A stretch of 64,000 bases of DNA from Porphyromonas cangingivalis. GTDB lineage: Bacteria > Bacteroidota > Bacteroidia > Bacteroidales > Porphyromonadaceae. This document shows, in pieces, positions 1-64,000 of the stretch (positions within the stretch are counted from its first letter, which is position 1; each line of letters starts with the position of its first letter). Under the pieces are notes generated by a model. That model saw nothing but the letters and a program-made list of their open reading frames with translations. It did not search any database and had not been told where the DNA came from. The stretch is taken from the NCBI RefSeq assembly GCF_900638305.1, contig NZ_LR134506.1:2232001-2296000 (forward strand), in the 5' to 3' direction. The position numbers were made by a program, and so were the translations under genes.

Positions 1-2
1 GT

Positions 3-125
3 ATGGAGTGTAGGCGCGTGCTGCAGGGATGGGGCGTGGTGCTGCTGTGCGGGTGGATGAGCAGGAACTCGTGCCAAGAAGCACAACCAAAGATAGGAAG
101 CCACAAAGTGTCAGGCTATAAATAG
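3..125 (+). CDS. possible 3' end of a truncated gene
   Basis: A frame open from the window edge runs about 40 codons and stops at TAG (123-125), convergent with the shikimate kinase gene. The peptide is unusually rich in Cys, Arg and Trp and I recognise no family. It may be the tail of a gene lying to the left, or chance. Confidence 0.2.
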   Translation: MECRRVLQGWGVVLLCGWMSRNSCQEAQPKIGSHKVSGYK

Positions 126-136
126 ATTTCATATAC

Positions 137-688
137 TTATGATTTAGGAGTGTTCAGTACTGATAGTATGTGTTCGGCCATGCGCTTCTCATCCTCGACG
201 GTCATCATCCCCGAGACATCGACAGTATGATGGGCTTGTGTATAGTAAAGCTCTCTCTTGGGTAAGGTCTCTTCGACATACCTCCGTATGCCTTCCTTGT
301 CCAAGTGTGCGACCAAGGGTCTGTCTGCTTTGCAGATCTCGAGACGGTCGGTGAGACTGTCCATGTTGCTGTAAAGGTATACGACTGTGCCACGTGACTT
401 CATGATGTCGATGTTATTGTCGGTACAAGGCATCCCTCCTCCTGTTGCAATGATGAGGTCTTTGTATTGAGACAATTCTATGAGGATGACGGTCTCACGC
501 TTCCTAAACTTATCTATACCACAGCAGGCAAACATATCTGTGATGCTGCTGTGGTATTTCTTTTCGATGTATGCATCGGTGTCGACAAATGTCCTCCCCG
601 TCATTTCGGCAAGATGACGCCCGATGGTCGTCTTGCCTACTCCTGAGAAACCGATGAGAAAAATTGGCCTCGGGTCTTCTGGTGTCAT
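137..688 (-). CDS. aroK: shikimate kinase
   Basis: Cytoplasmic kinase that phosphorylates shikimate with ATP in the shikimate (aromatic amino acid) pathway. The 183 aa length is usual for the family. A P-loop GFSGVGKTT lies near residues 13-21. It is followed by the DTDAYIE substrate-binding segment, the FRKRE arginine motif, the ATGGGMP glycine-rich segment and ADRPL of the lid. The ATG at 688 leaves only a short leader before the P-loop. A stem-loop at 728-765 separates it from the peptidase gene upstream on the same strand, so it probably has its own promoter. Nothing looks missing or unusual. Confidence 0.93.
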   Translation of the reverse strand: MTPEDPRPIFLIGFSGVGKTTIGRHLAEMTGRTFVDTDAYIEKKYHSSITDMFACCGIDKFRKRETVILIELSQYKDLIIATGGGMPCTDNNIDIMKSRGTVVYLYSNMDSLTDRLEICKADRPLVAHLDKEGIRRYVEETLPKRELYYTQAHHTVDVSGMMTVEDEKRMAEHILSVLNTPKS

Positions 689-727
689 ATTTATTTACTC
701 CTTACTGACTTGGTTCTGAATACAAAC

Positions 728-765
728 GAGGGCTGTTCCTGAAGAAAACCTCCGAAACAGCCCTC
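728..765 (-). terminator. terminator of the M23 peptidase gene
   Basis: Perfect 10-bp inverted repeat GAGGGCTGTT (728-737) / AACAGCCCTC (756-765) with an 18-nt loop, about 130 nt past the peptidase stop on the minus strand. A T-rich stretch follows in that direction. Confidence 0.6.
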
Positions 766-894
766 ATTTGGCGTACTTTAGATGGGTACACACGTAACAA
801 ATCTCACACTCCAAACAAATACTGTCAAGACCCCGCTGATCTCTCAAGATTTGTCACGCTATTACTCAGTGTGGATTATTCCTTTTGTTTTTTG

Positions 895-1911
895 TCAACT
901 TACTCTGATCGACTTACCGACCTTCAGTGTGGTCTTCGATGTCAATCCATTGAGCTTGCAAAGTTTAGCCACAGATGTGCCGTATTTGGCCGCGATGCCG
1001 GAGAGAGTATCCCCTTGACGTATCTTGTGGACGGCGATGCTTGAGCCCTTGGAGCCCGAAGACTTCTTCTTTTTGGCAAGATAAGAAGTGCCTGTGATGG
1101 CTTTTTGAGTGTTTCTCTTGACAAATACGTACTGTTCCTTGAGGGGAATACCGGTGTCAAAGTTGATGATCTCTTCCGGATTGATGGGGATACCCATAAA
1201 TCTTGTTTCGAAGTGGAGGTGTGGCCCTGTCGAACGACCGGTGTTTCCTCCGAGACCGATAGGTTCACCTGCTCTGACAATCTGTCCTTCTTGGATCAAA
1301 TGCTTCGAAAGGTGCCCATAAACTGTCTCCAACCCATTGGGGTGACGCACCACGATGTAGTTGCCATAACCCTTGCGCTCAAAACTGACGATACGCACCT
1401 TGCCATCGAAGGCCGAACGAATCGTGTCGCCCACTTGTACCTTGAGGTCTATGCCGTAGTGCATACGACGGAAGCGACGGCGGTAGCCAAATCGAGATGT
1501 GGTAGCGGTAATGGTGGTCAGGGGGTAAGAGAATTCGGTACAATTGATGGAACAAGTGTCAGGAATCTGCACGGACTTGTTTCCTGCGAAGGGATTGACA
1601 TACTCACTCCAAGAGTCCTCTCCATAGAGATCCACTGCGGGAAACTCCAACTCCTCTTCGGAGACTTCGCTCATCATTTTCTTTAGTTCAAGGACTCTTC
1701 TGTTGTCCTTGATGGGTAGATTGTCTGCCAAGAGTTCGGCCGAAGGTTTGATTTCTTCTTTGCCTTTCTTCTTAGGCTGGGTGGTTGCGGGACTGGGGAC
1801 CTCTAACTTCTGGGCAGGTACTTCCAGCTTCTTCACCGGTGGGGTCGTGGCGTTGGCAAAGCTCAATAAAAACGACCCGGAACACAGCAGTAAAATCTGT
1901 CTGAACGTCAT
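895..1911 (-). CDS. secreted M23 (LytM-type) metallopeptidase with LysM domain
   Basis: Exported peptidoglycan endopeptidase or amidase activator, 338 aa. It begins with a hydrophobic signal peptide (to about residue 21), then a Pro/Lys-rich linker and a region of unknown fold. The M23 domain (about 140-250) has the zinc ligands HYGID near residues 151-155 and HLHFE near 230-234. A C-terminal LysM repeat (about 293-337; GDTLSGIAAKYG) should bind glycan. Both zinc motifs are intact, so it could be an active enzyme rather than a degenerate NlpD/EnvC-type activator. It is followed by its own terminator and looks monocistronic. Confidence 0.88.
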   Translation of the reverse strand: MTFRQILLLCSGSFLLSFANATTPPVKKLEVPAQKLEVPSPATTQPKKKGKEEIKPSAELLADNLPIKDNRRVLELKKMMSEVSEEELEFPAVDLYGEDSWSEYVNPFAGNKSVQIPDTCSINCTEFSYPLTTITATTSRFGYRRRFRRMHYGIDLKVQVGDTIRSAFDGKVRIVSFERKGYGNYIVVRHPNGLETVYGHLSKHLIQEGQIVRAGEPIGLGGNTGRSTGPHLHFETRFMGIPINPEEIINFDTGIPLKEQYVFVKRNTQKAITGTSYLAKKKKSSGSKGSSIAVHKIRQGDTLSGIAAKYGTSVAKLCKLNGLTSKTTLKVGKSIRVS

Positions 1912-2383
1912 TAGTCTTTTCGTCTTTTGTTTATACTTGATCTTGAAGGCTCACCCTTGATGTTACTCTGCGGGAAGTTTATTCGCCGTCAAGACCGTCA
2001 CCGTTAAATAAAAGATGAAAACCATAAAAGAGCACACACTCATGATCACTCGAAAATAGCTCAAAATGAGGCGGTGTACTCCACTATGGACTTCCTCTTG
2101 ATGCGCTAAATTACAAAAACAATGGCCTACGGCAATACATTATACATGGAAAAACATCTTGATTACGTTATTTTAACAACTTTTTACTGCTTAAATAGAC
2201 CTCTTTTGGTGCCCGAAATGATTTCAGAGAAAATACGTTTTTGTGAGATAAAACGGAGCCAGAAAATCTTCTTTGCCGGGTCATGTGATTTTCGTGATCA
2301 CGTGTCACTGTCTTGTCCGACCGGAGGGTATTTTACGAGTTTTGTGTAGGAGTCTTTCAGTCAAATAGTCTTTGATAAAATGA
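1912..2383. other. intergenic region with no recognised gene
   Basis: About 470 nt between the peptidase start and the terminator of the haem operon. It is AT-rich, and the short open frames in it have no recognisable family. The only structure I see is a 10-bp palindrome CGTGATCACG at 2293-2302. It should hold the peptidase promoter on the minus strand, but I could not identify a clear TAnnTTTG box. Confidence 0.5.
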
Positions 2384-2456
2384 GGTAAGGAAATGCCCCC
2401 GAGAGGGTGAGAGGGTGACTTCTCTTCATCTCGGGGGCATTTCCTTACCTTTTTTT
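2384..2456. terminator. strong terminator at the end of the haem operon
   Basis: A perfect 21-bp inverted repeat (2384-2404 and 2429-2449) with core AAATGCCCCCGAGA and a 24-nt loop. A T7 run (2450-2456) follows on the plus strand and an A/T-rich stretch on the other side, so it could work in both directions. It lies just past the hmuV stop. Confidence 0.85.
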
Positions 2457-2481
2457 GTATCGATCGTGGAGAGGTACTTAT

Positions 2482-2883
2482 TTATTCGGGGACATAGATG
2501 ATCTCACCGTTTTCGAGTTCGTACGCCACACCTACACGCTTGCCTTTGCTCTTGGAGGAGTTGTTTTGCTCTTCTTTGGGGGTAAACTTCTTGATCTGCT
2601 TGCCCTCTTTGGTGATGATCTCCATGTTGTCTTTACCGGGGTTTTTCACGATCGTGAAGTCCTCTTTGCCAAAGATCTCTGTCATGTTCATGTGCATCAC
2701 CATCGCCACCATGAGCGATACGGCAAAGACCATGGCGACGTCGAACATATTGACGATCACGCTCAGCAGATCCTCGTCACTGTCGCTATCGAGCATAGAC
2801 TTGCGACGAGGCCGACGTAGCGGCTTCTCATGCTTGTCTTCGGATGGGCGTGGTGAGGAAGTGATCAGATTTTTTTCGTCCAT
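2482..2883 (-). CDS. hmuV: HmuV-like DUF2149 membrane protein
   Basis: Last gene of the haem operon, 133 aa. A charged Arg/Lys/Asp-rich N-terminus is followed by one transmembrane segment (about residues 48-66, MVFAVSLMVAMVMHM) and a soluble C-terminal domain. This ExbD-like topology fits the DUF2149 family named hmuV in the P. gingivalis hmuYRSTUV operon. It follows hmuU by 9 nt, and the pair resembles an ExbB/ExbD proton-channel couple. By inference the two energise haem uptake or the HmuS step. The identification rests on gene order and topology. Confidence 0.8.
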   Translation of the reverse strand: MDEKNLITSSPRPSEDKHEKPLRRPRRKSMLDSDSDEDLLSVIVNMFDVAMVFAVSLMVAMVMHMNMTEIFGKEDFTIVKNPGKDNMEIITKEGKQIKKFTPKEEQNNSSKSKGKRVGVAYELENGEIIYVPE

Positions 2884-2892
2884 GGTTCTATC

Positions 2893-3492
2893 TTATTTGG
2901 ATTTGCGTTGTTGTAGGACACGAGAGATGTAGAGGAGGTTATTCACATCCTTGGCATACCATCTCTGTTTGTATTGGAGTGTGATGAGTCCTACGGCACT
3001 GATGACGAGACCTACGACGGTTGTCGCAAACACGACCTGCATGTTGTAAGCCATACCACCGATATCTCCTGTCGAAAGCCCCACGAGGGCAGGGCTCATA
3101 GCGATGAGGGTACCGACCAGACCGAGGACAGGTCCCATCTTTGCGAGGAGACGACTCACCGTGAGATCCTTGGTCACGAGGATCTCGAAGTTGGCGATCG
3201 TGTACTCTGCGAAGTCCTCGTCCGCCCCATGCTCAAGGATGTCTCTCATGTAAGGGATCACAGGTGCGTTGTTACGCTTGGGGAGGAGGTCGACGAGGGC
3301 TTGGGTGTCATGGTCTTTGAGTTTGTCGATCATGGGCTGGAGCTTCGCCATGTTCTTGCGATTGGTGATGAACTGTCCGTAGAATGATCCTGCCAGCATG
3401 ATGGCTCTCACGAAGAGGATGATGAGCAGGATGATGTCCGGGATGAGGAGGCTGTTGGCGATGCCAAAGAGAATTTTGGAGATGAGTTCCAT
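2893..3492 (-). CDS. hmuU: HmuU-like MotA/TolQ/ExbB proton channel protein
   Basis: 199 aa with the MotA/TolQ/ExbB layout: an N-terminal transmembrane segment (about 13-38), a cytoplasmic loop, and two C-terminal segments. The family's Gly/Pro-rich motif LAKMGPVLGLVGTLIAM lies around residues 115-131 and the last helix runs about 155-175. The family forms ion-driven inner-membrane channels that power TonB-type or other envelope machines. It lies 17 nt after hmuT and 9 nt before hmuV, as expected for hmuTUV. Confidence 0.88.
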   Translation of the reverse strand: MELISKILFGIANSLLIPDIILLIILFVRAIMLAGSFYGQFITNRKNMAKLQPMIDKLKDHDTQALVDLLPKRNNAPVIPYMRDILEHGADEDFAEYTIANFEILVTKDLTVSRLLAKMGPVLGLVGTLIAMSPALVGLSTGDIGGMAYNMQVVFATTVVGLVISAVGLITLQYKQRWYAKDVNNLLYISRVLQQRKSK

Positions 3493-3509
3493 AGGTTTTG
3501 AGATGTTTT

Positions 3510-4244
3510 TTATCTGTGACGCTTAGATGTTTTGTATTTCTTTCTGAGTTCGAAGATCAGTCCCACCCCGAAGAAGACAAGGAAGACAACCAGTGCCAAG
3601 AGGTAGGAGATGAACGGTGTGGGTGTGGCCTTGGAGGGCGCAAAGAGCATCTCCTCCGTGGTGGTCGAGAAGAGTGCCGAGAGGCACAGCAAGATGGATA
3701 GAGACAGCACCAGCTCTTCGCGCATGGCACGCAGAGGGAGGGCCCATCTGAAGAGCAACGACATGAATGGGAAGAAGAGCAGTGCTCCCACACCCACAAG
3801 CAAGGCCGGGATCTTGAAGTCCACACCCGGAAGAGCGTAGATGACCTGTGTCTGGATGAAAAACAGAGTCGGCAGTACGAGGAGCGACACGTAGTACTTC
3901 TGTATCCACCAGAGTGGGGTGGCGAGCATGGTCTTGATCCTATGCCATCGGCTTTCCCTCTCGGGGTCTTTGGCTGTGGGGTGCCATTGTCTGAAGGCAA
4001 AAGCCAAGGCTATGGCGCACTCCACGGTGACCAGTATCGCCACATATTGTCGTGCTTCGTGAGATGAGAGGTAGCTTGCTATCTCGTTACGACTGCTCGT
4101 GATGGCATAGGGCATCACCAGCCACGAAAAGGCCAGCAGGAGGATACCATATACCAGGCTCCTCTTGAAGCCGATGAGACTCAGCTTGGCTGAGACGGCC
4201 AAGAGGCATAGGAGCATGACGATGTATACAAGTGTGATCATCAT
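3510..4244 (-). CDS. hmuT: HmuT-like polytopic membrane protein
   Basis: Integral inner-membrane protein with about seven hydrophobic segments and a basic C-terminal tail. No enzyme motif is visible. The position between hmuS and hmuU matches hmuT of the P. gingivalis haem operon, where the function is not established. The open frame extends upstream to a TTG at 4343, but that codon lies in the loop of a strong stem-loop (4327-4368). The ATG at 4244 sits directly before the first hydrophobic segment (ITLVYIVMLLCLLAV), so I chose it. This leaves 172 nt after hmuS. Confidence 0.72.
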   Translation of the reverse strand: MMITLVYIVMLLCLLAVSAKLSLIGFKRSLVYGILLLAFSWLVMPYAITSSRNEIASYLSSHEARQYVAILVTVECAIALAFAFRQWHPTAKDPERESRWHRIKTMLATPLWWIQKYYVSLLVLPTLFFIQTQVIYALPGVDFKIPALLVGVGALLFFPFMSLLFRWALPLRAMREELVLSLSILLCLSALFSTTTEEMLFAPSKATPTPFISYLLALVVFLVFFGVGLIFELRKKYKTSKRHR

Positions 4245-4326
4245 TGGATGGTTTTCGTTGGGGATGAGTATGATCCGTCCCTTTTCTGTCTCGTGTCGGA
4301 ATACTTTCCGGCATACGATGGACAGT

Positions 4327-4368
4327 CGTCCGTCCCTGAACAAAATGTATTCTGTCCCGGGACGGACG
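4327..4368 (-). promoter_or_regulatory. intercistronic stem-loop between hmuS and hmuT
   Basis: Perfect 10-bp inverted repeat CGTCCGTCCC (4327-4336) / GGGACGGACG (4359-4368) with a 22-nt loop. It is GC-rich and has no T-run after it on the minus strand. It may be an mRNA processing, stabilising or attenuating structure that separates expression of hmuYRS from hmuTUV. Confidence 0.55.
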
Positions 4369-4416
4369 AAGTCCCCCTATACTTGGAGGAGAGGGAAGTT
4401 TTGTGATGTGATCGGA

Positions 4417-7400
4417 TCAGTCATCGAGTCGTTTGTTGCGTTTGCGTAGACCTAATATGCCGAGTACAAGGAGTACAAGGATGACGACACCGATGCCGAT
4501 GTACCAAGCCTTTGAGGTATCATCCTCGGTCTTGAGCATCTGTTGGGATTGCTGCGAAGCAGACTTGTCTTCTTTGAGGACGATGCTCTTGTCGTCGCTC
4601 TTGACGTCGCTTCTCTTGAGCGAAGCATCCATCTGTTGAGTGTACTTTTGAGCCTGCTGAGGGTCGAGCTTCTGAGTGATAAAGTCACGCAGTTTTTCGT
4701 TCGATGTCGCAAAGCTTGCGCCCGAAGAACCATGCTCTTGGACGACCTTATTGTGCACCTCGACGAGCTTTTGGACACGTTCGGGCGAAGCGTTCCACAT
4801 CCCTTTGCGTACGGTCTCGAGCATCACCGAAGTGATTTGCTCCAATGCCGCGGGGTTCATCTTCTCGAAGAATTCCTTGGTGCCGAGGTTCTGTGTGTCT
4901 TCGATCCACATATCGTGGATGTTGTCCCAGAGCTCGTCATCGATGACCTCGGGCTTGGAGACTTCCCAGCCATACGTGTTTTCGATGATCTCTGCTATGC
5001 CACCGGCCTTGGAGTTGCCTCCCTTGGTCGCCTCTTTCACGAAATAAGGATTGAGTATCGTGCTGCGGCTCTCGATGCCGATGGCCTCCTTGAGATCCTG
5101 CATCTTGACATTGTTGCGGTTGCGATAGTCTGCGAAGAGAGCCTCGGGCTCTTTGCCTGTGACCTGAGCGATGGTGAGGTTGAGCCCGCCCATGAACTCA
5201 AACACGTGGTCGAGACTGAGTGCACCCCAGTTGTTGCTCTGGCGAGGCTGGATGATGACATCCGTATTTTCGACAGCCGCACGGAAGAGTCCCTTGGCAA
5301 AGGCTCCCCAATTGTCTGTCGACGCATAAGCCGCACCCATATTGTTGAGATAGACCTCTGCGATGTCCGCACGGTCGTCCCACTTGTCCCCTGCTTTCAT
5401 CATCTCCTGGATGCCTGTGCCATACATGCCGTTGACACCCCCAAAGACACGGACGCTTGCCCATTCGCGAGCATCCTTGGGGGACATGCCCTCTTCGACA
5501 AGGCGTTTTTCGATGTTCACGTTACCATCATGGACGAAGTTGGTATGCTTTTCCTCGGCTCCTGCGGCAGCCGCAAGAGAGACCGCTTTCGAGATGAGGT
5601 TGAGGCGAGAGGCAGCAAGGTCTCTGAACTGTCCCGAAGTCTGTACCAAGACATCGATGCGTGGACGACCAAGCTCTTCGGATGGTATGAGACGCACATC
5701 GCTCACACGACCCATGACGTCTCTGACGGGTTCGACACCGAGCATGTACAGCACTTGGGCAATGGTGGCTCCTCCGGTCTCGATGAACTCACTGCTCCAG
5801 AAGGTATAGCTCACCTTCTTGGGATAGTCACCGTGCTTCTTGACATACGTTTCGAGGGTGCTTTCGACGAGCTTCTTACCCTTCTCCCAAGCCAATTCTG
5901 TAGGTGTTACTTCGGCATTGATGCTGTATAGGTTGCGACCGGTAGGTACTGTCGATGGGTTGGCTACGGCATCTCCACCGGAAGTGGGTTCGATGTAACC
6001 TCCGTCAAGTCCTCTGATGAGACCCGAGAGTTCGAGGTACGGGCTCTGTTGCAAGCCGACCTGATAGCGGTTGATGTTGAAGAGAGTACGTGCGAGCTCT
6101 ACGATGGCATCCGCCTTGGCTTTCTTTTCGGGTGTGATGTCATTTTTTGGGGCACCGGGATGACCTCCCATACCCATGGCCTTTGCAGAGTCTGTCGGCA
6201 TGCCGCCCGGATGACCACCGGCCATGGCTTTGTTTCCATCCTTGGGCATATTGGCAGGGTGTCCGCCCTTGTTCTCTTTCTCTTTGCCTACATGATCCGG
6301 CTTCTTGCCGAACTTAGGGATCCAAGATGGGTGTCCCCCCTTCTTCTTGCCCTTGCCCATGGTAGCCGAACCATCCTTGGCAAGTTCCATATTCATACGA
6401 CCCTGCATGGCCTCCATCATTGCTGCCATGCCGGTGAGTTTTGGGGTGGTGATCTCCACGGCTTCGCGGAACTGCTCCATAGTGATGCCTGCGTAAGAGC
6501 AGACGAAGGCTGAGTCGATCTTTTTGCCGTTGAGGACTTCGCTCACGAGTCTCTTTGCCGGAGCGAGGTAATGCTCGGTCATGTAGGCCTGCTTGCGGAA
6601 GTTGTCTTCGGTGAGCTTGCCCGTCATGCGGTCGAGTGCCGCCTTGCTGTACCCAATGGGGTCACTGCTCATGGCAAGTACAGAGGAGTTGATCTTATCT
6701 GCTGTATAAGGTATGCCTGTGACATAGAGGATGGTGCTGATCTTCTCGTTGGCGATCTCTTCGGCGAAGTTGTCCAACTTCAACATCTCCTCATCGGTGT
6801 AAGGCTTGGTGAGCACACTGTCCAGTCTGAGCTCTCTGTGGATGCCCATGCGTACGGCTTCGCGCTTGACATCGAGGGCAAATTTGAGCTTGATGTCGTC
6901 TCTGTCGGCCTTTTCGTAGGAGATCATGTCCCGACGAAGCTTGTCGAACGATGCTCTCATACGGCTCTCTTCAAACGGAGGGTTGAGGTAACTGATCGTC
7001 GTAGCGTACGAACGTCGCTTCGCCATCATCGACTCTCCCACATTCGCGATCGTGTAGTAGTAGAAGTGCGGTGTGGTGCCGACAAGGGCATCCGGCCAGT
7101 CCGAATCTCCGAGAGCGACCTGCTTCTGTGGAGTAAACTCCAAGCTACCGTGTGTGCCGAAGTGTACCATCGCATCGGCATGGAACGCTTCTTTGGCCCA
7201 CAAATAAGCGGCTACATAGGGATGGGGAGGTGCAGACTTGGCACCGTGGACGATGGCGAACGAGTCTCCTCCGATGCCTGCCATAGGCTGGGGCAAGAGG
7301 ACGACGTTACCGAGGTCGACAGCCGCAATGGCGATGTAAGGACGACCGTCCTTGACTCCGCTCATATAGTTGCCGGGAGCAGGTCCGAAGAGCTCGGTTA

Positions 7401-8790
7401 GCTCGGCATACTTTTCTGCCGTAAGGCCTCTCTTGAGCCAGCCATCGTATTCCTCGGCATCGATTTGGAGGGGTGAGGCTTTCCTCATGAACTCTTCGAT
7501 GGATCCTTCGGTGAAGTCATTCAATACGGGTCCGTGCTTCATGATGAGATCCGAGAGTGCTTCGGGAGATGCAGGAAGATTGATGGTATATCCTTCGTCC
7601 TTGAGTCTCTTCAGAGTGTTGTATAGTGATGGCACGACTTCCAAACCTTGGGCTGCCATGCCGTTTTGTCCGGGACCCTTGAAGTAGTAGATCGCCACCT
7701 TCTTGTCCTTGTTGGGCTTGCTTTGAAGGGCGACGGTATTCGAGAGTATCTCGACAAACTTGTGCAGGCGAGATGGGTCGGCCACGGTCTCCACGATACC
7801 TTCGGCATTTTCTTCCTGAGTGTTGACGACATACGGATAGATTGCACCATCGAGTTCAGGCATCACAAGGCTCTGAGACATAAATCCTCCGTACATACCC
7901 ATAGGATCCTTGTCCCACTTTTCTTTCGATGTCATCACAGTGAGGGGGATGAAGAGTGGGGCATTGTAACGCTTGAGTGCTTCCACGACCTGATCGCCCG
8001 TGCCACCCGACATACGTCCGTGAGGGAAGTAGATGATCGCTTGTGGTTGGACAGCGTCCAAGAAGGCCAAGCGTCCTTGTCCCGATAGGATGGGGTAGAC
8101 ATTGAAGCCCTTGCGGTTGAGCGAGACGATCATGCTGTCGAGGTTAGCCTTGTTGCCACTGTATGGGTCATTGATGGCTCCGGTGACAGCGATGCGAGGC
8201 GCACCTTCGTGATAATGCCCGATCTTCTTGAGATAAGTGTCGAACTCATCCTTATCCTTGATCGCCACCTCTTCGTCGAGGTGGTAGAAGACCTCCGACT
8301 CGGACGGTATGACTTCGCCGGGCTCGGGTGCAAAGAACTTCTTCTTGTCTATATACTTACGAATATAGTTCGCCATAGAGAGGTAGTTCTTCCTGTTGCC
8401 ATTGTTGAGATAGTCCATGACCGAAGACTCGGTGATAGAGTCGAGGTTCGAGATGTTGTTGGCTGGGTTGGTGACACGGATGATCTTGATGGGATGTCCT
8501 TTGTCTGCATACTTCTGTATGGCAGCCCTGTGATCCTCATCGATCTTGAGTCCCATGCCCGAGACGAGTACGAAGTCGTAGGTTTTGTTGCCACGGAAGT
8601 CATTCGCCCCGATGACATCATACTCGACGTGTTTGTTTTGGTTCGACTTTACGATCGCCGAACTTTGAAATGCAGGGAAGTTCACAAGGGCGACTTTGGT
8701 CTTCCCTGCGAAGGTGTTCCATAATAGCACGAGGGCACCCACAACAATGAGGGTGCCTAATGCCATGAACAGTAGCTTACGTCTATTCAT
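4417..8790 (-). CDS. hmuS: HmuS, CobN/magnesium-chelatase-like haem-processing protein
   Basis: 1457 aa, the size of the CobN/BchH chelatase large-subunit family. The family signature HFGTHGSLEF lies near residues 543-552. Unlike soluble CobN it has an N-terminal membrane anchor (about 7-26) and a C-terminal one (about 1427-1448) followed by a basic tail, so the body is probably held in the envelope outside the cytoplasm. Family work links HmuS to removal of iron from haem under anaerobic conditions, the reverse of chelation; here that is inference. A low-complexity insert (about residues 811-883) carries four GGHP motifs. It starts 40 nt after hmuR. No ChlI/ChlD partner genes are nearby, as is usual for hmuS. 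Confidence 0.92.
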   Translation of the reverse strand: MNRRKLLFMALGTLIVVGALVLLWNTFAGKTKVALVNFPAFQSSAIVKSNQNKHVEYDVIGANDFRGNKTYDFVLVSGMGLKIDEDHRAAIQKYADKGHPIKIIRVTNPANNISNLDSITESSVMDYLNNGNRKNYLSMANYIRKYIDKKKFFAPEPGEVIPSESEVFYHLDEEVAIKDKDEFDTYLKKIGHYHEGAPRIAVTGAINDPYSGNKANLDSMIVSLNRKGFNVYPILSGQGRLAFLDAVQPQAIIYFPHGRMSGGTGDQVVEALKRYNAPLFIPLTVMTSKEKWDKDPMGMYGGFMSQSLVMPELDGAIYPYVVNTQEENAEGIVETVADPSRLHKFVEILSNTVALQSKPNKDKKVAIYYFKGPGQNGMAAQGLEVVPSLYNTLKRLKDEGYTINLPASPEALSDLIMKHGPVLNDFTEGSIEEFMRKASPLQIDAEEYDGWLKRGLTAEKYAELTELFGPAPGNYMSGVKDGRPYIAIAAVDLGNVVLLPQPMAGIGGDSFAIVHGAKSAPPHPYVAAYLWAKEAFHADAMVHFGTHGSLEFTPQKQVALGDSDWPDALVGTTPHFYYYTIANVGESMMAKRRSYATTISYLNPPFEESRMRASFDKLRRDMISYEKADRDDIKLKFALDVKREAVRMGIHRELRLDSVLTKPYTDEEMLKLDNFAEEIANEKISTILYVTGIPYTADKINSSVLAMSSDPIGYSKAALDRMTGKLTEDNFRKQAYMTEHYLAPAKRLVSEVLNGKKIDSAFVCSYAGITMEQFREAVEITTPKLTGMAAMMEAMQGRMNMELAKDGSATMGKGKKKGGHPSWIPKFGKKPDHVGKEKENKGGHPANMPKDGNKAMAGGHPGGMPTDSAKAMGMGGHPGAPKNDITPEKKAKADAIVELARTLFNINRYQVGLQQSPYLELSGLIRGLDGGYIEPTSGGDAVANPSTVPTGRNLYSINAEVTPTELAWEKGKKLVESTLETYVKKHGDYPKKVSYTFWSSEFIETGGATIAQVLYMLGVEPVRDVMGRVSDVRLIPSEELGRPRIDVLVQTSGQFRDLAASRLNLISKAVSLAAAAGAEEKHTNFVHDGNVNIEKRLVEEGMSPKDAREWASVRVFGGVNGMYGTGIQEMMKAGDKWDDRADIAEVYLNNMGAAYASTDNWGAFAKGLFRAAVENTDVIIQPRQSNNWGALSLDHVFEFMGGLNLTIAQVTGKEPEALFADYRNRNNVKMQDLKEAIGIESRSTILNPYFVKEATKGGNSKAGGIAEIIENTYGWEVSKPEVIDDELWDNIHDMWIEDTQNLGTKEFFEKMNPAALEQITSVMLETVRKGMWNASPERVQKLVEVHNKVVQEHGSSGASFATSNEKLRDFITQKLDPQQAQKYTQQMDASLKRSDVKSDDKSIVLKEDKSASQQSQQMLKTEDDTSKAWYIGIGVVILVLLVLGILGLRKRNKRLDD

Positions 8791-8830
8791 AGTAATTGGT
8801 CTATTTTAAGTTTGTTTTTTCTTGATAGTA

Positions 8831-11023
8831 TCATAGTTGGAAAGATAGCTTTCCGTAGAATATTCTGCCCGGAGTGAGCGAGGCGTTTTGATAACCGAGA
8901 TTATTTGCCTTGTAGCCGAGAAGGTTGTCCACGCTCAATGATAGTGTGATGCGACGATCATAGCTCACACTTGCCGTCGTCCGGAACATCGGGTAACCGT
9001 CATAAACCTGAGACTCAACTTTGAGCTTATCTGTCCCTTCTTCTTTCGAGACCGTGTTCACTTTTATCGTCGACAAGTATTGACCGATGAGTGCCAACGA
9101 AGTACTCCACTTATCGTCCCAAGCCTTATAGGCATCGAACTTGGCAAGGAGGTTGTGAGGACGGATGGTGTTCAGATCGACCTGACTTCCATTGATCTCT
9201 TTATATGCCGGAGCATGAGAAAAGGTGTAAGAGCCCGACAAGGTAAAACCATTGCAGATGCGCCATGAAGCATGAGCATCGGCAACGGTCATGCGACTTG
9301 TACCATCGATGTTGACGTGGTGCTGATCACCCTTCTTGCTCTGTTGCATCACGATGCGATCCTTGAACAGGGTATGGGTCACACCTGCTGCGAATGACAA
9401 TTGGGCATTGCTCCACTCAAGGTTTGTTAAGAACTGATTTGCCGTCTCCGGCTTGAGATCGGGGTTGCCGATGATGTCAAACAACCCCTGATGACTCCAG
9501 TTGAAGTAAAGATCCATCACCGATGGGGACTTGAACGCCCTCGAATATCCGCCACGTAGTATCCACCCTCCCATCTTGTACGACAACGTAGCTTTGGGAG
9601 AGAGGTGAAGTCCATAGTTCGAGTGATAGTCTGCTCGTGCTCCATAGAGGAGGTCAAGGGTGGAGCCTATCTTCCGGAGGTGCTGGACAAAGAGGACACC
9701 ATACTTGATGCTCTTCTTGTTTTTCCCCTCGTTGATCTGAGACGATAGCATCGATTCCATGTGCCCCTCGATGCCGAAGTTGAGATCATTCCCTTTGCCG
9801 AAGTGTACGTCATGATGTAGTCGGAGGGTCTGTACGAAGTTTTTGTGCTGCATCTCCTTCTCCTCAGCTTTGAAGTAGTCTCGTATTCTCGATGAGTAGT
9901 CGCCGTTGTAGTGCGCAGAGATACGGTAGGTCGGGCTCAGTTGCCACGAAGCACGCAGGGTGTTGGTCAGATAGTCATAGATGTCGTTGTGAAATTCGTT
10001 GCGGAACTGCTTGCGACGAGAAAAATTGACATCCCACCCAAATGCTATCTGATCGCTCGGAGTGACTTTCAATCTGTTGCCTATCCTGAATATGTCATTG
10101 CGAGGCACATCAAGAGACACGGATTTATTCTTTGTCTCCAACGTATATCCTCCCTCTCGGTCGAAAGAGCCTGTGAGCGAGTTGTTGATGATCTTCGTCT
10201 TTACACCCGTTTGGAGGTGACTGGTCCATCCGCCGGTCTGACTGTAGCCGACCGAAGCTCCTGCCGAAAAGGGTTTGTTGTACTGACGGGTGATGATGTT
10301 GATGACACCTGCTATCGCACTCGATCCGTAAAGGGCAGAGCCCGCACCTTTGATGACTTCGATACGCTCGATATTGTCCGGACTCAGGCGAGACAAGTCT
10401 ATACTGCCACTTTTCAGCCCGGCCACCTCTTCGCCATCGATCAGGAACGCAATGTAATCTGCATTGTACCCCTGCATGGTGATATGTGTGATCCCACCAT
10501 GCTGACTGAACTCAATCCCCGGGATCGAATACAGCAAGATGTCCTTCATCGTCGTCGGAGCGATCCTGTCGATCTGTGCCCTTGTGATGATCTGTGTCGG
10601 TACGGGCACATCCTTGTGATGACGCAGGGTACGGGTAGATGTCACCACCACCTCTTCGAGATTTTGGGTACTCTCTTTGAGTACAATCTCTTCGAGCTCC
10701 AAGGCTTTGACCTCTTGGTCTACCCTCTTGATGTATGTCTCATATCCGACATGAGAGATACGTATGATGAAGTGACGTCTGATCCCTCGCAGTTTGGGTA
10801 TTTCGAGCACGAATCCTCCCTGTTTGTCCGTTTGGGTGTTAGCAAGGGACTTGTTACCCTCGATGATCTCTACTTTGGCATCGGATATGGGTTGGTGATT
10901 GGTTTGTCTGACCACTCGCCCCTTGATATCACCTTCACCTTCCTTCACCGAAGCGAAAGAAGGTGTGGTGCATACGAGTGAGAATAACACTACCAACAAT
11001 GAAAGGCAGTATCCTGATCTCAT
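8831..11023 (-). CDS. hmuR: HmuR TonB-dependent haem receptor
   Basis: Outer-membrane receptor, 730 aa. It has a signal peptide (cleavage near residue 24), a CarboxypepD_reg-like beta-sandwich (about 32-115), a TonB plug (about 120-245) and a 22-strand-type barrel ending in a C-terminal aromatic/Leu strand (KLSFQL). The NPDL motif known from haem receptors such as P. gingivalis HmuR is present near residue 520, with the related RAF.SPS segment (YRAP-like) just before it. Position directly after the HmuY lipoprotein and before HmuS supports haem as substrate. Confidence 0.92.
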   Translation of the reverse strand: MRSGYCLSLLVVLFSLVCTTPSFASVKEGEGDIKGRVVRQTNHQPISDAKVEIIEGNKSLANTQTDKQGGFVLEIPKLRGIRRHFIIRISHVGYETYIKRVDQEVKALELEEIVLKESTQNLEEVVVTSTRTLRHHKDVPVPTQIITRAQIDRIAPTTMKDILLYSIPGIEFSQHGGITHITMQGYNADYIAFLIDGEEVAGLKSGSIDLSRLSPDNIERIEVIKGAGSALYGSSAIAGVINIITRQYNKPFSAGASVGYSQTGGWTSHLQTGVKTKIINNSLTGSFDREGGYTLETKNKSVSLDVPRNDIFRIGNRLKVTPSDQIAFGWDVNFSRRKQFRNEFHNDIYDYLTNTLRASWQLSPTYRISAHYNGDYSSRIRDYFKAEEKEMQHKNFVQTLRLHHDVHFGKGNDLNFGIEGHMESMLSSQINEGKNKKSIKYGVLFVQHLRKIGSTLDLLYGARADYHSNYGLHLSPKATLSYKMGGWILRGGYSRAFKSPSVMDLYFNWSHQGLFDIIGNPDLKPETANQFLTNLEWSNAQLSFAAGVTHTLFKDRIVMQQSKKGDQHHVNIDGTSRMTVADAHASWRICNGFTLSGSYTFSHAPAYKEINGSQVDLNTIRPHNLLAKFDAYKAWDDKWSTSLALIGQYLSTIKVNTVSKEEGTDKLKVESQVYDGYPMFRTTASVSYDRRITLSLSVDNLLGYKANNLGYQNASLTPGRIFYGKLSFQL

Positions 11024-11044
11024 GTCTTTGTGTGTATGGCGTTA

Positions 11045-11704
11045 TTAGATTTTCGCGTAGTTGAAAGAAAGGAATCCTGCCTTTCTACCCTTAGCATCGA
11101 GGACGTCTGCAAGTTGTACTTTGTAGATACTCTTGCCGTCGGCTCCTCTGAATACAAAGATCTTTTTATTGGCAGGGTACATATTCTTCACATCACCCAT
11201 TTGACTATTTGAGTTGTAGGCAAAGAACCTATATTCGTTTGTTTTCTCTCCGACAAAGATATAGTGCTGTTTCTCTGTTTTCACCGGACGATTCTCTTGT
11301 TTGGCAATCATCCCTGACTCTACTTGAACCAAAGCTTCTGTATTTGTCTTGAAATTGATGTTTTTTGTGTCGATTTTAGCGTTTAGATCAGTGCCTTCTG
11401 TCATGAATACACCACCCTTGCCACTGAATCCTTCGGCACCGTTGACTCTGATGTCTCCTCTGTGAAAGGCAACATCCCAATCCTTACTATTCTTGGGATC
11501 CGATACCTTCACCTCTTTGCCCGTAGCGAAAGAAAAGTATGCCCACTTATCGTAAGCACTGGCATCGATGTATTCTGCCTTCTTGACTTCTCCAGTCACA
11601 GGAGGTTCAGGTTCATTGCCATTGTTCTTTTTGTCGCAAGATGTTGCCAAAAGGGCTACGCCCACGAGGAGAGCGAGGCTTAGTGTTCTTAATAGTTTCT
11701 TCAT
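11045..11704 (-). CDS. hmuY: HmuY-family haem-binding lipoprotein
   Basis: First gene of the haem operon, 219 aa. A lipoprotein signal ends in LLATSC with the lipidated Cys at residue 23, followed by an acidic/Pro linker and an all-beta domain containing WDVAFHRGD (76-84), the typical HmuY signature. HmuY is displayed on the cell surface or shed, captures haem from host proteins and passes it to HmuR. The mature protein has only two histidines (81 and 147), and His81 lies in the conserved signature. The His134/His166 pair that binds haem in P. gingivalis HmuY may therefore be replaced. Met101, 132, 169 and 175 are candidate ligands, as in Prevotella and Tannerella homologues. Confidence 0.88.
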   Translation of the reverse strand: MKKLLRTLSLALLVGVALLATSCDKKNNGNEPEPPVTGEVKKAEYIDASAYDKWAYFSFATGKEVKVSDPKNSKDWDVAFHRGDIRVNGAEGFSGKGGVFMTEGTDLNAKIDTKNINFKTNTEALVQVESGMIAKQENRPVKTEKQHYIFVGEKTNEYRFFAYNSNSQMGDVKNMYPANKKIFVFRGADGKSIYKVQLADVLDAKGRKAGFLSFNYAKI

Positions 11705-11771
11705 GTGTAGTTAAGTATTTTGAATTGATTATTGCTTAGTTCTACTCACTTCGGTTAAATGTCATTTTGAC

Positions 11772-11806
11772 ATTGCAAAAGTATGCAATAAGCACCCCCT
11801 CCGAAA
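11772..11806 (-). promoter_or_regulatory. predicted haem-operon promoter with overlapping palindrome
   Basis: On the minus strand a -7 box TACTTTTG (11783-11776) lies 19 nt downstream of a -33-like TTTC (11806-11803). A 6-bp inverted repeat ATTGCA/TGCAAT (11772-11777 and 11784-11789, 6-nt spacer) overlaps the -7 box and is a candidate operator. It lies about 70 nt upstream of the hmuY start. Confidence 0.55.
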
Positions 11807-11809
11807 TAC

Positions 11810-12038
11810 TCTAATGTGGGTATTTTAACCTCTTTTATATCCCTAAACGAAGGTATGAGGTGAGACTTTTACTCTCTTTGATGTCCCTTTTTTTCGATGG
11901 CTTGTTGGGTAGAGTCGAGATGTGATTGATTTGCACGACCTGATGGTTTATGTGTGCTCTGCCGTGAGAAAATGCGGTCAGATACACCATAAATGTCTGT
12001 TATACATTTTTTCTGTGTCGTGTGGTGATGATAATTGT
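11810..12038. other. intergenic region upstream of the haem operon
   Basis: AT-rich sequence between the haem promoter and the stem-loop at 12039. I see no gene, tRNA or repeat in it. Confidence 0.4.
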
Positions 12039-12086
12039 AACAAAACGGGCTGTGTCAAAGCATTGATTGACACAGCCCGTTTTGTT
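12039..12086. terminator. stem-loop terminator-like structure
   Basis: A perfect inverted repeat of about 19 bp (12039-12057 and 12068-12086; core ACGGGCTGTGTCA) with a 10-nt loop. A/T-rich ends on both sides allow action in either direction. It lies downstream of the minus-strand repeat-protein gene at 12289. Confidence 0.6.
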
Positions 12087-12158
12087 ATTGGATGATTGTG
12101 TGAGGGGGCAGAGCTTGATCGATATATTCAAGGATGGAAGACGCCTTCAAGTCGAAGC

Positions 12159-12248
12159 AAAAAAAGTCCAAGGATCTTCCAAATCAAGTTATACGACTTT
12201 CGTCATCGAATCATACGAATCGATTTGGAGGATCCTTGGACTTTTTTC
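12159..12248. repeat. intergenic hairpin repeat, copy 1 of 3
   Basis: Outer arms 12160-12176 and 12231-12247 (A6-GTCCAAGGATC against its complement) pair perfectly, and AAATC/GATTT pairs inside. The loop carries ACGACTTTCGTCATCGAATC, a core shared with hairpins at 23773-23835 and 43839-43900. It lies about 40 nt past the 3' end of the minus-strand gene at 12289. Confidence 0.7.
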
Positions 12249-12288
12249 GTCGGTTTTCACTCGTCTATGCAGACGCGTGGTCTTGGTG

Positions 12289-12708
12289 TCAGTTGAAATA
12301 GAAAAAGAAGAAGGCCACTGCCACCCATTCTCTCTTCACCCCCGAAGCCTTGCCGATCTGTGAGTTTTGTCTGTTGCGGACAGTCCCATCGGACTCGACT
12401 TTGCCGATCTGAGCGTTGGAGCGGTCATAGACCGTGCCGTCGGACTTGATCCTGCCCACTTGCGATCCACTTCTGTCGCGTACCGTACCATCGGACTCTA
12501 TCTTGCCGATCTGGGTATTGTTACGGTCTCTGATCGTGCCGTCCGAACTGATCTTGCCGATCTGTGCGTTGCTGCGGTTGCGTATCGTGCCGTCGGATGA
12601 TATGGATCCGATCTGTTTGCCATCGCTTAGCTTCACTTCTTGTGCACACACGGTGGTCAGGCTGAAGAGCGAAAAGATGAGTAAGAATAAATACCTCATA
12701 AGCATCAT
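12289..12708 (-). CDS. secreted short-repeat protein (4-fold beta-flower-like)
   Basis: 139 aa with a signal peptide (cleavage after about VCAQ, residue 23). About five 18-residue repeats of the form IG.I.SDGT.RDR...Q follow, then a hydrophobic Phe-rich C-terminus. The pattern resembles Bacteroidota proteins annotated as 4-fold beta-flower. The function is unknown; the repeats suggest a small closed beta structure in the periplasm or on the surface. A -7-like TATATTTG lies on the minus strand at 12770-12763. The gene stands alone between hairpins and the divergent xth gene. Confidence 0.7.
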   Translation of the reverse strand: MMLMRYLFLLIFSLFSLTTVCAQEVKLSDGKQIGSISSDGTIRNRSNAQIGKISSDGTIRDRNNTQIGKIESDGTVRDRSGSQVGRIKSDGTVYDRSNAQIGKVESDGTVRNRQNSQIGKASGVKREWVAVAFFFFYFN

Positions 12709-12885
12709 TTTTTATTTTTTGAGATGAAACATGATGAGGAGTGTTGCCTCTCCCTCTCTTCGCAAATATAATCATTTGTCGGTGTGGAGTATTCGTCTTC
12801 GGGCTAAAGATCGAGTGGGGAGGACAACATTCCGGCGGTCTTATTGGTTTATACATAAATCAAACAAGAAAGTACACATACAATA

Positions 12886-13641
12886 ATGAAATTTATATCT
12901 TGGAACGTCAACGGATTGCGTGCCTGTTTCGGTAAGGGCTTCCCGGAGATCATGAAAGAACTGGATGCGGACTTCTTCTGTCTGCAGGAGACAAAGATGC
13001 AGGCCGGCCAACTCGATGCGGAGATGGAGGGCTATCACTCGTACTGGAACTACGCAGAGAAGAAAGGTTACTCCGGTACTGCGATATACTCCAAGCATGA
13101 GCCTCTCTCGGTGGCCTACGGTATAGGGATCGAGGAGCACGACAAGGAGGGTCGGGTCATCACTCTGGAGATGCCGGACTTCTACCTCGTCACCTGCTAC
13201 ACACCCAACACGCAGGACGAACTCAAGAGGCTCGACTACCGTATGACTTGGGAGGATGCTTTCAGAGCTTATCTCATGACTCTCGACAGCCGTAAGCCGG
13301 TCATCGTCTGCGGTGACCTTAATGTGGCACACAAGGAGATCGATCTCAAGAACCCCAAGACCAACCGCCGTAATCCGGGCTTCACGGACGAAGAGCGTGG
13401 GAAGTTTCAGACCCTGTTGGATGCAGGATTTACGGACACGTTCCGTCACTTCTTCCCTGATCTTGAGGGGGCTTACTCGTGGTGGTCTTATCGCTTCAAG
13501 TCTCGTGAGAAGAACACAGGCTGGCGTATCGACTACTTTTTGACCTCCGATCGTCTTCAAGAGCACCTTGATTCGGCCAAGATACACTCGGATATCTATG
13601 GCTCTGACCACTGTCCTGTGGAACTTGTCCTCAAGTGCTGA
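12886..13641 (+). CDS. xth: exodeoxyribonuclease III
   Basis: 251 aa DNA-repair AP endonuclease and 3'-5' exonuclease of the ExoIII/ExoA family, cytoplasmic. The endonuclease/exonuclease/phosphatase motifs appear in order: [10 protein letters not shown] near the N-terminus, LQETK with the metal-binding Glu, [16 protein letters not shown], and the C-terminal SDHCPV with the catalytic Asp-His. Length and motifs are complete. It is monocistronic and ends in a strong bidirectional terminator shared with the convergent sulfatase-type gene. Confidence 0.95.
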
Positions 13642-13659
13642 ACGTGGCATACATATCGT

Positions 13660-13699
13660 CAACAAAAAAGGTCACCCCGACGGGTGACCTTTTTTGTTG
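13660..13699. terminator. bidirectional terminator between xth and the LtaS-like gene
   Basis: Inverted repeat with core AGGTCACCC / GGGTGACCT, an A6 run before it and a T7 run after it, placed between two convergent genes. Confidence 0.85.
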
Positions 13700-13720
13700 A
13701 TTCAAGAGTGTTGATCTTGA

Positions 13721-15673
13721 TTATTGGTTGTAACGTGCACTCAGTTTGTTGTGAATGAGACGCTTGTTGTAGTCCATGACAATGGCAGGGAGCAGTCGTT
13801 CCGAGACGGTATGATGTATCGTGTCGGGACGAGGGAGTAGGACGGTGTTGAGGCTGTCGACGGAGAGCTTGTTGGTCTCTGTTTCGAAGGTGTAGATCTT
13901 GTCCCATGTGATGAGGTGATGCTCTCCCCAATAGATCACGGCATAAGCCTTGGATAGAGGGTTGAAGATGTTGTGGCCGTATGACACGATCTCATCATCG
14001 ATGCCGAGGAGGTAGAGCAGGGAGGGGTAGATGTCTGCCTGCTGTATGACTTTGTTGGTGTCTATGGCTTCCTTAGGCAGAGGTTTGCCCGGGATATACC
14101 AGAGCTGTGGAATGGCGAAGTTGCCCACTATATTGTCATAGATGGGATCGGCAGACTGCGAGGTGTGGTCGGCGGTGATGACGAAGATGGTCTTGTCGAA
14201 CCACGGCTCTCTCTTTGCTTTCTCAAAAAACATCCTGAGGGCTTCGTCTGAGTATGTTATCGTCGCTTGAAGGGGGACTTCGCCTTGAGGGTACTTGTGT
14301 TCTTCGCCCTTGGGGAGCTTGAATGGTTCGTGGCTTGAGAGGGTGAATATCGTCCCCAGCCATGGTTGTTCAAATCGGCTGATCTGCTCCGGTAGGAAGG
14401 GCACGAACTTCTGATCCCATATCCCCCACGCATTGTCGTAATCGTCATCGTTGTTGTACTCCGTCATGCCGATATAGCCGGTATAGCCCATGTGCTTGGA
14501 GAAGGCATCGAAGCCCATCGAACCGTTCGGTGCACCGTGCATGAAATACGCTGCCTTGTAGCCATGACGACGGAGGCAGGTCCCCATGCCATCGATCTCG
14601 TTGCCCGAATAGTTGCTCGTGACGAAGTTGAGACCAAGAGCCGGTACGCTGGCGATGATCGATGGCATGGCATCGATGGACTTACGACCATTGGCAAAGG
14701 CGTACGGCCAAGATACCGTGGCAGGGTCATTGATCAGAGCGTCAAAGAACGGGGTGTAGCCCTTGCCGTCCTCTTGGAGGGTGCCGATGTGTTCTTTCGC
14801 AAAGCTCTCCAAGATGAGGATCATCACGTTATAGTCCTTGTAAGCCCCATAGAGAGAGTCTGTGGAGGATAAGGGCTGTGCCTTGTAGAGGGCGGAGAAG
14901 AGGCTTTCGGCTTCGGCTGTGGGGATGTATTCGATCTCCTTGAGTACCTTTTTGTCTGCCGTGCGGATCATGCAGAACGGGGTATTGAGCACGATGTCTC
15001 TGTCCTTGACCTGATCGACATAAGCCTGAGCATTGAAGGGAGATAAGGGCCTCACACTATGGATAAGCCCGCCACGGATGCCCACGACGGTCACGAAGAC
15101 GGTCGCAAGGAGTGCCACCGTAGTCCCCAAGATACGTGCCACCACAGGCACGGAGCGTTTTGCGTTATATCTGATGCGCGGATAGGCAAGTATGAGGGCG
15201 ACGATCATCGCAATGGCAACGAGTGTCAGTATGGGGTTCGTCCATGCCAGACGGAGGACAAGGAGGACCGGGTTGTCTCCACCGAATTCCTGAAAGACCG
15301 TCGATGTCATCCTCTTGCGCACGAAAGGGAAGTAGCCGGAGTCGCCGACATTCAGGATGATGCCTGCGATGTTGGGTAAGAGGAAGGACCACTTCATCAC
15401 CTGATAAGACACACGATGGGTACGCACCTTGGGTGAGAAAAATCCGAGTACCATGAAAATAAGCATATACACGCTGTTGAGGTACCCCATGGCCGCAATG
15501 TCAAACCTCTGGCCACCCCACCAAGCCGTCCACAGATCGCTTACAGAGAAGTGCTTGTAGTAGGTGTAGTTGTGTACATAGAAGACGAGCCGACCGAGGT
15601 TGAACATCAACCACGACAGAAAGAGATGGTAAAAGAAGACCAAATACCTGTACTTTGTCTCTATTGCTTTCAT
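13721..15673 (-). CDS. LTA-synthase-like sulfatase-family membrane protein
   Basis: 650 aa. An N-terminal block of about five transmembrane segments (to about residue 200) is followed by an extracytoplasmic alkaline-phosphatase/sulfatase-type domain (about 270-600). Metal-site elements are visible: LESFAKE, the nucleophile region GRKSIDAMPSI (probably Ser) and TADHTS. This is the architecture of LtaS and of phosphoethanolamine or phosphoglycerol transferases. A Gram-negative has no lipoteichoic acid, so the likely substrate is a phospholipid-derived headgroup placed on lipid A, glycan or another envelope polymer (inference). Monocistronic. Confidence 0.82.
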   Translation of the reverse strand: MKAIETKYRYLVFFYHLFLSWLMFNLGRLVFYVHNYTYYKHFSVSDLWTAWWGGQRFDIAAMGYLNSVYMLIFMVLGFFSPKVRTHRVSYQVMKWSFLLPNIAGIILNVGDSGYFPFVRKRMTSTVFQEFGGDNPVLLVLRLAWTNPILTLVAIAMIVALILAYPRIRYNAKRSVPVVARILGTTVALLATVFVTVVGIRGGLIHSVRPLSPFNAQAYVDQVKDRDIVLNTPFCMIRTADKKVLKEIEYIPTAEAESLFSALYKAQPLSSTDSLYGAYKDYNVMILILESFAKEHIGTLQEDGKGYTPFFDALINDPATVSWPYAFANGRKSIDAMPSIIASVPALGLNFVTSNYSGNEIDGMGTCLRRHGYKAAYFMHGAPNGSMGFDAFSKHMGYTGYIGMTEYNNDDDYDNAWGIWDQKFVPFLPEQISRFEQPWLGTIFTLSSHEPFKLPKGEEHKYPQGEVPLQATITYSDEALRMFFEKAKREPWFDKTIFVITADHTSQSADPIYDNIVGNFAIPQLWYIPGKPLPKEAIDTNKVIQQADIYPSLLYLLGIDDEIVSYGHNIFNPLSKAYAVIYWGEHHLITWDKIYTFETETNKLSVDSLNTVLLPRPDTIHHTVSERLLPAIVMDYNKRLIHNKLSARYNQ

Positions 15674-15776
15674 ATCAGTGATAAGTCATAAAAGTGTGAC
15701 ACGGTTTCAGTAAACAGAGGACAAAGGTAATGATTTTAGCTTCAAGGTGGTGACCGATCATAGATAATAGGGCCTA

Positions 15777-15837
15777 TGCAGATTCAAGTATTCTCCAGTC
15801 TATTACCCTAATTTTGCACTTGATACTTGAATCTGCA
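15777..15837 (+). repeat. dispersed promoter-upstream element, copy C
   Basis: A 61-bp element with perfect 15-bp inverted ends TGCAGATTCAAGTAT / ATACTTGAATCTGCA. The interior is shared with 19235-19327 and, inverted, with 59781-59874. Its right end lies 46 nt before the rpsF -7 box. Confidence 0.8.
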
Positions 15838-15883
15838 CCCTGAATTATTTAGAGGATAGGTGGGTTATCCGAGAAAATATTCT

Positions 15884-15891
15884 TATCTTTG
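15884..15891 (+). promoter_or_regulatory. rpsF operon promoter (-7 box)
   Basis: TATCTTTG matches the Bacteroidota -7 consensus TAnnTTTG exactly, 45 nt before the rpsF start. The -33 position is weak. Confidence 0.6.
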
Positions 15892-15935
15892 TGCCTCGAT
15901 AAACAATTATCATTTTACTAATTCATAAAAGCATT

Positions 15936-16292
15936 ATGATGAACAATTACGAAACCGTTTTCATTTTAACTCCCGTTTTGTCTGAAGATCAGATGAAGGA
16001 AGCGGTAGATAAGTTCGCAGGTCTGCTCGAGTCAAATGGCTCAGAGATCGTGAACCGTGAAGAGTGGGGTCTACGCAAGCTTGCTTACCCTATCGCAAAG
16101 AAGTCTACCGGTTACTATGTATTCCTTGAGTTCAAGGCAGACCCTTCTGTCATCAATACTCTTGAAGTCAACTTCCGTCGTGACGAGAAGGTGCTACGTT
16201 TCTTGACCTTCCGCCAAGACAAGTTCGCTCACCAGTACGCAGAGAAGAGAAGATCACTAAAGTCTAACAACACTGTAAAGGAGGATAAGTAA
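15936..16292 (+). CDS. rpsF: 30S ribosomal protein S6
   Basis: 118 aa, starting with [13 protein letters not shown], the typical S6 N-terminus. The body carries the [10 protein letters not shown] and [11 protein letters not shown] segments and the C-terminus is basic. It binds 16S rRNA with S18 in the 30S platform. It is first in rpsF-rpsR-rplI. Two in-frame ATGs (15936 and 15939) are both possible. Confidence 0.97.
16277..16284 (+). promoter_or_regulatory. strong Shine-Dalgarno for rpsR
   Basis: AAAGGAGG, 10 nt before the rpsR ATG and overlapping the end of rpsF. Most genes in this window lack a clear Shine-Dalgarno. A similar AAAGGAG precedes rplI at about 16614-16620. Confidence 0.7.
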
Positions 16293-16294
16293 TC

Positions 16295-16564
16295 ATGGCA
16301 GCACAAAACTCAGAAATCCGTTATCTAACTCCTCTTACTGTAGACGCACAGAAGAAGAAGTATTGCCGTTTCAAGAAGGCCGGTATCAAGTATGTGGACT
16401 ACAAGGATCCTGAATTCCTCAAGAAGTTCCTCAACGAACAAGGAAAGATCTATCCACGTCGTATCACAGGTAACTCTCTCAAGTTCCAACGCCGTGTCGC
16501 ACAAGCTGTAAAGCGTGCACGCCACTTGGCACTTCTACCATACGTGGCTGACTTGATGAAGTAA
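16295..16564 (+). CDS. rpsR: 30S ribosomal protein S18
   Basis: 89 aa small basic protein with the S18 core: [36 protein letters not shown] and a C-terminal HLALLPYV. It partners S6 on the 30S platform. It begins 2 nt after the rpsF stop. Complete and ordinary. Confidence 0.97.
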
Positions 16565-16627
16565 GCCGAAGAGGTAGATCAGTTATTATTTAAGAATAGA
16601 AAAATTCACCCATAAAGGAGACAGAAT

Positions 16628-17137
16628 ATGTTAGTTATTTTGAAAGAAGACATCGCTAATCTTGGCTTCAAGGACGAGATCGTCGAAGTAAAGCCCGGAT
16701 ATGGTCGCAACTTTCTAATCCCAAGAGGTCTTGCAGTCATCGCCTCTGAAAGCGCTCAGAAAGTATTGGCTGAAAACCAAAGACAACGTGCTCACAAGTT
16801 GGCTAAGATCAAGGCTGATGCTGAGGCTGTGGCTGCCAAGATGGAAGGCGTGAAGCTTACTATCGTCGCAAAGACAAGTTCGACAGGTACAATCTTTGGT
16901 TCGGTGACAAACATCCAAATCGCAGAAGAGCTTGAAAAGCTCGGCTTCGAACTTAACCGTAAGATGATTCATGTCGCGAACATCAAGGAAATCGGCCACT
17001 ACATCGCAAAGGTACGTCTACACAAGGATGTAACTGTCGAAGTGCCATTCACTGTCGAGTCAGAGACTGCGACTATTGCGGCTCCTGCTGAAGAAGCACC
17101 TGTCGCAGAAGCACCTGCAGAAACAACAGAAGCTTAA
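16628..17137 (+). CDS. rplI: 50S ribosomal protein L9
   Basis: 169 aa. The L9 N-terminal domain (VILKEDIANLGFKDEIVEVK.GYGRNFLIPRGLA) binds 23S rRNA and a long connecting helix leads to the C-terminal domain. The protein is about 20 residues longer than the usual ~148. The extra part is an Ala/Glu/Pro/Thr-rich tail (about 150-169, repeats of EAPVAEAP type). It ends the ribosomal-protein operon and is followed by a terminator. Confidence 0.96.
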   Translation: MLVILKEDIANLGFKDEIVEVKPGYGRNFLIPRGLAVIASESAQKVLAENQRQRAHKLAKIKADAEAVAAKMEGVKLTIVAKTSSTGTIFGSVTNIQIAEELEKLGFELNRKMIHVANIKEIGHYIAKVRLHKDVTVEVPFTVESETATIAAPAEEAPVAEAPAETTEA

Positions 17138-17198
17138 TCTCATCTGAAGTAAAGGGTGCTTCAATAAGTGCTCTTGGAGATAAAAGTTTATTATATCG

Positions 17199-17242
17199 AT
17201 CGCTCGCAATAAGGTTTGCCCTGTTGCGAGCGATTTTGTTTT
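17199..17242 (+). terminator. terminator of rpsF-rpsR-rplI
   Basis: Perfect 11-bp stem ATCGCTCGCAA (17199-17209) / TTGCGAGCGAT (17224-17234), 14-nt loop, then TTTGTTTTTT. Confidence 0.88.
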
Positions 17243-17327
17243 TTATCGCTCGGGAAGGGTGTTGTTGAGGTTCTTGCATGACTGATATTTGTTATCTTTA
17301 CCATCGGGTTTGCTTCAATAGTGATTT

Positions 17328-18170
17328 ATGTCGCATTTGATTTCTATAAAAGAGCTTTCGTCTACCGATGTGCTGGAGGACACTTTTACCTCTCCGCTTT
17401 ACTGCATCTTTCTGTTTGCGCAGGGAGGTCACTTTGCGGTCGATGGTACGGCATACCGGACAGACAAAAATACGGTGCTCTTCCTGACTCCATATCAGAG
17501 CCTGCAGTGGTTCCGACAGCCGAAGGTCTGTCGTCAGGTCTCTTTTCACGGAGATTTCTACTGTATCGAGTATCACAAATATGAGGTGGCGTGCAATGGA
17601 CTATTGTTCAACAATGCATATCTGACGCCCTATGTCGAGGTGTCTGATGCGCTATTGAGTCATCTTCATCAGTTGACCGAATATATTCGTACGGAGCAGC
17701 AGGTCGATATGGAGGAGCAGCCCTTTACTGCCTCTGTCATCAAGTCTTATTTGCAGCTCCTTTTGGCACTTTGCAGTCGGGAGAAAGAGGCTGCGGAGGG
17801 TCAGCACGCTACTGTCATAGATGGTCAGGCTTTCCTTTTCGAGCAACTCCTCGAGAAGCATCACCTCTCCGAACGTCGGGTAGGTTTTTATGCCGATCAA
17901 ATAGGCGTATCTGTCGAGGTCTTGAGCCGAAAGAGCCGACAAGCCTTTGGCAAGACGCCCACACAGTTGATACAAGATCGGGTGATCATCGCAGCCAAGA
18001 GGCTGCTACACCTCTCGGATAAGAGTATCAAGGAGATTGCGGTGCTTCTCAACTTCCAAGATGAATTTTATTTCAGTCGTTACTTCAAGAAGGCCACAGG
18101 GCTTTCTCCCAAACATTTCAGGGATGAGGTCGGCATATCGATCATCACGACTGTCCATCCGACCCTTTGA
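17328..18170 (+). CDS. AraC-family transcriptional regulator
   Basis: 280 aa. The N-terminal half is a cupin-like sensor region and the C-terminal 100 residues form an AraC/XylS double helix-turn-helix (IGVSVEVLSRKSRQAFGKTP; IKEIAVLLNFQDEFYFSRYFKK.TGLSPKHFRDE). It lies 131 nt upstream of a DUF417 membrane protein in the same direction, which it probably controls. The pair resembles rclR/rclC of E. coli, but the signal sensed here is unknown. A TATCTTTA -7-like box lies at about 17293-17300. Confidence 0.9.
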   Translation: MSHLISIKELSSTDVLEDTFTSPLYCIFLFAQGGHFAVDGTAYRTDKNTVLFLTPYQSLQWFRQPKVCRQVSFHGDFYCIEYHKYEVACNGLLFNNAYLTPYVEVSDALLSHLHQLTEYIRTEQQVDMEEQPFTASVIKSYLQLLLALCSREKEAAEGQHATVIDGQAFLFEQLLEKHHLSERRVGFYADQIGVSVEVLSRKSRQAFGKTPTQLIQDRVIIAAKRLLHLSDKSIKEIAVLLNFQDEFYFSRYFKKATGLSPKHFRDEVGISIITTVHPTL

Positions 18171-18301
18171 TCAGGCAGTTTGGGTTTTTAAGATGGATAA
18201 ATGTCAAATATATCCATGTTATTGTCATTTTTATCCATTCTATGTGTGCTATAAAAGGAAGAACTTTGCAGTGTACATAATTTTTTAAGAACACAGCAGA
18301 T

Positions 18302-18934
18302 ATGAAACAGTTTGTAGCACAACTATTCGAAAGAGGAAGTAAGATTTTATTGGGCTTGGAGCGTCCATTCTTTAACTTCATGCGCATTTCCATCTTTGTC
18401 GTGATGGCTTGGATCGGTGGCCTCAAGGCTTGCCAGTACGAAGCTGACGGTATTGTTCACTTTGTCAGCAACAGCCCCTTTATGTGTTTTCTATACAATA
18501 ACTCTGACAAGTATGTGGAGAACGAAAAGGGCGAGATGGTCAAAGAGTACACCCTGTACAAGAACCCCGAGGGTAAGATGGTGCAGAAGAATATCGACTG
18601 GCACAAGTCCAACGGTACTTACCCCTTCTCATACGGTTTGGGTACATTCATTGTTTTGATTGGTCTGACTGTGCTTTTGGGCATCTGGTTTCCTAAAGTC
18701 GGACTCATCGGAGGTATGTTGACTTTCGGAATGTCGATCGTCACACTCTCGTTTCTTATCACTACGCCTGAGTCTTGGGTGCCCAATCTGGGTGGAGACT
18801 TACCGACACCCCACTACGGATTCCCCTATCTTTCGGGTGTCGGCCGATTGGTCATCAAGGATATCATCATGAGTGCCGGAGGCCTGCTTGTGGCTTGGGA
18901 TGCTGCTCGTAGGATACTCCAACGCAAAGCCTGA
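18302..18934 (+). CDS. DUF417 family inner-membrane protein (RclC/YkgB-like)
   Basis: 210 aa with four hydrophobic segments (about 27-45, 110-130, 135-155, 185-200). Its features fit DUF417: an N-terminal RISIFVVMAWIGGLKACQYEADGI, a central charged loop and a C-terminal IKDIIMSAGGL. RclC, the known relative, takes part in resistance to reactive chlorine species. For this copy the role is inferred only from family and the AraC neighbour. It ends in its own terminator. Confidence 0.82.
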   Translation: MKQFVAQLFERGSKILLGLERPFFNFMRISIFVVMAWIGGLKACQYEADGIVHFVSNSPFMCFLYNNSDKYVENEKGEMVKEYTLYKNPEGKMVQKNIDWHKSNGTYPFSYGLGTFIVLIGLTVLLGIWFPKVGLIGGMLTFGMSIVTLSFLITTPESWVPNLGGDLPTPHYGFPYLSGVGRLVIKDIIMSAGGLLVAWDAARRILQRKA

Positions 18935-18952
18935 TACATCAATACAGCCAAG

Positions 18953-18996
18953 GAGACCGTGCAGAGATACTTCATTTCGGCACGGGCTCTTTTATT
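18953..18996 (+). terminator. terminator of the DUF417 gene
   Basis: Stem GAGACCGTGC (18953-18962) / GCACGGGCTC (18980-18989) with one mismatch, followed by a T-rich run. Confidence 0.7.
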
Positions 18997-19119
18997 TTAC
19001 AGGGTAGGGGACAGAGTAGATTCCGGCACGGAGCAGAATGTTTTCTCTCCCATATCGGAGTCTGCTCTGTCAGACCTCAGAAAGTGAGGGCTCATTACGT
19101 GTTCGTCACATACTTGTGT

Positions 19120-19167
19120 GCTTAAGTTCAGATTGGAAGGTTTTGCACTTCCAATGTGAACTTAAGC
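19120..19167. repeat. stand-alone 20-bp hairpin
   Basis: Arms 19120-19139 and 19148-19167 (outer part GCTTAAGTTCA) pair with one mismatch around an 8-nt loop. No T-run follows, so it is not an ordinary terminator. It sits in the roughly 430-nt gene-free stretch before the tRNA genes. Confidence 0.6.
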
Positions 19168-19234
19168 ATCCCTAAAATGGCAAATTTTGATCTCATCTCT
19201 CAGAAATAAATCAATGAATACTGTGCCAAAATTA

Positions 19235-19327
19235 ACGCAAGACCAAGAGAAAAACTAAACTTTAAGTCCCCGGTTCAAGTATTCTTCAGCTTATTACCCT
19301 AATTTTGCACTTGATACTTGAATCTGC
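19235..19327 (+). repeat. dispersed promoter-upstream element, copy A
   Basis: 93-bp segment from ACGCAAGACC to GATACTTGAATCTGC, nearly identical to the inverted segment at 59781-59874 and sharing its right part with 15777-15837. Its end lies 48 nt before the tRNA promoter's -7 box. Confidence 0.8.
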
Positions 19328-19352
19328 AAGAGAGATTTTTAGAGATAAGCCC

Positions 19353-19383
19353 TTGTGAAAGCAAAATAATTATTTTACCTTTG
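19353..19383 (+). promoter_or_regulatory. tRNA-Gly/tRNA-Leu promoter
   Basis: TTG (19353-19355), a 20-nt spacer, then TACCTTTG (19376-19383), a good Bacteroidota promoter 50 nt before the first tRNA. Confidence 0.7.
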
Positions 19384-19433
19384 TACTCGCATTCGAAAGT
19401 CTTCTATTCACAGACATCAATGCCATAGCAAAT

Positions 19434-19506
19434 GCGGAAGTAGCTCAGTTGGTAGAGCATAACCTTGCCAAGGTTAGGGTCGCGGGTTCGAATCCCGTCT
19501 TCCGCT
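19434..19506 (+). tRNA. tRNA-Gly (GCC)
   Basis: 73-nt cloverleaf. Acceptor GCGGAAG pairs with CTTCCGC plus discriminator T; the D-arm AGCTCAGTTGGTAGAGC, anticodon loop CTTGCCAA and T-arm GGGTTCGAATCCC are present. CCA is not encoded. Confidence 0.96.
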
Positions 19507-19526
19507 CTTTTTCAGTTCTACAAAGA

Positions 19527-19611
19527 GCCCGGATGGTGGAATGGTAGACACGAAGGACTTAAAATCCTTTGGCCAGTAATGGCTGTGCGGGTTCGAGTCC
19601 CGCTCCGGGTA
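19527..19611 (+). tRNA. tRNA-Leu (TAA)
   Basis: 85-nt class II tRNA. Acceptor GCCCGGA pairs with TCCGGGT, the anticodon stem AAGGA/TCCTT encloses TAA, a long variable arm is present and the T-arm is GGGTTCGAGTCCC. It follows tRNA-Gly by 20 nt, so they are probably co-transcribed. Confidence 0.95.
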
Positions 19612-19630
19612 CAAGTAGAAGATTGTAGAT

Positions 19631-19674
19631 GAACTCCCATTCCGATCAGAGGAATGAGGGGTCTTTTTTTTGTC
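19631..19674 (+). terminator. terminator of the tRNA pair
   Basis: Imperfect stem built on CCCATTCC / GGAATGAGGGG followed by T8. Confidence 0.65.
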
Positions 19675-19796
19675 CATACACTCAAGGTCTTCAATCCCTC
19701 TTGGTGTGCTCTCACTAAGAGGTTCTTTCCCTAACAGCTGAGTGATAATAGTGACTTGTGCAACTTTTCAGATACGGAGCTGCACAACATAGGGGA

Positions 19797-20804
19797 TTAC
19801 CACCGCAGACTGCGTCGGGTGAGTTCGATCACGTTGTATATCGCCTGGATCTCCTCCATGTGGATGGTGATGTCTGCATAGTCGGGGTTGAGAGAGCGTA
19901 GGAGAAGAGTCCCCTCTTCGGGATCATGCTCGGCAATACTCTTGATGATGATCCCCTCGGTCCTGGTGACAAAGATGAAGTATCTCCAGGCATTTTTGTG
20001 TAGTTTGTACTGCCAATAGAGCTGTGGGATCATACGAGCAAGGACGATGTCTCCATCAGAGAGGGAGAATGGGGTCCCGTCATCCATCGATGCTCCTTTG
20101 ACCTTGAAGAGGGCATATTTACCCTGATAGTCACGATCGACAGGGATGCGCACCATCCGTTCATCCTCGTCCGGATCATAATCGGAGAAGTTGGTCAAGG
20201 TGCCGGCTGCCGCAGGATCGGAGATGAGAGGGAATGCTTTCTCTTCGTATTCGTCGTAGAAGGCTACAGTATCTTCTTGTTTCGATTTTGGGATGATCCT
20301 TGTCATAAGGACTTCACCACGACCGTTGAAGAGCCAGTCGCGGTTGTACTTGGGGAAGTGATTGAGGATGCGTTCGAGCGTCTCATCTTGGGGGCGTGTG
20401 TGGAGCTTGACGATGCGGTAAAGCGTTGTGTTGTTGGGATAACCGAGGAGAGCACTCATCTTTGTATACGTCAGGCCTTCGAGATCGAGTAAGTGTTTGA
20501 CCCTCTGCCAACGCTCCGGAAACGGAGAGGCGGCTGCGTGCCCTGTCGGCAGTAGCATCTCACCTTCCCCCGTAAGTATCCATTGCTCTGAAAATGTGAA
20601 GGGATAAGCACTGCAAAATGTGGAAATGAACTTCGGCGAAATGAAGTCCGAAGCCTTGCTGAACGCAACACGTACAGACACCGGTGGTATCCCCATGGCT
20701 ACCCCCAGATCCGAGTAAGAGCCTGCGAGCTTTTGTTTTTTGAGGTGCTTATAGCACGCTGCAAGCCTTCTTTTTCGTCCAAGTATTTCCTTACGATCTG
20801 CCAT
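19797..20804 (-). CDS. LexA/CI-like S24 regulator with two HTH-type domains
   Basis: 335 aa. Two related N-terminal units (about 10-85 and 95-170) each end in a W(I/L)(L/F).G.GE(M/V)L motif, suggesting a duplicated helix-turn-helix module. The C-terminal S24 peptidase-like domain (about 225-330) has Ser in GASMDDG and a candidate Lys in IIIKSIA, the dyad used for self-cleavage in LexA and CI. It is probably a stress- or phage-type repressor whose targets are unknown. The ORF extends to a TTG at 20810, but the ATG at 20804 is the better start. A TATCTTTG -7 box lies on the minus strand at 20829-20822. Confidence 0.8.
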   Translation of the reverse strand: MADRKEILGRKRRLAACYKHLKKQKLAGSYSDLGVAMGIPPVSVRVAFSKASDFISPKFISTFCSAYPFTFSEQWILTGEGEMLLPTGHAAASPFPERWQRVKHLLDLEGLTYTKMSALLGYPNNTTLYRIVKLHTRPQDETLERILNHFPKYNRDWLFNGRGEVLMTRIIPKSKQEDTVAFYDEYEEKAFPLISDPAAAGTLTNFSDYDPDEDERMVRIPVDRDYQGKYALFKVKGASMDDGTPFSLSDGDIVLARMIPQLYWQYKLHKNAWRYFIFVTRTEGIIIKSIAEHDPEEGTLLLRSLNPDYADITIHMEEIQAIYNVIELTRRSLRW

Positions 20805-20821
20805 CAACAAGTCATTTGTCG

Positions 20822-20855
20822 CAAAGATACTTATTTACTCTTTTTGTTTCCCAAA
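20822..20855 (-). promoter_or_regulatory. promoter of the S24 regulator
   Basis: Minus-strand TATCTTTG (20829-20822) with a TTTG (20855-20852) about 22 nt upstream. It lies 17 nt before the ATG, so the transcript would be nearly leaderless. Confidence 0.5.
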
Positions 20856-20920
20856 AAATAATACTAACTTTAGGCGAATAGTTAATTGATGTTTTATTCT
20901 TGTAAAAAAATAAACATGTC

Positions 20921-22090
20921 ATGAAGCCCATCCATTCTCTACTCCTTGGTTTTGTCGCGACACTCCTTTTTGTATCCATTGCCTATGCCATACAGAGACG
21001 ACCTCAGATCTTCGGTCGGGAGACATCTGAGGCGATCATCAAGCGCGAACTGTCTGTGCCTGTTGCCGACATCCAAGTAGCCTTTCCGATGGAGATTACG
21101 GTAGTGTCTTCCGACAAAAATCTTTTGGAGATAAGGGGGACGAAAAGTGACCTCGACAAGATATCTGTCTCTGTGACAAAGGAGGAGCTACGCATCAAAC
21201 AGAGTTCGTTCAGCTGGAGGATCCTCAAGGTGCGCAAGAGGGTACGTGCCGTTTTATATACGACCGATCCCGATAGGATAGAAGCTGTGGAGCTCTCTTC
21301 GGCTTCCGGTATGAGCATTGAGCCACGTATCATGGTACGCCGGTTCGAACTCGAAGGTTCGGGTGCTTCGTCCTTCACCGCAGACATCGAAGCCTATGAC
21401 GTATCCTTGGATTTGAGTGGTGCCAGCTCTGCTCGTATCAAGGGGAATGCAGAGACTATCGATGCAGACCTCTCTGGGGCTTCGGAATTGCAGTATCAGG
21501 GGAGGTGTGATGTCTGCATCTTGGATGTTTCGGGGGCTTCGACATTCAAGGGACGTGACCTCATTGTCGAGCTTGTGGAAGGCGAAATCTCCGGAGCTTC
21601 GGATGTCGTCATCGGTGCAAAGACCTACGGAAAGATCGCTGTCACGGGAGCTTCGGATCTGGAGAGCCCCAAAGATGCCGACAGAAGCGACAAAGGCATA
21701 TCGAGTGAGATCTCTGTGTCAGGAGGCTCTTCATTTTCCGGATCCAGTTTTGCTCCTCAAGGTAAGGTCAAAATCAGTGGCTCAAGCAACGTGAAGCTAT
21801 ACGCCGTCTTTGGCCATGCTGACATTTCTGTCACGGGAGCTTCGGATCTCAAGATCTATGGCGGTTGCGACTTTTTCAAGGCGAAAGTCTCCGGCAGTTC
21901 CGAGTGTGATGCAAAATCCTTTGCCACCAGAAGTGCAGAGGTCGAAGTCTCCTCATCAAGTGAAGCCATCGTCAATGTCTCGGACTATCTCAAGGCTGAT
22001 GTGGGTTCGTTGGGTTTGCTTGAGCACGTGGGAGAGCCACGACAAAAGAGCTTTGTGTCCAACTGTAACGACCGTGTCCGCAGACGATAA
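20921..22090 (+). CDS. DUF2807-type (head GIN domain) exported protein
   Basis: 389 aa with an N-terminal signal or anchor segment (about 5-24). A DUF2807-like region follows, made of many short SGAS / TGAS / SGSS turns spaced about 20 residues apart, the pattern of a right-handed parallel beta-helix. Such proteins are common in Bacteroidota and have no firm function; adhesion has been suggested by annotation only. The last 30 residues depart from the repeat, but the frame appears intact. It is divergent from the S24 regulator and ends at a strong terminator. Confidence 0.78.
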   Translation: MKPIHSLLLGFVATLLFVSIAYAIQRRPQIFGRETSEAIIKRELSVPVADIQVAFPMEITVVSSDKNLLEIRGTKSDLDKISVSVTKEELRIKQSSFSWRILKVRKRVRAVLYTTDPDRIEAVELSSASGMSIEPRIMVRRFELEGSGASSFTADIEAYDVSLDLSGASSARIKGNAETIDADLSGASELQYQGRCDVCILDVSGASTFKGRDLIVELVEGEISGASDVVIGAKTYGKIAVTGASDLESPKDADRSDKGISSEISVSGGSSFSGSSFAPQGKVKISGSSNVKLYAVFGHADISVTGASDLKIYGGCDFFKAKVSGSSECDAKSFATRSAEVEVSSSSEAIVNVSDYLKADVGSLGLLEHVGEPRQKSFVSNCNDRVRRR

Positions 22091-22117
22091 GATCATCATA
22101 TAATCTCTTCAGAGATA

Positions 22118-22164
22118 AAAACCCGAAGATGAACAACCCGACGTTGTTCATCTTCGGGTTTTTT
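22118..22164 (+). terminator. terminator after the DUF2807 gene
   Basis: Near-perfect stem of about 20 bp (core ACCCGAAGATGAACAAC, 22121-22137, and complement 22143-22159) with a 5-nt loop and a T-run. Confidence 0.88.
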
Positions 22165-22191
22165 GTTTGTTCCAAGGCTGAATAATAATGG

Positions 22192-22199
22192 TATCTTTG
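22192..22199 (+). promoter_or_regulatory. folC promoter (-7 box)
   Basis: TATCTTTG matches the -7 consensus exactly, and TTTG lies about 22 nt upstream (22166-22169). Confidence 0.55.
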
Positions 22200-22254
22200 T
22201 ACGTCGATTGCTATAAGATCGGCAAGAGACTTTATCTTCAAAACACCATCGGAC

Positions 22255-23583
22255 ATGACATCTTACGAGGCTACGATAGACTATTTGTTCAACGCTTTAC
22301 CTGTGTTTCAACATCAAGGTGGAAGTGCCTACAAGCCCGGGTTGGAGCGCGTCGACGAACTCCTTTCGCTCTGTGGCAATCCACACAAGAAGCTCAAGAC
22401 CATACACATCGCCGGGACGAACGGCAAAGGCTCGAGTTCACACATGCTCGCTTCTATCTTACAGAGTGCCGGATATCGTGTGGGGCTCTTCACCTCACCT
22501 CACCTCATAGACTTCAGAGAACGCATCCGTATCGACGGAGAGATGATCCCCGAGCAGTATGTCATAGACTTCGTCGAGGACATCCGTCCTCGCATCCCCG
22601 AGGGACTCCAGCCTTCTTTCTTCGAGCTGACGACAGCGATGGCATTCAGTTACTTTGCCCGGGTCGGCACCGACATCGCCGTGATAGAGGTCGGCATGGG
22701 CGGACGCCTTGACAGCACCAACGTCATCAGTCCGCTCCTCAGTGTCATCACAAACGTGAGCGTCGATCACGCAGCCTTCTTGGGCGGTACGCTCGAAGCC
22801 ATAGCCACCGAGAAGGCAGGCATCATCAAGCCACAAACACCGGTCATCCTCGGACGTAGTGTGGAGCACGAGGTCTATGATGTGGTGGCAAAGACCGCTC
22901 ATGCCCACAAGGCACCCCTTACCATCGCCGATCAGAGTAGCGAAGTGACCGATGTCCGACCTGCCGGGGATGGCAGTCAAGATCTTGACACCCTGCACTT
23001 CGGTATCATTCGCCAGCCACTCGGTGGGGCTTATCAGGTCGAAAATACCACTACCGTCCTCTGCGCTTGTCTCCGACTTGCCGAGCTCGGTCTTTCCATC
23101 ACTCCGACCCACGTGAGAGAAGGGATCCACTCTGTCGCCCGCACCGGACTCAAAGGTCGTCTGCAAGTCGTCCGAGACACAGCACCAAGGATCATCCTCG
23201 ACACCGGACACAATCCCGGAGCTTGGATTTATCTCTCTCGCCAACTGAAAGAGTGGGCCTCTCAAGCTCCCCTCCTTTGTGTCCTGGGCATGGCCGGAGA
23301 TAAGGATGTCTCCGAAGTCTTGACCCTTCTCCCCAAGACCAATACCCATTATATATGTTGTAAGGCGAAGGGAGAGCGCTCCATGCCGGCCGAAAAGCTC
23401 TTAAAGATCATGCAGGACAAGGGCTTCGAGCACTGTGAGTGCATCCCCTCCATAGCCCGAGCCTATGATACTGCTGTGGAGCGATGTGTGTCCGAGGGCA
23501 TCCCGACACTCTTCATCGGGGGGAGCAACTTCGTTATCGGCGAGCTCCTTTCCGAACGCACCTTCGAAGGTCTTGTCCCATAA
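22255..23583 (+). CDS. folC: folylpolyglutamate synthase / dihydrofolate synthase
   Basis: 442 aa Mur-ligase-family enzyme that adds glutamate to dihydropteroate and folates, cytoplasmic. Visible: FQHQGGSAYKPGLERV at the N-terminus, the P-loop HIAGTNGKGSS (about 50-60), SPHLIDFRERI, EVGMGGRLDSTN, and NVSVDHAAFLGGT with the metal/carbamate region, then DTGHNPGA in the C-terminal domain. Full length. Monocistronic with its own promoter and terminator. Confidence 0.95.
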   Translation: MTSYEATIDYLFNALPVFQHQGGSAYKPGLERVDELLSLCGNPHKKLKTIHIAGTNGKGSSSHMLASILQSAGYRVGLFTSPHLIDFRERIRIDGEMIPEQYVIDFVEDIRPRIPEGLQPSFFELTTAMAFSYFARVGTDIAVIEVGMGGRLDSTNVISPLLSVITNVSVDHAAFLGGTLEAIATEKAGIIKPQTPVILGRSVEHEVYDVVAKTAHAHKAPLTIADQSSEVTDVRPAGDGSQDLDTLHFGIIRQPLGGAYQVENTTTVLCACLRLAELGLSITPTHVREGIHSVARTGLKGRLQVVRDTAPRIILDTGHNPGAWIYLSRQLKEWASQAPLLCVLGMAGDKDVSEVLTLLPKTNTHYICCKAKGERSMPAEKLLKIMQDKGFEHCECIPSIARAYDTAVERCVSEGIPTLFIGGSNFVIGELLSERTFEGLVP

Positions 23584-23666
23584 TATCTATAGGGGAGACA
23601 CGCCGCCATCTTTACGCTCTGATCGAAAGTCGTTTTTCACCTGTTCAGAGCTTCTTATCCATACTC

Positions 23667-23717
23667 AAACCGCCTCGTCGAGATTTTGATTTCTGACGAG
23701 GCGGTTTGGATTTTTTA
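23667..23717 (+). terminator. terminator of folC
   Basis: Perfect 13-bp stem AAACCGCCTCGTC / GACGAGGCGGTTT (23667-23679 and 23695-23707), 15-nt loop, then GGATTTTTT. Confidence 0.85.
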
Positions 23718-23772
23718 CCGCTGAGTGCGTCGGTCTGTCGCTTCAAATTTGAGTCAAAGGTTCTTCGATATC

Positions 23773-23835
23773 AAGTCGTAAGATTCGATGAAACAAGTCT
23801 TACGACTTTCGTCATCGAATCCTACGACTTTTTTT
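23773..23835. repeat. intergenic hairpin repeat, copy 2 of 3
   Basis: Arms AAGTCGTAAGATTCGATGA (23773-23791) and its complement (23812-23830) pair with a single mismatch. The right arm carries the shared core ACGACTTTCGTCATCGAATC and a T7 run follows. It lies 190 nt past folC, beyond folC's own terminator. Confidence 0.75.
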
Positions 23836-24380
23836 CTACCCATGACTCTGGCTCTCTGTAAGCGTCTCCAAAGGCTCGATTTCTTTTGATCCGTATGTTT
23901 GATTGTTTTAGACGACCGGAACTATTGGAGGAAAGGGTGTTAAGGAGAATATTGAGGGTAAGTGAATGTAAATGAGAGGTTTTTTCACTATGTTTCGGAG
24001 GTTTGCATTGAGGAATAGAGTGCAAAATGCATGGATTTCTGCAGAAGTTCCGTTACCAAATCGTTAGTCCATTTCTCAGAATGGTAACGAAGAGGTAGAA
24101 GTAAGGTAACTGACAGAAGACTATTCGGTAACTCATCTTTCCGCAATTACGTTACTGATGCTTTGTGACACAATCTTTTGCGTAGCTGAGAACGCTTTGT
24201 CTCGTCCTAAATAAGTGTAACGCTTATTTAGGACGAGACAGATCTTTCAGTCCTTGTTCTATGGTATCAATGCGCAAGTAAACCGCTCCAAACTCTTTTG
24301 AGACAAACCTCGCAAGTGTGGATTTCTCAACCGCTGGTAGTCCAGAAAAAATAAAAGAATGCCCTTGCCCATTGTAATAT
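23836..24380. other. gene-free region with 22-bp spaced GGTAAC motifs and a perfect hairpin
   Basis: About 545 nt with no credible gene. GGTAAC occurs at 24083, 24105 and 24127, exactly 22 bp apart, with GTTACC at 24052 and GTTAC at 24151 nearby. A perfect 17-bp hairpin follows (24200-24216 / 24224-24240; core TCGTCCTAAATAAG). This is the left margin of an AT-richer block that looks imported. Confidence 0.55.
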
Positions 24381-25001
24381 TTATTTTAGCAATTTCGCTG
24401 CAAGTTTGTAGGTGAACAGGATTCGGGGATTGGACAAATCCCATTGTTGCACTTCCTGTCGTATCAATTCTGAATGTTTCTTGCTCATATCCCTTAAAGC
24501 GTTTCCAACAGATTTCCGAAGATACTCGCTCTCATGTGCTTTGTGCTTACTGATTAGAGCAATAGCCACAGATGGATTTTCCTTGAAGTGTGGGCGACTT
24601 GTCCAAATTCTCAACCCCTCCGTTACAGCACGGATAACATTCGGATTATTATCATTCATCCATTCTTCAATGAGAGGTAAAGAAGCTTCATACCCTCTGT
24701 GTTTGCAAACTTCGTCAAATGCCTTTGCAAGCATTTCCTGTACACGCCAATTCTCATCGGTGCTTACTTGCTCTTTCAGAAAACAAAGTGCGTTATTATC
24801 TTCTGTTGCCAATTTGCCCAATATAGTTGTTGCCAACATTCGGGCTTGATAGGCTTCATGTTCAAACAACGTGAGTGCAAGTTCAAAACATTGTTTTTCT
24901 GAATATGCAGAAAGGATTTCATTTGCTCCGTCAAGGATATGCTGAAATCCATGTTCAATTTGCTGTATTTTGTTCAAGATATTGTCTATTTCCATTGTCA
25001 T
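24381..25001 (-). CDS. HEAT-repeat protein resembling DNA alkylation repair (AlkD-like) proteins
   Basis: 206 aa, all-helical, with repeated HEAT-type helix pairs ([53 protein letters not shown]). The [14 protein letters not shown] segment and overall size resemble DNA alkylation repair HEAT proteins, which remove alkylated bases. I cannot pick out the catalytic residues with certainty, so a structural HEAT protein remains possible. Last gene of a four-gene operon; its start overlaps the GNAT stop by 4 nt (ATGA). Confidence 0.68.
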
Positions 25002-25453
25002 AAATCCTTTCTAAGGTAAATCATATCTACGAGTTGTATATCTCCTTCGAAAATTGGATGGTCGTAATTGTCAGTGAAGAAATTCTCTATCCGATGAGAC
25101 TTTTCAAACCCACAGTTTTCATAAAACGATAGGATTGCAGGAACTTCACCAGTACCGACAAGCATTGCCTCATAGTCTTTTTTGTAGAAATCGGAGATGT
25201 AATCTATCAATCTTCTACCGTAACCTTTACCCCGATATTGTTCGTATGTCGCTATGTTCTTCAATTCACAGGTGTCACTGCTTACAGGCACCACTACGCA
25301 AATGCCTTTCAAGTCATCATCGTATAAGGCAAACAGGTCTCCTCTCGACAAATACTTGTCAATCATATTTTCCTGTTCATCCGCTAACAGCAATAAATCA
25401 AGAAATTGTTTCTTGTTTTTGGCGACTCGTTCTATTTTCATGATGTCTGTCAC
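24998..25453 (-). CDS. GNAT-family N-acetyltransferase
   Basis: 151 aa. The acetyl-CoA binding loop is clear: [24 protein letters not shown] (about residues 63-86), followed by a typical C-terminal [15 protein letters not shown]. The substrate is unknown. The start is a GTG at 25453 overlapping the MarR stop (GTGA); an ATG at 25441 is the alternative. It belongs to the SRPBCC-MarR-GNAT-HEAT operon. Confidence 0.85.
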
Positions 25454-25923
25454 GTTGAGGAACGATCTATGTCATTCTTGATTAGCTTACACATACTTTC
25501 GTTGAAACTTTCTCGCTCGGTGTGGAGAACCCCAAAGAACTCTCTATCTGTTTGCTCCACTGCAACCACTGCTCTTTGCACAAGGTCTAAGGCTTTTCGA
25601 GTGAGGGTTATTTCTTTGGCTCGTGTATCCGTTCGATGCTCTTTTCTCTCTATCAGTCCTTTTGATTGTAGTGTGCGCAAAACCTTAGAGACCATCATAC
25701 GATCGGTTTTACTTTGATTTGCAATATCAATCTGTGTTACGATATTACCATTTTGAGAAAGCGAAGCAGCGGTTGCCAATAGCACGAATTGCGTGTGTGT
25801 CAAATCCAATAAATCCAATGATTGCTTTATGCGACGCTGCCAAAGTGTTGTAACCTGCCAAAGCAGAAACCCCGAACTATCTTCGGCCTTTTCGGCTCCA
25901 AAAACAATGTCTGTCTTATTCAT
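25450..25923 (-). CDS. MarR-family transcriptional regulator
   Basis: 157 aa winged-helix regulator. Helix pattern [46 protein letters not shown], then the wing [13 protein letters not shown] is typical MarR. The frame runs on to 26004, but the ATG at 25923 overlaps the upstream SRPBCC stop by 4 nt (ATGA) and is the likely start. As the only regulator in the operon it probably represses its own promoter at about 26448-26479; the ligand is unknown. Confidence 0.88.
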
Positions 25924-26339
25924 AGTGTCTTGGCTATGTTTATTTGTTTTACAACATCTTTTGGAATTGAAATGAACAGATTTTGGGCAATAAGTTTTAC
26001 CCATAAGAAACTCAACACTCCTTTTACCGTGATAGTATATGAAATTCTCAACCCATCAGAGGTTTCCTCAAACAAATGCTCGTGATAGATTTTTGCCAAA
26101 GGAAAAGAGGAAACCGTGATAAACATTTTTCTCTCTATTATTTCTGAAAGGACAATCTTTATCTTCGGACCTCCCTTAGGTTTCAATAGAATGTGATTAC
26201 CTTGTTCAAACGATCCATTCAATTGGGCATATTCCACCCCACTATCCCATGTATGCCAGCCATTGACATCAGCAAATAGCTTCCACATTTGTTCTCTTGT
26301 AACTTCGTTCGTTGTAATAGAATACGTTTTTGACCACAT
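25920..26339 (-). CDS. SRPBCC-fold (polyketide cyclase-like) protein
   Basis: 139 aa small protein of the START/SRPBCC type: N-terminal KTYSITTNEVTREQMWKLFADVNGWHTWDSGVE, a beta-rich centre (GNHILLKPKGGP) and a long C-terminal helix. The fold binds hydrophobic ligands, and no specific ligand is evident. First gene of the four-gene overlapping operon, so its ligand may be what the MarR system responds to (inference). Confidence 0.78.
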   Translation of the reverse strand: MWSKTYSITTNEVTREQMWKLFADVNGWHTWDSGVEYAQLNGSFEQGNHILLKPKGGPKIKIVLSEIIERKMFITVSSFPLAKIYHEHLFEETSDGLRISYTITVKGVLSFLWVKLIAQNLFISIPKDVVKQINIAKTL

Positions 26340-26447
26340 ATTTTAATTGTCTTATGTTCTGAAAGTTTCAGGAAATGAATGAACCGAAAATCGACGTTTC
26401 GCATCCCTATTCTTTCTATCTTCATGTGAGAAATTGTTTTGTTGCCA

Positions 26448-26479
26448 CAAAGATAATATATACGACAACAATAATCAAA
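26448..26479 (-). promoter_or_regulatory. promoter of the SRPBCC-MarR-GNAT-HEAT operon
   Basis: Minus-strand TTTG (26479-26476), 20-nt spacer, TATCTTTG (26455-26448): a full match to the Bacteroidota promoter, about 110 nt upstream of the first gene. Confidence 0.7.
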
Positions 26480-26509
26480 GAATAGAGAGCAATTTTGTCA
26501 TAAAGAGTT

Positions 26510-26803
26510 TTATCTCCGATAGTTCTCTTGCAGTAGTCGGTTGATGTCTGAGAGGCGATAGAGTATTTTCCCTGCGATTTGGGCGTAGAGAATAATGCCC
26601 TTGTCCCGATAGTCTTGCAAGGTACGAGGACTAACGAAAAGGTGTTCGCATACCTCTCGCCCCGTAAGATAGATTTCTCCCCCGAACAGCGGACGGTGCG
26701 TTTGGGCAATCTCCCTAATACGTTTGCTTACTTCTTGAATACCCGAAATGAGTTGTTTCATTTCGGGTGTTTCTTTATTTACGATTTCATGTCCCATAGT
26801 CAT
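26510..26803 (-). CDS. mobile-element helix-turn-helix protein (excisionase-like)
   Basis: 97 aa. The N-terminal helix (QLISGIQEVSKRIREIAQ) is followed by a MerR/Xis-type DNA-binding segment: LTGREVCEHLFVSPRTLQDYRDKGIILYAQIAGKILYRLSDI, broken here only by its length. Proteins of this kind are frequent at the ends of Bacteroides conjugative and mobilisable elements, where they act as excision or regulatory factors. No integrase or transfer gene is nearby, so it is probably a remnant. ATG at 26803; 26797 is an alternative. Confidence 0.72.
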   Translation of the reverse strand: MTMGHEIVNKETPEMKQLISGIQEVSKRIREIAQTHRPLFGGEIYLTGREVCEHLFVSPRTLQDYRDKGIILYAQIAGKILYRLSDINRLLQENYRR

Positions 26804-27084
26804 TGTGTTCCTCCCAAGCGGAGGTGTCGATGGCGATAAATCTCATATCAATATCGGTTTAATTGTGATTTTTACTTTGTTCGGTGCAAATGTACGCAGG
26901 CGAAATCTTTGTTTTCAGCCCCGATGAAAGCAAGGGAAACAGCAGGAAGTCGCAGGCAAATATTATAAGTAAAACCGATCTGTTTTCTGAAGGGATTCCG
27001 TGCCTTTTTTCTCTGTCCATCCGAACTCCTTCTTGAGGAGCTCAATTTTGCCTTCATTTTTTATCTGTTTTTACAATAAAGTTC
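26804..27084. other. likely mobile-element-derived non-coding DNA
   Basis: About 280 nt between the HTH gene and the promoter of the export operon. An open frame on the minus strand (26872-27057) reads like the short conserved translated segment often seen beside Bacteroides transposon genes. I treat it as conserved element DNA, not a gene. This is from memory and not checked. Confidence 0.4.
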
Positions 27085-27092
27085 TATATTTG
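27085..27092 (+). promoter_or_regulatory. promoter of the MacAB-TolC-like operon (-7 box)
   Basis: TATATTTG at 27085-27092 fits TAnnTTTG, 25 nt before the first start codon. Confidence 0.55.
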
Positions 27093-27117
27093 TGACATTA
27101 CGTCAGACCTAAGATTT

Positions 27118-27783
27118 ATGATACGACTTAAAGGAATACACAAAACATATAAGGGAGCACAGCCCCTGCACGTCCTCCGGGGGATCGATCTCGAGATCGC
27201 AGAGGGTGAGATGGTCGCCATCATGGGAGCGAGTGGCTCGGGTAAGAGTACCCTCCTCAATGTCTTGGGCATCCTCGATACCTACGATGAGGGAGAATAT
27301 ATCCTCAATGGGCGGATGATAAGGGATCTCAATGAGGATCAGGCAGCTGATGTCCGAAGTCAGGAGATCGGTTTTGTGTTTCAGTCATTCAATCTTATTG
27401 CGTTCAAGACCGCGAAGGAGAATGTCGCCCTACCTCTTTTTTATCAGGGTATCGGTCACAAGGAGCGTAGCCGAAGAGCCATGGAGCTCCTCGAGGAGGT
27501 AGGTCTTGCCGAATGGAGTCACCACTTGCCCGGGGAGATGAGTGGAGGACAGAAGCAACGTGTAGCCATCGCTCGTGCGTTGATCGCGGATCCTTCCATC
27601 ATCCTTGCCGATGAACCCACCGGAGCACTCGACAGTAAGACGACCGTGGAGGTCATGGCACTGCTCCGGAGCGTCAATCGACGGGGCAAGACGATCATCA
27701 TCGTGACCCATGAGGCTTCGGTGGCAGAGGCTTGCGACCGTATCATCTACATCAAGGACGGTCTCATCACTTCACAAAGCTAA
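27118..27783 (+). CDS. ABC transporter ATP-binding protein (MacB/LolD type)
   Basis: 221 aa ATPase with Walker A GASGSGKS (about 38-45), Q-loop FQSFNL, signature MSGGQKQR, Walker B IILADEPTGALD and the H-loop VTHEA. It is the separate ATPase for the two FtsX-type permeases that follow. First gene of a five-gene operon whose later members are a periplasmic adaptor and an outer-membrane channel. The likely job is export of a small molecule or peptide; the substrate is unknown. Confidence 0.93.
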   Translation: MIRLKGIHKTYKGAQPLHVLRGIDLEIAEGEMVAIMGASGSGKSTLLNVLGILDTYDEGEYILNGRMIRDLNEDQAADVRSQEIGFVFQSFNLIAFKTAKENVALPLFYQGIGHKERSRRAMELLEEVGLAEWSHHLPGEMSGGQKQRVAIARALIADPSIILADEPTGALDSKTTVEVMALLRSVNRRGKTIIIVTHEASVAEACDRIIYIKDGLITSQS

Positions 27784-27795
27784 GGGAGGAGAGGG

Positions 27796-29061
27796 ATGCT
27801 TTTTTCGAGAGAATACATAGAAGAGATCGGACTCACATTGAAGCGAAACAAACTGAGGACTTTCCTCACGGGGTTTGCCGTTGCATGGGGAGTGCTTTTT
27901 CTCATCTTGCTCCTTGGTGTGGGGGCCGGGGTGCGCTCAGGCGTCATCTATAATATTAGTCAAAATGCGAGTATCAATGATATAGTCACTGCGTCTCTTT
28001 GGTGGACGTCGATGCCTTACAAGGGGCTTGACGAGCAGTCCATATCACTGACTGAATCGGAGTGGCAGCGGATACAAGAGGGTATTCCGGAGATCAAAAA
28101 GCTCTATATGAGCAAGGAAGAATGGAGGAGCGTGAGTGCTGATGGGTATTCGTCAACAAGTAGCAAGATCGTTGGTATGAACCCTCGCTATGCCCACGAG
28201 ATGAAGAAGCAGACAATGCTGTATGGAAGAGCAATCAATGAGATAGACAATCGACTCTTAGAGAAGAATACTGTCTTGAGTAACAATCTGGCCAAGAAGA
28301 TATTTGGGCGTGAGGATGTCTTGGGAGAGTACTTGACTACCCCATTTGGGAGATTTCTCATTGTGGGGGTTTTTCTGAGCTCCGCCAACTACGAATGCCA
28401 TATTCCTGAAAGTGTTTACGACAGATTGGCGCCTTCGAAGATCCTGACCTTCAATCGCGTTCATATGTATTGTCCCGATATACGCAGCGATCAGGAGTTG
28501 GAGGATCTGCGGATGCGGATCTTTGCGAAGGTAAGATTGATGCGCCCCATCCATCCTGACGATGATCGTGTGGTCTATATCACTTCGACCCTTAGTGAAC
28601 GTAGGAGCGTAGATAAGGTACTCAATGGCCTTGATCTCTTCCTCTGGGCTATGGGATTGAGTACGCTCCTCATCGGTATTGTCGGTGTATCCAACATCAT
28701 GCTCGTCACTGTGCGTGAACGCATGCGTGAGATAGGCATCCGCAAAGCTCTTGGTGCCAAGCGTGTGCACATTATCTCCATGATCATGACTGAGAGCGTC
28801 ATTGTGACATTGGTATCGGGGTTGATAGGACTGGTCGTGGGAGTCGGTGTCCTTGTAGGGATAGAGCAGTTTTTGCTGACAACAGGGATGGGACAGAAGA
28901 CGATAGAGGGAGAGAGCTTCTTTATATTCAGAGATCCGATCATCCTACCATCAGTGGCCTTCATGACTGTGCTGGTGATGGTCGTCGCCGGCGCGATTGC
29001 AGGATTCGTGCCTACTCGTAGGGCTGTGCGAGTGCCCGCAGTAGAAGCAATGAGAGAATAA
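27796..29061 (+). CDS. FtsX/MacB-type ABC permease 1
   Basis: 421 aa with the MacB topology: one N-terminal transmembrane segment (about 22-45), a large periplasmic MacB_PCD domain, then three C-terminal segments. The FtsX motif GIVGVSNIMLVTVRERMREIGIRKALGAK, here cut only for length, spans about residues 293-321. It starts 12 nt after the ATPase with GGGAGGA in front. It is related to the next gene, and the two probably form a heterodimer with the shared ATPase. Confidence 0.92.
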   Translation: MLFSREYIEEIGLTLKRNKLRTFLTGFAVAWGVLFLILLLGVGAGVRSGVIYNISQNASINDIVTASLWWTSMPYKGLDEQSISLTESEWQRIQEGIPEIKKLYMSKEEWRSVSADGYSSTSSKIVGMNPRYAHEMKKQTMLYGRAINEIDNRLLEKNTVLSNNLAKKIFGREDVLGEYLTTPFGRFLIVGVFLSSANYECHIPESVYDRLAPSKILTFNRVHMYCPDIRSDQELEDLRMRIFAKVRLMRPIHPDDDRVVYITSTLSERRSVDKVLNGLDLFLWAMGLSTLLIGIVGVSNIMLVTVRERMREIGIRKALGAKRVHIISMIMTESVIVTLVSGLIGLVVGVGVLVGIEQFLLTTGMGQKTIEGESFFIFRDPIILPSVAFMTVLVMVVAGAIAGFVPTRRAVRVPAVEAMRE

Positions 29062-29079
29062 TTCAGACTTGGTAGAGCG

Positions 29080-30360
29080 ATGAATATCTTCGATAGAGAG
29101 ACTTGGAAAGAAGTGCATCACACCTTGATGAGTAACCGAAAGCGGACCTTCACCACAGCCTTCGGTGTGTTTTGGGGTATCTTTGTACTGGTGATCCTCC
29201 TTAGTATCGGCGCAGGAGTCAATAATGCCGTGTCCAGAGAATTACGAGGAATCTCTACCAACATGGGGATGATGGAGACTTCGACCACTGCAAGACCATA
29301 TAAGGGATTCAAGAAGGGGCGTATTTGGCATATGACCATGAGTGACATAGAGCGCATCAAGGACTTCGACAAGGATATTTTATGTGTGACTCCTGTCACA
29401 ACATTGAGAGGAGAAAATGGGGAGTATTCGACCTTATATTATGGTACCAAAAAGTCCGAAACCCTTGTGCTGGGCATTATGGGGGATTATACCAAGATCG
29501 TGAAGTACAATATACACAGCGGTAGATTTATCACCGAAGCGGATCATCGTAGTCGCCGTCCTGTATGCGCTGTGGGACGTCAGATCGCCAAAACCGTTTT
29601 GGGAGGAGAGGAAGAGGCATTGGGCAAAGTGATACGGATCGGTCAGAAACACTATACCGTCATAGGCGTTGTGAGTGACATCAGTCGCTCTGTATCCATT
29701 ATGGGGGGGCGTGCAGAGACAAATGTCTTCTTGCCTTACTCTGTAGTGGATGCTTTTCAGAAAAATCCGGGGCAGGTGTATACGACATTTTTGTCTGTGA
29801 AAGACGGAGCGGAAGTCAGACCGGTATTGGATAAGATCAAGGCCTACCTTTATGCCAAAAACGATATACACCCTGATGACGAAATAGCCCTTGAGACAAT
29901 AGACATATCAAGTATCTTTCAGTTTTTCAATCTGCTGCTCACCAGTATCACCATACTTATATGGTTTGTGGGGTTCGGTACGATCATCAGTGGTATCGTC
30001 GGGGTCAGCAATATCCTCTTGGTCACCGTGAGAGAGCGTACCAGGGAGATCGGAGTACGGAGGGCTTTGGGTGGACATCCACGAGACATCATCGGTCAGA
30101 TCCTCCTGGAGGGGATATCCATCACTGTACTGTCGGGGCTTACCGGGATTATCTTGGCGACAGGCATCATGAGCCTTGTCGACCTTGTGCTTTCGATGCA
30201 AGTGAGTCCGGCGTTCGTGCCGTTGCACAATCCCGTGCTACCGTTTGGTACAGCCATCATTGCTCTGCTGGTCATTATTTTGGGTGGCCTGCTCGGAGGC
30301 ACTTTGCCGGCTATCAGAGCTGTCAATATTAAGCCGATAGATGCAATCAGGGAAGAATAA
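29080..30360 (+). CDS. FtsX/MacB-type ABC permease 2
   Basis: 426 aa, same architecture as the preceding permease: N-terminal membrane segment, periplasmic domain, three C-terminal segments with VGVSNILLVTVRERTREIG. The N-terminal MNIFDRETWKEVHHTLMSNRKRTF cytoplasmic stretch is typical of Bacteroidota MacB-like pairs. It follows by 18 nt and is probably the second half of a heterodimer. Confidence 0.92.
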   Translation: MNIFDRETWKEVHHTLMSNRKRTFTTAFGVFWGIFVLVILLSIGAGVNNAVSRELRGISTNMGMMETSTTARPYKGFKKGRIWHMTMSDIERIKDFDKDILCVTPVTTLRGENGEYSTLYYGTKKSETLVLGIMGDYTKIVKYNIHSGRFITEADHRSRRPVCAVGRQIAKTVLGGEEEALGKVIRIGQKHYTVIGVVSDISRSVSIMGGRAETNVFLPYSVVDAFQKNPGQVYTTFLSVKDGAEVRPVLDKIKAYLYAKNDIHPDDEIALETIDISSIFQFFNLLLTSITILIWFVGFGTIISGIVGVSNILLVTVRERTREIGVRRALGGHPRDIIGQILLEGISITVLSGLTGIILATGIMSLVDLVLSMQVSPAFVPLHNPVLPFGTAIIALLVIILGGLLGGTLPAIRAVNIKPIDAIREE

Positions 30361-30392
30361 ATGATAATTATAACTACACAAGAGAGAGTCGT

Positions 30393-31493
30393 ATGAAAAA
30401 GTTTTTCAGGTATTTCGGATGGGGGCTTTTTGGGCTGCTGGTGATCTTGACCTTTGTCTATCTATTCAACAAGTCCAAGAGACCCGAAGTAGAGTACAAT
30501 ATCTTCGAGGTCGAGAAGGTCGATGCGATAGAGAAGATGAGTGTCATCAGCGGAAGCATAGCTCCGAGGGACGAAGTGTCGATCGTCCCACAGATTGCAG
30601 GTATCGTCGAAGAAATACTCTGCAAGCCCGGTCAGCACATCAAAGCCGGAGATGTCATTGCCCGTATCGCTGTCATACCCGGTACGATGGAGCTCAGTCA
30701 GGCTCAGTCGAGCCTGGAGCAAGCACAGCTGGAGTTCGACAATATCTCTGAAAGATACCAGAGAGACAAGGCTTTGTTTGAACAAAAGGTCATTCCCCAA
30801 GAAGAGTACGAAGCATCCAAACTCAATTATGACAAAGGGAAGAACCAAGTAGAGAACGCCAAGGATGCACTCAACATCATACGCACCGGTCGTGGTCGTC
30901 ATGATACCAAGACCTCTACTACCCTTGTCAGAGCCACCGTCAGTGGTGTCATCCTTGATATCCCTGTACGTGTGGGACATTCAGTGATACAGGCCAATTC
31001 GTTTAATGCCGGTACGACCATCGCTACCATTGCCAACATGAAGGATCTCCTCTTCAAAGGTAAGATTGACGAGATCGAGGTCGGCAAGATCCGTGAGGGT
31101 ATGCCTGTCAAGATCATCATCGGAGCCCTCGATCGTCTCACCCTCGATGCGACCATCGAGTACATCTCGCCCAAGGCTGTCCAAGAGGGCGGAAGCAGTC
31201 TCTTCACAGTCGAAGCAGCGATCACGCTCGATGACATCAGCAACATCCGTGCGGGTATGAGTGCCAACGCCGAAATCATCACAGGATCGGCTTATGATGT
31301 CCTCGCTGTACCCGAGTCTGCCATTATCTTTATCGGTGACTCGGCCTTTGTGGATGTCCTCGAAAGTGAGGAGTCCCTAACCTCTGTACGAAGAGCTGTC
31401 GATATAGGTGTCAGCAACGGTCTCAACGTCGAAATCAAGAAAGGCCTCTCAGAGCACGAGTATGTCCGAGGAGGCGAAAAAGTCCTCAAGTAA
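30393..31493 (+). CDS. periplasmic adaptor (MacA/HlyD family)
   Basis: 366 aa membrane-fusion protein. It has an N-terminal anchor (about 7-24), a lipoyl-like half (SIVPQIAGIVEEILCKPGQHIKAGDVIARI, about 64-93), a coiled-coil hairpin (about 100-150), the second lipoyl half (VRATVSGVILDIPVRVGHSV) and a beta-barrel. It links the FtsX permeases to the TolC-like channel encoded next. Confidence 0.92.
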   Translation: MKKFFRYFGWGLFGLLVILTFVYLFNKSKRPEVEYNIFEVEKVDAIEKMSVISGSIAPRDEVSIVPQIAGIVEEILCKPGQHIKAGDVIARIAVIPGTMELSQAQSSLEQAQLEFDNISERYQRDKALFEQKVIPQEEYEASKLNYDKGKNQVENAKDALNIIRTGRGRHDTKTSTTLVRATVSGVILDIPVRVGHSVIQANSFNAGTTIATIANMKDLLFKGKIDEIEVGKIREGMPVKIIIGALDRLTLDATIEYISPKAVQEGGSSLFTVEAAITLDDISNIRAGMSANAEIITGSAYDVLAVPESAIIFIGDSAFVDVLESEESLTSVRRAVDIGVSNGLNVEIKKGLSEHEYVRGGEKVLK

Positions 31494-31512
31494 CCTCATC
31501 GACACCAACACT

Positions 31513-32877
31513 ATGAAAAGATATCTATTGACCCTCATAACCTTGGCTCCTTTTCTCTGTGGAGAAGTCGCAGGACAAGAGAGACAAACGATCCTTACGC
31601 TCGACCAATGCGTGGAGCGAGCTCATCACAAGAGCCTCGTTATACGTCAAGGGCAAGTGGACAGTCTCCTTACACAGGATGCCACACGAAGTTCTCGTTA
31701 CCGTTTTTTACCCTCTCTTGGAGTTTCTGTGGGACATAGTCTTGATCTTGGGCGTTCGCAGGACAAGATGGGCGTGATGCAAGATCGCTCTTCGACAGGA
31801 AGTAGTGTGTCTGTCGGCTTGTCGTACGAGCTCTTCAGCGGACTCAATCGTATTGCCGGAGTCAAGCTTTCGGATCTCGATCACCAAGCTTCCAAAGAGG
31901 CTCTACGACAGTCTCGCCAAGAGCTTGCTATCTCTGTGGCTCAGCTCTTTTACAACCTCCTCTACTCACAAGATCTTGTTCGTATCTCACGAGCTCAGGT
32001 AGAGCTCACTGCTCAACTCCTCTCCAAAGCTGAAGTCTTTGTCAAAGCCGGAAAGTGGGCCGAGGGCAAGCTTGCCGAGTTACAGACCCAGTATGCACAG
32101 GAGCAACTCAACCTCATCGAGGCCGAAAACAACCTCGAGCTCGCTCGCTTTGACCTCATGCAAGCCATCGAGTGGGAAGATACGGCAAGGCCTTTGGAGA
32201 TAAGGACTTCGGAGATAGACAAACTCCTTGAACAAGCTCGTGTCGCTCTCCTCACAGAAGGTGACTGGACACAGAAGGCCATGACCGTGAGTCCTGCTCT
32301 CAAGGTCTCGGATCTTCGTATTCGTAGTGCCGAACAGCGGATTGCCATGGCTCGTGCAGGCTACTTTCCTACTTTAAGTCTTGGCGCAGGCTACAGTAAT
32401 TCTTACTATTACCTCATCGATGAGCAGTTCAAAAGCATGAATGTCCCCTTTGCAGATCAGCTCCGCAACAACGGTCGCTACTATGTAGGGCTCTCGCTCC
32501 AGATACCGATCTTCGATAAGTTTGCCACTCGGTATGCTGTAAGGGCGGCACGCCAGCAGGTGTCGGTGTCAAAGCTCGAACGCGAACGAGCACTCCGCAA
32601 ACTGGACAAAGAGATGAGACAAGCCTTACTCAACGCCACCACGGCGGAGCGTAAGATTTCTGTAGCTGAGACAGCTCTCAAGCAATCTGAGCTTGCCCTC
32701 GACTATGCGCAGAAAGGCTTCGAAGCCGGGCGTATCTCTACGTACGACTATGCCCAAGCCAAGACAAAGCAATTTCTCAGCACGATGGAGGCCTTGCGAG
32801 CAAAGTATGACTTCGTGTACAAGGTCCAAGTCCTCAAATACCATACAATGCCCGAGGGTTGGCAGACACTTGATTGA
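31513..32877 (+). CDS. TolC-family outer-membrane efflux channel
   Basis: 454 aa. Signal peptide (cleavage near GEVAGQ, residue 20), then two OEP repeats of long helices and short strands (ARSSRYRFLPSLGVSVGHS type; AGYFPTLSLGAGYSNSYYY). The same frame is open upstream into the adaptor gene, but the ATG at 31513 begins a clean signal peptide 19 nt after the adaptor stop. It completes a tripartite MacAB-TolC-like exporter. Confidence 0.92.
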   Translation: MKRYLLTLITLAPFLCGEVAGQERQTILTLDQCVERAHHKSLVIRQGQVDSLLTQDATRSSRYRFLPSLGVSVGHSLDLGRSQDKMGVMQDRSSTGSSVSVGLSYELFSGLNRIAGVKLSDLDHQASKEALRQSRQELAISVAQLFYNLLYSQDLVRISRAQVELTAQLLSKAEVFVKAGKWAEGKLAELQTQYAQEQLNLIEAENNLELARFDLMQAIEWEDTARPLEIRTSEIDKLLEQARVALLTEGDWTQKAMTVSPALKVSDLRIRSAEQRIAMARAGYFPTLSLGAGYSNSYYYLIDEQFKSMNVPFADQLRNNGRYYVGLSLQIPIFDKFATRYAVRAARQQVSVSKLERERALRKLDKEMRQALLNATTAERKISVAETALKQSELALDYAQKGFEAGRISTYDYAQAKTKQFLSTMEALRAKYDFVYKVQVLKYHTMPEGWQTLD

Positions 32878-32897
32878 CGAAGGCTTAAAAACAAAAA

Positions 32898-32941
32898 GTA
32901 GCGCACTGAGAGTCTCATACTCTCAGTGCGCTACTGTTGTT
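32898..32941. terminator. bidirectional terminator after the export operon
   Basis: Perfect 15-bp stem GTAGCGCACTGAGAG / CTCTCAGTGCGCTAC (32898-32912 and 32920-32934), T-rich on the right and A-rich on the left. It lies between convergent genes. Confidence 0.88.
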
Positions 32942-32968
32942 TCAATATGTCAAGATCCTTTTTGTCTT

Positions 32969-34549
32969 TCAGAATGTGTACGATAGACTTGCGGTGAGAC
33001 CTGTGTATTCGGGTACGAAGCGACAGATGCCTCCGACACATTGGATCCCTTCGCGATTGCGACCATAGGAGAGAGACGCACGAAGGCTGTTGTAAGTGTA
33101 ACTACCTCCCAAGGTGTAGTAGAGCTCTTTGGCTTCGGCAGCATAGCTGTACATCACACTGCCGTAGAAAGAGAGACGAGGTGCCATCCCGACTTCGGCA
33201 AGGCCATAGAGCCACCCTTTTTCTTTCATCTCTGTCCTCATGTGCTGGAGCTCGGTACGTAGAGAGTACTTGCGAGAGATGCGCCAAAGGACATCGATGA
33301 CCTCAGCAAAGGAGCCTCTATTCTGCCCCTCGTACCTTAGTTGTTGGTGGTAGAGCCCTGCATTGATCTCCAATGAGCGCGAAAACTTCTTTCCCACCTC
33401 AAGAGCCATCTCGCTCAGCAGGGATTCTCCCCCTTCGCCGAAGAGGGGCATCGTACGCATCGGGTTGCGCCCGAGCGAACGGTAATGCGAGCCGTTGAGA
33501 GCCACCTTGAGTGGGTACTTGCCGAGCCACTTTCCTTTGATCGTATAGAAAAGATCAATCTGCCCTCCGATCTCACCCGATAGATTTGCTTGATAAGGAT
33601 AGAGTCCGGGGAGAGCGTACTTGTGTTGCTTCGTGAGCGAGGGGATATAGTTCATCGGCACATAGATCTCCTTTTGTAAGTTGTCGATGCGGTAGTCCAT
33701 GTGTTCGATACGTCTGAGCGTCGTCGAGATCCCGAAGTCCGAGTGGGTGTAGTCGGCATTGATCAGAAGAGCATCTCCGCCCTCGTCGAGGTATCTGAGG
33801 ACATAAGGGGAGAAGCTCTGACTTGCACCTTTTCGGGCGTATTCGACACCAAGGTTGAAGTCCGAAGTCGTAAGCCCTGTACGAAGGCTCCAAAGATGGG
33901 TCTTCTGAGGGGATTGGGGTCTGTCGAAAGTCTTGGTGTTGAAGTGCGACAGCCATGAGCCCCCGAGTGTGATGTCATAATCTCGCTCCTTCATCCACAG
34001 GTGTGCAATGCTGAGATCTGTATCTCCTCCCATGAGGAAGGCATCGGCATAGGTGAGATAGCGTCGAGGCTGCCCTCCGATGATCTTGATGGTCGCCCAA
34101 TCCGTGGGGGTGTACTTGATGTTGAGACCTCGGAGCGAATTGTTGATGCCCAGCGAACGCTCTTCGTAAGCACGGAGGATGAGTCCATTGCCGAACTGCT
34201 CATAGAAGCTCCCCAGGGTGACATTGAACTTCTCGCCGGAGTAGTTGGCATAGTACTGTGTGAGAGCGTGTCCCTTGAGTTCCTTTTCGTAGCCCAGCAT
34301 GGGAGGCTCAAATATCTCGTACTGAAGTCCCGCATTGAAGTCCTTGTACGTATATCTGAGGTTGAGGTAGGTATTTATCCCACGGCGTTGGGCCTCGGGA
34401 TCGGACGGATCTTTCTTGTAGAGAGCACCGTTTGATTCTATCCCTCCTTGTAGCTTACCATAGTCCTTGGGCGTTGGAGATTGGGCAGATAGGGTGCTTG
34501 AGGATAGGGCAAAGGTGGTGATAAGGAGTGCTGTGATGAGTTTGTTCAT
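32969..34549 (-). CDS. DUF6029-like outer-membrane beta-barrel protein
   Basis: 526 aa. Signal peptide (cleavage near STLSAQ, residue 23), then a long run of amphipathic strands with alternating Tyr/Leu ending in SLSYTF, the C-terminal Phe expected for a barrel. The segments SFYEQFGNGLILRAYEERSLGINNSLRG resemble Bacteroidota DUF6029 proteins of unknown function. It is third in an operon behind an Ig-repeat/Omp28 lipoprotein and a TlpA-like thioredoxin (35 nt gap), so it may form the outer-membrane part of that system. Confidence 0.75.
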   Translation of the reverse strand: MNKLITALLITTFALSSSTLSAQSPTPKDYGKLQGGIESNGALYKKDPSDPEAQRRGINTYLNLRYTYKDFNAGLQYEIFEPPMLGYEKELKGHALTQYYANYSGEKFNVTLGSFYEQFGNGLILRAYEERSLGINNSLRGLNIKYTPTDWATIKIIGGQPRRYLTYADAFLMGGDTDLSIAHLWMKERDYDITLGGSWLSHFNTKTFDRPQSPQKTHLWSLRTGLTTSDFNLGVEYARKGASQSFSPYVLRYLDEGGDALLINADYTHSDFGISTTLRRIEHMDYRIDNLQKEIYVPMNYIPSLTKQHKYALPGLYPYQANLSGEIGGQIDLFYTIKGKWLGKYPLKVALNGSHYRSLGRNPMRTMPLFGEGGESLLSEMALEVGKKFSRSLEINAGLYHQQLRYEGQNRGSFAEVIDVLWRISRKYSLRTELQHMRTEMKEKGWLYGLAEVGMAPRLSFYGSVMYSYAAEAKELYYTLGGSYTYNSLRASLSYGRNREGIQCVGGICRFVPEYTGLTASLSYTF

Positions 34550-34584
34550 CGTGTCGCTTGATGATCGTTGTTTTGGGGGTGTTT

Positions 34585-35055
34585 TTACTTCGTGTATTTC
34601 AGAGCCTTTTCGATGACTACTTCTTCATCACCGGGAGTGTAACCACTGTGCGAATACACTTGTTTACCCTTATGGAAGATGAACGTATAGGGGACACCGA
34701 GGGCGTTGAGACTGTTGTACAACGACTTGTTGGGATCCAAAAATATCTCGAACGGCAGACTTCTTCCTTTGACCAACGATGGTACCTTACTCTTCGATCT
34801 GGAGTCGTCGATGGAGATAGAGACGATACGTACCTTGCCGTCCCATTCGTCTTGGATCTCTTTGAATGCCTCCATCTCCATCATGCAAGGCTTGCACCAC
34901 GTCGCCCAAAATGACACTACGACGGGCATATCACCCTTGATGATCTCGGAGAAGAGGACCTTCTCGCCTTTGAGGTTTTCTACTTGGATGTTCTGTGCCT
35001 TTGTGCCCAAAAGGGGAAGAAAGCAAAGGAGTGTAAGGAGTAAAAGCTTTTTCAT
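34585..35055 (-). CDS. TlpA-like exported thioredoxin
   Basis: 156 aa. Signal peptide (cleavage near GTKAQ, residue 21), then a thioredoxin fold with FWATWCKPCMMEM: redox cysteines Cys54 and Cys57. The cis-Pro region LGVPYTFIF is present. It should act as a periplasmic thiol-disulfide oxidoreductase. It is the middle gene between the Omp28-like lipoprotein, which has its own CPYC site, and the DUF6029 barrel, so the two redox proteins probably work on the same substrates or on each other. Confidence 0.88.
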   Translation of the reverse strand: MKKLLLLTLLCFLPLLGTKAQNIQVENLKGEKVLFSEIIKGDMPVVVSFWATWCKPCMMEMEAFKEIQDEWDGKVRIVSISIDDSRSKSKVPSLVKGRSLPFEIFLDPNKSLYNSLNALGVPYTFIFHKGKQVYSHSGYTPGDEEVVIEKALKYTK

Positions 35056-35071
35056 ATCTGATTATTTTTGG

Positions 35072-38000
35072 TTAGTAACTGATGGAGTCTCCGAGTTTGA
35101 CGACTTGAGCGTTGAGGACCTTGCGATCCTTATCCATGACGAGGATGACCAGCTTGCAGTTGCTTGGTACCAGCTTGTTGTCGAGGTTGAGTGAGAAGGT
35201 CAGATGCTGAGTCTGATCCTTAGGGAGAGAGAACTCAGTGCCATCTCTGACGTCACCGTATGACTTCCTATAGACATGATCGTGCGAGAAGTTCTTGCCT
35301 ATATGAGGATACCTCCCCGTGCCATTCCTTTGATCTGCGATGAGCTTGTCTTCGGTGATGATCGCCACCCAGTGTGCGGCCTCTCGGGTCTCCGAGCTGC
35401 GGACATTGACGGTTGCCGAGAGGTGGTGTCCGGAGAGCGTTGTTTGTATTGCAATACCCACACTTGTGTCCGAAGGGATACGGCTGGTGATCCCCACAGG
35501 ATTGCCGTACGCCTGTATGTGTTGGTTGCGATCCCTGTTTGCGACAAGGCTTGGATAACCCCTCACGCCAAGGACATTCCCTACTATCAATGTTGCAGAA
35601 GAGGAGAAGGGATCATAGCGGGGATGACCTTTCGAGTTGGCTCCTGTATGGAAAGCCACGGCGATGACCTGTGGGTTCTTTGAGGCCTCATCCACCATAT
35701 GTATTGCACGAGGGCAATAAGGACACCATGTCCCTGTAAACTCCTCGACATACAGCTTAGGTACTGCCGAGAGGGTCGTCTGACCTTTGAGCTGAAGAGG
35801 TGCGGAGGTTTGATTTTTTAGTTTTGCCGTGATCGAGATGTTGCCGACCTTTTGAGTCTTGAGTATATTGCTCTGAAGTCTTTGACCATCAGCGAAAAAC
35901 TCTGCCTCTTCGGTAACATCCCTCCCACCTCTTGAACTATCGGTACATCTTAGGATGGCGAAGTCTGCCCCATCGCTGACGATGACAGACTTGTCTGCCT
36001 TCACGAGAAGGTTTTGCACGACGGCTTCCTTGACATGGAAGGAGATCTCCGCACTCTTATTTCCATTGTAGATGGCATAGGCTCTGAATGTGCCCACTCG
36101 ATCCGGTGTATGGTAGCGAGATGGGATGGCTTGACCGTTGATAAAGATCTGTGAAGCATCTGTAATATGGCTTTGTGCGGAGTTTCTGACCGTAAAAAGA
36201 GCCCTATCCGTACCGAGGGTTAGTTCTTGCTTGTCCATCTCGATGGTGATGCGCTCGGGACGGTGAGCCGTGAAGGTCTCCTCTTCAGAGTGCTCCTCCT
36301 CGTACATTGCGACGACCTTGTAAGTGCCCGGGACATCGGTGCTGTACTCCCGAGCGTTTATCCTTTGCCCATTTACCATAAATGTCGCTTTGGACGAGAT
36401 GTCTCTGTCATTGGCATCCTGTACCGTGAACCTTACTTTTTGTGCCCCATCGGCGAGGATGCTTCTCTTGTCGAGTTGCAGTCTCAGAGATGCCGGGCGT
36501 GGTGTCGCTTGGAGGGTGAGGACATTGGATTGCTTGTCTCCGACCTTGGCATAGACCTTGTACGCATCTGCTACCGAAGTCTTGAATGTATTGCCGGAGA
36601 TCGGTTTGTCATTGATGTAGAATGTGGCTTCGCTTGTGAAGTCTTTATTGGCTTGATTTTTGGCTCTGAATGTCACCACCTCTTTGTTGTTGGCAACGAA
36701 GCTACGCTTGTTTGCCGTGATTGTCAGCTCCTTGACGATGGTGTCCGGATGAGGTTCGGCAACGATGAGCACCGGAGATGACTCGGAGCCGTCGAATCTC
36801 GCAGTGATACGATAGTCTCCGACCTTATTCGTCTTAAACTTGTTCCCAGAAATGGCCTTGCCATCGACGAAGAATGTAGCCTCTCCTGTCACATCCTTAT
36901 CCTTATCTGCCGTATTGATGCAAGTCAGGATCACTTCGTCCTTGTTGTCTGCGATGATCTTGTTTTTGTTCGCTTCGATCTTGAGCAGGGCAGGGCGTTT
37001 GATCGCATTGATTGTGACGATGTTCGACTTTACGCTACCGACGATGGCTACTATCTTGTAGATGTCGGGGGTTGTGGTTTTGAACGTATTGCCGGAGATC
37101 GGTTTGTTGTTGATCTGTATGGTCGCTTGAGAGGTGAAGTCCCTGTCTGCTTGATTTTTGACCGTGAAAGTCACCATCGCTTCTCCATCGGCAAATATCT
37201 CATCCTTGTCTGCGGAGAGTGTCAAACTCTTGGCGATGGTGTCGGGATGAGGATCGACTACAAGAAGCAAAGGTTCGGCATCGTGATCCTTATACCTCGC
37301 AGTGATGCGGTAAGTCCCCACTTTATCTGTCTTGAATACTCTGCCCCCAAGAGGTTGTCCATCGATGAAGAATGTCGTCTCCGATGTCAGATCCTCATCA
37401 TTTTCAGCGGTATTGATGCACGAGAATGACACCTCATCCACGTTGTCCCCTATGAGTATCTCTTTACTTGGCTTGATGACCAACTTGTACTCTATCGGCT
37501 TCCTTGCGGTCACCATGACAGATGTACTTTTATTGTCGTTGTAGATGGCCGTGAACGAAACTTGCCCTACCGATTCGGGGCGATAGACATTTGATGCCAT
37601 CGGAGTCTCTCCGACAAAGAATCGGCTTTCACCCGTCAAGTCCTGCCCCTCTGCATTCTTGACCATCAAGATCACCTTGTCCTCACCATCGACGAAGACG
37701 AGAGGCTTGTCCGCTGTGAGTGTGATCTCCTCCACCTTATTTGTCACAAACGATAGAGGCAACGAGTACTCCTTGCCCACAAAGGCCACGGCATTCTGAA
37801 TACCTACATCTGTTGTCTTGTAGTTCAGACCCTGTACGGGCACGTCATTGACCCTTATTTTTGCCAAAGCTGACACATCCTTCCCTTGTGCATCTGTGAC
37901 GACAAAGGTCAGATGATCCTGACCATCTGCCAAGATGCTCTTTCGATCGGCCGACAAGGTCAGTGTCGCCGGCTTGATCTTTGACGTGAACACGATCTCG

Positions 38001-38293
38001 TTCGATGTCACTTCGTTCAGTACGGCATGACATCTGAATGCCCCCACCTCAGAGGTCTTGAACTTGTTTCCGTCCAACAGCACTCCATTGACGAAGATCT
38101 TGGCCTCGTTGGTCCAATTCCGTCCATTCTGACTTTGGATCGAGAATGATATAAGTTCTTCATCATCAGCGATGATGTGCTCTTTGTCTGCTGATATGGT
38201 CAGAGTCTCGACCAAGAGCTCGGGATGATTTTCGGCACAATGTGTGAAAAACAGCAATACAAGTAGTGGGAAGAGGTAAAAGGACTTCTTCAT
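35072..38293 (-). CDS. giant lipoprotein: ten Ig-like repeats plus Omp28/thioredoxin-like domain
   Basis: 1073 aa. Lipoprotein signal ending FFTHC (Cys19). Ten repeats of about 80 residues follow (about 28-840), each with the pattern L.(I/L).ADK..I.ADG.D.V.F...N...D.T..A.F.(I/V)N...I.GN.FKT..VG.Y...A: a bacterial Ig-like fold. Repeats 4-5 and 6-7 form a duplicated pair sharing a PHPDTI linker. The C-terminal part (about 841-1073) is Omp28-like, with EEFTGTWCPYCP holding Cys857 and Cys860 and VRGYPSLV as the cis-Pro loop. It reads as a long stalk presenting a thioredoxin-type domain. Start of the operon with the TlpA-like and DUF6029 genes, 16 nt before the former. Confidence 0.85.
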   Translation of the reverse strand: MKKSFYLFPLLVLLFFTHCAENHPELLVETLTISADKEHIIADDEELISFSIQSQNGRNWTNEAKIFVNGVLLDGNKFKTSEVGAFRCHAVLNEVTSNEIVFTSKIKPATLTLSADRKSILADGQDHLTFVVTDAQGKDVSALAKIRVNDVPVQGLNYKTTDVGIQNAVAFVGKEYSLPLSFVTNKVEEITLTADKPLVFVDGEDKVILMVKNAEGQDLTGESRFFVGETPMASNVYRPESVGQVSFTAIYNDNKSTSVMVTARKPIEYKLVIKPSKEILIGDNVDEVSFSCINTAENDEDLTSETTFFIDGQPLGGRVFKTDKVGTYRITARYKDHDAEPLLLVVDPHPDTIAKSLTLSADKDEIFADGEAMVTFTVKNQADRDFTSQATIQINNKPISGNTFKTTTPDIYKIVAIVGSVKSNIVTINAIKRPALLKIEANKNKIIADNKDEVILTCINTADKDKDVTGEATFFVDGKAISGNKFKTNKVGDYRITARFDGSESSPVLIVAEPHPDTIVKELTITANKRSFVANNKEVVTFRAKNQANKDFTSEATFYINDKPISGNTFKTSVADAYKVYAKVGDKQSNVLTLQATPRPASLRLQLDKRSILADGAQKVRFTVQDANDRDISSKATFMVNGQRINAREYSTDVPGTYKVVAMYEEEHSEEETFTAHRPERITIEMDKQELTLGTDRALFTVRNSAQSHITDASQIFINGQAIPSRYHTPDRVGTFRAYAIYNGNKSAEISFHVKEAVVQNLLVKADKSVIVSDGADFAILRCTDSSRGGRDVTEEAEFFADGQRLQSNILKTQKVGNISITAKLKNQTSAPLQLKGQTTLSAVPKLYVEEFTGTWCPYCPRAIHMVDEASKNPQVIAVAFHTGANSKGHPRYDPFSSSATLIVGNVLGVRGYPSLVANRDRNQHIQAYGNPVGITSRIPSDTSVGIAIQTTLSGHHLSATVNVRSSETREAAHWVAIITEDKLIADQRNGTGRYPHIGKNFSHDHVYRKSYGDVRDGTEFSLPKDQTQHLTFSLNLDNKLVPSNCKLVILVMDKDRKVLNAQVVKLGDSISY

Positions 38294-38364
38294 GCTCGTA
38301 GTAAAAGGAATTTAATGTCTTAGATGTGATTTTTACCTATCTGTCAGGTCTCAAAAAGGGCAGA

Positions 38365-40215
38365 TCAAAAGCTCTGCATATGCACCAACTTGGCATAATA
38401 CCCGTTGAGCTCCATGAGTTCGTTGTGTGTCCCCTTTTCGACGATGCGACCCTGATCGAGGACACAGATCATGTCTGCATTGACGATCGTCGAGAGGCGG
38501 TGTGCGATGACTATGGTCGTGCGGCCTTTCATAAGGTTGTCGAGAGCCGTTTGTACCAACTTTTCCGAAGCCGTATCAAGAGCCGAAGTAGCCTCATCGA
38601 GGATGAGGATGTCCGGGTTCTTGAGTATTGCACGAGCGATGCTCAGGCGTTGACGCTGACCTCCCGAAAGTTTGCCTCCACGATCGCCGATGTTTGTCTC
38701 ATACTTCTGTGGCAGTTGTTGGATAAATTCATCGGCATTTGCGATCTTTGCCGCTGTGGTGATTTCCTCCAAGGTAGCATCTTTCTCCCCGAAGGCTATA
38801 TTGTTTCGTACACTGTCGTTGAAGAGTATGGCCTCCTGATTGACATTCCCCATAAGGTTACGCAGATCTATCATCTTCACCTCTCTGACATCCGTACCAT
38901 CTATGGTCACACGCCCCTCCTGTACGTCATAAAACCTCGGCAAGAGATCCACCATCGTGCTCTTCCCTGAGCCCGAAGCCCCCACGATAGCCACGGTCTT
39001 ACCCTTGGGGATGGTGAGGTCGATGTCCTTGAGCACCCAAGCATCCTTGTAGCGGAAGGATACGTTCTCGAACGAAATGTACTCCTCGAACTTCACAGGC
39101 TTGGGCACTTCAGGATCCAATATGTTGGACTCTGCGAGAAGGATCTTGTCCACACGCTCCAAAGAAGCCATCCCCTTTTGGATCGAATATGCTGATCGGG
39201 TGAGTTCTTTCGCAGGATTGATGAGCGAATAGAAGATAACGAGATAATAGATGAATGTCGCGGCATCGATGCTCGAACTTTCGCCCACGATCAGACTCCC
39301 GCCGTACCAGAGTACGATAGCGATCGTAGCCGTACCCAAAAATTCGCTCATAGGGTGTGCCAGGAGGTGACGCCCCTGCACCTTACCTGAGAGTCGGCGG
39401 ACGGTATCTGTCTGACGTTCGAAGCGTTGTTGGATCTTATGCTCCGCATGGAAGGCCTTGATGATCCTCAGGCCACTGAGGGTCTCCTCGACGAGGCTCA
39501 GCATCAGGCCGGACTCATCTTGTAGTCTGGAACTGTCTCGTTTGAGACTCTTACCCACTTTTCCCATGACAAATCCTGACACCGGAAGCAGTATGAGGAC
39601 GAAGAGGGTGAGTTGAGGACTGATGATGATCATCGTCACAAGATAGATGAGCACCATGATCGGATTTTTGAGAAGGAGGTCGAGCGAACTGATCAGCGAT
39701 CCTTCGACCTCATAGACGTCATTCGAGATCCGGGACATGATGTCCCCCTTGCGCTCTTCGCTGAAAAATCCCATCGGTAGCTCCAGTACTTTCTTGTTGA
39801 TGCTGTCTCGTATGTCCCTCACCACGCCTGTACGTATCGGGATGAGGAAGTAAGATCCGAGGTAGCTCGTACCCACCTTGATCAGCGTCATCACCACGAG
39901 AAAGCACCCCAGCAGGACAAGAGCCATGGAGCCACCGTTGACCTTGATAAACTCCACCAGAAGGGCATTGAAGTTGTTCCACAATATTGTCGGTAGCTCC
40001 TTCAATGCTGTGATGGATGAGAAGTCCATGCTGTCCATCGGTATGTGCTGAAACTCCTTCGTCTCCAACTTGAAGAGCACCCTCAGGATAGGGATGATCA
40101 TCGCAAAGGACACGAGGTTGAGGAAAGCCGAAAGTATATTGAATATCGCACTGAGAGCCACGTACACTTTATACTTGGGGATGAAGCGGCGTAGCGTGCT
40201 AAAAAACTGTTTCAT
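38365..40215 (-). CDS. MsbA-like ABC transporter (fused permease-ATPase)
   Basis: 616 aa. Six-segment type I exporter domain (about 1-330) fused to an ATPase with Walker A GASGSGKST (near 417), signature LSGGQRQRLSIARA, and Walker B ILILDEATSALD followed by the HRLST switch. This is the MsbA/lipid-A exporter layout; other lipid or drug exporters look the same. The frame extends to a TTG at 40251, but the ATG at 40215 fits the exporter start (KQFFSTLRRFIPKYK). A TACCTTTG -7 box lies on the minus strand at 40248-40241. Confidence 0.9.
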   Translation of the reverse strand: MKQFFSTLRRFIPKYKVYVALSAIFNILSAFLNLVSFAMIIPILRVLFKLETKEFQHIPMDSMDFSSITALKELPTILWNNFNALLVEFIKVNGGSMALVLLGCFLVVMTLIKVGTSYLGSYFLIPIRTGVVRDIRDSINKKVLELPMGFFSEERKGDIMSRISNDVYEVEGSLISSLDLLLKNPIMVLIYLVTMIIISPQLTLFVLILLPVSGFVMGKVGKSLKRDSSRLQDESGLMLSLVEETLSGLRIIKAFHAEHKIQQRFERQTDTVRRLSGKVQGRHLLAHPMSEFLGTATIAIVLWYGGSLIVGESSSIDAATFIYYLVIFYSLINPAKELTRSAYSIQKGMASLERVDKILLAESNILDPEVPKPVKFEEYISFENVSFRYKDAWVLKDIDLTIPKGKTVAIVGASGSGKSTMVDLLPRFYDVQEGRVTIDGTDVREVKMIDLRNLMGNVNQEAILFNDSVRNNIAFGEKDATLEEITTAAKIANADEFIQQLPQKYETNIGDRGGKLSGGQRQRLSIARAILKNPDILILDEATSALDTASEKLVQTALDNLMKGRTTIVIAHRLSTIVNADMICVLDQGRIVEKGTHNELMELNGYYAKLVHMQSF

Positions 40216-40364
40216 TTTATGATCTGAAGTGTTGGACAAACAAAGGTACAAAAAATATCAAGTCCCACTTGTCCTGGGACAGGGGATGCTGCTCCTCTTT
40301 ACAGTGGTTGGGAGTATGTTTTCAGTCCTCCTGCGACAGAAAGTCGACTCAGATGTCTTTAGGC

Positions 40365-40406
40365 AAAAAAAGGATCGGGTCGGCATATCGACTATGCCGA
40401 CCCGAT
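40365..40406 (-). terminator. terminator of the tricorn-type protease gene
   Basis: Perfect 14-bp stem ATCGGGTCGGCATA / TATGCCGACCCGAT (stems within 40374-40406). A7 on the plus strand at 40365-40371 gives a T7 run on the minus strand. Confidence 0.82.
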
Positions 40407-40462
40407 CCGGGTTTTATGTCAGAGGACAGGAGACTGTGCCCTCATTGTCCTATCTGTTCAGG

Positions 40463-43400
40463 TCAGAATGACTTCCAGAGACCTGTCTTGATGTCACCAA
40501 GGAGAGTCCTTACGGCAGCTTCCATCTGCGTGTCTTCGCCACGAAGGAGTTTGTCGTGATCGAGAGAGACCTTGACATCAGGTTCGACTTGGATGTTTTC
40601 GAGGTAGTGGCCTTCCTCTGTGCGGTAGCCTACGGCCGGGATACCGAAGAGCAGTGAAGGATCTTGAAGCGTCACCCAGTTGACACTTGTCATGGTGCCG
40701 GGGACCGGCATACCGACGATCTTACCGATCTTCATCTTCTGATAGACCCAAGGTGTACCATGTGCATTGCTGTAGTCTGCTTCACAAGTGACCATGATGC
40801 TGGCGTGGTTCCAGCGACGGCTCGGCATCTCACAATAGTCCTTGCCACGTATCGACTGTTGGAGGTACTTCTTACCGGTGAAGAAGACTTCTATGTCTTC
40901 GTGCAAACGACCACCACCATTGTAACGGATGTCGATGACAATACCCTCTCTGTCGTAGTAGCGTCCCATCACTTCAGAATACATCGTGCGGAAGCTGGGG
41001 TCTCCCATCGATGGGATGTGTACATATCCGAGACGGCCATTGGATAGCTTGTCCACCTCAGCTGCTCTTTGTTTTACCCATCTCTTGTAGAGGAGGTCTT
41101 CTTGCGCACCGGAGGAGATGCCTTTCACACTTTGGGTAAATAGCTGGCCACCCTTTGCCGAACGTATGGTAAGTGCGATGGGTTGACCGATCTTGCCATT
41201 GAGGAGTGGGAAGTAGTCCATGCCCGCCTTGATGTCTGTGCCGTCGATGGCCACGATCATATCACCGGGCTGTACCTTGTTTATTGCCTTGTCAGAAGGT
41301 CCTCCTGAGATGATCTCATCGATGACGAGTCCATCCTTGTTGCCCTTGGGGGTGGAGATAAAGAGGCCGAGTTCGGCTGTCCTTTTGAGTGCACCGGGTG
41401 CTCTGTAACGACTACCTGTGTGAGACACATTGAGCTCGCCAAGGAGTTCGCTGAGGAGTTCCGCAAAGTCGTAGTTGTTGGAGATGTGAGGGAGGTACTT
41501 CGCGTAGCGTTTGGTGAGAGCTTCCCAATCCACGCCGTGCATACTCTCTTCATAAAATCTGAGGCCTTCTTCGAGCTTGACCACGGAGTAGAGGTACTCA
41601 CGCTCCTTGGTCAGATCGGTAGACCACTCGGCACGGTAGGTGATGGGTTTGAGTGCTTCGCCTTGTACTGTCATCTTTTGGGGTGAGTTGCTCAAGATGA
41701 AGATGTGCTTGCCGTCCTTGTCCATCCGGAGTCGTGCAAAGCCTTGGTTGAGCTTCTTGATGAGTTTGGTCGATCTCTTACGAAGATCATGTGACCAGAG
41801 GTCATAACCATCCTCAAAGCTCACCATGTAGTAGAGTGTCTTGCCATCTTTCGTGATGAGGGCATCACCGAGTTCGGAAGCATTGGGTGTGAGACGGACG
41901 ATGCGGTCTTCGATGTTGTCCCATTCGATGACAATGTCCTTGGACTTGACTTCTTCTGTCTTCTTTTTGTCTTTCTTCTTTTTATCATCCTTCTTCTCCT
42001 CGGGCTTCTCTGCCTTTTTGTTTTGAGCCGAATAGAGTTCGTACTCTTCTTCGTTCATGCGGTATTCGTCGTAAGCCTTACGATTGAGGAAGATCGCCAT
42101 GACGTCCGACTGAGAGCCCCACGAAGCATGGTTACGCATACCGAAGCGTTCGCTGGCAAAGATGATGGCATTGCCATCGAGTGCCCATCGAGGATTGGTG
42201 TCGAAGTAACCTGTGTTGGTGATGTTGTGGATGGGTTTGCCTCCCTCTGCGCTTACGATACCTATGTCGCTGTAAGGAGCATGATCGCGAGCGACATAAG
42301 AGATCACAAACCACTTACTGTCGGGGCTCCACTCGAAGTCCATATATCCCGTGAGTCCGTGCTGATCCTTTGGTTCGGTGATGGTGCGGATGGCACCACT
42401 CTTGAGGTTGTACACGGCAAGACGAGTACGGCCGAGGACAAAAGCGATCTCCTTGCCATCGGGGGAGAAGACAGGGTGCATCTTTTCTTCTTTGTTGTCT
42501 TTGATGAGGCGTTCTTCTTTGAGTATGGTGGCGTTGGGGAAGTTGCTTTCGCTCTTGTCTGCGATCGTCACCTTGTAGAGATCCCAACGTCCGTCTTTGT
42601 CGCTGGCAAAGACAAGGGTGCGACCATCGCTGCTGAATGTGGGCGAAGACTCGGCCTGAGGGGTATTCGTGATGCGCTTTGTGGTATTGTAGTCTGTCGC
42701 AGTGACGAAGATATCTCCTCTTACTGCGAATGCAATCTGCTTACCGTCAGGCGATACGGTAGCTTCGCTGAACCCTTTTGTGAAGGTCTGATAAGTCATT
42801 TGAGATGTCTCTACATCCGAGTGGATCGATACGCTCAACTTCTGAGGCGTACTTCCGGGAACAAGGGTGTAGATCTCACCGGCATAACTGAAGCAAAGTA
42901 CACCTCCGTCCGACATGGACAGAAATCTCACGGGCTCGTCCTTGAAGTGAGTCAGAGCCTTGGCAGTCTTGGGATCGGCATCGATCTCTTTTTCGTAAAC
43001 ATTGAGATCGCCACCGTTGCGCTGGCTGATGAAGTAGACTTTCTTGCCGTCAGGACTGTAGACCGGATCACGATCCTCACCATCATGCTCGACAATGAAG
43101 CGGTGCTTACCTGTCGTCATATCATACTCGAGGATGTCTTTTGTCACAGACGATACGTGCTTCTTGCGCCATTCGTCTTCGAAGCCTTTGATGTTTTGGT
43201 ACATAAACCTCTTGCCGTCGGCAGAGAAGATGATCTCTTCGGCAGGTGTGTCTACAAGGCGCACGGGGCGTCCCCCTTCGACCGGTACGGCATAGACCTC
43301 TGTGAGCGGTGACATAGGGAAGCGTGCGCTCGTATGGGGGTCTTGGTAATGTGCCTTGAAGACGACTTGCTTACCGTCTCTGGTGAAGGTATAAGGAGTC

Positions 43401-43744
43401 TCTGTCGAAGAGTGTGTGGTGAGCTGACGAGCAGCTCCGCCGGTTGCGGGCATGATGTAGATATTGGTGCCTGCGTTGTTGCGATCGCTGGTAAATGCTA
43501 TCTGACGACCGTCGGGGCTCCAGATGGGGTGATTGTCATAGGCCTTGTGTGTGGTCAGGCGAGTTGCTGCACCTCCGGCGACAGAGACCTTGTAGATGTC
43601 TCCACCGTATGTGAATGCAACCTCTTTTCCGTCAGGAGAAATGATTGGGTAGCGTAGCCACAGAGGACTACCCTCTTGTGCGACTGCCAGGGTCGAGCAC
43701 AGCGACAGTGTAGCTGTCCAGAGGACTTTCTTAATTTGATCCAT
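40463..43744 (-). CDS. tricorn-type S41 protease
   Basis: 1093 aa exported protease: signal peptide (cleavage near LAVAQ, residue 23), WD40/TolB-like beta-propeller repeats with SPDGK..AF turns (about 30-560), a core domain, a PDZ domain (about 810-890) and an S41 peptidase domain. Likely catalytic residues are His in LNVSHTGS (near 773) and Ser in ADYSNAHG (near 988). A Lys/Glu-rich insert (about 572-602) is unusual low complexity and may be surface exposed. Archaeal tricorn degrades peptides; Bacteroidota homologues are periplasmic. Monocistronic. Confidence 0.9.
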   Translation of the reverse strand: MDQIKKVLWTATLSLCSTLAVAQEGSPLWLRYPIISPDGKEVAFTYGGDIYKVSVAGGAATRLTTHKAYDNHPIWSPDGRQIAFTSDRNNAGTNIYIMPATGGAARQLTTHSSTETPYTFTRDGKQVVFKAHYQDPHTSARFPMSPLTEVYAVPVEGGRPVRLVDTPAEEIIFSADGKRFMYQNIKGFEDEWRKKHVSSVTKDILEYDMTTGKHRFIVEHDGEDRDPVYSPDGKKVYFISQRNGGDLNVYEKEIDADPKTAKALTHFKDEPVRFLSMSDGGVLCFSYAGEIYTLVPGSTPQKLSVSIHSDVETSQMTYQTFTKGFSEATVSPDGKQIAFAVRGDIFVTATDYNTTKRITNTPQAESSPTFSSDGRTLVFASDKDGRWDLYKVTIADKSESNFPNATILKEERLIKDNKEEKMHPVFSPDGKEIAFVLGRTRLAVYNLKSGAIRTITEPKDQHGLTGYMDFEWSPDSKWFVISYVARDHAPYSDIGIVSAEGGKPIHNITNTGYFDTNPRWALDGNAIIFASERFGMRNHASWGSQSDVMAIFLNRKAYDEYRMNEEEYELYSAQNKKAEKPEEKKDDKKKKDKKKTEEVKSKDIVIEWDNIEDRIVRLTPNASELGDALITKDGKTLYYMVSFEDGYDLWSHDLRKRSTKLIKKLNQGFARLRMDKDGKHIFILSNSPQKMTVQGEALKPITYRAEWSTDLTKEREYLYSVVKLEEGLRFYEESMHGVDWEALTKRYAKYLPHISNNYDFAELLSELLGELNVSHTGSRYRAPGALKRTAELGLFISTPKGNKDGLVIDEIISGGPSDKAINKVQPGDMIVAIDGTDIKAGMDYFPLLNGKIGQPIALTIRSAKGGQLFTQSVKGISSGAQEDLLYKRWVKQRAAEVDKLSNGRLGYVHIPSMGDPSFRTMYSEVMGRYYDREGIVIDIRYNGGGRLHEDIEVFFTGKKYLQQSIRGKDYCEMPSRRWNHASIMVTCEADYSNAHGTPWVYQKMKIGKIVGMPVPGTMTSVNWVTLQDPSLLFGIPAVGYRTEEGHYLENIQVEPDVKVSLDHDKLLRGEDTQMEAAVRTLLGDIKTGLWKSF

Positions 43745-43838
43745 AAGTGATGTAAGTTTATGTATTTGTATGTTTTTGGTTCAAGTTTGGCATGGCCACT
43801 CGTGCCGAATCTCTGCGCTCGTTCGAGGGGCAAAATCG

Positions 43839-43900
43839 AGTCGTATGACTTTCGATCTCAAGTTTAACGACTTTCGTCATCAAGTCGTACGACTTTTTTT
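43839..43900. repeat. intergenic hairpin repeat, copy 3 of 3
   Basis: AGTCGTATGACTT (43839-43851) pairs with AAGTCGTACGACT (43882-43894) with one mismatch. The interior holds ACGACTTTCGTCATC, shared with the other two copies, and a T7 run follows. It lies 20 nt past the 3' end of the GT9 gene. Confidence 0.72.
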
Positions 43901-43919
43901 GTCGATTGTCCGACACCTT

Positions 43920-44945
43920 TTAGGTCGTATGACGCATGATGTGTGCCAAGATCTCTGAGAGATCCAGGTCGTGCAGACAGGCATAATCACCCCGGTGACA
44001 AGGCTTCTGCCCATAGATCGAGCATGGACGACATCCCATCGGGAGACCGATGCAGTCTTCTTCTTTCTGTCCGAAAGCCATAAACCCTGCTGCAGGGTGT
44101 GTCGCTCCCCACAGAGAGACTACCGGAGTGGAGACGAGCGAAGCGATGTGCTGATTGGCACTGTCCATGCTCACCATGCACTCCAAGGTCGATATCTCAT
44201 CTATCTCTGCACTTAACCCTTTGGCTTCTGAGAGCCCCACACGATCACCTTTTCGTGCAGCGATTTCACTGAGAGCGTCTTTCTCCCTGCCCGGTGCACC
44301 GTAGAGGATGATCCGATGCAGGGGGAGTACTTCGAGAAGTCTGTCGATGAGTGTCTCCAGTACTTCAGGAGGAAGTATCTTCCCTCTGTGTTGTGCAAAA
44401 GGCGCAATACCTATCACCTGTCGTCGCTCCGAGCCGGCGAAGATAGGACATCCGCCACTTACTCTCAGCCCTGCACGCTTCAACGTATCTGCATACAAAG
44501 AGAGCATCGGTGTCACGTACAGAGCCCTTGGAACTTCGGGTGTGGGTGTACGAGAGAGTAAGGCCTTGCGCTCCTTACGTGGCTTGTGTAGGGTGATCAC
44601 CTCATGTCCCATAAGCCTGAGTGTGTAGCGCAATATCTTTGTCCTCAGGACATCATGCAGGTCGATGACTGTTGCCTTGGGATAAGCTTTGTGGAGTTCG
44701 TGTGCGAGTCTTAGCATATCACGCCAAGAGCCTTTGGCTCCCATATCGTATGGCAGTGCCGTGAGGTTGGGAGGGCATGCCTTGAACAACTGAGTCATCA
44801 GTGGGCGGGTGACAAAGTAAAAGTGGCTCTGAGGATGCCCCAAAGCCACTTCATAGATCAAGGGGAGGGTCATCGCAACATCTCCTAACGCTGAAAAGCG
44901 GAAGCAGACGTATATCGGTACCTCTTTTGTTTGTCTCGATCCCAA
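43920..44945 (-). CDS. glycosyltransferase family 9 (heptosyltransferase-like)
   Basis: About 341 aa. N-terminal CFRFSALGDVAMTLPL is the GT9 start motif. The C-terminal half has IGIAPFAQHRGK and a SMDSANQHIASLVSTPVVSLWGATHP nucleotide-sugar site, followed by a Cys-rich CRPCSIYGQKPC. It probably adds a sugar to the lipopolysaccharide core. No ATG is available in frame near the motif; the start appears to be a TTG at 44945 or another non-ATG codon, after the DUF4254 stop (44977). Probably co-transcribed with DUF4254. Confidence 0.85.
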   Translation of the reverse strand: MGSRQTKEVPIYVCFRFSALGDVAMTLPLIYEVALGHPQSHFYFVTRPLMTQLFKACPPNLTALPYDMGAKGSWRDMLRLAHELHKAYPKATVIDLHDVLRTKILRYTLRLMGHEVITLHKPRKERKALLSRTPTPEVPRALYVTPMLSLYADTLKRAGLRVSGGCPIFAGSERRQVIGIAPFAQHRGKILPPEVLETLIDRLLEVLPLHRIILYGAPGREKDALSEIAARKGDRVGLSEAKGLSAEIDEISTLECMVSMDSANQHIASLVSTPVVSLWGATHPAAGFMAFGQKEEDCIGLPMGCRPCSIYGQKPCHRGDYACLHDLDLSEILAHIMRHTT

Positions 44946-44976
44946 TGTCTTAGTATATGTTTGTCCCCTGAGGGTA

Positions 44977-45594
44977 TCAGCCCTTGCCGTAGAGGACAGG
45001 GTTGAGGTTGGGGTCGTTGTACATCTTCATCTGTTTGTAGACCTTCATGTACTTCCGACCGTGAGCAAAGTCTTCAAGAAGAGTTTCGATAGCCGAAGTC
45101 AAGTCTTCATTCTGAGCCAAAAGTACGTTCAGCTTTGAAGTACAGGTCTCTATGTGAGCAGCATCGACATCGGTACGCACAGTCTCCACACGCATATGAT
45201 ATATTTTGAGCTGGAGGATGGAGAGACGGTCGATGGCCCATGCCGGACTTTCGGTGTTGATCGTGGCTTCGGGAAGGTGCTTGACCTCCTTGTACTGATC
45301 AAGGAAATAACTGTCGATCATCTCCACAAGGTCGGTGCGTTCCTGATTGGACCTGTCGATACGCCTCTTGATGGCAAGTGCCTCGATCGGGTCAATGTCA
45401 GGGTTGCGGATGATGTCTTCCAAGTGCCACTGGACAGTGTCGATCCAGCATTTGAGATACAGATAGTACTCGATGCTCTTGAACTCGTAGGGGTTCACGA
45501 TCGCAGCATCCACATCATCGGAGACATGGTAGTCCGCTATCGCTTGATTGAAGATCTGTACAGTCTTTTCGCTAAAACGTGAAGCAAGCATCAT
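44977..45594 (-). CDS. DUF4254 family protein
   Basis: 205 aa, helical, cytoplasmic, no signal peptide. The pattern resembles DUF4254, a Bacteroidota family of unknown function often next to GT9 glycosyltransferases, as here (31 nt gap). Residues that may be conserved include DRLSILQLKIYHM and RSNQERTDLVE. A role in envelope glycan assembly is inferred from the neighbour only. Confidence 0.8.
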   Translation of the reverse strand: MMLASRFSEKTVQIFNQAIADYHVSDDVDAAIVNPYEFKSIEYYLYLKCWIDTVQWHLEDIIRNPDIDPIEALAIKRRIDRSNQERTDLVEMIDSYFLDQYKEVKHLPEATINTESPAWAIDRLSILQLKIYHMRVETVRTDVDAAHIETCTSKLNVLLAQNEDLTSAIETLLEDFAHGRKYMKVYKQMKMYNDPNLNPVLYGKG

Positions 45595-45808
45595 GATTAC
45601 TTTACTTTCGGATTTAGAATGATTAATAAAAATTCAAATGGTCTGTAAAGATAGACATAATAATGTGGACAAGGGTAATATCCCTCGACTTTTCGCAGAG
45701 ATAAATCGTCGGGATGGTGCGACTGTGAGACAATGGCTTCGTTGTCAGTGCTGTGGGTAAGGCCATACAGCCTTCTTCTATATGAAAGAAAGAGCCTGAA
45801 TGTAGGGC

Positions 45809-46486
45809 TCAGAGTACGCCATTCTCCACCAAGATGACGACACGTTCGGTGAGCGCATCCTTGTTCTGTGGATCGTAACTGCTTTTGAGGCTGGCCCCGA
45901 AAAACTTTGCAAAGAGATTCCAAATGTTTGCCGAGATGGTACCGAGGAAGGCTTCTACGAGTTCGAAGCCGGATGATCCGCACTGACGATCGATGAGCTT
46001 GATCAGCAGTTTGCCCTGTCTCAGGGTCAACTTCTTCATCTCCGGGAAATACTCTTTGTATAGCTCATCTTCCATCCGTTTGAGATGCGCGAGACGCTCC
46101 TTATCGGTCGGTAGAGTCTCTATGTACTCATAGGTCTCCTTCATGGTCGAGGAGATCATGCGAGCATAAGGCAATGTCCTCTTAACGTCTCTGATGAGAC
46201 GGAGGTATTCCAGCTTCTCCTTCTCTGACTTAAACTCAAGGGGGGCAAACACATTCAGTGTGCGGAGCTTGATGATTGGTATAGTGTCTCCGCCTTCCAA
46301 AGTCGCATTGACGATATAGCCCCTGTTGGTGGGAGGAAACGAAGATCCATCTTGGGCAATGACCGGTAGGCTGCATGACAGTAACACGACAAGGAGCAGG
46401 GATGATGCTCTTCCCTCCCTGACGCTGTCCTTCCGTATCAGGTGCAGTAGCCGTCTGATCAGTCGTATGGATAATACCTTATTCAT
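45809..46486 (-). CDS. DUF4294 family exported protein
   Basis: 225 aa with a basic N-terminus and hydrophobic signal or anchor segment (about 28-42, ending near PVIAQ). The soluble helical domain contains YLRLIRDVKRTLPYAR and LTLRQGKLLIKLIDRQ..SSGFELV, matching DUF4294 of Bacteroidota. The function is unknown. The open frame starts at a TTG (46492), but the ATG at 46486 is preferred. A TATATTTG -7 box lies on the minus strand at 46514-46507, nearly leaderless. The 214 nt after its stop contain nothing recognisable. Confidence 0.8.
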   Translation of the reverse strand: MNKVLSIRLIRRLLHLIRKDSVREGRASSLLLVVLLSCSLPVIAQDGSSFPPTNRGYIVNATLEGGDTIPIIKLRTLNVFAPLEFKSEKEKLEYLRLIRDVKRTLPYARMISSTMKETYEYIETLPTDKERLAHLKRMEDELYKEYFPEMKKLTLRQGKLLIKLIDRQCGSSGFELVEAFLGTISANIWNLFAKFFGASLKSSYDPQNKDALTERVVILVENGVL

Positions 46487-46514
46487 AACCAATTTGTCTC
46501 ACTTCGCAAATATA

Positions 46515-46730
46515 TGGATATTTTCGGACGAAAAAAGTAAATGAATCATTCTTATTCTTTGTACACATTTCTTTGCAGAGACTTTTGGCCTCCGAAGAGT
46601 GTAAGGGACTTCCGAGCTTTGTCATACTCCGGTGTTGTGATATTTTCTGCAAACTTGAAGGTACACAATAATATATTTAGAGGTAAGAGCGGATGAACGA
46701 AAAATAAATGGATTTTTTTAGCCTTGCCTA
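46515..46730. other. gene-free region before the rRNA promoter
   Basis: AT-rich DNA with no gene that I recognise. With 46761-46960 it forms the 16S upstream and leader region. Confidence 0.4.
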
Positions 46731-46760
46731 TTGCGAGAATAAAAAATCTTCGTACCTTTG
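46731..46760 (+). promoter_or_regulatory. rRNA promoter
   Basis: TTG (46731-46733), 19-nt spacer, TACCTTTG (46753-46760), with an A/T-rich run upstream. It gives a leader of about 200 nt before 16S. Confidence 0.75.
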
Positions 46761-46960
46761 CAATCACTTTGCAAGAGCAAGGGACAACAACGAGATCATA
46801 GACATATTGAACGAAGGACAATTAAAGATTGACAAGTAGTACAAGGGAATATAGGATACGACAAGTATTCGACATTGCCACGTCAATGTTTACTTAAAAA
46901 CAGGTCAAAAACGATAGAACGGATCTTAGAGCTGAAGGAACAACAAACAAATTTATTTCA

Positions 46961-48494
<1,534 letters not shown>

Positions 48495-48775
48495 GGAGAC
48501 TCTGAGGTCTTGTTTTTGACGAATGTAGTTTTTAGGAAACAGTGGTGATGAGGGATTATTCTCTGTGACTACTTTGTCAATGTCCTGAGTTCGGTATGCT
48601 TTATATATATTTAGGTTAATAGGTTATGTAAGAAAGATTGAACCCTGGATTCTTTACTGGAATCTTGGGTCTTTTTTTTATCTACCCTATGACAGGTATT
48701 TCCGACAGATTATCGTAAGGAAGTATTTAGTGAGTATTATACAGTTTGTCGAAACGAATAAAACTTAGAGAAGAT
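48495..48775 (+). other. region after 16S lacking tRNA-Ile/Ala and 23S
   Basis: The expected internal transcribed spacer with tRNA-Ile and tRNA-Ala is absent. A terminator-like structure (ACCCTGGATTC / GAATCTTGGGT then T8, about 48641-48679) closes the transcript, and a protein gene begins at 48776. Confidence 0.7.
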
Positions 48776-49756
48776 ATGACACTTAATAAGAACGGTGTAT
48801 CAAGTGCCATGGTATGCAAACTTGGTGCACTTTGCCTGCTTACCGGCTTGGTATTCTCGGCTTGTAATGGGACAGATCCCATAAAGGAGAAGCGCAACAG
48901 TATAGCAGAAGCACTTAAACGAGAACAAGAGCGTGAGCAACTTCGTATCAGTGAACATTACGACTTCAAGACCTGGAATGCTCCGACAGATGACAAGGGT
49001 AAAGCTAAACCGTATATGATTCCGGTCGCAAAAGGGGATACCACGGATATGGAGTTGGCGAGATTTTGGAAGTCCGCGAGCAACGCCGGATATGTCTTCC
49101 TTGCAGGAAGCAAACCTGCAAATACTTACCCGGTTTATTTTGAAAGCAACTCTGAGTCTGACCATAAGTCTCTCAAGCTTGAAACGAAAGCCGGTACTCG
49201 AATTTTTGGAATGGGATCTTACGTTGTCCCCGGATCTGTCTACAATGGCAAGTTGAACATGCTTAAACTCATCGCAGCTCCCCTTGAAGCGACTTTATTT
49301 GGGTCTGAGTATATCTTGATGCCTTTCAGGCTCTCTGCATCTGTCAGGTATAAGGCAGGAGCTGAGATGATCAATGGTATTGACAAAAAGAAACTTGACT
49401 CCAAGGATAAGGGCTCTATAGTGGCTGTATTTTATGAGGTGGATCAGACTTTGATAAAAGATGGAAATGATGCAGATACATACTTGACCGGGCTCAATCT
49501 ACATACAGATCCTCGTGTCATAGCCAAAGCCGTGTGCGAGATCGAGGATACGAAGGGTGAGGACTGGGTTAGGATTGAGTCTTCATTTACTGTCATGAAT
49601 AAGGAAGCATGGGAGACGCTCGACTTCAAAACAAAGAAATATCGTTTGGCTCTTGTCCTCTCTTCAAGTTATATGGGTGATAAATTTTTTGGAGCTGTCG
49701 GTAGTACACTCCTTGTAGACAAACTTGAAATCAAGGGAGAACCTCTCAGTAAATAA
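48776..49756 (+). CDS. PCMD-like lipoprotein
   Basis: 326 aa. Lipoprotein signal ending LVFSAC, a charged helical linker, then a beta-rich domain ending FFGAVGSTLLVDKLEI, as in the Bacteroidota PCMD family (putative carbohydrate metabolism domain, PF13201). It is probably surface or periplasmic and glycan-binding, which is inference from the family name. The frame extends to a TTG at 48746; the ATG at 48776 preceded by AGAGAAG is preferred. It is followed after 21 nt by a beta-barrel gene. Confidence 0.7.
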   Translation: MTLNKNGVSSAMVCKLGALCLLTGLVFSACNGTDPIKEKRNSIAEALKREQEREQLRISEHYDFKTWNAPTDDKGKAKPYMIPVAKGDTTDMELARFWKSASNAGYVFLAGSKPANTYPVYFESNSESDHKSLKLETKAGTRIFGMGSYVVPGSVYNGKLNMLKLIAAPLEATLFGSEYILMPFRLSASVRYKAGAEMINGIDKKKLDSKDKGSIVAVFYEVDQTLIKDGNDADTYLTGLNLHTDPRVIAKAVCEIEDTKGEDWVRIESSFTVMNKEAWETLDFKTKKYRLALVLSSSYMGDKFFGAVGSTLLVDKLEIKGEPLSK

Positions 49757-49777
49757 TCTCCAAAATAAAAATATATC

Positions 49778-50521
49778 ATGAACAAGATAATCAGTATCAT
49801 TGCTTTGGTTTGCATCACGCTATTTGCAACAGAAGTGTATGCGCAAGCTCCTAAGGTGAAGATGGAATACGGTCTTACTGCCGGCCTCAATGTCGGAGCG
49901 ACAACGCCTATACCCAAACCTTCTTCGGTCGATAAGGTGTATACATGGAAGCCTCACATGAATTTTGCATTCAAGGGATGGACAACGATACGCTTCAACC
50001 GATACCAAAACTGGGGATTGACTTCGGGGCTTGAATTCGAAAAGAAAGGGATGTATGCTTCTACTCATGTGGAGAGCATAAAGATAAATATGAATAAATA
50101 TGGCTACCCCGGAAATACTTACACCGGGGACAACAGTACCGATTTCTCAATGTCGTATCTGACCCTCCCCGTTGTTGCAACATATATCACTAATAACGAT
50201 CGATTCAGATTTCATGCCGGCTTTTATCTTTCATACCTTATGGAGAATCGATTCAAGGTTGCCCTTGATGGTGATGGCGTGACTGACTTGGGACCATTCT
50301 TCCCCGGACAGATTGCAGACTTTGACTTCTCAGACCAATTTAATGCTTGGGATTTCGGTGGGCGTGTCGCCATGGACTTTTACTTCACACCTCGCATTGC
50401 CGTGACAGGACAAGTCAACATGGGAATCACTCCGATACTCAAGCGGTCTTTCGATGCGATGCCCTTCTCCCTTCACAATGTCTACAGCTTCGTCGGTTTC
50501 ACCTATCGCCTTTTTAAGTAA
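49778..50521 (+). CDS. PorT/OmpW-like outer-membrane beta-barrel protein
   Basis: 247 aa. Signal peptide (cleavage near VYAQ, residue 23), then eight to ten amphipathic strands typical of the small Bacteroidota barrel family (OMP_b-brl), ending SFVGFTYRLFK. The motif GLTSGLEFEKKGMY is typical. The function is unknown; it is probably co-expressed with the PCMD-like lipoprotein, as pairs of this kind often are. Confidence 0.8.
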   Translation: MNKIISIIALVCITLFATEVYAQAPKVKMEYGLTAGLNVGATTPIPKPSSVDKVYTWKPHMNFAFKGWTTIRFNRYQNWGLTSGLEFEKKGMYASTHVESIKINMNKYGYPGNTYTGDNSTDFSMSYLTLPVVATYITNNDRFRFHAGFYLSYLMENRFKVALDGDGVTDLGPFFPGQIADFDFSDQFNAWDFGGRVAMDFYFTPRIAVTGQVNMGITPILKRSFDAMPFSLHNVYSFVGFTYRLFK

Positions 50522-50551
50522 TCAGTTTAATAGATCATTTTCATATATAGA

Positions 50552-50587
50552 GCTCAGGTAGACCGACCGGTCTACCTGAGCTTTTTT
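50552..50587 (+). terminator. terminator after the barrel gene
   Basis: Perfect 13-bp stem GCTCAGGTAGACC / GGTCTACCTGAGC with a 4-nt loop and T6. Confidence 0.9.
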
Positions 50588-50610
50588 GTGCATACACATA
50601 TAGTATCTTA

Positions 50611-50623
50611 ACGTCAGTTCGAT
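50611..50623. mobile_element. IS982 end remnant
   Basis: ACGTCAGTTCGAT matches the end of the IS982-family element at 54462 and directly abuts the left end of the IS5 copy, a scar of an earlier insertion. Confidence 0.55.
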
Positions 50624-50626
50624 AGG

Positions 50627-52070
50627 TAGTCGTCCCTTAAAATTCATTTTAATCTCTGATATTCAGCAAATTAGTTTACGAATATCTTTGCTAAATCTGC
50701 AAGTTTTCTTATCTTCATAGCAGAAAACTTGCAGATTTTATGATTAAAAAGCCCTATAATACTCCTTCATTATTCAGCAGTCTATCAGACATGTTGAACC
50801 AATCGCACCCACTCTATAAATTAGCTGAGAAAATAGATTGGGCCAAATTCGATACGGCCTTCAAACCTTTGTATTGCCCAAACAATGGTCGCCCTGCTAA
50901 ACCTATTCGTCTGATGTGTGGCTTGTTGATTCTCAAACACCTTCGTAATCTCTCAGATGAATCTGTTGTGAAACAATGGAGTGAAAATGCTTATTACCAA
51001 TACTTTTGTGGTATGCAAGAGTTTACACCCTGTGCCCCTTGTGCCTCTTCTGAATTGGTACACTTTCGCAATCGTATTGGAGCAAAGGGAGTAGAACTCA
51101 TCTTCCAAGAACGCATTCGTGTCAATAACGAAGATGATGACGAGCATCATCATGACACTGCTTTTATTGATTCCACCGTTCAAGAGAAGAATATCACCTT
51201 TCCGACAGATGCCAAGTTGCATAAAAAGATTGTCCGTAAGGTTCCGGACATTGTCCACAAATTAGATCTACCACTTCGCCAAAGCTATACCTTTGTTCTC
51301 AAGCGCATTTATCGCGACCAACGTTTTCGCAATCATCCCAAGAATCGCCAAAAGGCACTCAGAGCGGATAGGAAATTGCGAACCATAGCCGGCCGGTTAG
51401 TCCGAGAGCTCAAGCGTAATCCGGGAGAGCATTCTGTCCATAAGGAGTTGATAGAGAGATTTGAGGCGATTCTTGCTCAACGACGTCATAGCCGGCAAAA
51501 GATTTATTCTATTCACGAACCTGAGGTACAATGCATCAGCAAGGGCAAAGAGCATAAGAAGTACGAATTCGGCAATAAGGTATCCATCATCCGCTCGGCT
51601 ACGGGGCTTATTCTTGGAGCCCAATCAATTTCGTAATGAGTATGATGGACACACGATAGAAGCCTCGTTGGCACAAGTAGAACGTCTCACACAGAGAAAG
51701 ATCAAGATACTGGCAGGCGACAGGGGCTATCGGGGTAAGAAAGAGGTTAATGGCACTCAGATTTTAATACCGGATGTTCCCAAGCCCTCAGATAGCAGGT
51801 ATCAGAAGCGCAAGAAACACAAACTATTCTGCAAGAGAGCAGGCATAGAACCTACCATTGGGCACTTGAAATCAGATCATCGTTTAGGCCGCAACTTTTA
51901 CAAGGGATTGGCTGGGGATGCTGTGAACATACTATTGGCAGCCGCTGCTTACAACTTCAAAAGAGCCATGAAGGCTCTTTTGAACCTGCTCAAAATAATA
52001 TGCGAAAAGCTAAGCGAGAGACCATCGAGGAATGACTGCTCACTTGCAAATGCTTTTTAAGGGATGACTA
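50627..52070 (+). mobile_element. IS5-family insertion sequence
   Basis: Ends are imperfect inverted repeats TAGTCGTCCCTTAAAA (left) and TTTTAAGGGATGACTA (right). About 1.44 kb containing one transposase frame broken by a frameshift. IS256 abuts its right end. Confidence 0.75.
50740..52060 (+). pseudogene. IS5-family transposase, frameshifted
   Basis: Two open frames, 50740-51636 and a second that takes over at about 51620 and runs to 52060, together encode one DDE transposase. The N-terminal half has LSDMLNQSHPLYKLAEKIDW and AFIDSTVQEKNI with a catalytic Asp. The second half has NEYDGHTIEASL, GDRGYRGKK and GIEPTIGHLKSDHRLGRNF with the final Glu. The frames join in a run around CCAATCAATTTCG through a +1 change. 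Most likely an inactivating indel. Confidence 0.82.
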
Positions 52071-52072
52071 GG

Positions 52073-53396
52073 TAGTGTCCGAAAAAGTGTGTAAGAGTAG
52101 TTGTTTTCCTTTTTTACCACAGGGGCATGCCCCTGTGGTAAAAACTTTGTGGTTTTGTTGTTATTATCCATTTATTTAATCTTCCACTCTTGAAAGTAGG
52201 GCAACCTCCTAGCATAAGTTCTCTCAGTCATCTCTCGGGCAACAGATCCTAAGAGGAGTACGACGGCATCAGCCGAGGGGAGAGCCCCACGCATACGTAA
52301 CGTACGCTTATAGCTGCGATTGAGACGCTCCACCCAATTCGTTGAGTAAATCATACGACGAACCTCCTCCGGGTACCTCAGATAGGTGAAGTAGCCTATA
52401 TTGCGAGGGGAAGACAGAGAGAGTAAACTTCTGTAATTCTTGCCCCAAGGCTCTGCAAATGTACATAATTTCTCAAATGCCTTGATGGGTGTAAGTCCTG
52501 TATCCAGAACAGGGAATAAGTCTTCCAACTCTTGTCTCATCCGATCCTTGTCCCTCTTCGATACGGCATTAAGTGCGTGACGCTTGAAATGAACGACACA
52601 CAGCTGATGGGAGGAGTGAGGGAAAGCCGAGGCGATGGCTCGTTCAATCCCCTGTAAAGCATCTGAGATGATCAGGTCTATACGTTCGACTCCACGTGTT
52701 TTGAGGGCTTTCAACTCTGCCTCCCAATTCAACGCTCCTTCCGTGGGATGATTCACCACACAAAGCACCTCCCGACTACCGTCAGGAAGCAACCCCAACA
52801 TCGTGTAATAGGCTTCCTGAGCCACACGATCATCCCGCCGTGTGTAGGCAAAGGTAGCATCGATGTACACCGCCAAATAGTGGGGCGACAGTTGGCGTTC
52901 CAACCACTTGTAGATCTCCTCTTTACTCGTGTTCGAGAGATAACTGACTTGCTGCTTGCTATAGTGATAGCCGTAGATCCGTTCGCACACAGCACCAATG
53001 TCTTCGCACGAAAGCCCTCGGGTATAAAGCTCGTGAAACAACAAGGCTCGTTCGCTCTCTTGGCCGGAAAGGATTCCCAAAATCAGGGGTTGGAAATTGC
53101 CCGAACGTGTTCGAGGAATCCGTAATTCAAAGCTACAGCCGTAGCCTCGCCATCGACGAGGACGGAAACCATTGCACTGTTCACCCTCATGCTCTTCGAC
53201 AAAGAGAGCACGTTCTTGCTTCGAGAAGGTGTCCAATAGTACACGGATAAGTTCGTTAATACCTGCCTCTGATGATAGCATTTCAGAAATAAATGCCGAC
53301 TTTTGTGTTGTTGTAAGCTCCATTGTTCTTAGGTTTATTTTTTTCTTACCTCAAAGTTAAGGACTAATGGGGCTTACACACTTTTATAGGACAGTA
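52073..53396 (-). mobile_element. IS256-family insertion sequence, copy 1
   Basis: About 1.32 kb bounded by inverted repeats TAGTGTCCGAAAAAGTGTG and CACTTTTATAGGACAGTA. It sits between the right end of IS5 and a slightly trimmed IS982. No clear target-site duplication is visible. Confidence 0.8.
52172..53323 (-). CDS. IS256/Mutator-family transposase, copy 1
   Basis: 383 aa, full-length Mutator-type transposase. Motifs: FRPRRWRGYGCSFELRIPRTR, YIDATF with the first catalytic Asp, LIISDALQGIERAI with the second, CVVHFKRHALN, and STNWVERLNRSYK with the Glu. The frame is intact, so this copy may be active. About the first three-fifths of the protein is almost identical to copy 2 at 60148 and the rest is more divergent. 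Confidence 0.92.
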   Translation of the reverse strand: MELTTTQKSAFISEMLSSEAGINELIRVLLDTFSKQERALFVEEHEGEQCNGFRPRRWRGYGCSFELRIPRTRSGNFQPLILGILSGQESERALLFHELYTRGLSCEDIGAVCERIYGYHYSKQQVSYLSNTSKEEIYKWLERQLSPHYLAVYIDATFAYTRRDDRVAQEAYYTMLGLLPDGSREVLCVVNHPTEGALNWEAELKALKTRGVERIDLIISDALQGIERAIASAFPHSSHQLCVVHFKRHALNAVSKRDKDRMRQELEDLFPVLDTGLTPIKAFEKLCTFAEPWGKNYRSLLSLSSPRNIGYFTYLRYPEEVRRMIYSTNWVERLNRSYKRTLRMRGALPSADAVVLLLGSVAREMTERTYARRLPYFQEWKIK

Positions 53397-54462
53397 TCGT
53401 TCGATATAAGAAAACGATGAATGAAACTATCTCATCAACTTTATTAAGTGCCTAATATTGTTGTGGTTATAATTGAAAAAGTGGCGAATTATTTGTATAT
53501 CAGTATCTGAAAACCAAGGTGATACACACAAATAAAACGCCACTTTATGAAGACAAATATAGTTGATATTTTTTGTATGGTAGATGACTTCTCAAAGCTT
53601 TTTGACCAAACAATCAAGGAAAAGAGTATAGAAAAGGATGGTAAAAAGCGTAGAAACAGGAAGTCTAGGATGTCTGACGGTGAGGTAATGACCATCCTTA
53701 TACTCTTTCATCTCTCAAGGTACCGAGATCTCAAGGCTTTTTATCTACAATATATCACCCACTCGTGTCGATCCGAATTTCCTGATCTTGTCTCCTACAA
53801 TCGATTTGTCGAATTGCAAAGTAAAGTGGGATACAAGCTCATCGCATTCCTGAATATGTGCTGTTTAGGCGAATGTACAGGTATCTCTTTTATAGACTCG
53901 ACCCCGCTGAGAGCCTGTCATGTCAAACGGGCTCAAGGACATAAGACAATGAAAGGATTGGCTCGAAAAGGGAAGTGTACCATGGGTTGGTTTTATGGTT
54001 TTAAGTTACACATTGTCATTAACGACAAAGGAGAAATCATCAAATACCGGATCACTCCGGGCAATTGTGATGACAGAGAACCCCTTAAGGACTCGTCTTT
54101 CACCAAGAAGCTTTTCGGCAAACTCATCGGAGATAGAGGATACATTTCCCAAAGTCTTTTTGATCAACTCTTTGTCGATGATATTCATATGATCACAAGA
54201 ATCAAAAAGAACATGAAGAACTCTCTTATGCATCTTTACGACAAAGTGTTACTAAGGAAAAGAGCTCTCATAGAGACCGTCAATGATATGCTCAAAAACG
54301 TCTGTCAGATAGAGCATACCAGACATCGTAGTGTTAACAATTTTCTTGCCAACCTTATCTCAGGACTCATTGCCTACAATCTCCTCCCTAAAAAGCCTGA
54401 ACTGAATATTGAAATCGTTAGAAACCCCCAACTTCCTACTTGCGCTTAAATCGAACTGACGT
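53397..54462 (+). mobile_element. IS982-family insertion sequence
   Basis: The right end is ATCGAACTGACGT at 54450-54462. The left end begins TTCGATATAAGAAAACG at about 53400, missing the first bases of the inverted repeat where IS256 abuts. It contains one intact transposase gene. Confidence 0.72.
53547..54449 (+). CDS. IS982-family transposase
   Basis: 300 aa DDE transposase: MSDGEVMTILILFHLSRYRDLK, SFIDSTPLRACHVKR with the first Asp, GDRGYISQSLFDQLF with the second, RALIETVNDMLKN with the Glu, and a C-terminal SGLIAYNLLPKKP. The length fits the family (ISPg/IS195-like in Porphyromonas). The frame is intact, but the element's left repeat is trimmed, so mobility is doubtful. Confidence 0.9.
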   Translation: MKTNIVDIFCMVDDFSKLFDQTIKEKSIEKDGKKRRNRKSRMSDGEVMTILILFHLSRYRDLKAFYLQYITHSCRSEFPDLVSYNRFVELQSKVGYKLIAFLNMCCLGECTGISFIDSTPLRACHVKRAQGHKTMKGLARKGKCTMGWFYGFKLHIVINDKGEIIKYRITPGNCDDREPLKDSSFTKKLFGKLIGDRGYISQSLFDQLFVDDIHMITRIKKNMKNSLMHLYDKVLLRKRALIETVNDMLKNVCQIEHTRHRSVNNFLANLISGLIAYNLLPKKPELNIEIVRNPQLPTCA

Positions 54463-54463
54463 T

Positions 54464-54582
54464 AATCATGAAAATCTGCAAGTTTCTCACTGTAAAGATA
54501 AGAAAGCTTGCAGATTCATCAAAGGATCTTTCAATATAAAACACTGAATATCATCGATTAGATGATTTTTAAGGAACGACTA
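54464..54582 (-). mobile_element. inverted IS5 left-end fragment
   Basis: Reverse complement starts TAGTCGTTCCTTAAAAATCA and then matches the leader of the IS5 copy at 50627-50740, including the GCAAG...CTTGC hairpin. It stops at the transposase start region, next to the IS982 end. Confidence 0.65.
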
Positions 54583-54604
54583 ATTACATCATTCTGTGTA
54601 AAGA

Positions 54605-56281
54605 CTAAAATATATGGATTGGCGAATCTCCACTAGGAGGAGTTGGAGTAGGATTATTCTCTATATCATTATAGTTTGTTTCAGTCTGAACTATAGGAGG
54701 AGTCATCCAGCTTGGAGTTTCATTTAGATTCCATCTACATTGTTCCACATGATTTGAGTTCTTATAGTTGCGAATAATTCCTTTTCCAAAACGTTTTATA
54801 TCAAATGTTGCAAAGCCTTCTCCCCAAAATTCTATACGTCTTTGCCACCAAATTTCATTTTGGAAAGCAGTGTTGGACATATTTCCATAGGCTTCATTAT
54901 GTTTTCCATAAACAAAGTGTGGGTCACGAGTTCTAGCGAAGGCTTCAAGTAATATTTTTCCTCGAGCTTCATTCTGCATCCCTGCAGCTTCGGCTTCAAT
55001 CAAGAACATTTCCTCTACTCGCATCAATGGAAGTGCAACAACGAATCCAATATATTGATTTTGATGCCCGGCATCTCCACCTATTGCTCGAAACTTTAAA
55101 GGAAGACCTCCCAGTGTTTGGGTTGAAGAATTCTCTCCTGTGCGATAAAGTTCATTAGGGTAATTAGAATACTTTCTTAACGCATCGATCTTTAGCTTTT
55201 TTGTCTCCTCTTTAGAGGCTCCTGTCAAATCATCAATTGCAAAATCCACATAACACTCTCTTCTAAAATCTGTTGTTGGGATTGTTTCGTATAGATGACG
55301 ATCAATTACGGGATTTTGTCCATATGCAGAAGCATACCCTGTTTCTGGTACAATTTCCAAAATCATGTGAGACCCCCAACTGGTATCAGCATCATTCAGT
55401 AGGATGGTCTTGTCATCAGGCTTTTGAGTACATGCAAGCATCCAAGAATCATTGGGGGTATTAAATCCCTTTTCCCAACTTGTGTAGGATGCTTTGTCCA
55501 TAATACTATAACCCATTTGAGCCATCTTTGCATACTTCTCGGCATTAACCCAATCATGCATTTCCAGATAAGCTCTTGCCTTGAGACCGTAAACAACGGA
55601 AAGGTCAGGGGTCATCTTATTAGTCCTTTTATAGTCTTTTAAAAATTTTTCGGCTAACTCAAGATCCTCCATGATAAATTTCCACATGGTTTCGTTGGTC
55701 GCTCGTTTGTTATTAGTTAAGTCAGAAGATGTTGTTACCTCCGTTACAATGGGAACTGTTTTTGCATTCTTATCAATCCCATATGGTCTTGGTGCATACA
55801 AACGTGCCAAGTCCATATAGAAGAAAGCGCGCATTGCATGAGCGATACCAATTCCACTTTCCCGATCTTTTGTAAGCTTTTCTTTTCCTTGCCCAATGAC
55901 AATGTTGCAATTTTTTATCCATTTGTAATAGATAGTCCATGGAAATTGAGCAGTTGCTGTAGAGGGAGACATTCCTTGTGCATTATAGGTACTGCCCCAC
56001 CAATTTAGTGCAGGGAAAATGATATCTTGTCCCATCACATCTCTCTTTAGAAATAAAGCTGGCAAACCAAAGTCGTCCGCACGGCGTTCTGGATTTCCAG
56101 TGTACATAGCTCTTCCAAATATGTCATTGGTTACCCCTTTTACCAAGGCGTCAAAAGCCCCAGGTGAATTGTTTACTTGCTCCTGAGATGCTCTGTTGTC
56201 TTGAGGATCAAACTGTTTCATACAGCCGATAACTGACAGAGGTAGTATCGCTATAAATATAAATTTTGATATTTGTTTCAT
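54605..56281 (-). CDS. SusD/RagB-family nutrient-binding lipoprotein 1
   Basis: 558 aa surface lipoprotein: signal ending LSVIGC (Cys20), then a helical TPR-like fold. Typical SusD features are IGIAHAMRAFFYMDLARLYA, LKARAYLEMHDWVNAEKYA and the C-terminal WWQRRIEFWGEGFATFDIKRFGKGI. It forms the lid of the SusC channel encoded 12 nt upstream. The substrate (glycan or peptide) is not predictable here, and no sugar hydrolase or sigma regulator is adjacent. The gene looks AT-richer than the core genes. Confidence 0.93.
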   Translation of the reverse strand: MKQISKFIFIAILPLSVIGCMKQFDPQDNRASQEQVNNSPGAFDALVKGVTNDIFGRAMYTGNPERRADDFGLPALFLKRDVMGQDIIFPALNWWGSTYNAQGMSPSTATAQFPWTIYYKWIKNCNIVIGQGKEKLTKDRESGIGIAHAMRAFFYMDLARLYAPRPYGIDKNAKTVPIVTEVTTSSDLTNNKRATNETMWKFIMEDLELAEKFLKDYKRTNKMTPDLSVVYGLKARAYLEMHDWVNAEKYAKMAQMGYSIMDKASYTSWEKGFNTPNDSWMLACTQKPDDKTILLNDADTSWGSHMILEIVPETGYASAYGQNPVIDRHLYETIPTTDFRRECYVDFAIDDLTGASKEETKKLKIDALRKYSNYPNELYRTGENSSTQTLGGLPLKFRAIGGDAGHQNQYIGFVVALPLMRVEEMFLIEAEAAGMQNEARGKILLEAFARTRDPHFVYGKHNEAYGNMSNTAFQNEIWWQRRIEFWGEGFATFDIKRFGKGIIRNYKNSNHVEQCRWNLNETPSWMTPPIVQTETNYNDIENNPTPTPPSGDSPIHIF

Positions 56282-56293
56282 AGGTTGATTTTT

Positions 56294-59200
56294 TTAGAAT
56301 GTTAGCTGAATACCCCCAGAAATACTTCTGACTGGAGAGTAACTCCCGACAGTTTCTGTTTCATTGAAAGAAAATCTAGGATCTAGCCCCTTTCGTGCAG
56401 ACCAGAATATCAAATTTTCGCCAGCGGCATATAACCTGATTCCTGTTATCCCCTTAATAATTTTCGACGGTAATGTGTATCCGAGAGTGAATGCTTGAAA
56501 GTTGAGATAACTTGCATTTACTAAGAATCTGTCTGATTCTGCTGCTGTATATTTGTCTCCATATTGCCATCTTGGAATGTTACTGTTTTGATTGTCTGAG
56601 CGCCAAGAACTCAACACATCTTTGTGGATTGCTGAAATAGTTGAGGGTTTTTGGCTTGCAGGGGAGACAAGATTTGCATATTGATAATCATATAGTTTTC
56701 CTCCTATCTGATAGTCAAATTGAAGGCTTGCATCAAATGCACCAATCTTAAGGGTTGTTCCAAAACCACCAAATGCTTTTGGTAAGGTTGAACCATGAGC
56801 ATATCTCGTTGCCAATGTATGGTCTGTAGTAGTTCCTGATTTTTCTTTACCTGGTACATTTATTTTATTGATGATTTTTCCATCGACTTTTTCGTGTAAT
56901 GCTGCATCATAATAGTAAAGAGCTTCTCCTTTTTCATTTACCCCTGCATAAGCATAAGTCATGCGATTATATAGCTCTCCACCAACTTCGAACCAATTAC
57001 GATCTTCATAAAATCCCCCCAAAAGCTTCGTCTTAGACTCTGGTAAAGAAAGAATCTTTGTGCGATTATGTGCGATGTTAAAGTTTATATTCCAGTCAAT
57101 TAGACTTGTTTTAATAATTGCTCCATTAAGTGATAGCTCAACACCGGTATTACGAATATCTCCAATATTATCCCAAAGTCCGCGTACTCCTCCGGATTCT
57201 GGCAAAGAACTCCAAAATAAAAGATTTGAAGTCTTTTTTGTGTATAAGTCTAAAGCTCCACTCAAACGACTATTAAAAAATGAGAACTCAGCACCTACGT
57301 TGACATTTGTTGCAGTTTCCCAAGTTATATTTGGGTTTCCGAGATTGCTAAAGCTTGGAGCCATATCCTTTTCTGTAGCAGGGTTAAGTCTATAAAGATC
57401 TACAAAGGCAAAATCTCCAATGTTATCATTCCCTTGTTGACCTATAGATGCTTTGAGTTTCAAAATATCAATCCATTTTGCACTTGACATGAAGTCCTCT
57501 TTGGAGATAATCCATCCCCCTCCCAATGACCAAAAGTTCCCCCATCTGTGATTTTTATGGAATCTAGAAGAGGCATCTCGACGAAACGACATCGATGCAA
57601 AATACTTTCCGCTGAAATCATATTGTAAATTGAAGAAAAAGCCTTCAACATTATATCTGCTCAGATTAGAACCGTTGCTGGCTTTCTTTGCAAACGCATC
57701 TAATTCTTGTATCTCTGGAGAAAATCCTCCTTGTCCGACTCCCTGCAATTTCCTCCTTTCTGTTCTATAGTATTCATGTCCAAGAAGGGCTTTTAGGTTA
57801 TGGGAGCCGAAACTTTTATCAAAGTTTAGAGTTTGTACGTGATTTTGTCTAATATTCTCAAGTGTGGATTTCTCAAGTTGGCCATTTATACCTGCCCTGG
57901 GACCAAAAAACGGATTGTCATAATGTGAAAATAAAGTATTCCCCCAAATAACAGTACTAGTTGCGTTAAGAGATAGGTAGTCTGTTATTGTCAATAATAT
58001 ATTTCCATTAGCATTGAGTTGACTACTTCGAGTTGTTGTATTGTTGTATCTATTTGCACCAAGTGGGTTTCCTGGAGCTCCAAAAGGTCTCTGTCCTAAT
58101 CCCTTATATTCCAATCCAAAATCATATAAAGGATTCCCATTTATGTCTTTCAGAATAATGGGTTTGCCATCTGCCCCTATCGTACGAACATATAGTGGAT
58201 ATATAGAGGGAATTGAAGAGGTGAAATATAAAACATTTGTGGCCCCCAATGAATCATCAAGATTTGGATTTGACTTTGTCGTTGAGTGATTATATGCAAT
58301 ATTTGCACCAATTTTTAGCCATTTCCTTGCGTGATAATCTGCTCTTAATCTCGTTGTCAACCTTTCGTATCCTGAAAATTGTAAGACACCATTATCATTA
58401 AGATAGCCTACACTTGCGTAAAATGTATTTTTTGAGGATCCTCCACTTAAACTTACATTGTATTCTTGTCGAAGGGCTGGGCCATAAGCTTCCCTGCTCC
58501 AATCATCAGGTGTTAAATAATAAGTTTGACCTTCATGAGTATAAGTCCTTCCCAACGTGGCTTTAGGGTTGAGTTTACCATCTAATCCTATGAGGTTTTC
58601 ACCCTCTGGTAGTTCATAAACATTATATTTCAGAAACTCGATAAGCTTTTTGTTTGCCCAAGAATTCGCTTTTTCCGGTTTGTCGAAGATTAGATTACCT
58701 TGTTGATTTCGGTATGTAGATGCAAAGTTATATAGTTGAGCATAATAGGTTTCATAAAAAAGCCCTGGGTCTTCAATCTTATCATATTCTTGAATGGCTC
58801 TAGTATTGACACCCCATTTTGCATCTATGTTAATTATCGCATCTTTAGCAGATCCTGATTTCGTAGTGACAAGAATAACTCCCGATGCTCCTCGTGCTCC
58901 ATAGAGTGCGGCAGACGAAGCATCTTTAAGGACTGTTACGGATTCTATATCACCCTGAGGGATATTCGATAAACTTGAAGAATAAGGTGCTCCGTCGACA
59001 ATAATAAGAGGAGAACTGCCTGCGTATAACGTACTAATTCCTCTAATATTCATCGATCCACCCGCTGATCCCGGAGCTCCTGTTCCTCCCCTCATTTGCA
59101 ACCCTGGGATTTTACCAACGAGGGCATTCGCAACATTGGTTGTAACATGGTTGGCGAGATCTTTTGAACTTACTACTGCTGCAGAACCCGTGAATGATGC

Positions 59201-59542
59201 TTTCTTTTGAGAGCCAAATGCCACAACCATGACTTCATCAAGTTGTTCAGAGTCAGGGTGTAGTTTGATTATTAGGCCCTTTCCAATTGTGACTTCCTGA
59301 GTCCTCATCCCTACGAAAGAGACGACGATGATCTTTTCGTTGGCAGGGACTGTGAATTTGAATTTACCATCAATGTTGGTGCGGTCACCCTTCTTTGATG
59401 TCTTACCTCTAACGGTAGCTCCTATGATGGGCTGGTTATCCTCGGCAGAGATGACAGTACCAGATACTTCGACCTGAGACTGTGCCAATACCATACCCAT
59501 GCTCATCATGAGGAAAGCAAAAAGTAATGTAATTCTTTTCAT
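56294..59542 (-). CDS. SusC/RagA-family TonB-linked outer-membrane protein 1
   Basis: 1082 aa. Signal peptide (cleavage near VLAQ, residue 20), CarboxypepD_reg-like domain (about 24-98), the SusC signature VMVVAFGSQKKASFTGS, a TonB plug with SAALYGARGASGVILVTTKSG (about 210-230) and a barrel ending ISGGIQLTF. Full length. With the SusD partner it imports a macromolecule-derived ligand by a pedal-bin mechanism driven by TonB. It lies between direct IS256 copies, so the locus could be mobile. Confidence 0.94.
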   Translation of the reverse strand: MKRITLLFAFLMMSMGMVLAQSQVEVSGTVISAEDNQPIIGATVRGKTSKKGDRTNIDGKFKFTVPANEKIIVVSFVGMRTQEVTIGKGLIIKLHPDSEQLDEVMVVAFGSQKKASFTGSAAVVSSKDLANHVTTNVANALVGKIPGLQMRGGTGAPGSAGGSMNIRGISTLYAGSSPLIIVDGAPYSSSLSNIPQGDIESVTVLKDASSAALYGARGASGVILVTTKSGSAKDAIINIDAKWGVNTRAIQEYDKIEDPGLFYETYYAQLYNFASTYRNQQGNLIFDKPEKANSWANKKLIEFLKYNVYELPEGENLIGLDGKLNPKATLGRTYTHEGQTYYLTPDDWSREAYGPALRQEYNVSLSGGSSKNTFYASVGYLNDNGVLQFSGYERLTTRLRADYHARKWLKIGANIAYNHSTTKSNPNLDDSLGATNVLYFTSSIPSIYPLYVRTIGADGKPIILKDINGNPLYDFGLEYKGLGQRPFGAPGNPLGANRYNNTTTRSSQLNANGNILLTITDYLSLNATSTVIWGNTLFSHYDNPFFGPRAGINGQLEKSTLENIRQNHVQTLNFDKSFGSHNLKALLGHEYYRTERRKLQGVGQGGFSPEIQELDAFAKKASNGSNLSRYNVEGFFFNLQYDFSGKYFASMSFRRDASSRFHKNHRWGNFWSLGGGWIISKEDFMSSAKWIDILKLKASIGQQGNDNIGDFAFVDLYRLNPATEKDMAPSFSNLGNPNITWETATNVNVGAEFSFFNSRLSGALDLYTKKTSNLLFWSSLPESGGVRGLWDNIGDIRNTGVELSLNGAIIKTSLIDWNINFNIAHNRTKILSLPESKTKLLGGFYEDRNWFEVGGELYNRMTYAYAGVNEKGEALYYYDAALHEKVDGKIINKINVPGKEKSGTTTDHTLATRYAHGSTLPKAFGGFGTTLKIGAFDASLQFDYQIGGKLYDYQYANLVSPASQKPSTISAIHKDVLSSWRSDNQNSNIPRWQYGDKYTAAESDRFLVNASYLNFQAFTLGYTLPSKIIKGITGIRLYAAGENLIFWSARKGLDPRFSFNETETVGSYSPVRSISGGIQLTF

Positions 59543-59724
59543 AAAAACGGATTTTTAGATTAATACTTCTCTAAGAGACTGTACAGATTTGATTCCGATT
59601 TGATTTTGATGAGGGTTTAATGTGTTTCTTTTCTGTTAAATTAGTTGCGGCCTTGGTTAATTTGGATTTAAAATAATTTGATTTCCAATTGCTTTATCAG
59701 GCTTTTTAAAGATGTGCCTTTATG

Positions 59725-59756
59725 CAAATAAACGTTTATTCTCTCAATAAAACAAC
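59725..59756 (-). promoter_or_regulatory. susCD locus 1 promoter
   Basis: Minus-strand GTTG (59756-59753), 20-nt spacer, TTTATTTG (59732-59725), one base off the -7 consensus. It lies about 180 nt upstream of susC, with the dispersed element 48 nt further up. Confidence 0.5.
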
Positions 59757-59780
59757 TTTTTTAATGGATATTTTGTGTTT

Positions 59781-59874
59781 GCAGATTCAAGTATCAAGTA
59801 CAAAATTAGGGCAATAGGCTGAAGAATACTTGAAGCGGGGACTTAAAGTTTAGTTTTTCTCTTGATCTTGCGCA
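59781..59874 (-). repeat. dispersed promoter-upstream element, copy B
   Basis: Reverse complement matches 19235-19327 over about 93 bp with only a few differences, from CGCAAGATCAAGAG to GATACTTGAATCTGC. It points at susC in the same relative orientation as copies A and C point at their genes. Confidence 0.8.
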
Positions 59875-59942
59875 ATGTTGTCCTAAACATTTTGTAGATT
59901 ATAAGGAAAAGGACGCAGAGCTAAGGAAGAAAATGTTACCTT

Positions 59943-60046
59943 ACGTCAGTTCGACGTAAGAAAACGATGAATAAATCTATCTCACCAACTTCATTAACTG
60001 CCTAATATTGTTGGTATTATAATTGAAAAAGTGGCGAAATTATTGG
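59943..60046 (+). mobile_element. IS982 left-end fragment
   Basis: Begins ACGTCAGTTCGACGTAAG and matches 53400-53490 (left end and leader of the IS982 copy), then is cut by IS256 copy 2. It carries the full left repeat missing from the other copy. Confidence 0.7.
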
Positions 60047-61372
60047 TAGTGTCCGAAAAAGTGTGTAAGGTTAGTTCTCCCTTTTTCCCTGGGGCATGCC
60101 CCAGGGAAAAAAACTTTGAGTTTTTCCTGTTATTACTCATTACTCATTTATTTGGTGCTCCACTCTTGGAAATAGGGTAACCTCCTTGCGTAAGTCTTTT
60201 CGGTCATTTCTCGGGCTACAGAGCCCAAGAGAAAGACAACGGCATCTGCCGAGGGTAGAGCCCCACGCATACGCAGCGTACGCTTATAGCTCCGATTGAG
60301 ACGCTCCACCCAATTCGTCGAGTAAATCATACGACGAACACCCTCCGGGAACATCAGGTAAGTGAAGTAGTTTATATTGCGAGATGCCGAAAAGGAGAGC
60401 AGGCTCCGGTAGCTTTTCCCCCAACGCTCTGCAAATGTACATAATTTCTCAAATGCCTTTATGGGAGTAAGACCTGTATCCGGAACAGGGAATAAGTCAT
60501 CCACCTCCTGCTTCATCTGAGTTTTATCCCTCTTTGACACGGCGTTAAGTGCTTGTCGTTTGAAATGAACAACACATAACTGATGAGCTGCCTGGGGGAA
60601 AGCCGAGGCGATGGCTCGTTCAATCCCCTGTAAAGCATCTGAGATGATCAGGTCTATACGTTCGACTCCACGTGTTTTGAGGGCTTTCAACTCTGCCTCC
60701 CAATTCAACGCTCCTTCCGTGGGATGATTCACCACACAAAGCACCTCCCGACTACCGTCAGGAAGCAACCCCAACATCGTGTAATAGGCTTCCTGAGCCA
60801 CACGATCCTCCCGCCGTGTGTAGGCAAAGGTAGCATCGATGTACACGGCCAAATAGTGGGGCGACAGTTGGCGTTCCAACCACTTGTAGATCTCCTCTTT
60901 ACTCGTGTTGGTGAGAAAACTGACTTGCTGCTTGCTATAGTGATAGCCGTAGATCCGTTCGCACACCGAACCAATGTCTTCGCACGAAAGCCCTCGGGTA
61001 TAAAGCTCGTGAAACAACAAGGCTCGTTCGCTCTCTTGGCCGGAAAGGATTCCCAAAATCAGGGGTTGGAAATTGCCCGAACGTGTTCGAGGAATCCGTA
61101 ATTCAAAGCTACAGCCGTAGCCTCGCCATCGACGAGGACGGAAGCCATTGCACTGTTCACCCTCATGCTCTTCGACAAAGAGAGCACGTTCTTGCTTCGA
61201 GAAGGTGTCCAATAGTACACGGATAAGTTCGTTAATACCCGCCTCTGATGATAGCATTTCAGAAATAAATGCCGACTTTTGTGTTGTTGTAAGCTCCATT
61301 GTTCTTAGGTTTATTTTTTTCTTACCTCAAAGTTAAGGACTAATGGGGCTTACACACTTTTTTAGGACAGTA
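60047..61372 (-). mobile_element. IS256-family insertion sequence, copy 2
   Basis: Same ends as copy 1: TAGTGTCCGAAAAAGTGTG on the left, CACTTTTTTAGGACAGTA on the right, about 1.33 kb. Same orientation as copy 1. It is flanked by IS982 sequence on the left and IS5 sequence on the right. Confidence 0.8.
60148..61299 (-). CDS. IS256/Mutator-family transposase, copy 2
   Basis: 383 aa, intact, with the same DDE motifs as copy 1 (YIDATF, LIISDALQGIERAI, STNWVERLNRSYK). Residues 1 to about 240 differ from copy 1 at only a handful of positions. From about 241 (PQAAHQL instead of PHSSHQL) to the C-terminus (EWSTK instead of EWKIK) changes are frequent, a mosaic pattern. Confidence 0.92.
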   Translation of the reverse strand: MELTTTQKSAFISEMLSSEAGINELIRVLLDTFSKQERALFVEEHEGEQCNGFRPRRWRGYGCSFELRIPRTRSGNFQPLILGILSGQESERALLFHELYTRGLSCEDIGSVCERIYGYHYSKQQVSFLTNTSKEEIYKWLERQLSPHYLAVYIDATFAYTRREDRVAQEAYYTMLGLLPDGSREVLCVVNHPTEGALNWEAELKALKTRGVERIDLIISDALQGIERAIASAFPQAAHQLCVVHFKRQALNAVSKRDKTQMKQEVDDLFPVPDTGLTPIKAFEKLCTFAERWGKSYRSLLSFSASRNINYFTYLMFPEGVRRMIYSTNWVERLNRSYKRTLRMRGALPSADAVVFLLGSVAREMTEKTYARRLPYFQEWSTK

Positions 61373-61374
61373 TC

Positions 61375-61672
61375 GATGTTCCCAAGCCCTCAGATAGCAG
61401 GTATCAGAAACGCAAGAAACACAAACTATTCTGCAAGCGAGCGGGCATCGAACCTACCATTGGACACTTGAAATCAGATCATCGTTTAGGCCGCATCTTT
61501 TACAAGGGATTGGCTGGGGATGCTGTGAGCATACTATTGGCAGCCGCTGCTTACAACTTCAAAAGAGGCATGAAGGCTCTTTTGCACCTGCTCAAAATAA
61601 TAAGCGAAAAGCTAAGCGAGAGACCATCGATGAATGACTGCTTACTTGTAAATGCTTTTTAAGGGGCGACTA
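61375..61672 (+). pseudogene. IS5 transposase 3' fragment and right end
   Basis: Matches 51773-52070 of the IS5 copy: it encodes DVPKPSDSRYQKRKKHK through GIEPTIGHLKSDHRLGR to the stop at about 61662, then the right repeat TTTTTAAGGGGCGACTA. The 5' four-fifths are missing, replaced by IS256. Confidence 0.82.
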
Positions 61673-61731
61673 GCTAGTATGGGGGAGTCTCGCTTCTTGA
61701 TACTTGACCTACTACTGTTTTTCTTACGTCG

Positions 61732-61800
61732 AACATACATTATTCAAGAGGTCTGTGTCAAAATCAGATTTTGGCACAGACCTCTTGAATAATGTATGTT
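61732..61800 (-). terminator. 69-bp near-perfect palindrome, susCD locus 2 terminator
   Basis: Arms of 34 bp (61732-61765 and 61767-61800) pair with one mismatch around a single-base loop; core CAAGAGGTCTGTG. It lies 34 nt past the SusD stop on the minus strand and is much longer than an ordinary terminator. Confidence 0.6.
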
Positions 61801-61833
61801 GAATAAATGCGTTCCTAAATACTCGTATACGAC

Positions 61834-63396
61834 TTATAGGGGATTCTGTTCACAGAGCTTGTTACCAACAATTTCATCATAAGGTATAGCGAACTCCCAC
61901 TCCTTTGTATCAGCTGTTTTAGGCAATCCCTTTACATTTGTTCCTGAGTTGCGTTTGCGGAAGTCATCAGCTCTGTCAGAGGTCATATATTTATCGTTCC
62001 CTGCAGAGAGCCGGTCAGGGACTTCTCCCAAGCGCTTCATATCATAAAAGGCACCACCCTCCCAGTACAAATCGATACGTTTGTTACGCATAATTTCCTT
62101 GATTAATGCATCCTTGTCTAAGGTGCTCTCAACTGTATAATTAGGATCACGAGTTATCATTACAGTGTTTAGAGTTGTACCAGCCTCCGCAAGCTTACCT
62201 TGTTGAGCTTGAGCCTCAGCCTTGATGTAGTACATTTCTCCAAGACGCATCATGACCTGATCTATATCAGAACGTTTAGGATTCAATACACGGAACTTTA
62301 TACATTGTCCGGTACGTTCCCATTTTTTGTCATTGAAGTATCCTGGGTCTGCATCTGCGGGTATTTCATCTCCTTGATCCTCCGCTACAAACCATTTTCG
62401 ACGGATATCATTAGCTCCCATCTTGTCATAGAACGAGCGATTGATCGCAAAGAAGAAAGAATCATTCCAGCCACCGATAAAATTGTATGAAAAATGGGCT
62501 CCGAAACCTGCGAAGTATCTGTTTTGGTCTTCTGCTTGGTGATAACCCCACATCCATTCAGAAGCTTGGTAGTTGTTGAATCCATCAAGCAACTCTGAGC
62601 CTACTTGCAGTCTGATCCCTGCTGTAGTGCTTACTTCAATGGCTTTTTGTGCCATCTCTTCAGCTTTTGCGTAGTCTTGTTGAGTTAGGGCGATTCTTGC
62701 TGCTATGCCATAAGCTGTGCCTAATGAAATGCTGTTACGTGCGCCAGTAAGTTTTGCATTCTTCATTTCATTGAGACCCTCTTCAATATCCTTGTTGATC
62801 TGCTCAAAACACTCTGCGACAGTTGATCTAGGCATTGGCTCAATAGTTGGTTTCAAGCGCAAAACAACACCAGGAGTATTGTTCTCTCCTCCCCTGACAA
62901 ATCTTTTACCAAAGCATTGTACGAGATTGTTGTAGCAAAAAGCTCTGATTACATGACACTGACCTCTCATACGATTCAAGTCTTCAGGAGCAATGCCATT
63001 GCCACCTTCAGTCATCTGTAAAACCGTATTGGTATGTTGAATTATAGTATAGTAGTAATCCCAAACTCTAAAGTTAATAATTCCCTTGGGATCTCGGTGA
63101 TCTATCCATCGGTGTGTTCCCATTCCCAAAGAGGCAATCGAATTTACAGAACTGTTCGAAAGAAAGTCCATATGTACATTCAGACTCGCAGATCCATCTC
63201 CAAAACGTTGTCCAAAATAGTACATATAGAACATATTATGGATGCCGTTCAATATTCCATCAATACCTTTTGCGGATTCTTTTAGAGTAGCATCTGACAA
63301 GGATGTCGAAGGAGCTGTCTCCAAGAAGTCTTTCTTGCAACCTGTGATTCCCACTAACATGGAGAGACTTATGAGCGAAACTAATATTTTTTTCAT
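61834..63396 (-). CDS. SusD/RagB-family nutrient-binding lipoprotein 2
   Basis: 520 aa. Lipoprotein signal ending VGITGC (Cys20), then the SusD fold: MRGQCHVIRAFCYNNLVQCFG, GTAYGIAARIALTQQDYAKAEEMA, and the C-terminal NKRIDLYWEGGAFYDMKRLG. It is distinct from the first SusD and probably has a different ligand. It follows its SusC partner by 16 nt. Confidence 0.93.
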   Translation of the reverse strand: MKKILVSLISLSMLVGITGCKKDFLETAPSTSLSDATLKESAKGIDGILNGIHNMFYMYYFGQRFGDGSASLNVHMDFLSNSSVNSIASLGMGTHRWIDHRDPKGIINFRVWDYYYTIIQHTNTVLQMTEGGNGIAPEDLNRMRGQCHVIRAFCYNNLVQCFGKRFVRGGENNTPGVVLRLKPTIEPMPRSTVAECFEQINKDIEEGLNEMKNAKLTGARNSISLGTAYGIAARIALTQQDYAKAEEMAQKAIEVSTTAGIRLQVGSELLDGFNNYQASEWMWGYHQAEDQNRYFAGFGAHFSYNFIGGWNDSFFFAINRSFYDKMGANDIRRKWFVAEDQGDEIPADADPGYFNDKKWERTGQCIKFRVLNPKRSDIDQVMMRLGEMYYIKAEAQAQQGKLAEAGTTLNTVMITRDPNYTVESTLDKDALIKEIMRNKRIDLYWEGGAFYDMKRLGEVPDRLSAGNDKYMTSDRADDFRKRNSGTNVKGLPKTADTKEWEFAIPYDEIVGNKLCEQNPL

Positions 63397-63412
63397 AGCT
63401 AATTAAAATGAC

Positions 63413-64000
63413 TTAAAAGTTTATGGTTAGGTTAGCCGTGATGGTCTTGGCATAGCCAAATGCGGAGGTTTCTGAGACTCCTCCAAAACCGGTCATTGGG
63501 TTAAGACCTTTTCTATGTGAGAGCATAAATAGGTTTTCGCCTACAATGCCAACCCTAGCACTTGAAACAGAGAGAGGCTTTACCCAAGCTTCTGGAAGAT
63601 TGTAACTCAAGCTGACATTTCTCAGCATCAATGCTGATGCAGAAATCAAGAATCTGTCAGAAGACAAATTGTCATATACTGTGGATGAGGCATCCAAACG
63701 AGGAATGTCAGATTTGCTTGGCATTTGGTCTTTATCCCCTGGGGTCTTCCATGCATTTAACATATCAATATGAGCCGCATTCCCATTTTGTAATGATCTG
63801 CCCATGAGACTTTGATAGCTTCTATCATAGGCTTTACCACCGAGTTGATAAGAGAAGAGAATTGCAAATTCAAGCCCTTTGTATGTCGCCTCTGTCCCGA
63901 TACCACCATATATTGCTGGAATTGAATTACCACAGAAGTGTTTCTTGACGAAACGACCATCTTTGGTCCATGTTGCACGCTCACCTTCCTTTTCCATTCC
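63413..64000 (-). CDS. SusC/RagA-family outer-membrane protein 2 (C-terminal part)
   Basis: The last 196 or so codons of a SusC barrel; the frame continues past the window edge. Typical C-terminal features are IPAIYGGIGTEATYKGLEFAILF (cut only by length), DRFLISASALMLRNVSLSYNLP, VGIVGENLFMLSHRKGLNP and a final NLTINF. It pairs with the SusD just downstream. Confidence 0.9.
   Translation of the reverse strand, partial: GMEKEGERATWTKDGRFVKKHFCGNSIPAIYGGIGTEATYKGLEFAILFSYQLGGKAYDRSYQSLMGRSLQNGNAAHIDMLNAWKTPGDKDQMPSKSDIPRLDASSTVYDNLSSDRFLISASALMLRNVSLSYNLPEAWVKPLSVSSARVGIVGENLFMLSHRKGLNPMTGFGGVSETSAFGYAKTITANLTINF

Follow-up and report, generated by a model that had tools for sequence, protein, structure and literature searches.

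Three copies of one dispersed element lie at a near-constant distance from predicted promoters in the window, the whole 64,000-nucleotide stretch of Porphyromonas cangingivalis DNA analyzed here. This fixed spacing very probably reflects the insertion-site preference of IS30-family insertion sequences (IS), which would land in a set orientation ~47 bp upstream of predicted -7 boxes. Under the proposed mechanism, an IS30 transposase carrying joined IS ends would place the right end on the promoter side of the insertion, ~47 bp ahead of the -7 box and, where a -33 TTG is seen, ~24 bp upstream of that TTG. The targets would be primary-sigma promoters of the Bacteroidota type, as called by consensus; the promoter would be left intact, so that the IS could persist beside housekeeping genes, and a related IS30 lineage would insert 37–38 bp away, one DNA turn closer. 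From sequence, we infer that the boxes are working promoters, and the IS seems to land beside genes without breaking them.

The element and its copies in the window

The element belongs to an IS30-family IS, of which it is the right end, comprising the last transposase codons, the stop codon, and the right inverted repeat. Seven copies of this right end occur in the organism's own genome (2.4 Mb, one contig). One of the four outside the window, L003, is an apparently complete copy of 1,144 bp with an intact 314-aa transposase frame, which scores 263.7 bits against the NCBIfam IS30 profile NF033563 (cutoff 80) and contains HTH_38 and rve domains. Its left end, CTTAAGTTCACATTGGAAGTGCAAAA, lies ~170 bp before the transposase start codon; the right end is TTTTGCACTTGATACTTGAATCTGCA, and TTCA and AAGTGCAAAA are common to both ends at matching positions. 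IS30-family elements carry a single transposase ORF of ~300–380 aa and produce target duplications of 2–3 bp; L003 likewise has a single transposase ORF between terminal inverted repeats. Clear target duplications of 3 bp were read by eye at only three full copies, L003 (GTC), L245 (TTG), and L203 (ATA), and one with a mismatch at the C54 copy of genome G007; none was seen by eye in L106, L224, L263, L021, or L196. The genome contains a further IS30 element, L021, at another site; its transposase is 42% identical and scores 241.5 bits against NF033563 (cutoff 80). The best profiles for L003, L021, and L263 are IS30, rve, and HTH_38, and no Mutator or IS256 profile was found for any of them at E 0.001 (L263 against Pfam only).

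Among the remaining copies outside the window, L008 has an exact box at 47 bp and L002 a one-mismatch box at 46 bp; neither L001 nor the full copy L003 has a box near 46–48 bp. L016 and L018 were rejected as chance short matches. Detached left-end hairpins were also observed, one inverted beside the second window copy and two in L020 (near 1333 and 1996), where the pair flanks a transposase fragment truncated after 164 codons.

The first-pass annotation had described a shared end, ATACTTGAATCTGC, facing the gene at three loci, and it is present at all three, here copies A, B, and C. Counted from the final base of TGCA up to the -7 box, the gaps it gave as 46, 48, and 48 bp stand at 46 bp for copy A and were re-measured as 47 bp for B and C. 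Copy A (15777..15837, forward strand) spans 61 bp and is an IS30 remnant made up of two inverted right-end tips, and its right part is a homolog of the IS right end; perfect 15-bp inverted ends, earlier assigned to copy C, belong to copy A, and the other arm in C has 3 mismatches. An outward TAATTTTG box lies inside the right end of copy A (15809..15816, forward), 28 bp before the TGC end. The -7 box of the rpsF operon promoter, TATCTTTG (15884..15891, forward), stands 46 bp from the copy A end in a region conserved in the element-free G007. The first-pass annotation lacks a box on the opposite side of copy A, TACCTTTG (15722..15729, reverse), which lies 47 bp from that end and faces a divergent sulfatase-family gene (13721–15673, PF00884). 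Judging from these features, copy A more likely arose when two insertions of opposite orientation, both in a divergent promoter region, became joined at a shared TTCAAGTAT; no target duplication is visible around it. A simple internal deletion of one IS was rejected as its origin, as the left tip matches the right-end repeat and not the left end.

Copy B (19167..19328, forward) is an IS30 3' fragment retaining transposase codons ~271–314, with one internal stop, and the right inverted repeat; a palindrome matching the IS left-end hairpin (CTTAAGTTCACATTGGAAG; 19121..19166) abuts it directly. The tRNA-Gly/tRNA-Leu unit has its -7 box, TACCTTTG (19376..19383, forward), 47 bp from the copy B end. 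A TTG had been placed 25 bp from both A and B; one is found 24 bp from the IS end at B (19353..19355, forward), in the -33 place, and none 20–26 bp before the -7 box at A. Copy C, also an IS30 3' fragment (59780..59874, reverse), has its right end toward susC (56294–59542), with the near-consensus -7 box TTTATTTG (59725..59732, reverse; one mismatch) 47 bp away. The likeness of A and C through the promoter did not reappear; the 100 bp that follow the element show no match longer than a 7-bp word. TAnnTTTG occurs at only 0.47 per kb per strand in the window, so the spacing at A, B, and C is not due to chance. Gene names in the window checked against Pfam are rpsF, the sulfatase, and susC only.

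Because the element is the 3' end of the IS30 transposase gene together with the right inverted repeat, the shared regulator site proposed earlier finds no support as a cause of the spacing; a stand-alone regulator operator was ruled out once the end had been traced to that gene. The MITE-like origin suggested for the element was correct as to mobility and incorrect as to class, since the element is an IS30 right end. A stand-alone MITE was also rejected, copies B and C being one-sided truncations with transposase codons; genome searches found no second 61-bp copy like A, and only A has two tips. Rfam at gathering thresholds returned only a 16S rRNA and two tRNAs in the window, and a structured RNA was rejected on this basis; an upstream structure acting on transcription, as the first-pass annotation had also proposed, is unsupported as a cause of the spacing.

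Other features were seen elsewhere in the window. A second, unrelated transposase-like gene lies beside susD (53547–54449), and a near-identical copy of it, split into two frames, adjoins the full IS30 copy (L003 426–1328). A perfect 15-bp inverted repeat with no spacer, TTTTTCCCTGGGGCA (60082–60111), adjoins a 383-aa frame (60148–61299), which by eye we take to be a Mutator/IS256 transposase.

Spacing and orientation across the family

A search of 38 genomes of the bacterial family, sampled at one genome per species, with the 23-bp right end and up to 3 mismatches returned 104 places in 22 genomes; the reversed control pattern gave 0 matches. All 104 flanks were examined (two are short, L105 with 1 bp and L068 with 57 bp), six ends with flanks >80% alike were dropped, and the 130 bp adjoining each of the 98 distinct ends were scored for TAnnTTTG directed away from the IS. 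The box stands at 46–48 bp in 44 of the 98 ends, distributed over 15 genomes, with 13 ends at 46 bp, 23 at 47 bp, and 8 at 48 bp. Other distances comprise eight at 37–38 bp, three at 32–33 bp, four at 45, 49, or 50 bp, and seven further occurrences scattered from 3 to 115 bp. Where at least 75 bp of flank is available (96 ends), 43 boxes at 46–48 bp were observed versus 0.27 expected from the remaining flank (binomial p 1e-82); 200 dinucleotide shuffles of these 96 ends gave a mean of 0.225 and a maximum of 2 at these positions, and five control motifs gave 0–1. The first-pass annotation had argued from three loci that chance insertion could not fix orientation and spacing, and had named many copies at random orientation and distance as the outcome that would speak against a fixed arrangement; the counts across the family genomes bear out the argument and are the opposite of that outcome.

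A box at 30–50 bp was found in 58 of the 98 ends. The 40 ends that lack an exact box at these distances include the apparently complete L003. In nine of the 40, a box with one mismatch stands at 46–48 bp; the remainder inserted elsewhere, are degraded, or may be chance matches at 3 mismatches. The share of ends at 46–48 bp varies by genome (G025, 8/10; G014, 8/14; G033, 2/12; G027, 0/5). Outside the family, none of 27 right ends of Bacteroidales relatives, gathered with one end pattern, has a box at 46–48 bp, so the behavior is shown here for the family and not for IS30 elements at large; a Prevotellaceae-type end matched in 5 of 393 genomes of the order, too few for extension.

The preference also appears to be oriented. 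The left end diverges fast, and a strict left-end pattern matched in only 2 of the 38 genomes; looser patterns gathered 17 left ends in the family, or 16 once the inverted hairpin beside copy B was omitted. A facing box at 46–48 bp occurs in 1 of these 16 left ends versus 43 of 96 right ends (p 0.004, with a small and loosely collected left sample). The sole left end facing a box, at 47 bp, belongs to L021, which has boxes at 47 bp on both sides and, like copy A, lies between divergent promoters.

Targeted promoters are often those of housekeeping genes. A tRNA finder run on 60 loci identified a tRNA gene just behind the box in seven (L006, L202, L217, L224, L230, L237, and L204, the last with its box at 33 bp). 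By eye, we take the frames behind other boxes to be rpsF, trigger factor, pnp, mutS, glutamate racemase, ribosomal proteins L21 and S21, an HU-like protein, and EF-Tu behind tRNA-Thr; the remaining frames are presumably membrane, hypothetical, or mobile-element proteins, again by eye. Two promoters, of genes that by eye we take to be thrS-like (L222, L273) and trpS-like (L219, L274), were each reached by different IS ends in two genera.

The abundance of housekeeping promoters, where disruption is costly, and of copies that are fragments, as if the end had been retained, would fit random insertion followed by selection for right ends that help or spare transcription at this distance. We nevertheless regard this account as highly improbable. 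Selection for sparing the promoter would permit any larger distance and not a 3-bp interval, and only one box at 51–75 bp was found in the 98 ends; nor does such selection account for a second ruler, and a different IS lineage has a distance of its own. Additionally, the copies in G025, probably young because their right ends do not differ across the stretch compared, show the pattern in eight of ten cases. From the tolerance of larger distances under selection, and from the second ruler, we infer that the preference acts at insertion and not by later selection.

Host promoters, internal boxes, and the ruler

The rpsF and tRNA promoters preceded the element. G007, the closest relative compared (94% identity for rpsF, 97% for the tRNA), has both promoters without the element at the loci of copies A and B, to which the comparison applies: the rpsF promoter region differs ahead of its box by one gap and few substitutions, and the tRNA-Gly/Leu promoter keeps 21 of the 24 bases that precede its box. 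Similarity fades toward the element end and is clear from ~15 bases (A) or ~20 bases (B) outside it. The presence of these promoters in G007 argues against a cassette that brought its promoter along, and the mobile promoter cassette of the first-pass annotation thus lacks support as a cause of the spacing, the boxes at A and B being host promoters.

A part of that idea does survive, in that 56 of 93 IS right ends carry a TAnnTTTG box of their own, directed outward and located 28 or 39 bp inward of the terminus (since copies within a lineage are not independent, this is not a count of 56 events); the internal box keeps TA and TTTG across lineages, with the middle bases varying between them. A right end that acted as a mobile promoter or as an activating element upstream, with the host box secondary, would fit this conservation and the tandem arrays in which another IS end lies 47 bp (L262) or 37 bp (L210) before the internal box. 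However, such a reading leaves the spacing to host boxes unexplained; the host boxes exist without the IS in G007, the internal box is missing from L263 (37-bp lineage), L105, and L272, and no matching -33 element has been demonstrated. We consider it improbable. The internal box may instead serve the transposase gene across the circle junction, by analogy with the junction promoter described at the IS30 circle junction (PMC9333248).

Insertion guided by the host promoter remains the preferred reading, and the anatomy of the targets suggests which part of the promoter sets the distance. Among the 44 ends with a box at 46–48 bp, a TTG 20–26 bp before the box is present in 22 and absent from the other 22; in 16 of the former it lies 23–24 bp from the IS end, in the -33 place. 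At spacers of 22, 23, and 24 bp (6, 15, and 2 ends), the mean -7 distance is 46.7, 47.1, and 47.0 bp, and the TTG shifts to 24.7, 24.1, and 23.0 bp from the IS end. Since the -7 distance holds steady while the TTG moves, the ruler seems to be anchored at the -7 sequence, as judged from only 6, 15, and 2 ends.

A second distance was recovered from the GATAG lineage, whose end, TTGCATTTGATAGTTGAATCTACG, was searched separately in the 38 family genomes and matched in six, G010 only through the other lineage's end. Among its 15 distinct ends with flank, seven have the box at 37–38 bp and none at 46–48 bp; others have it at 27 bp (two), at 35 bp (one), or at 32 and 40 bp (one), and four have no box within 60 bp. 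The difference from the rest of the ends (4 at 37–38 bp, 44 at 46–48 bp) gives a Fisher p of 1.6e-6, with L219, which shows both distances, counted twice. The 10-bp step between the 47- and 37-bp rulers is one DNA turn.

Several observations concern other distances and clades. L259 and L292 appear to involve the same promoter in two species, with a 37-bp-lineage end at 37 bp in one and at 27 bp in the other. Of nine Alloprevotella-type IS30 ends (TTGACTCTAC), four have TAnnTTTG (L058, 68 bp; L066, 69 bp; L069, 67 bp; L088, 63 bp), possibly a third ruler two turns beyond 47 bp. In five genomes of Prevotellaceae and Bacteroidaceae relatives (L034, L039, L048, L057, L071), a gap of exactly 11 bp separates the IS30 right end from AAAGTTAAA, which resembles a -7 box directed toward the IS, and four of the five share CTTTTCTACCGTTT at 68–69 bp; by sequence, this appears to be a different recurrent target of that clade.

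How the transposase reads the promoter is a matter of closer judgment. It might recognize a bare DNA sequence coinciding with the -33/-7 promoter, independently of RNA polymerase, and we hold this to be a substantial possibility, though a little short of even: the ruler seems -7-anchored, and E. coli IS30 is described as picking sequence hot spots (PMC9333248). However, a factor bound at -7 would anchor the distance equally well. Only the bases recognized by sigma are common to the targets, and at the cut site the 96 ends share no motif, only A/T richness 8–11 bp outside it. Our guess, leaning only slightly to one side, is that bound RNA polymerase or sigma, rather than bare DNA, is what the transposase reads at the promoter. 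A fuller scenario, to which we give not quite an even chance, is that Porphyromonas-like IS30 elements independently evolved promoter-guided transposition through promoter-bound RNA polymerase, with a helical ruler of 47 or 37 bp to the -7 box and the right end docked geneward. A right end bearing its own box would then be a landing site that seeds tandem arrays, and further Bacteroidales IS30 clades may have other rulers (67–69 bp, Alloprevotella-type).

Relation to known elements and implications

Outward promoters in IS4351 and other elements of Bacteroides drive neighboring genes. The element described here resembles IS4351 in the outward box at the IS end; it differs in that the downstream gene keeps its own promoter, and the spacing can be explained without the IS box.

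Targeting of promoters has been documented for the Mutator-like elements TnGBS and ISLre2 (PMC3942029), and in that study the targeting of promoter-upstream sites is called unusual among prokaryotic transposases and reported for two Mutator-like groups. TnGBS and the related p-MULT 3 insert 15–17 bp upstream of the -35 of sigma-A promoters, with the right inverted repeat of p-MULT 3 next to the promoter, an orientation ascribed to unequal repeats; in p-MULT 4 (13 elements), the repeats are near-perfect and promoters occur on both sides, and the ISKra4 lineage has a comparable but weaker signal, likewise on both sides (PMC3942029). The present IS shares with TnGBS, ISLre2, and ISKra4 a fixed distance upstream of a primary-sigma promoter (here called by consensus), and with p-MULT 3 an oriented insertion with the right end on the promoter side and unequal repeats. 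Unlike TnGBS, its transposase does not belong to the Mutator superfamily or p-MULT by profile, it lies ~24 bp upstream of the -33 TTG and 47 bp from -7, its promoters are those of Bacteroidota, and two lineage-specific rulers stand about one turn apart.

Within the IS30 family, E. coli IS30 inserts either into hot spots that are close to palindromic or into its own ends, generating 2-bp duplications (PMC9333248), and ISApl1 sites lie mostly in AT-rich regions, also with a 2-bp duplication (PMC10916398). The IS described here agrees with the family in its transposase profile, its short imperfect terminal repeats, and the tandem copies next to its ends; it differs from both E. coli IS30 and ISApl1 in targeting a promoter at a fixed distance and in its clear duplications of 3 bp. 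A 2022 survey found IS30 over-represented in one gene orientation, and the available text of that survey does not mention fixed spacing (PMC9208149). No report of promoter-targeting IS30 elements was found in open-license PubMed Central papers, the literature searched.

The right ends of these IS could mark promoters in poorly annotated genomes, and the transposase is possibly a means of placing cargo ahead of active promoters without gene knockout. Two lineages with rulers one helical turn apart offer a ready comparison for how a transposase senses a promoter. If true, the targeting of promoters in Bacteroidota by a separate DDE family would represent convergent evolution of a safe-landing strategy.
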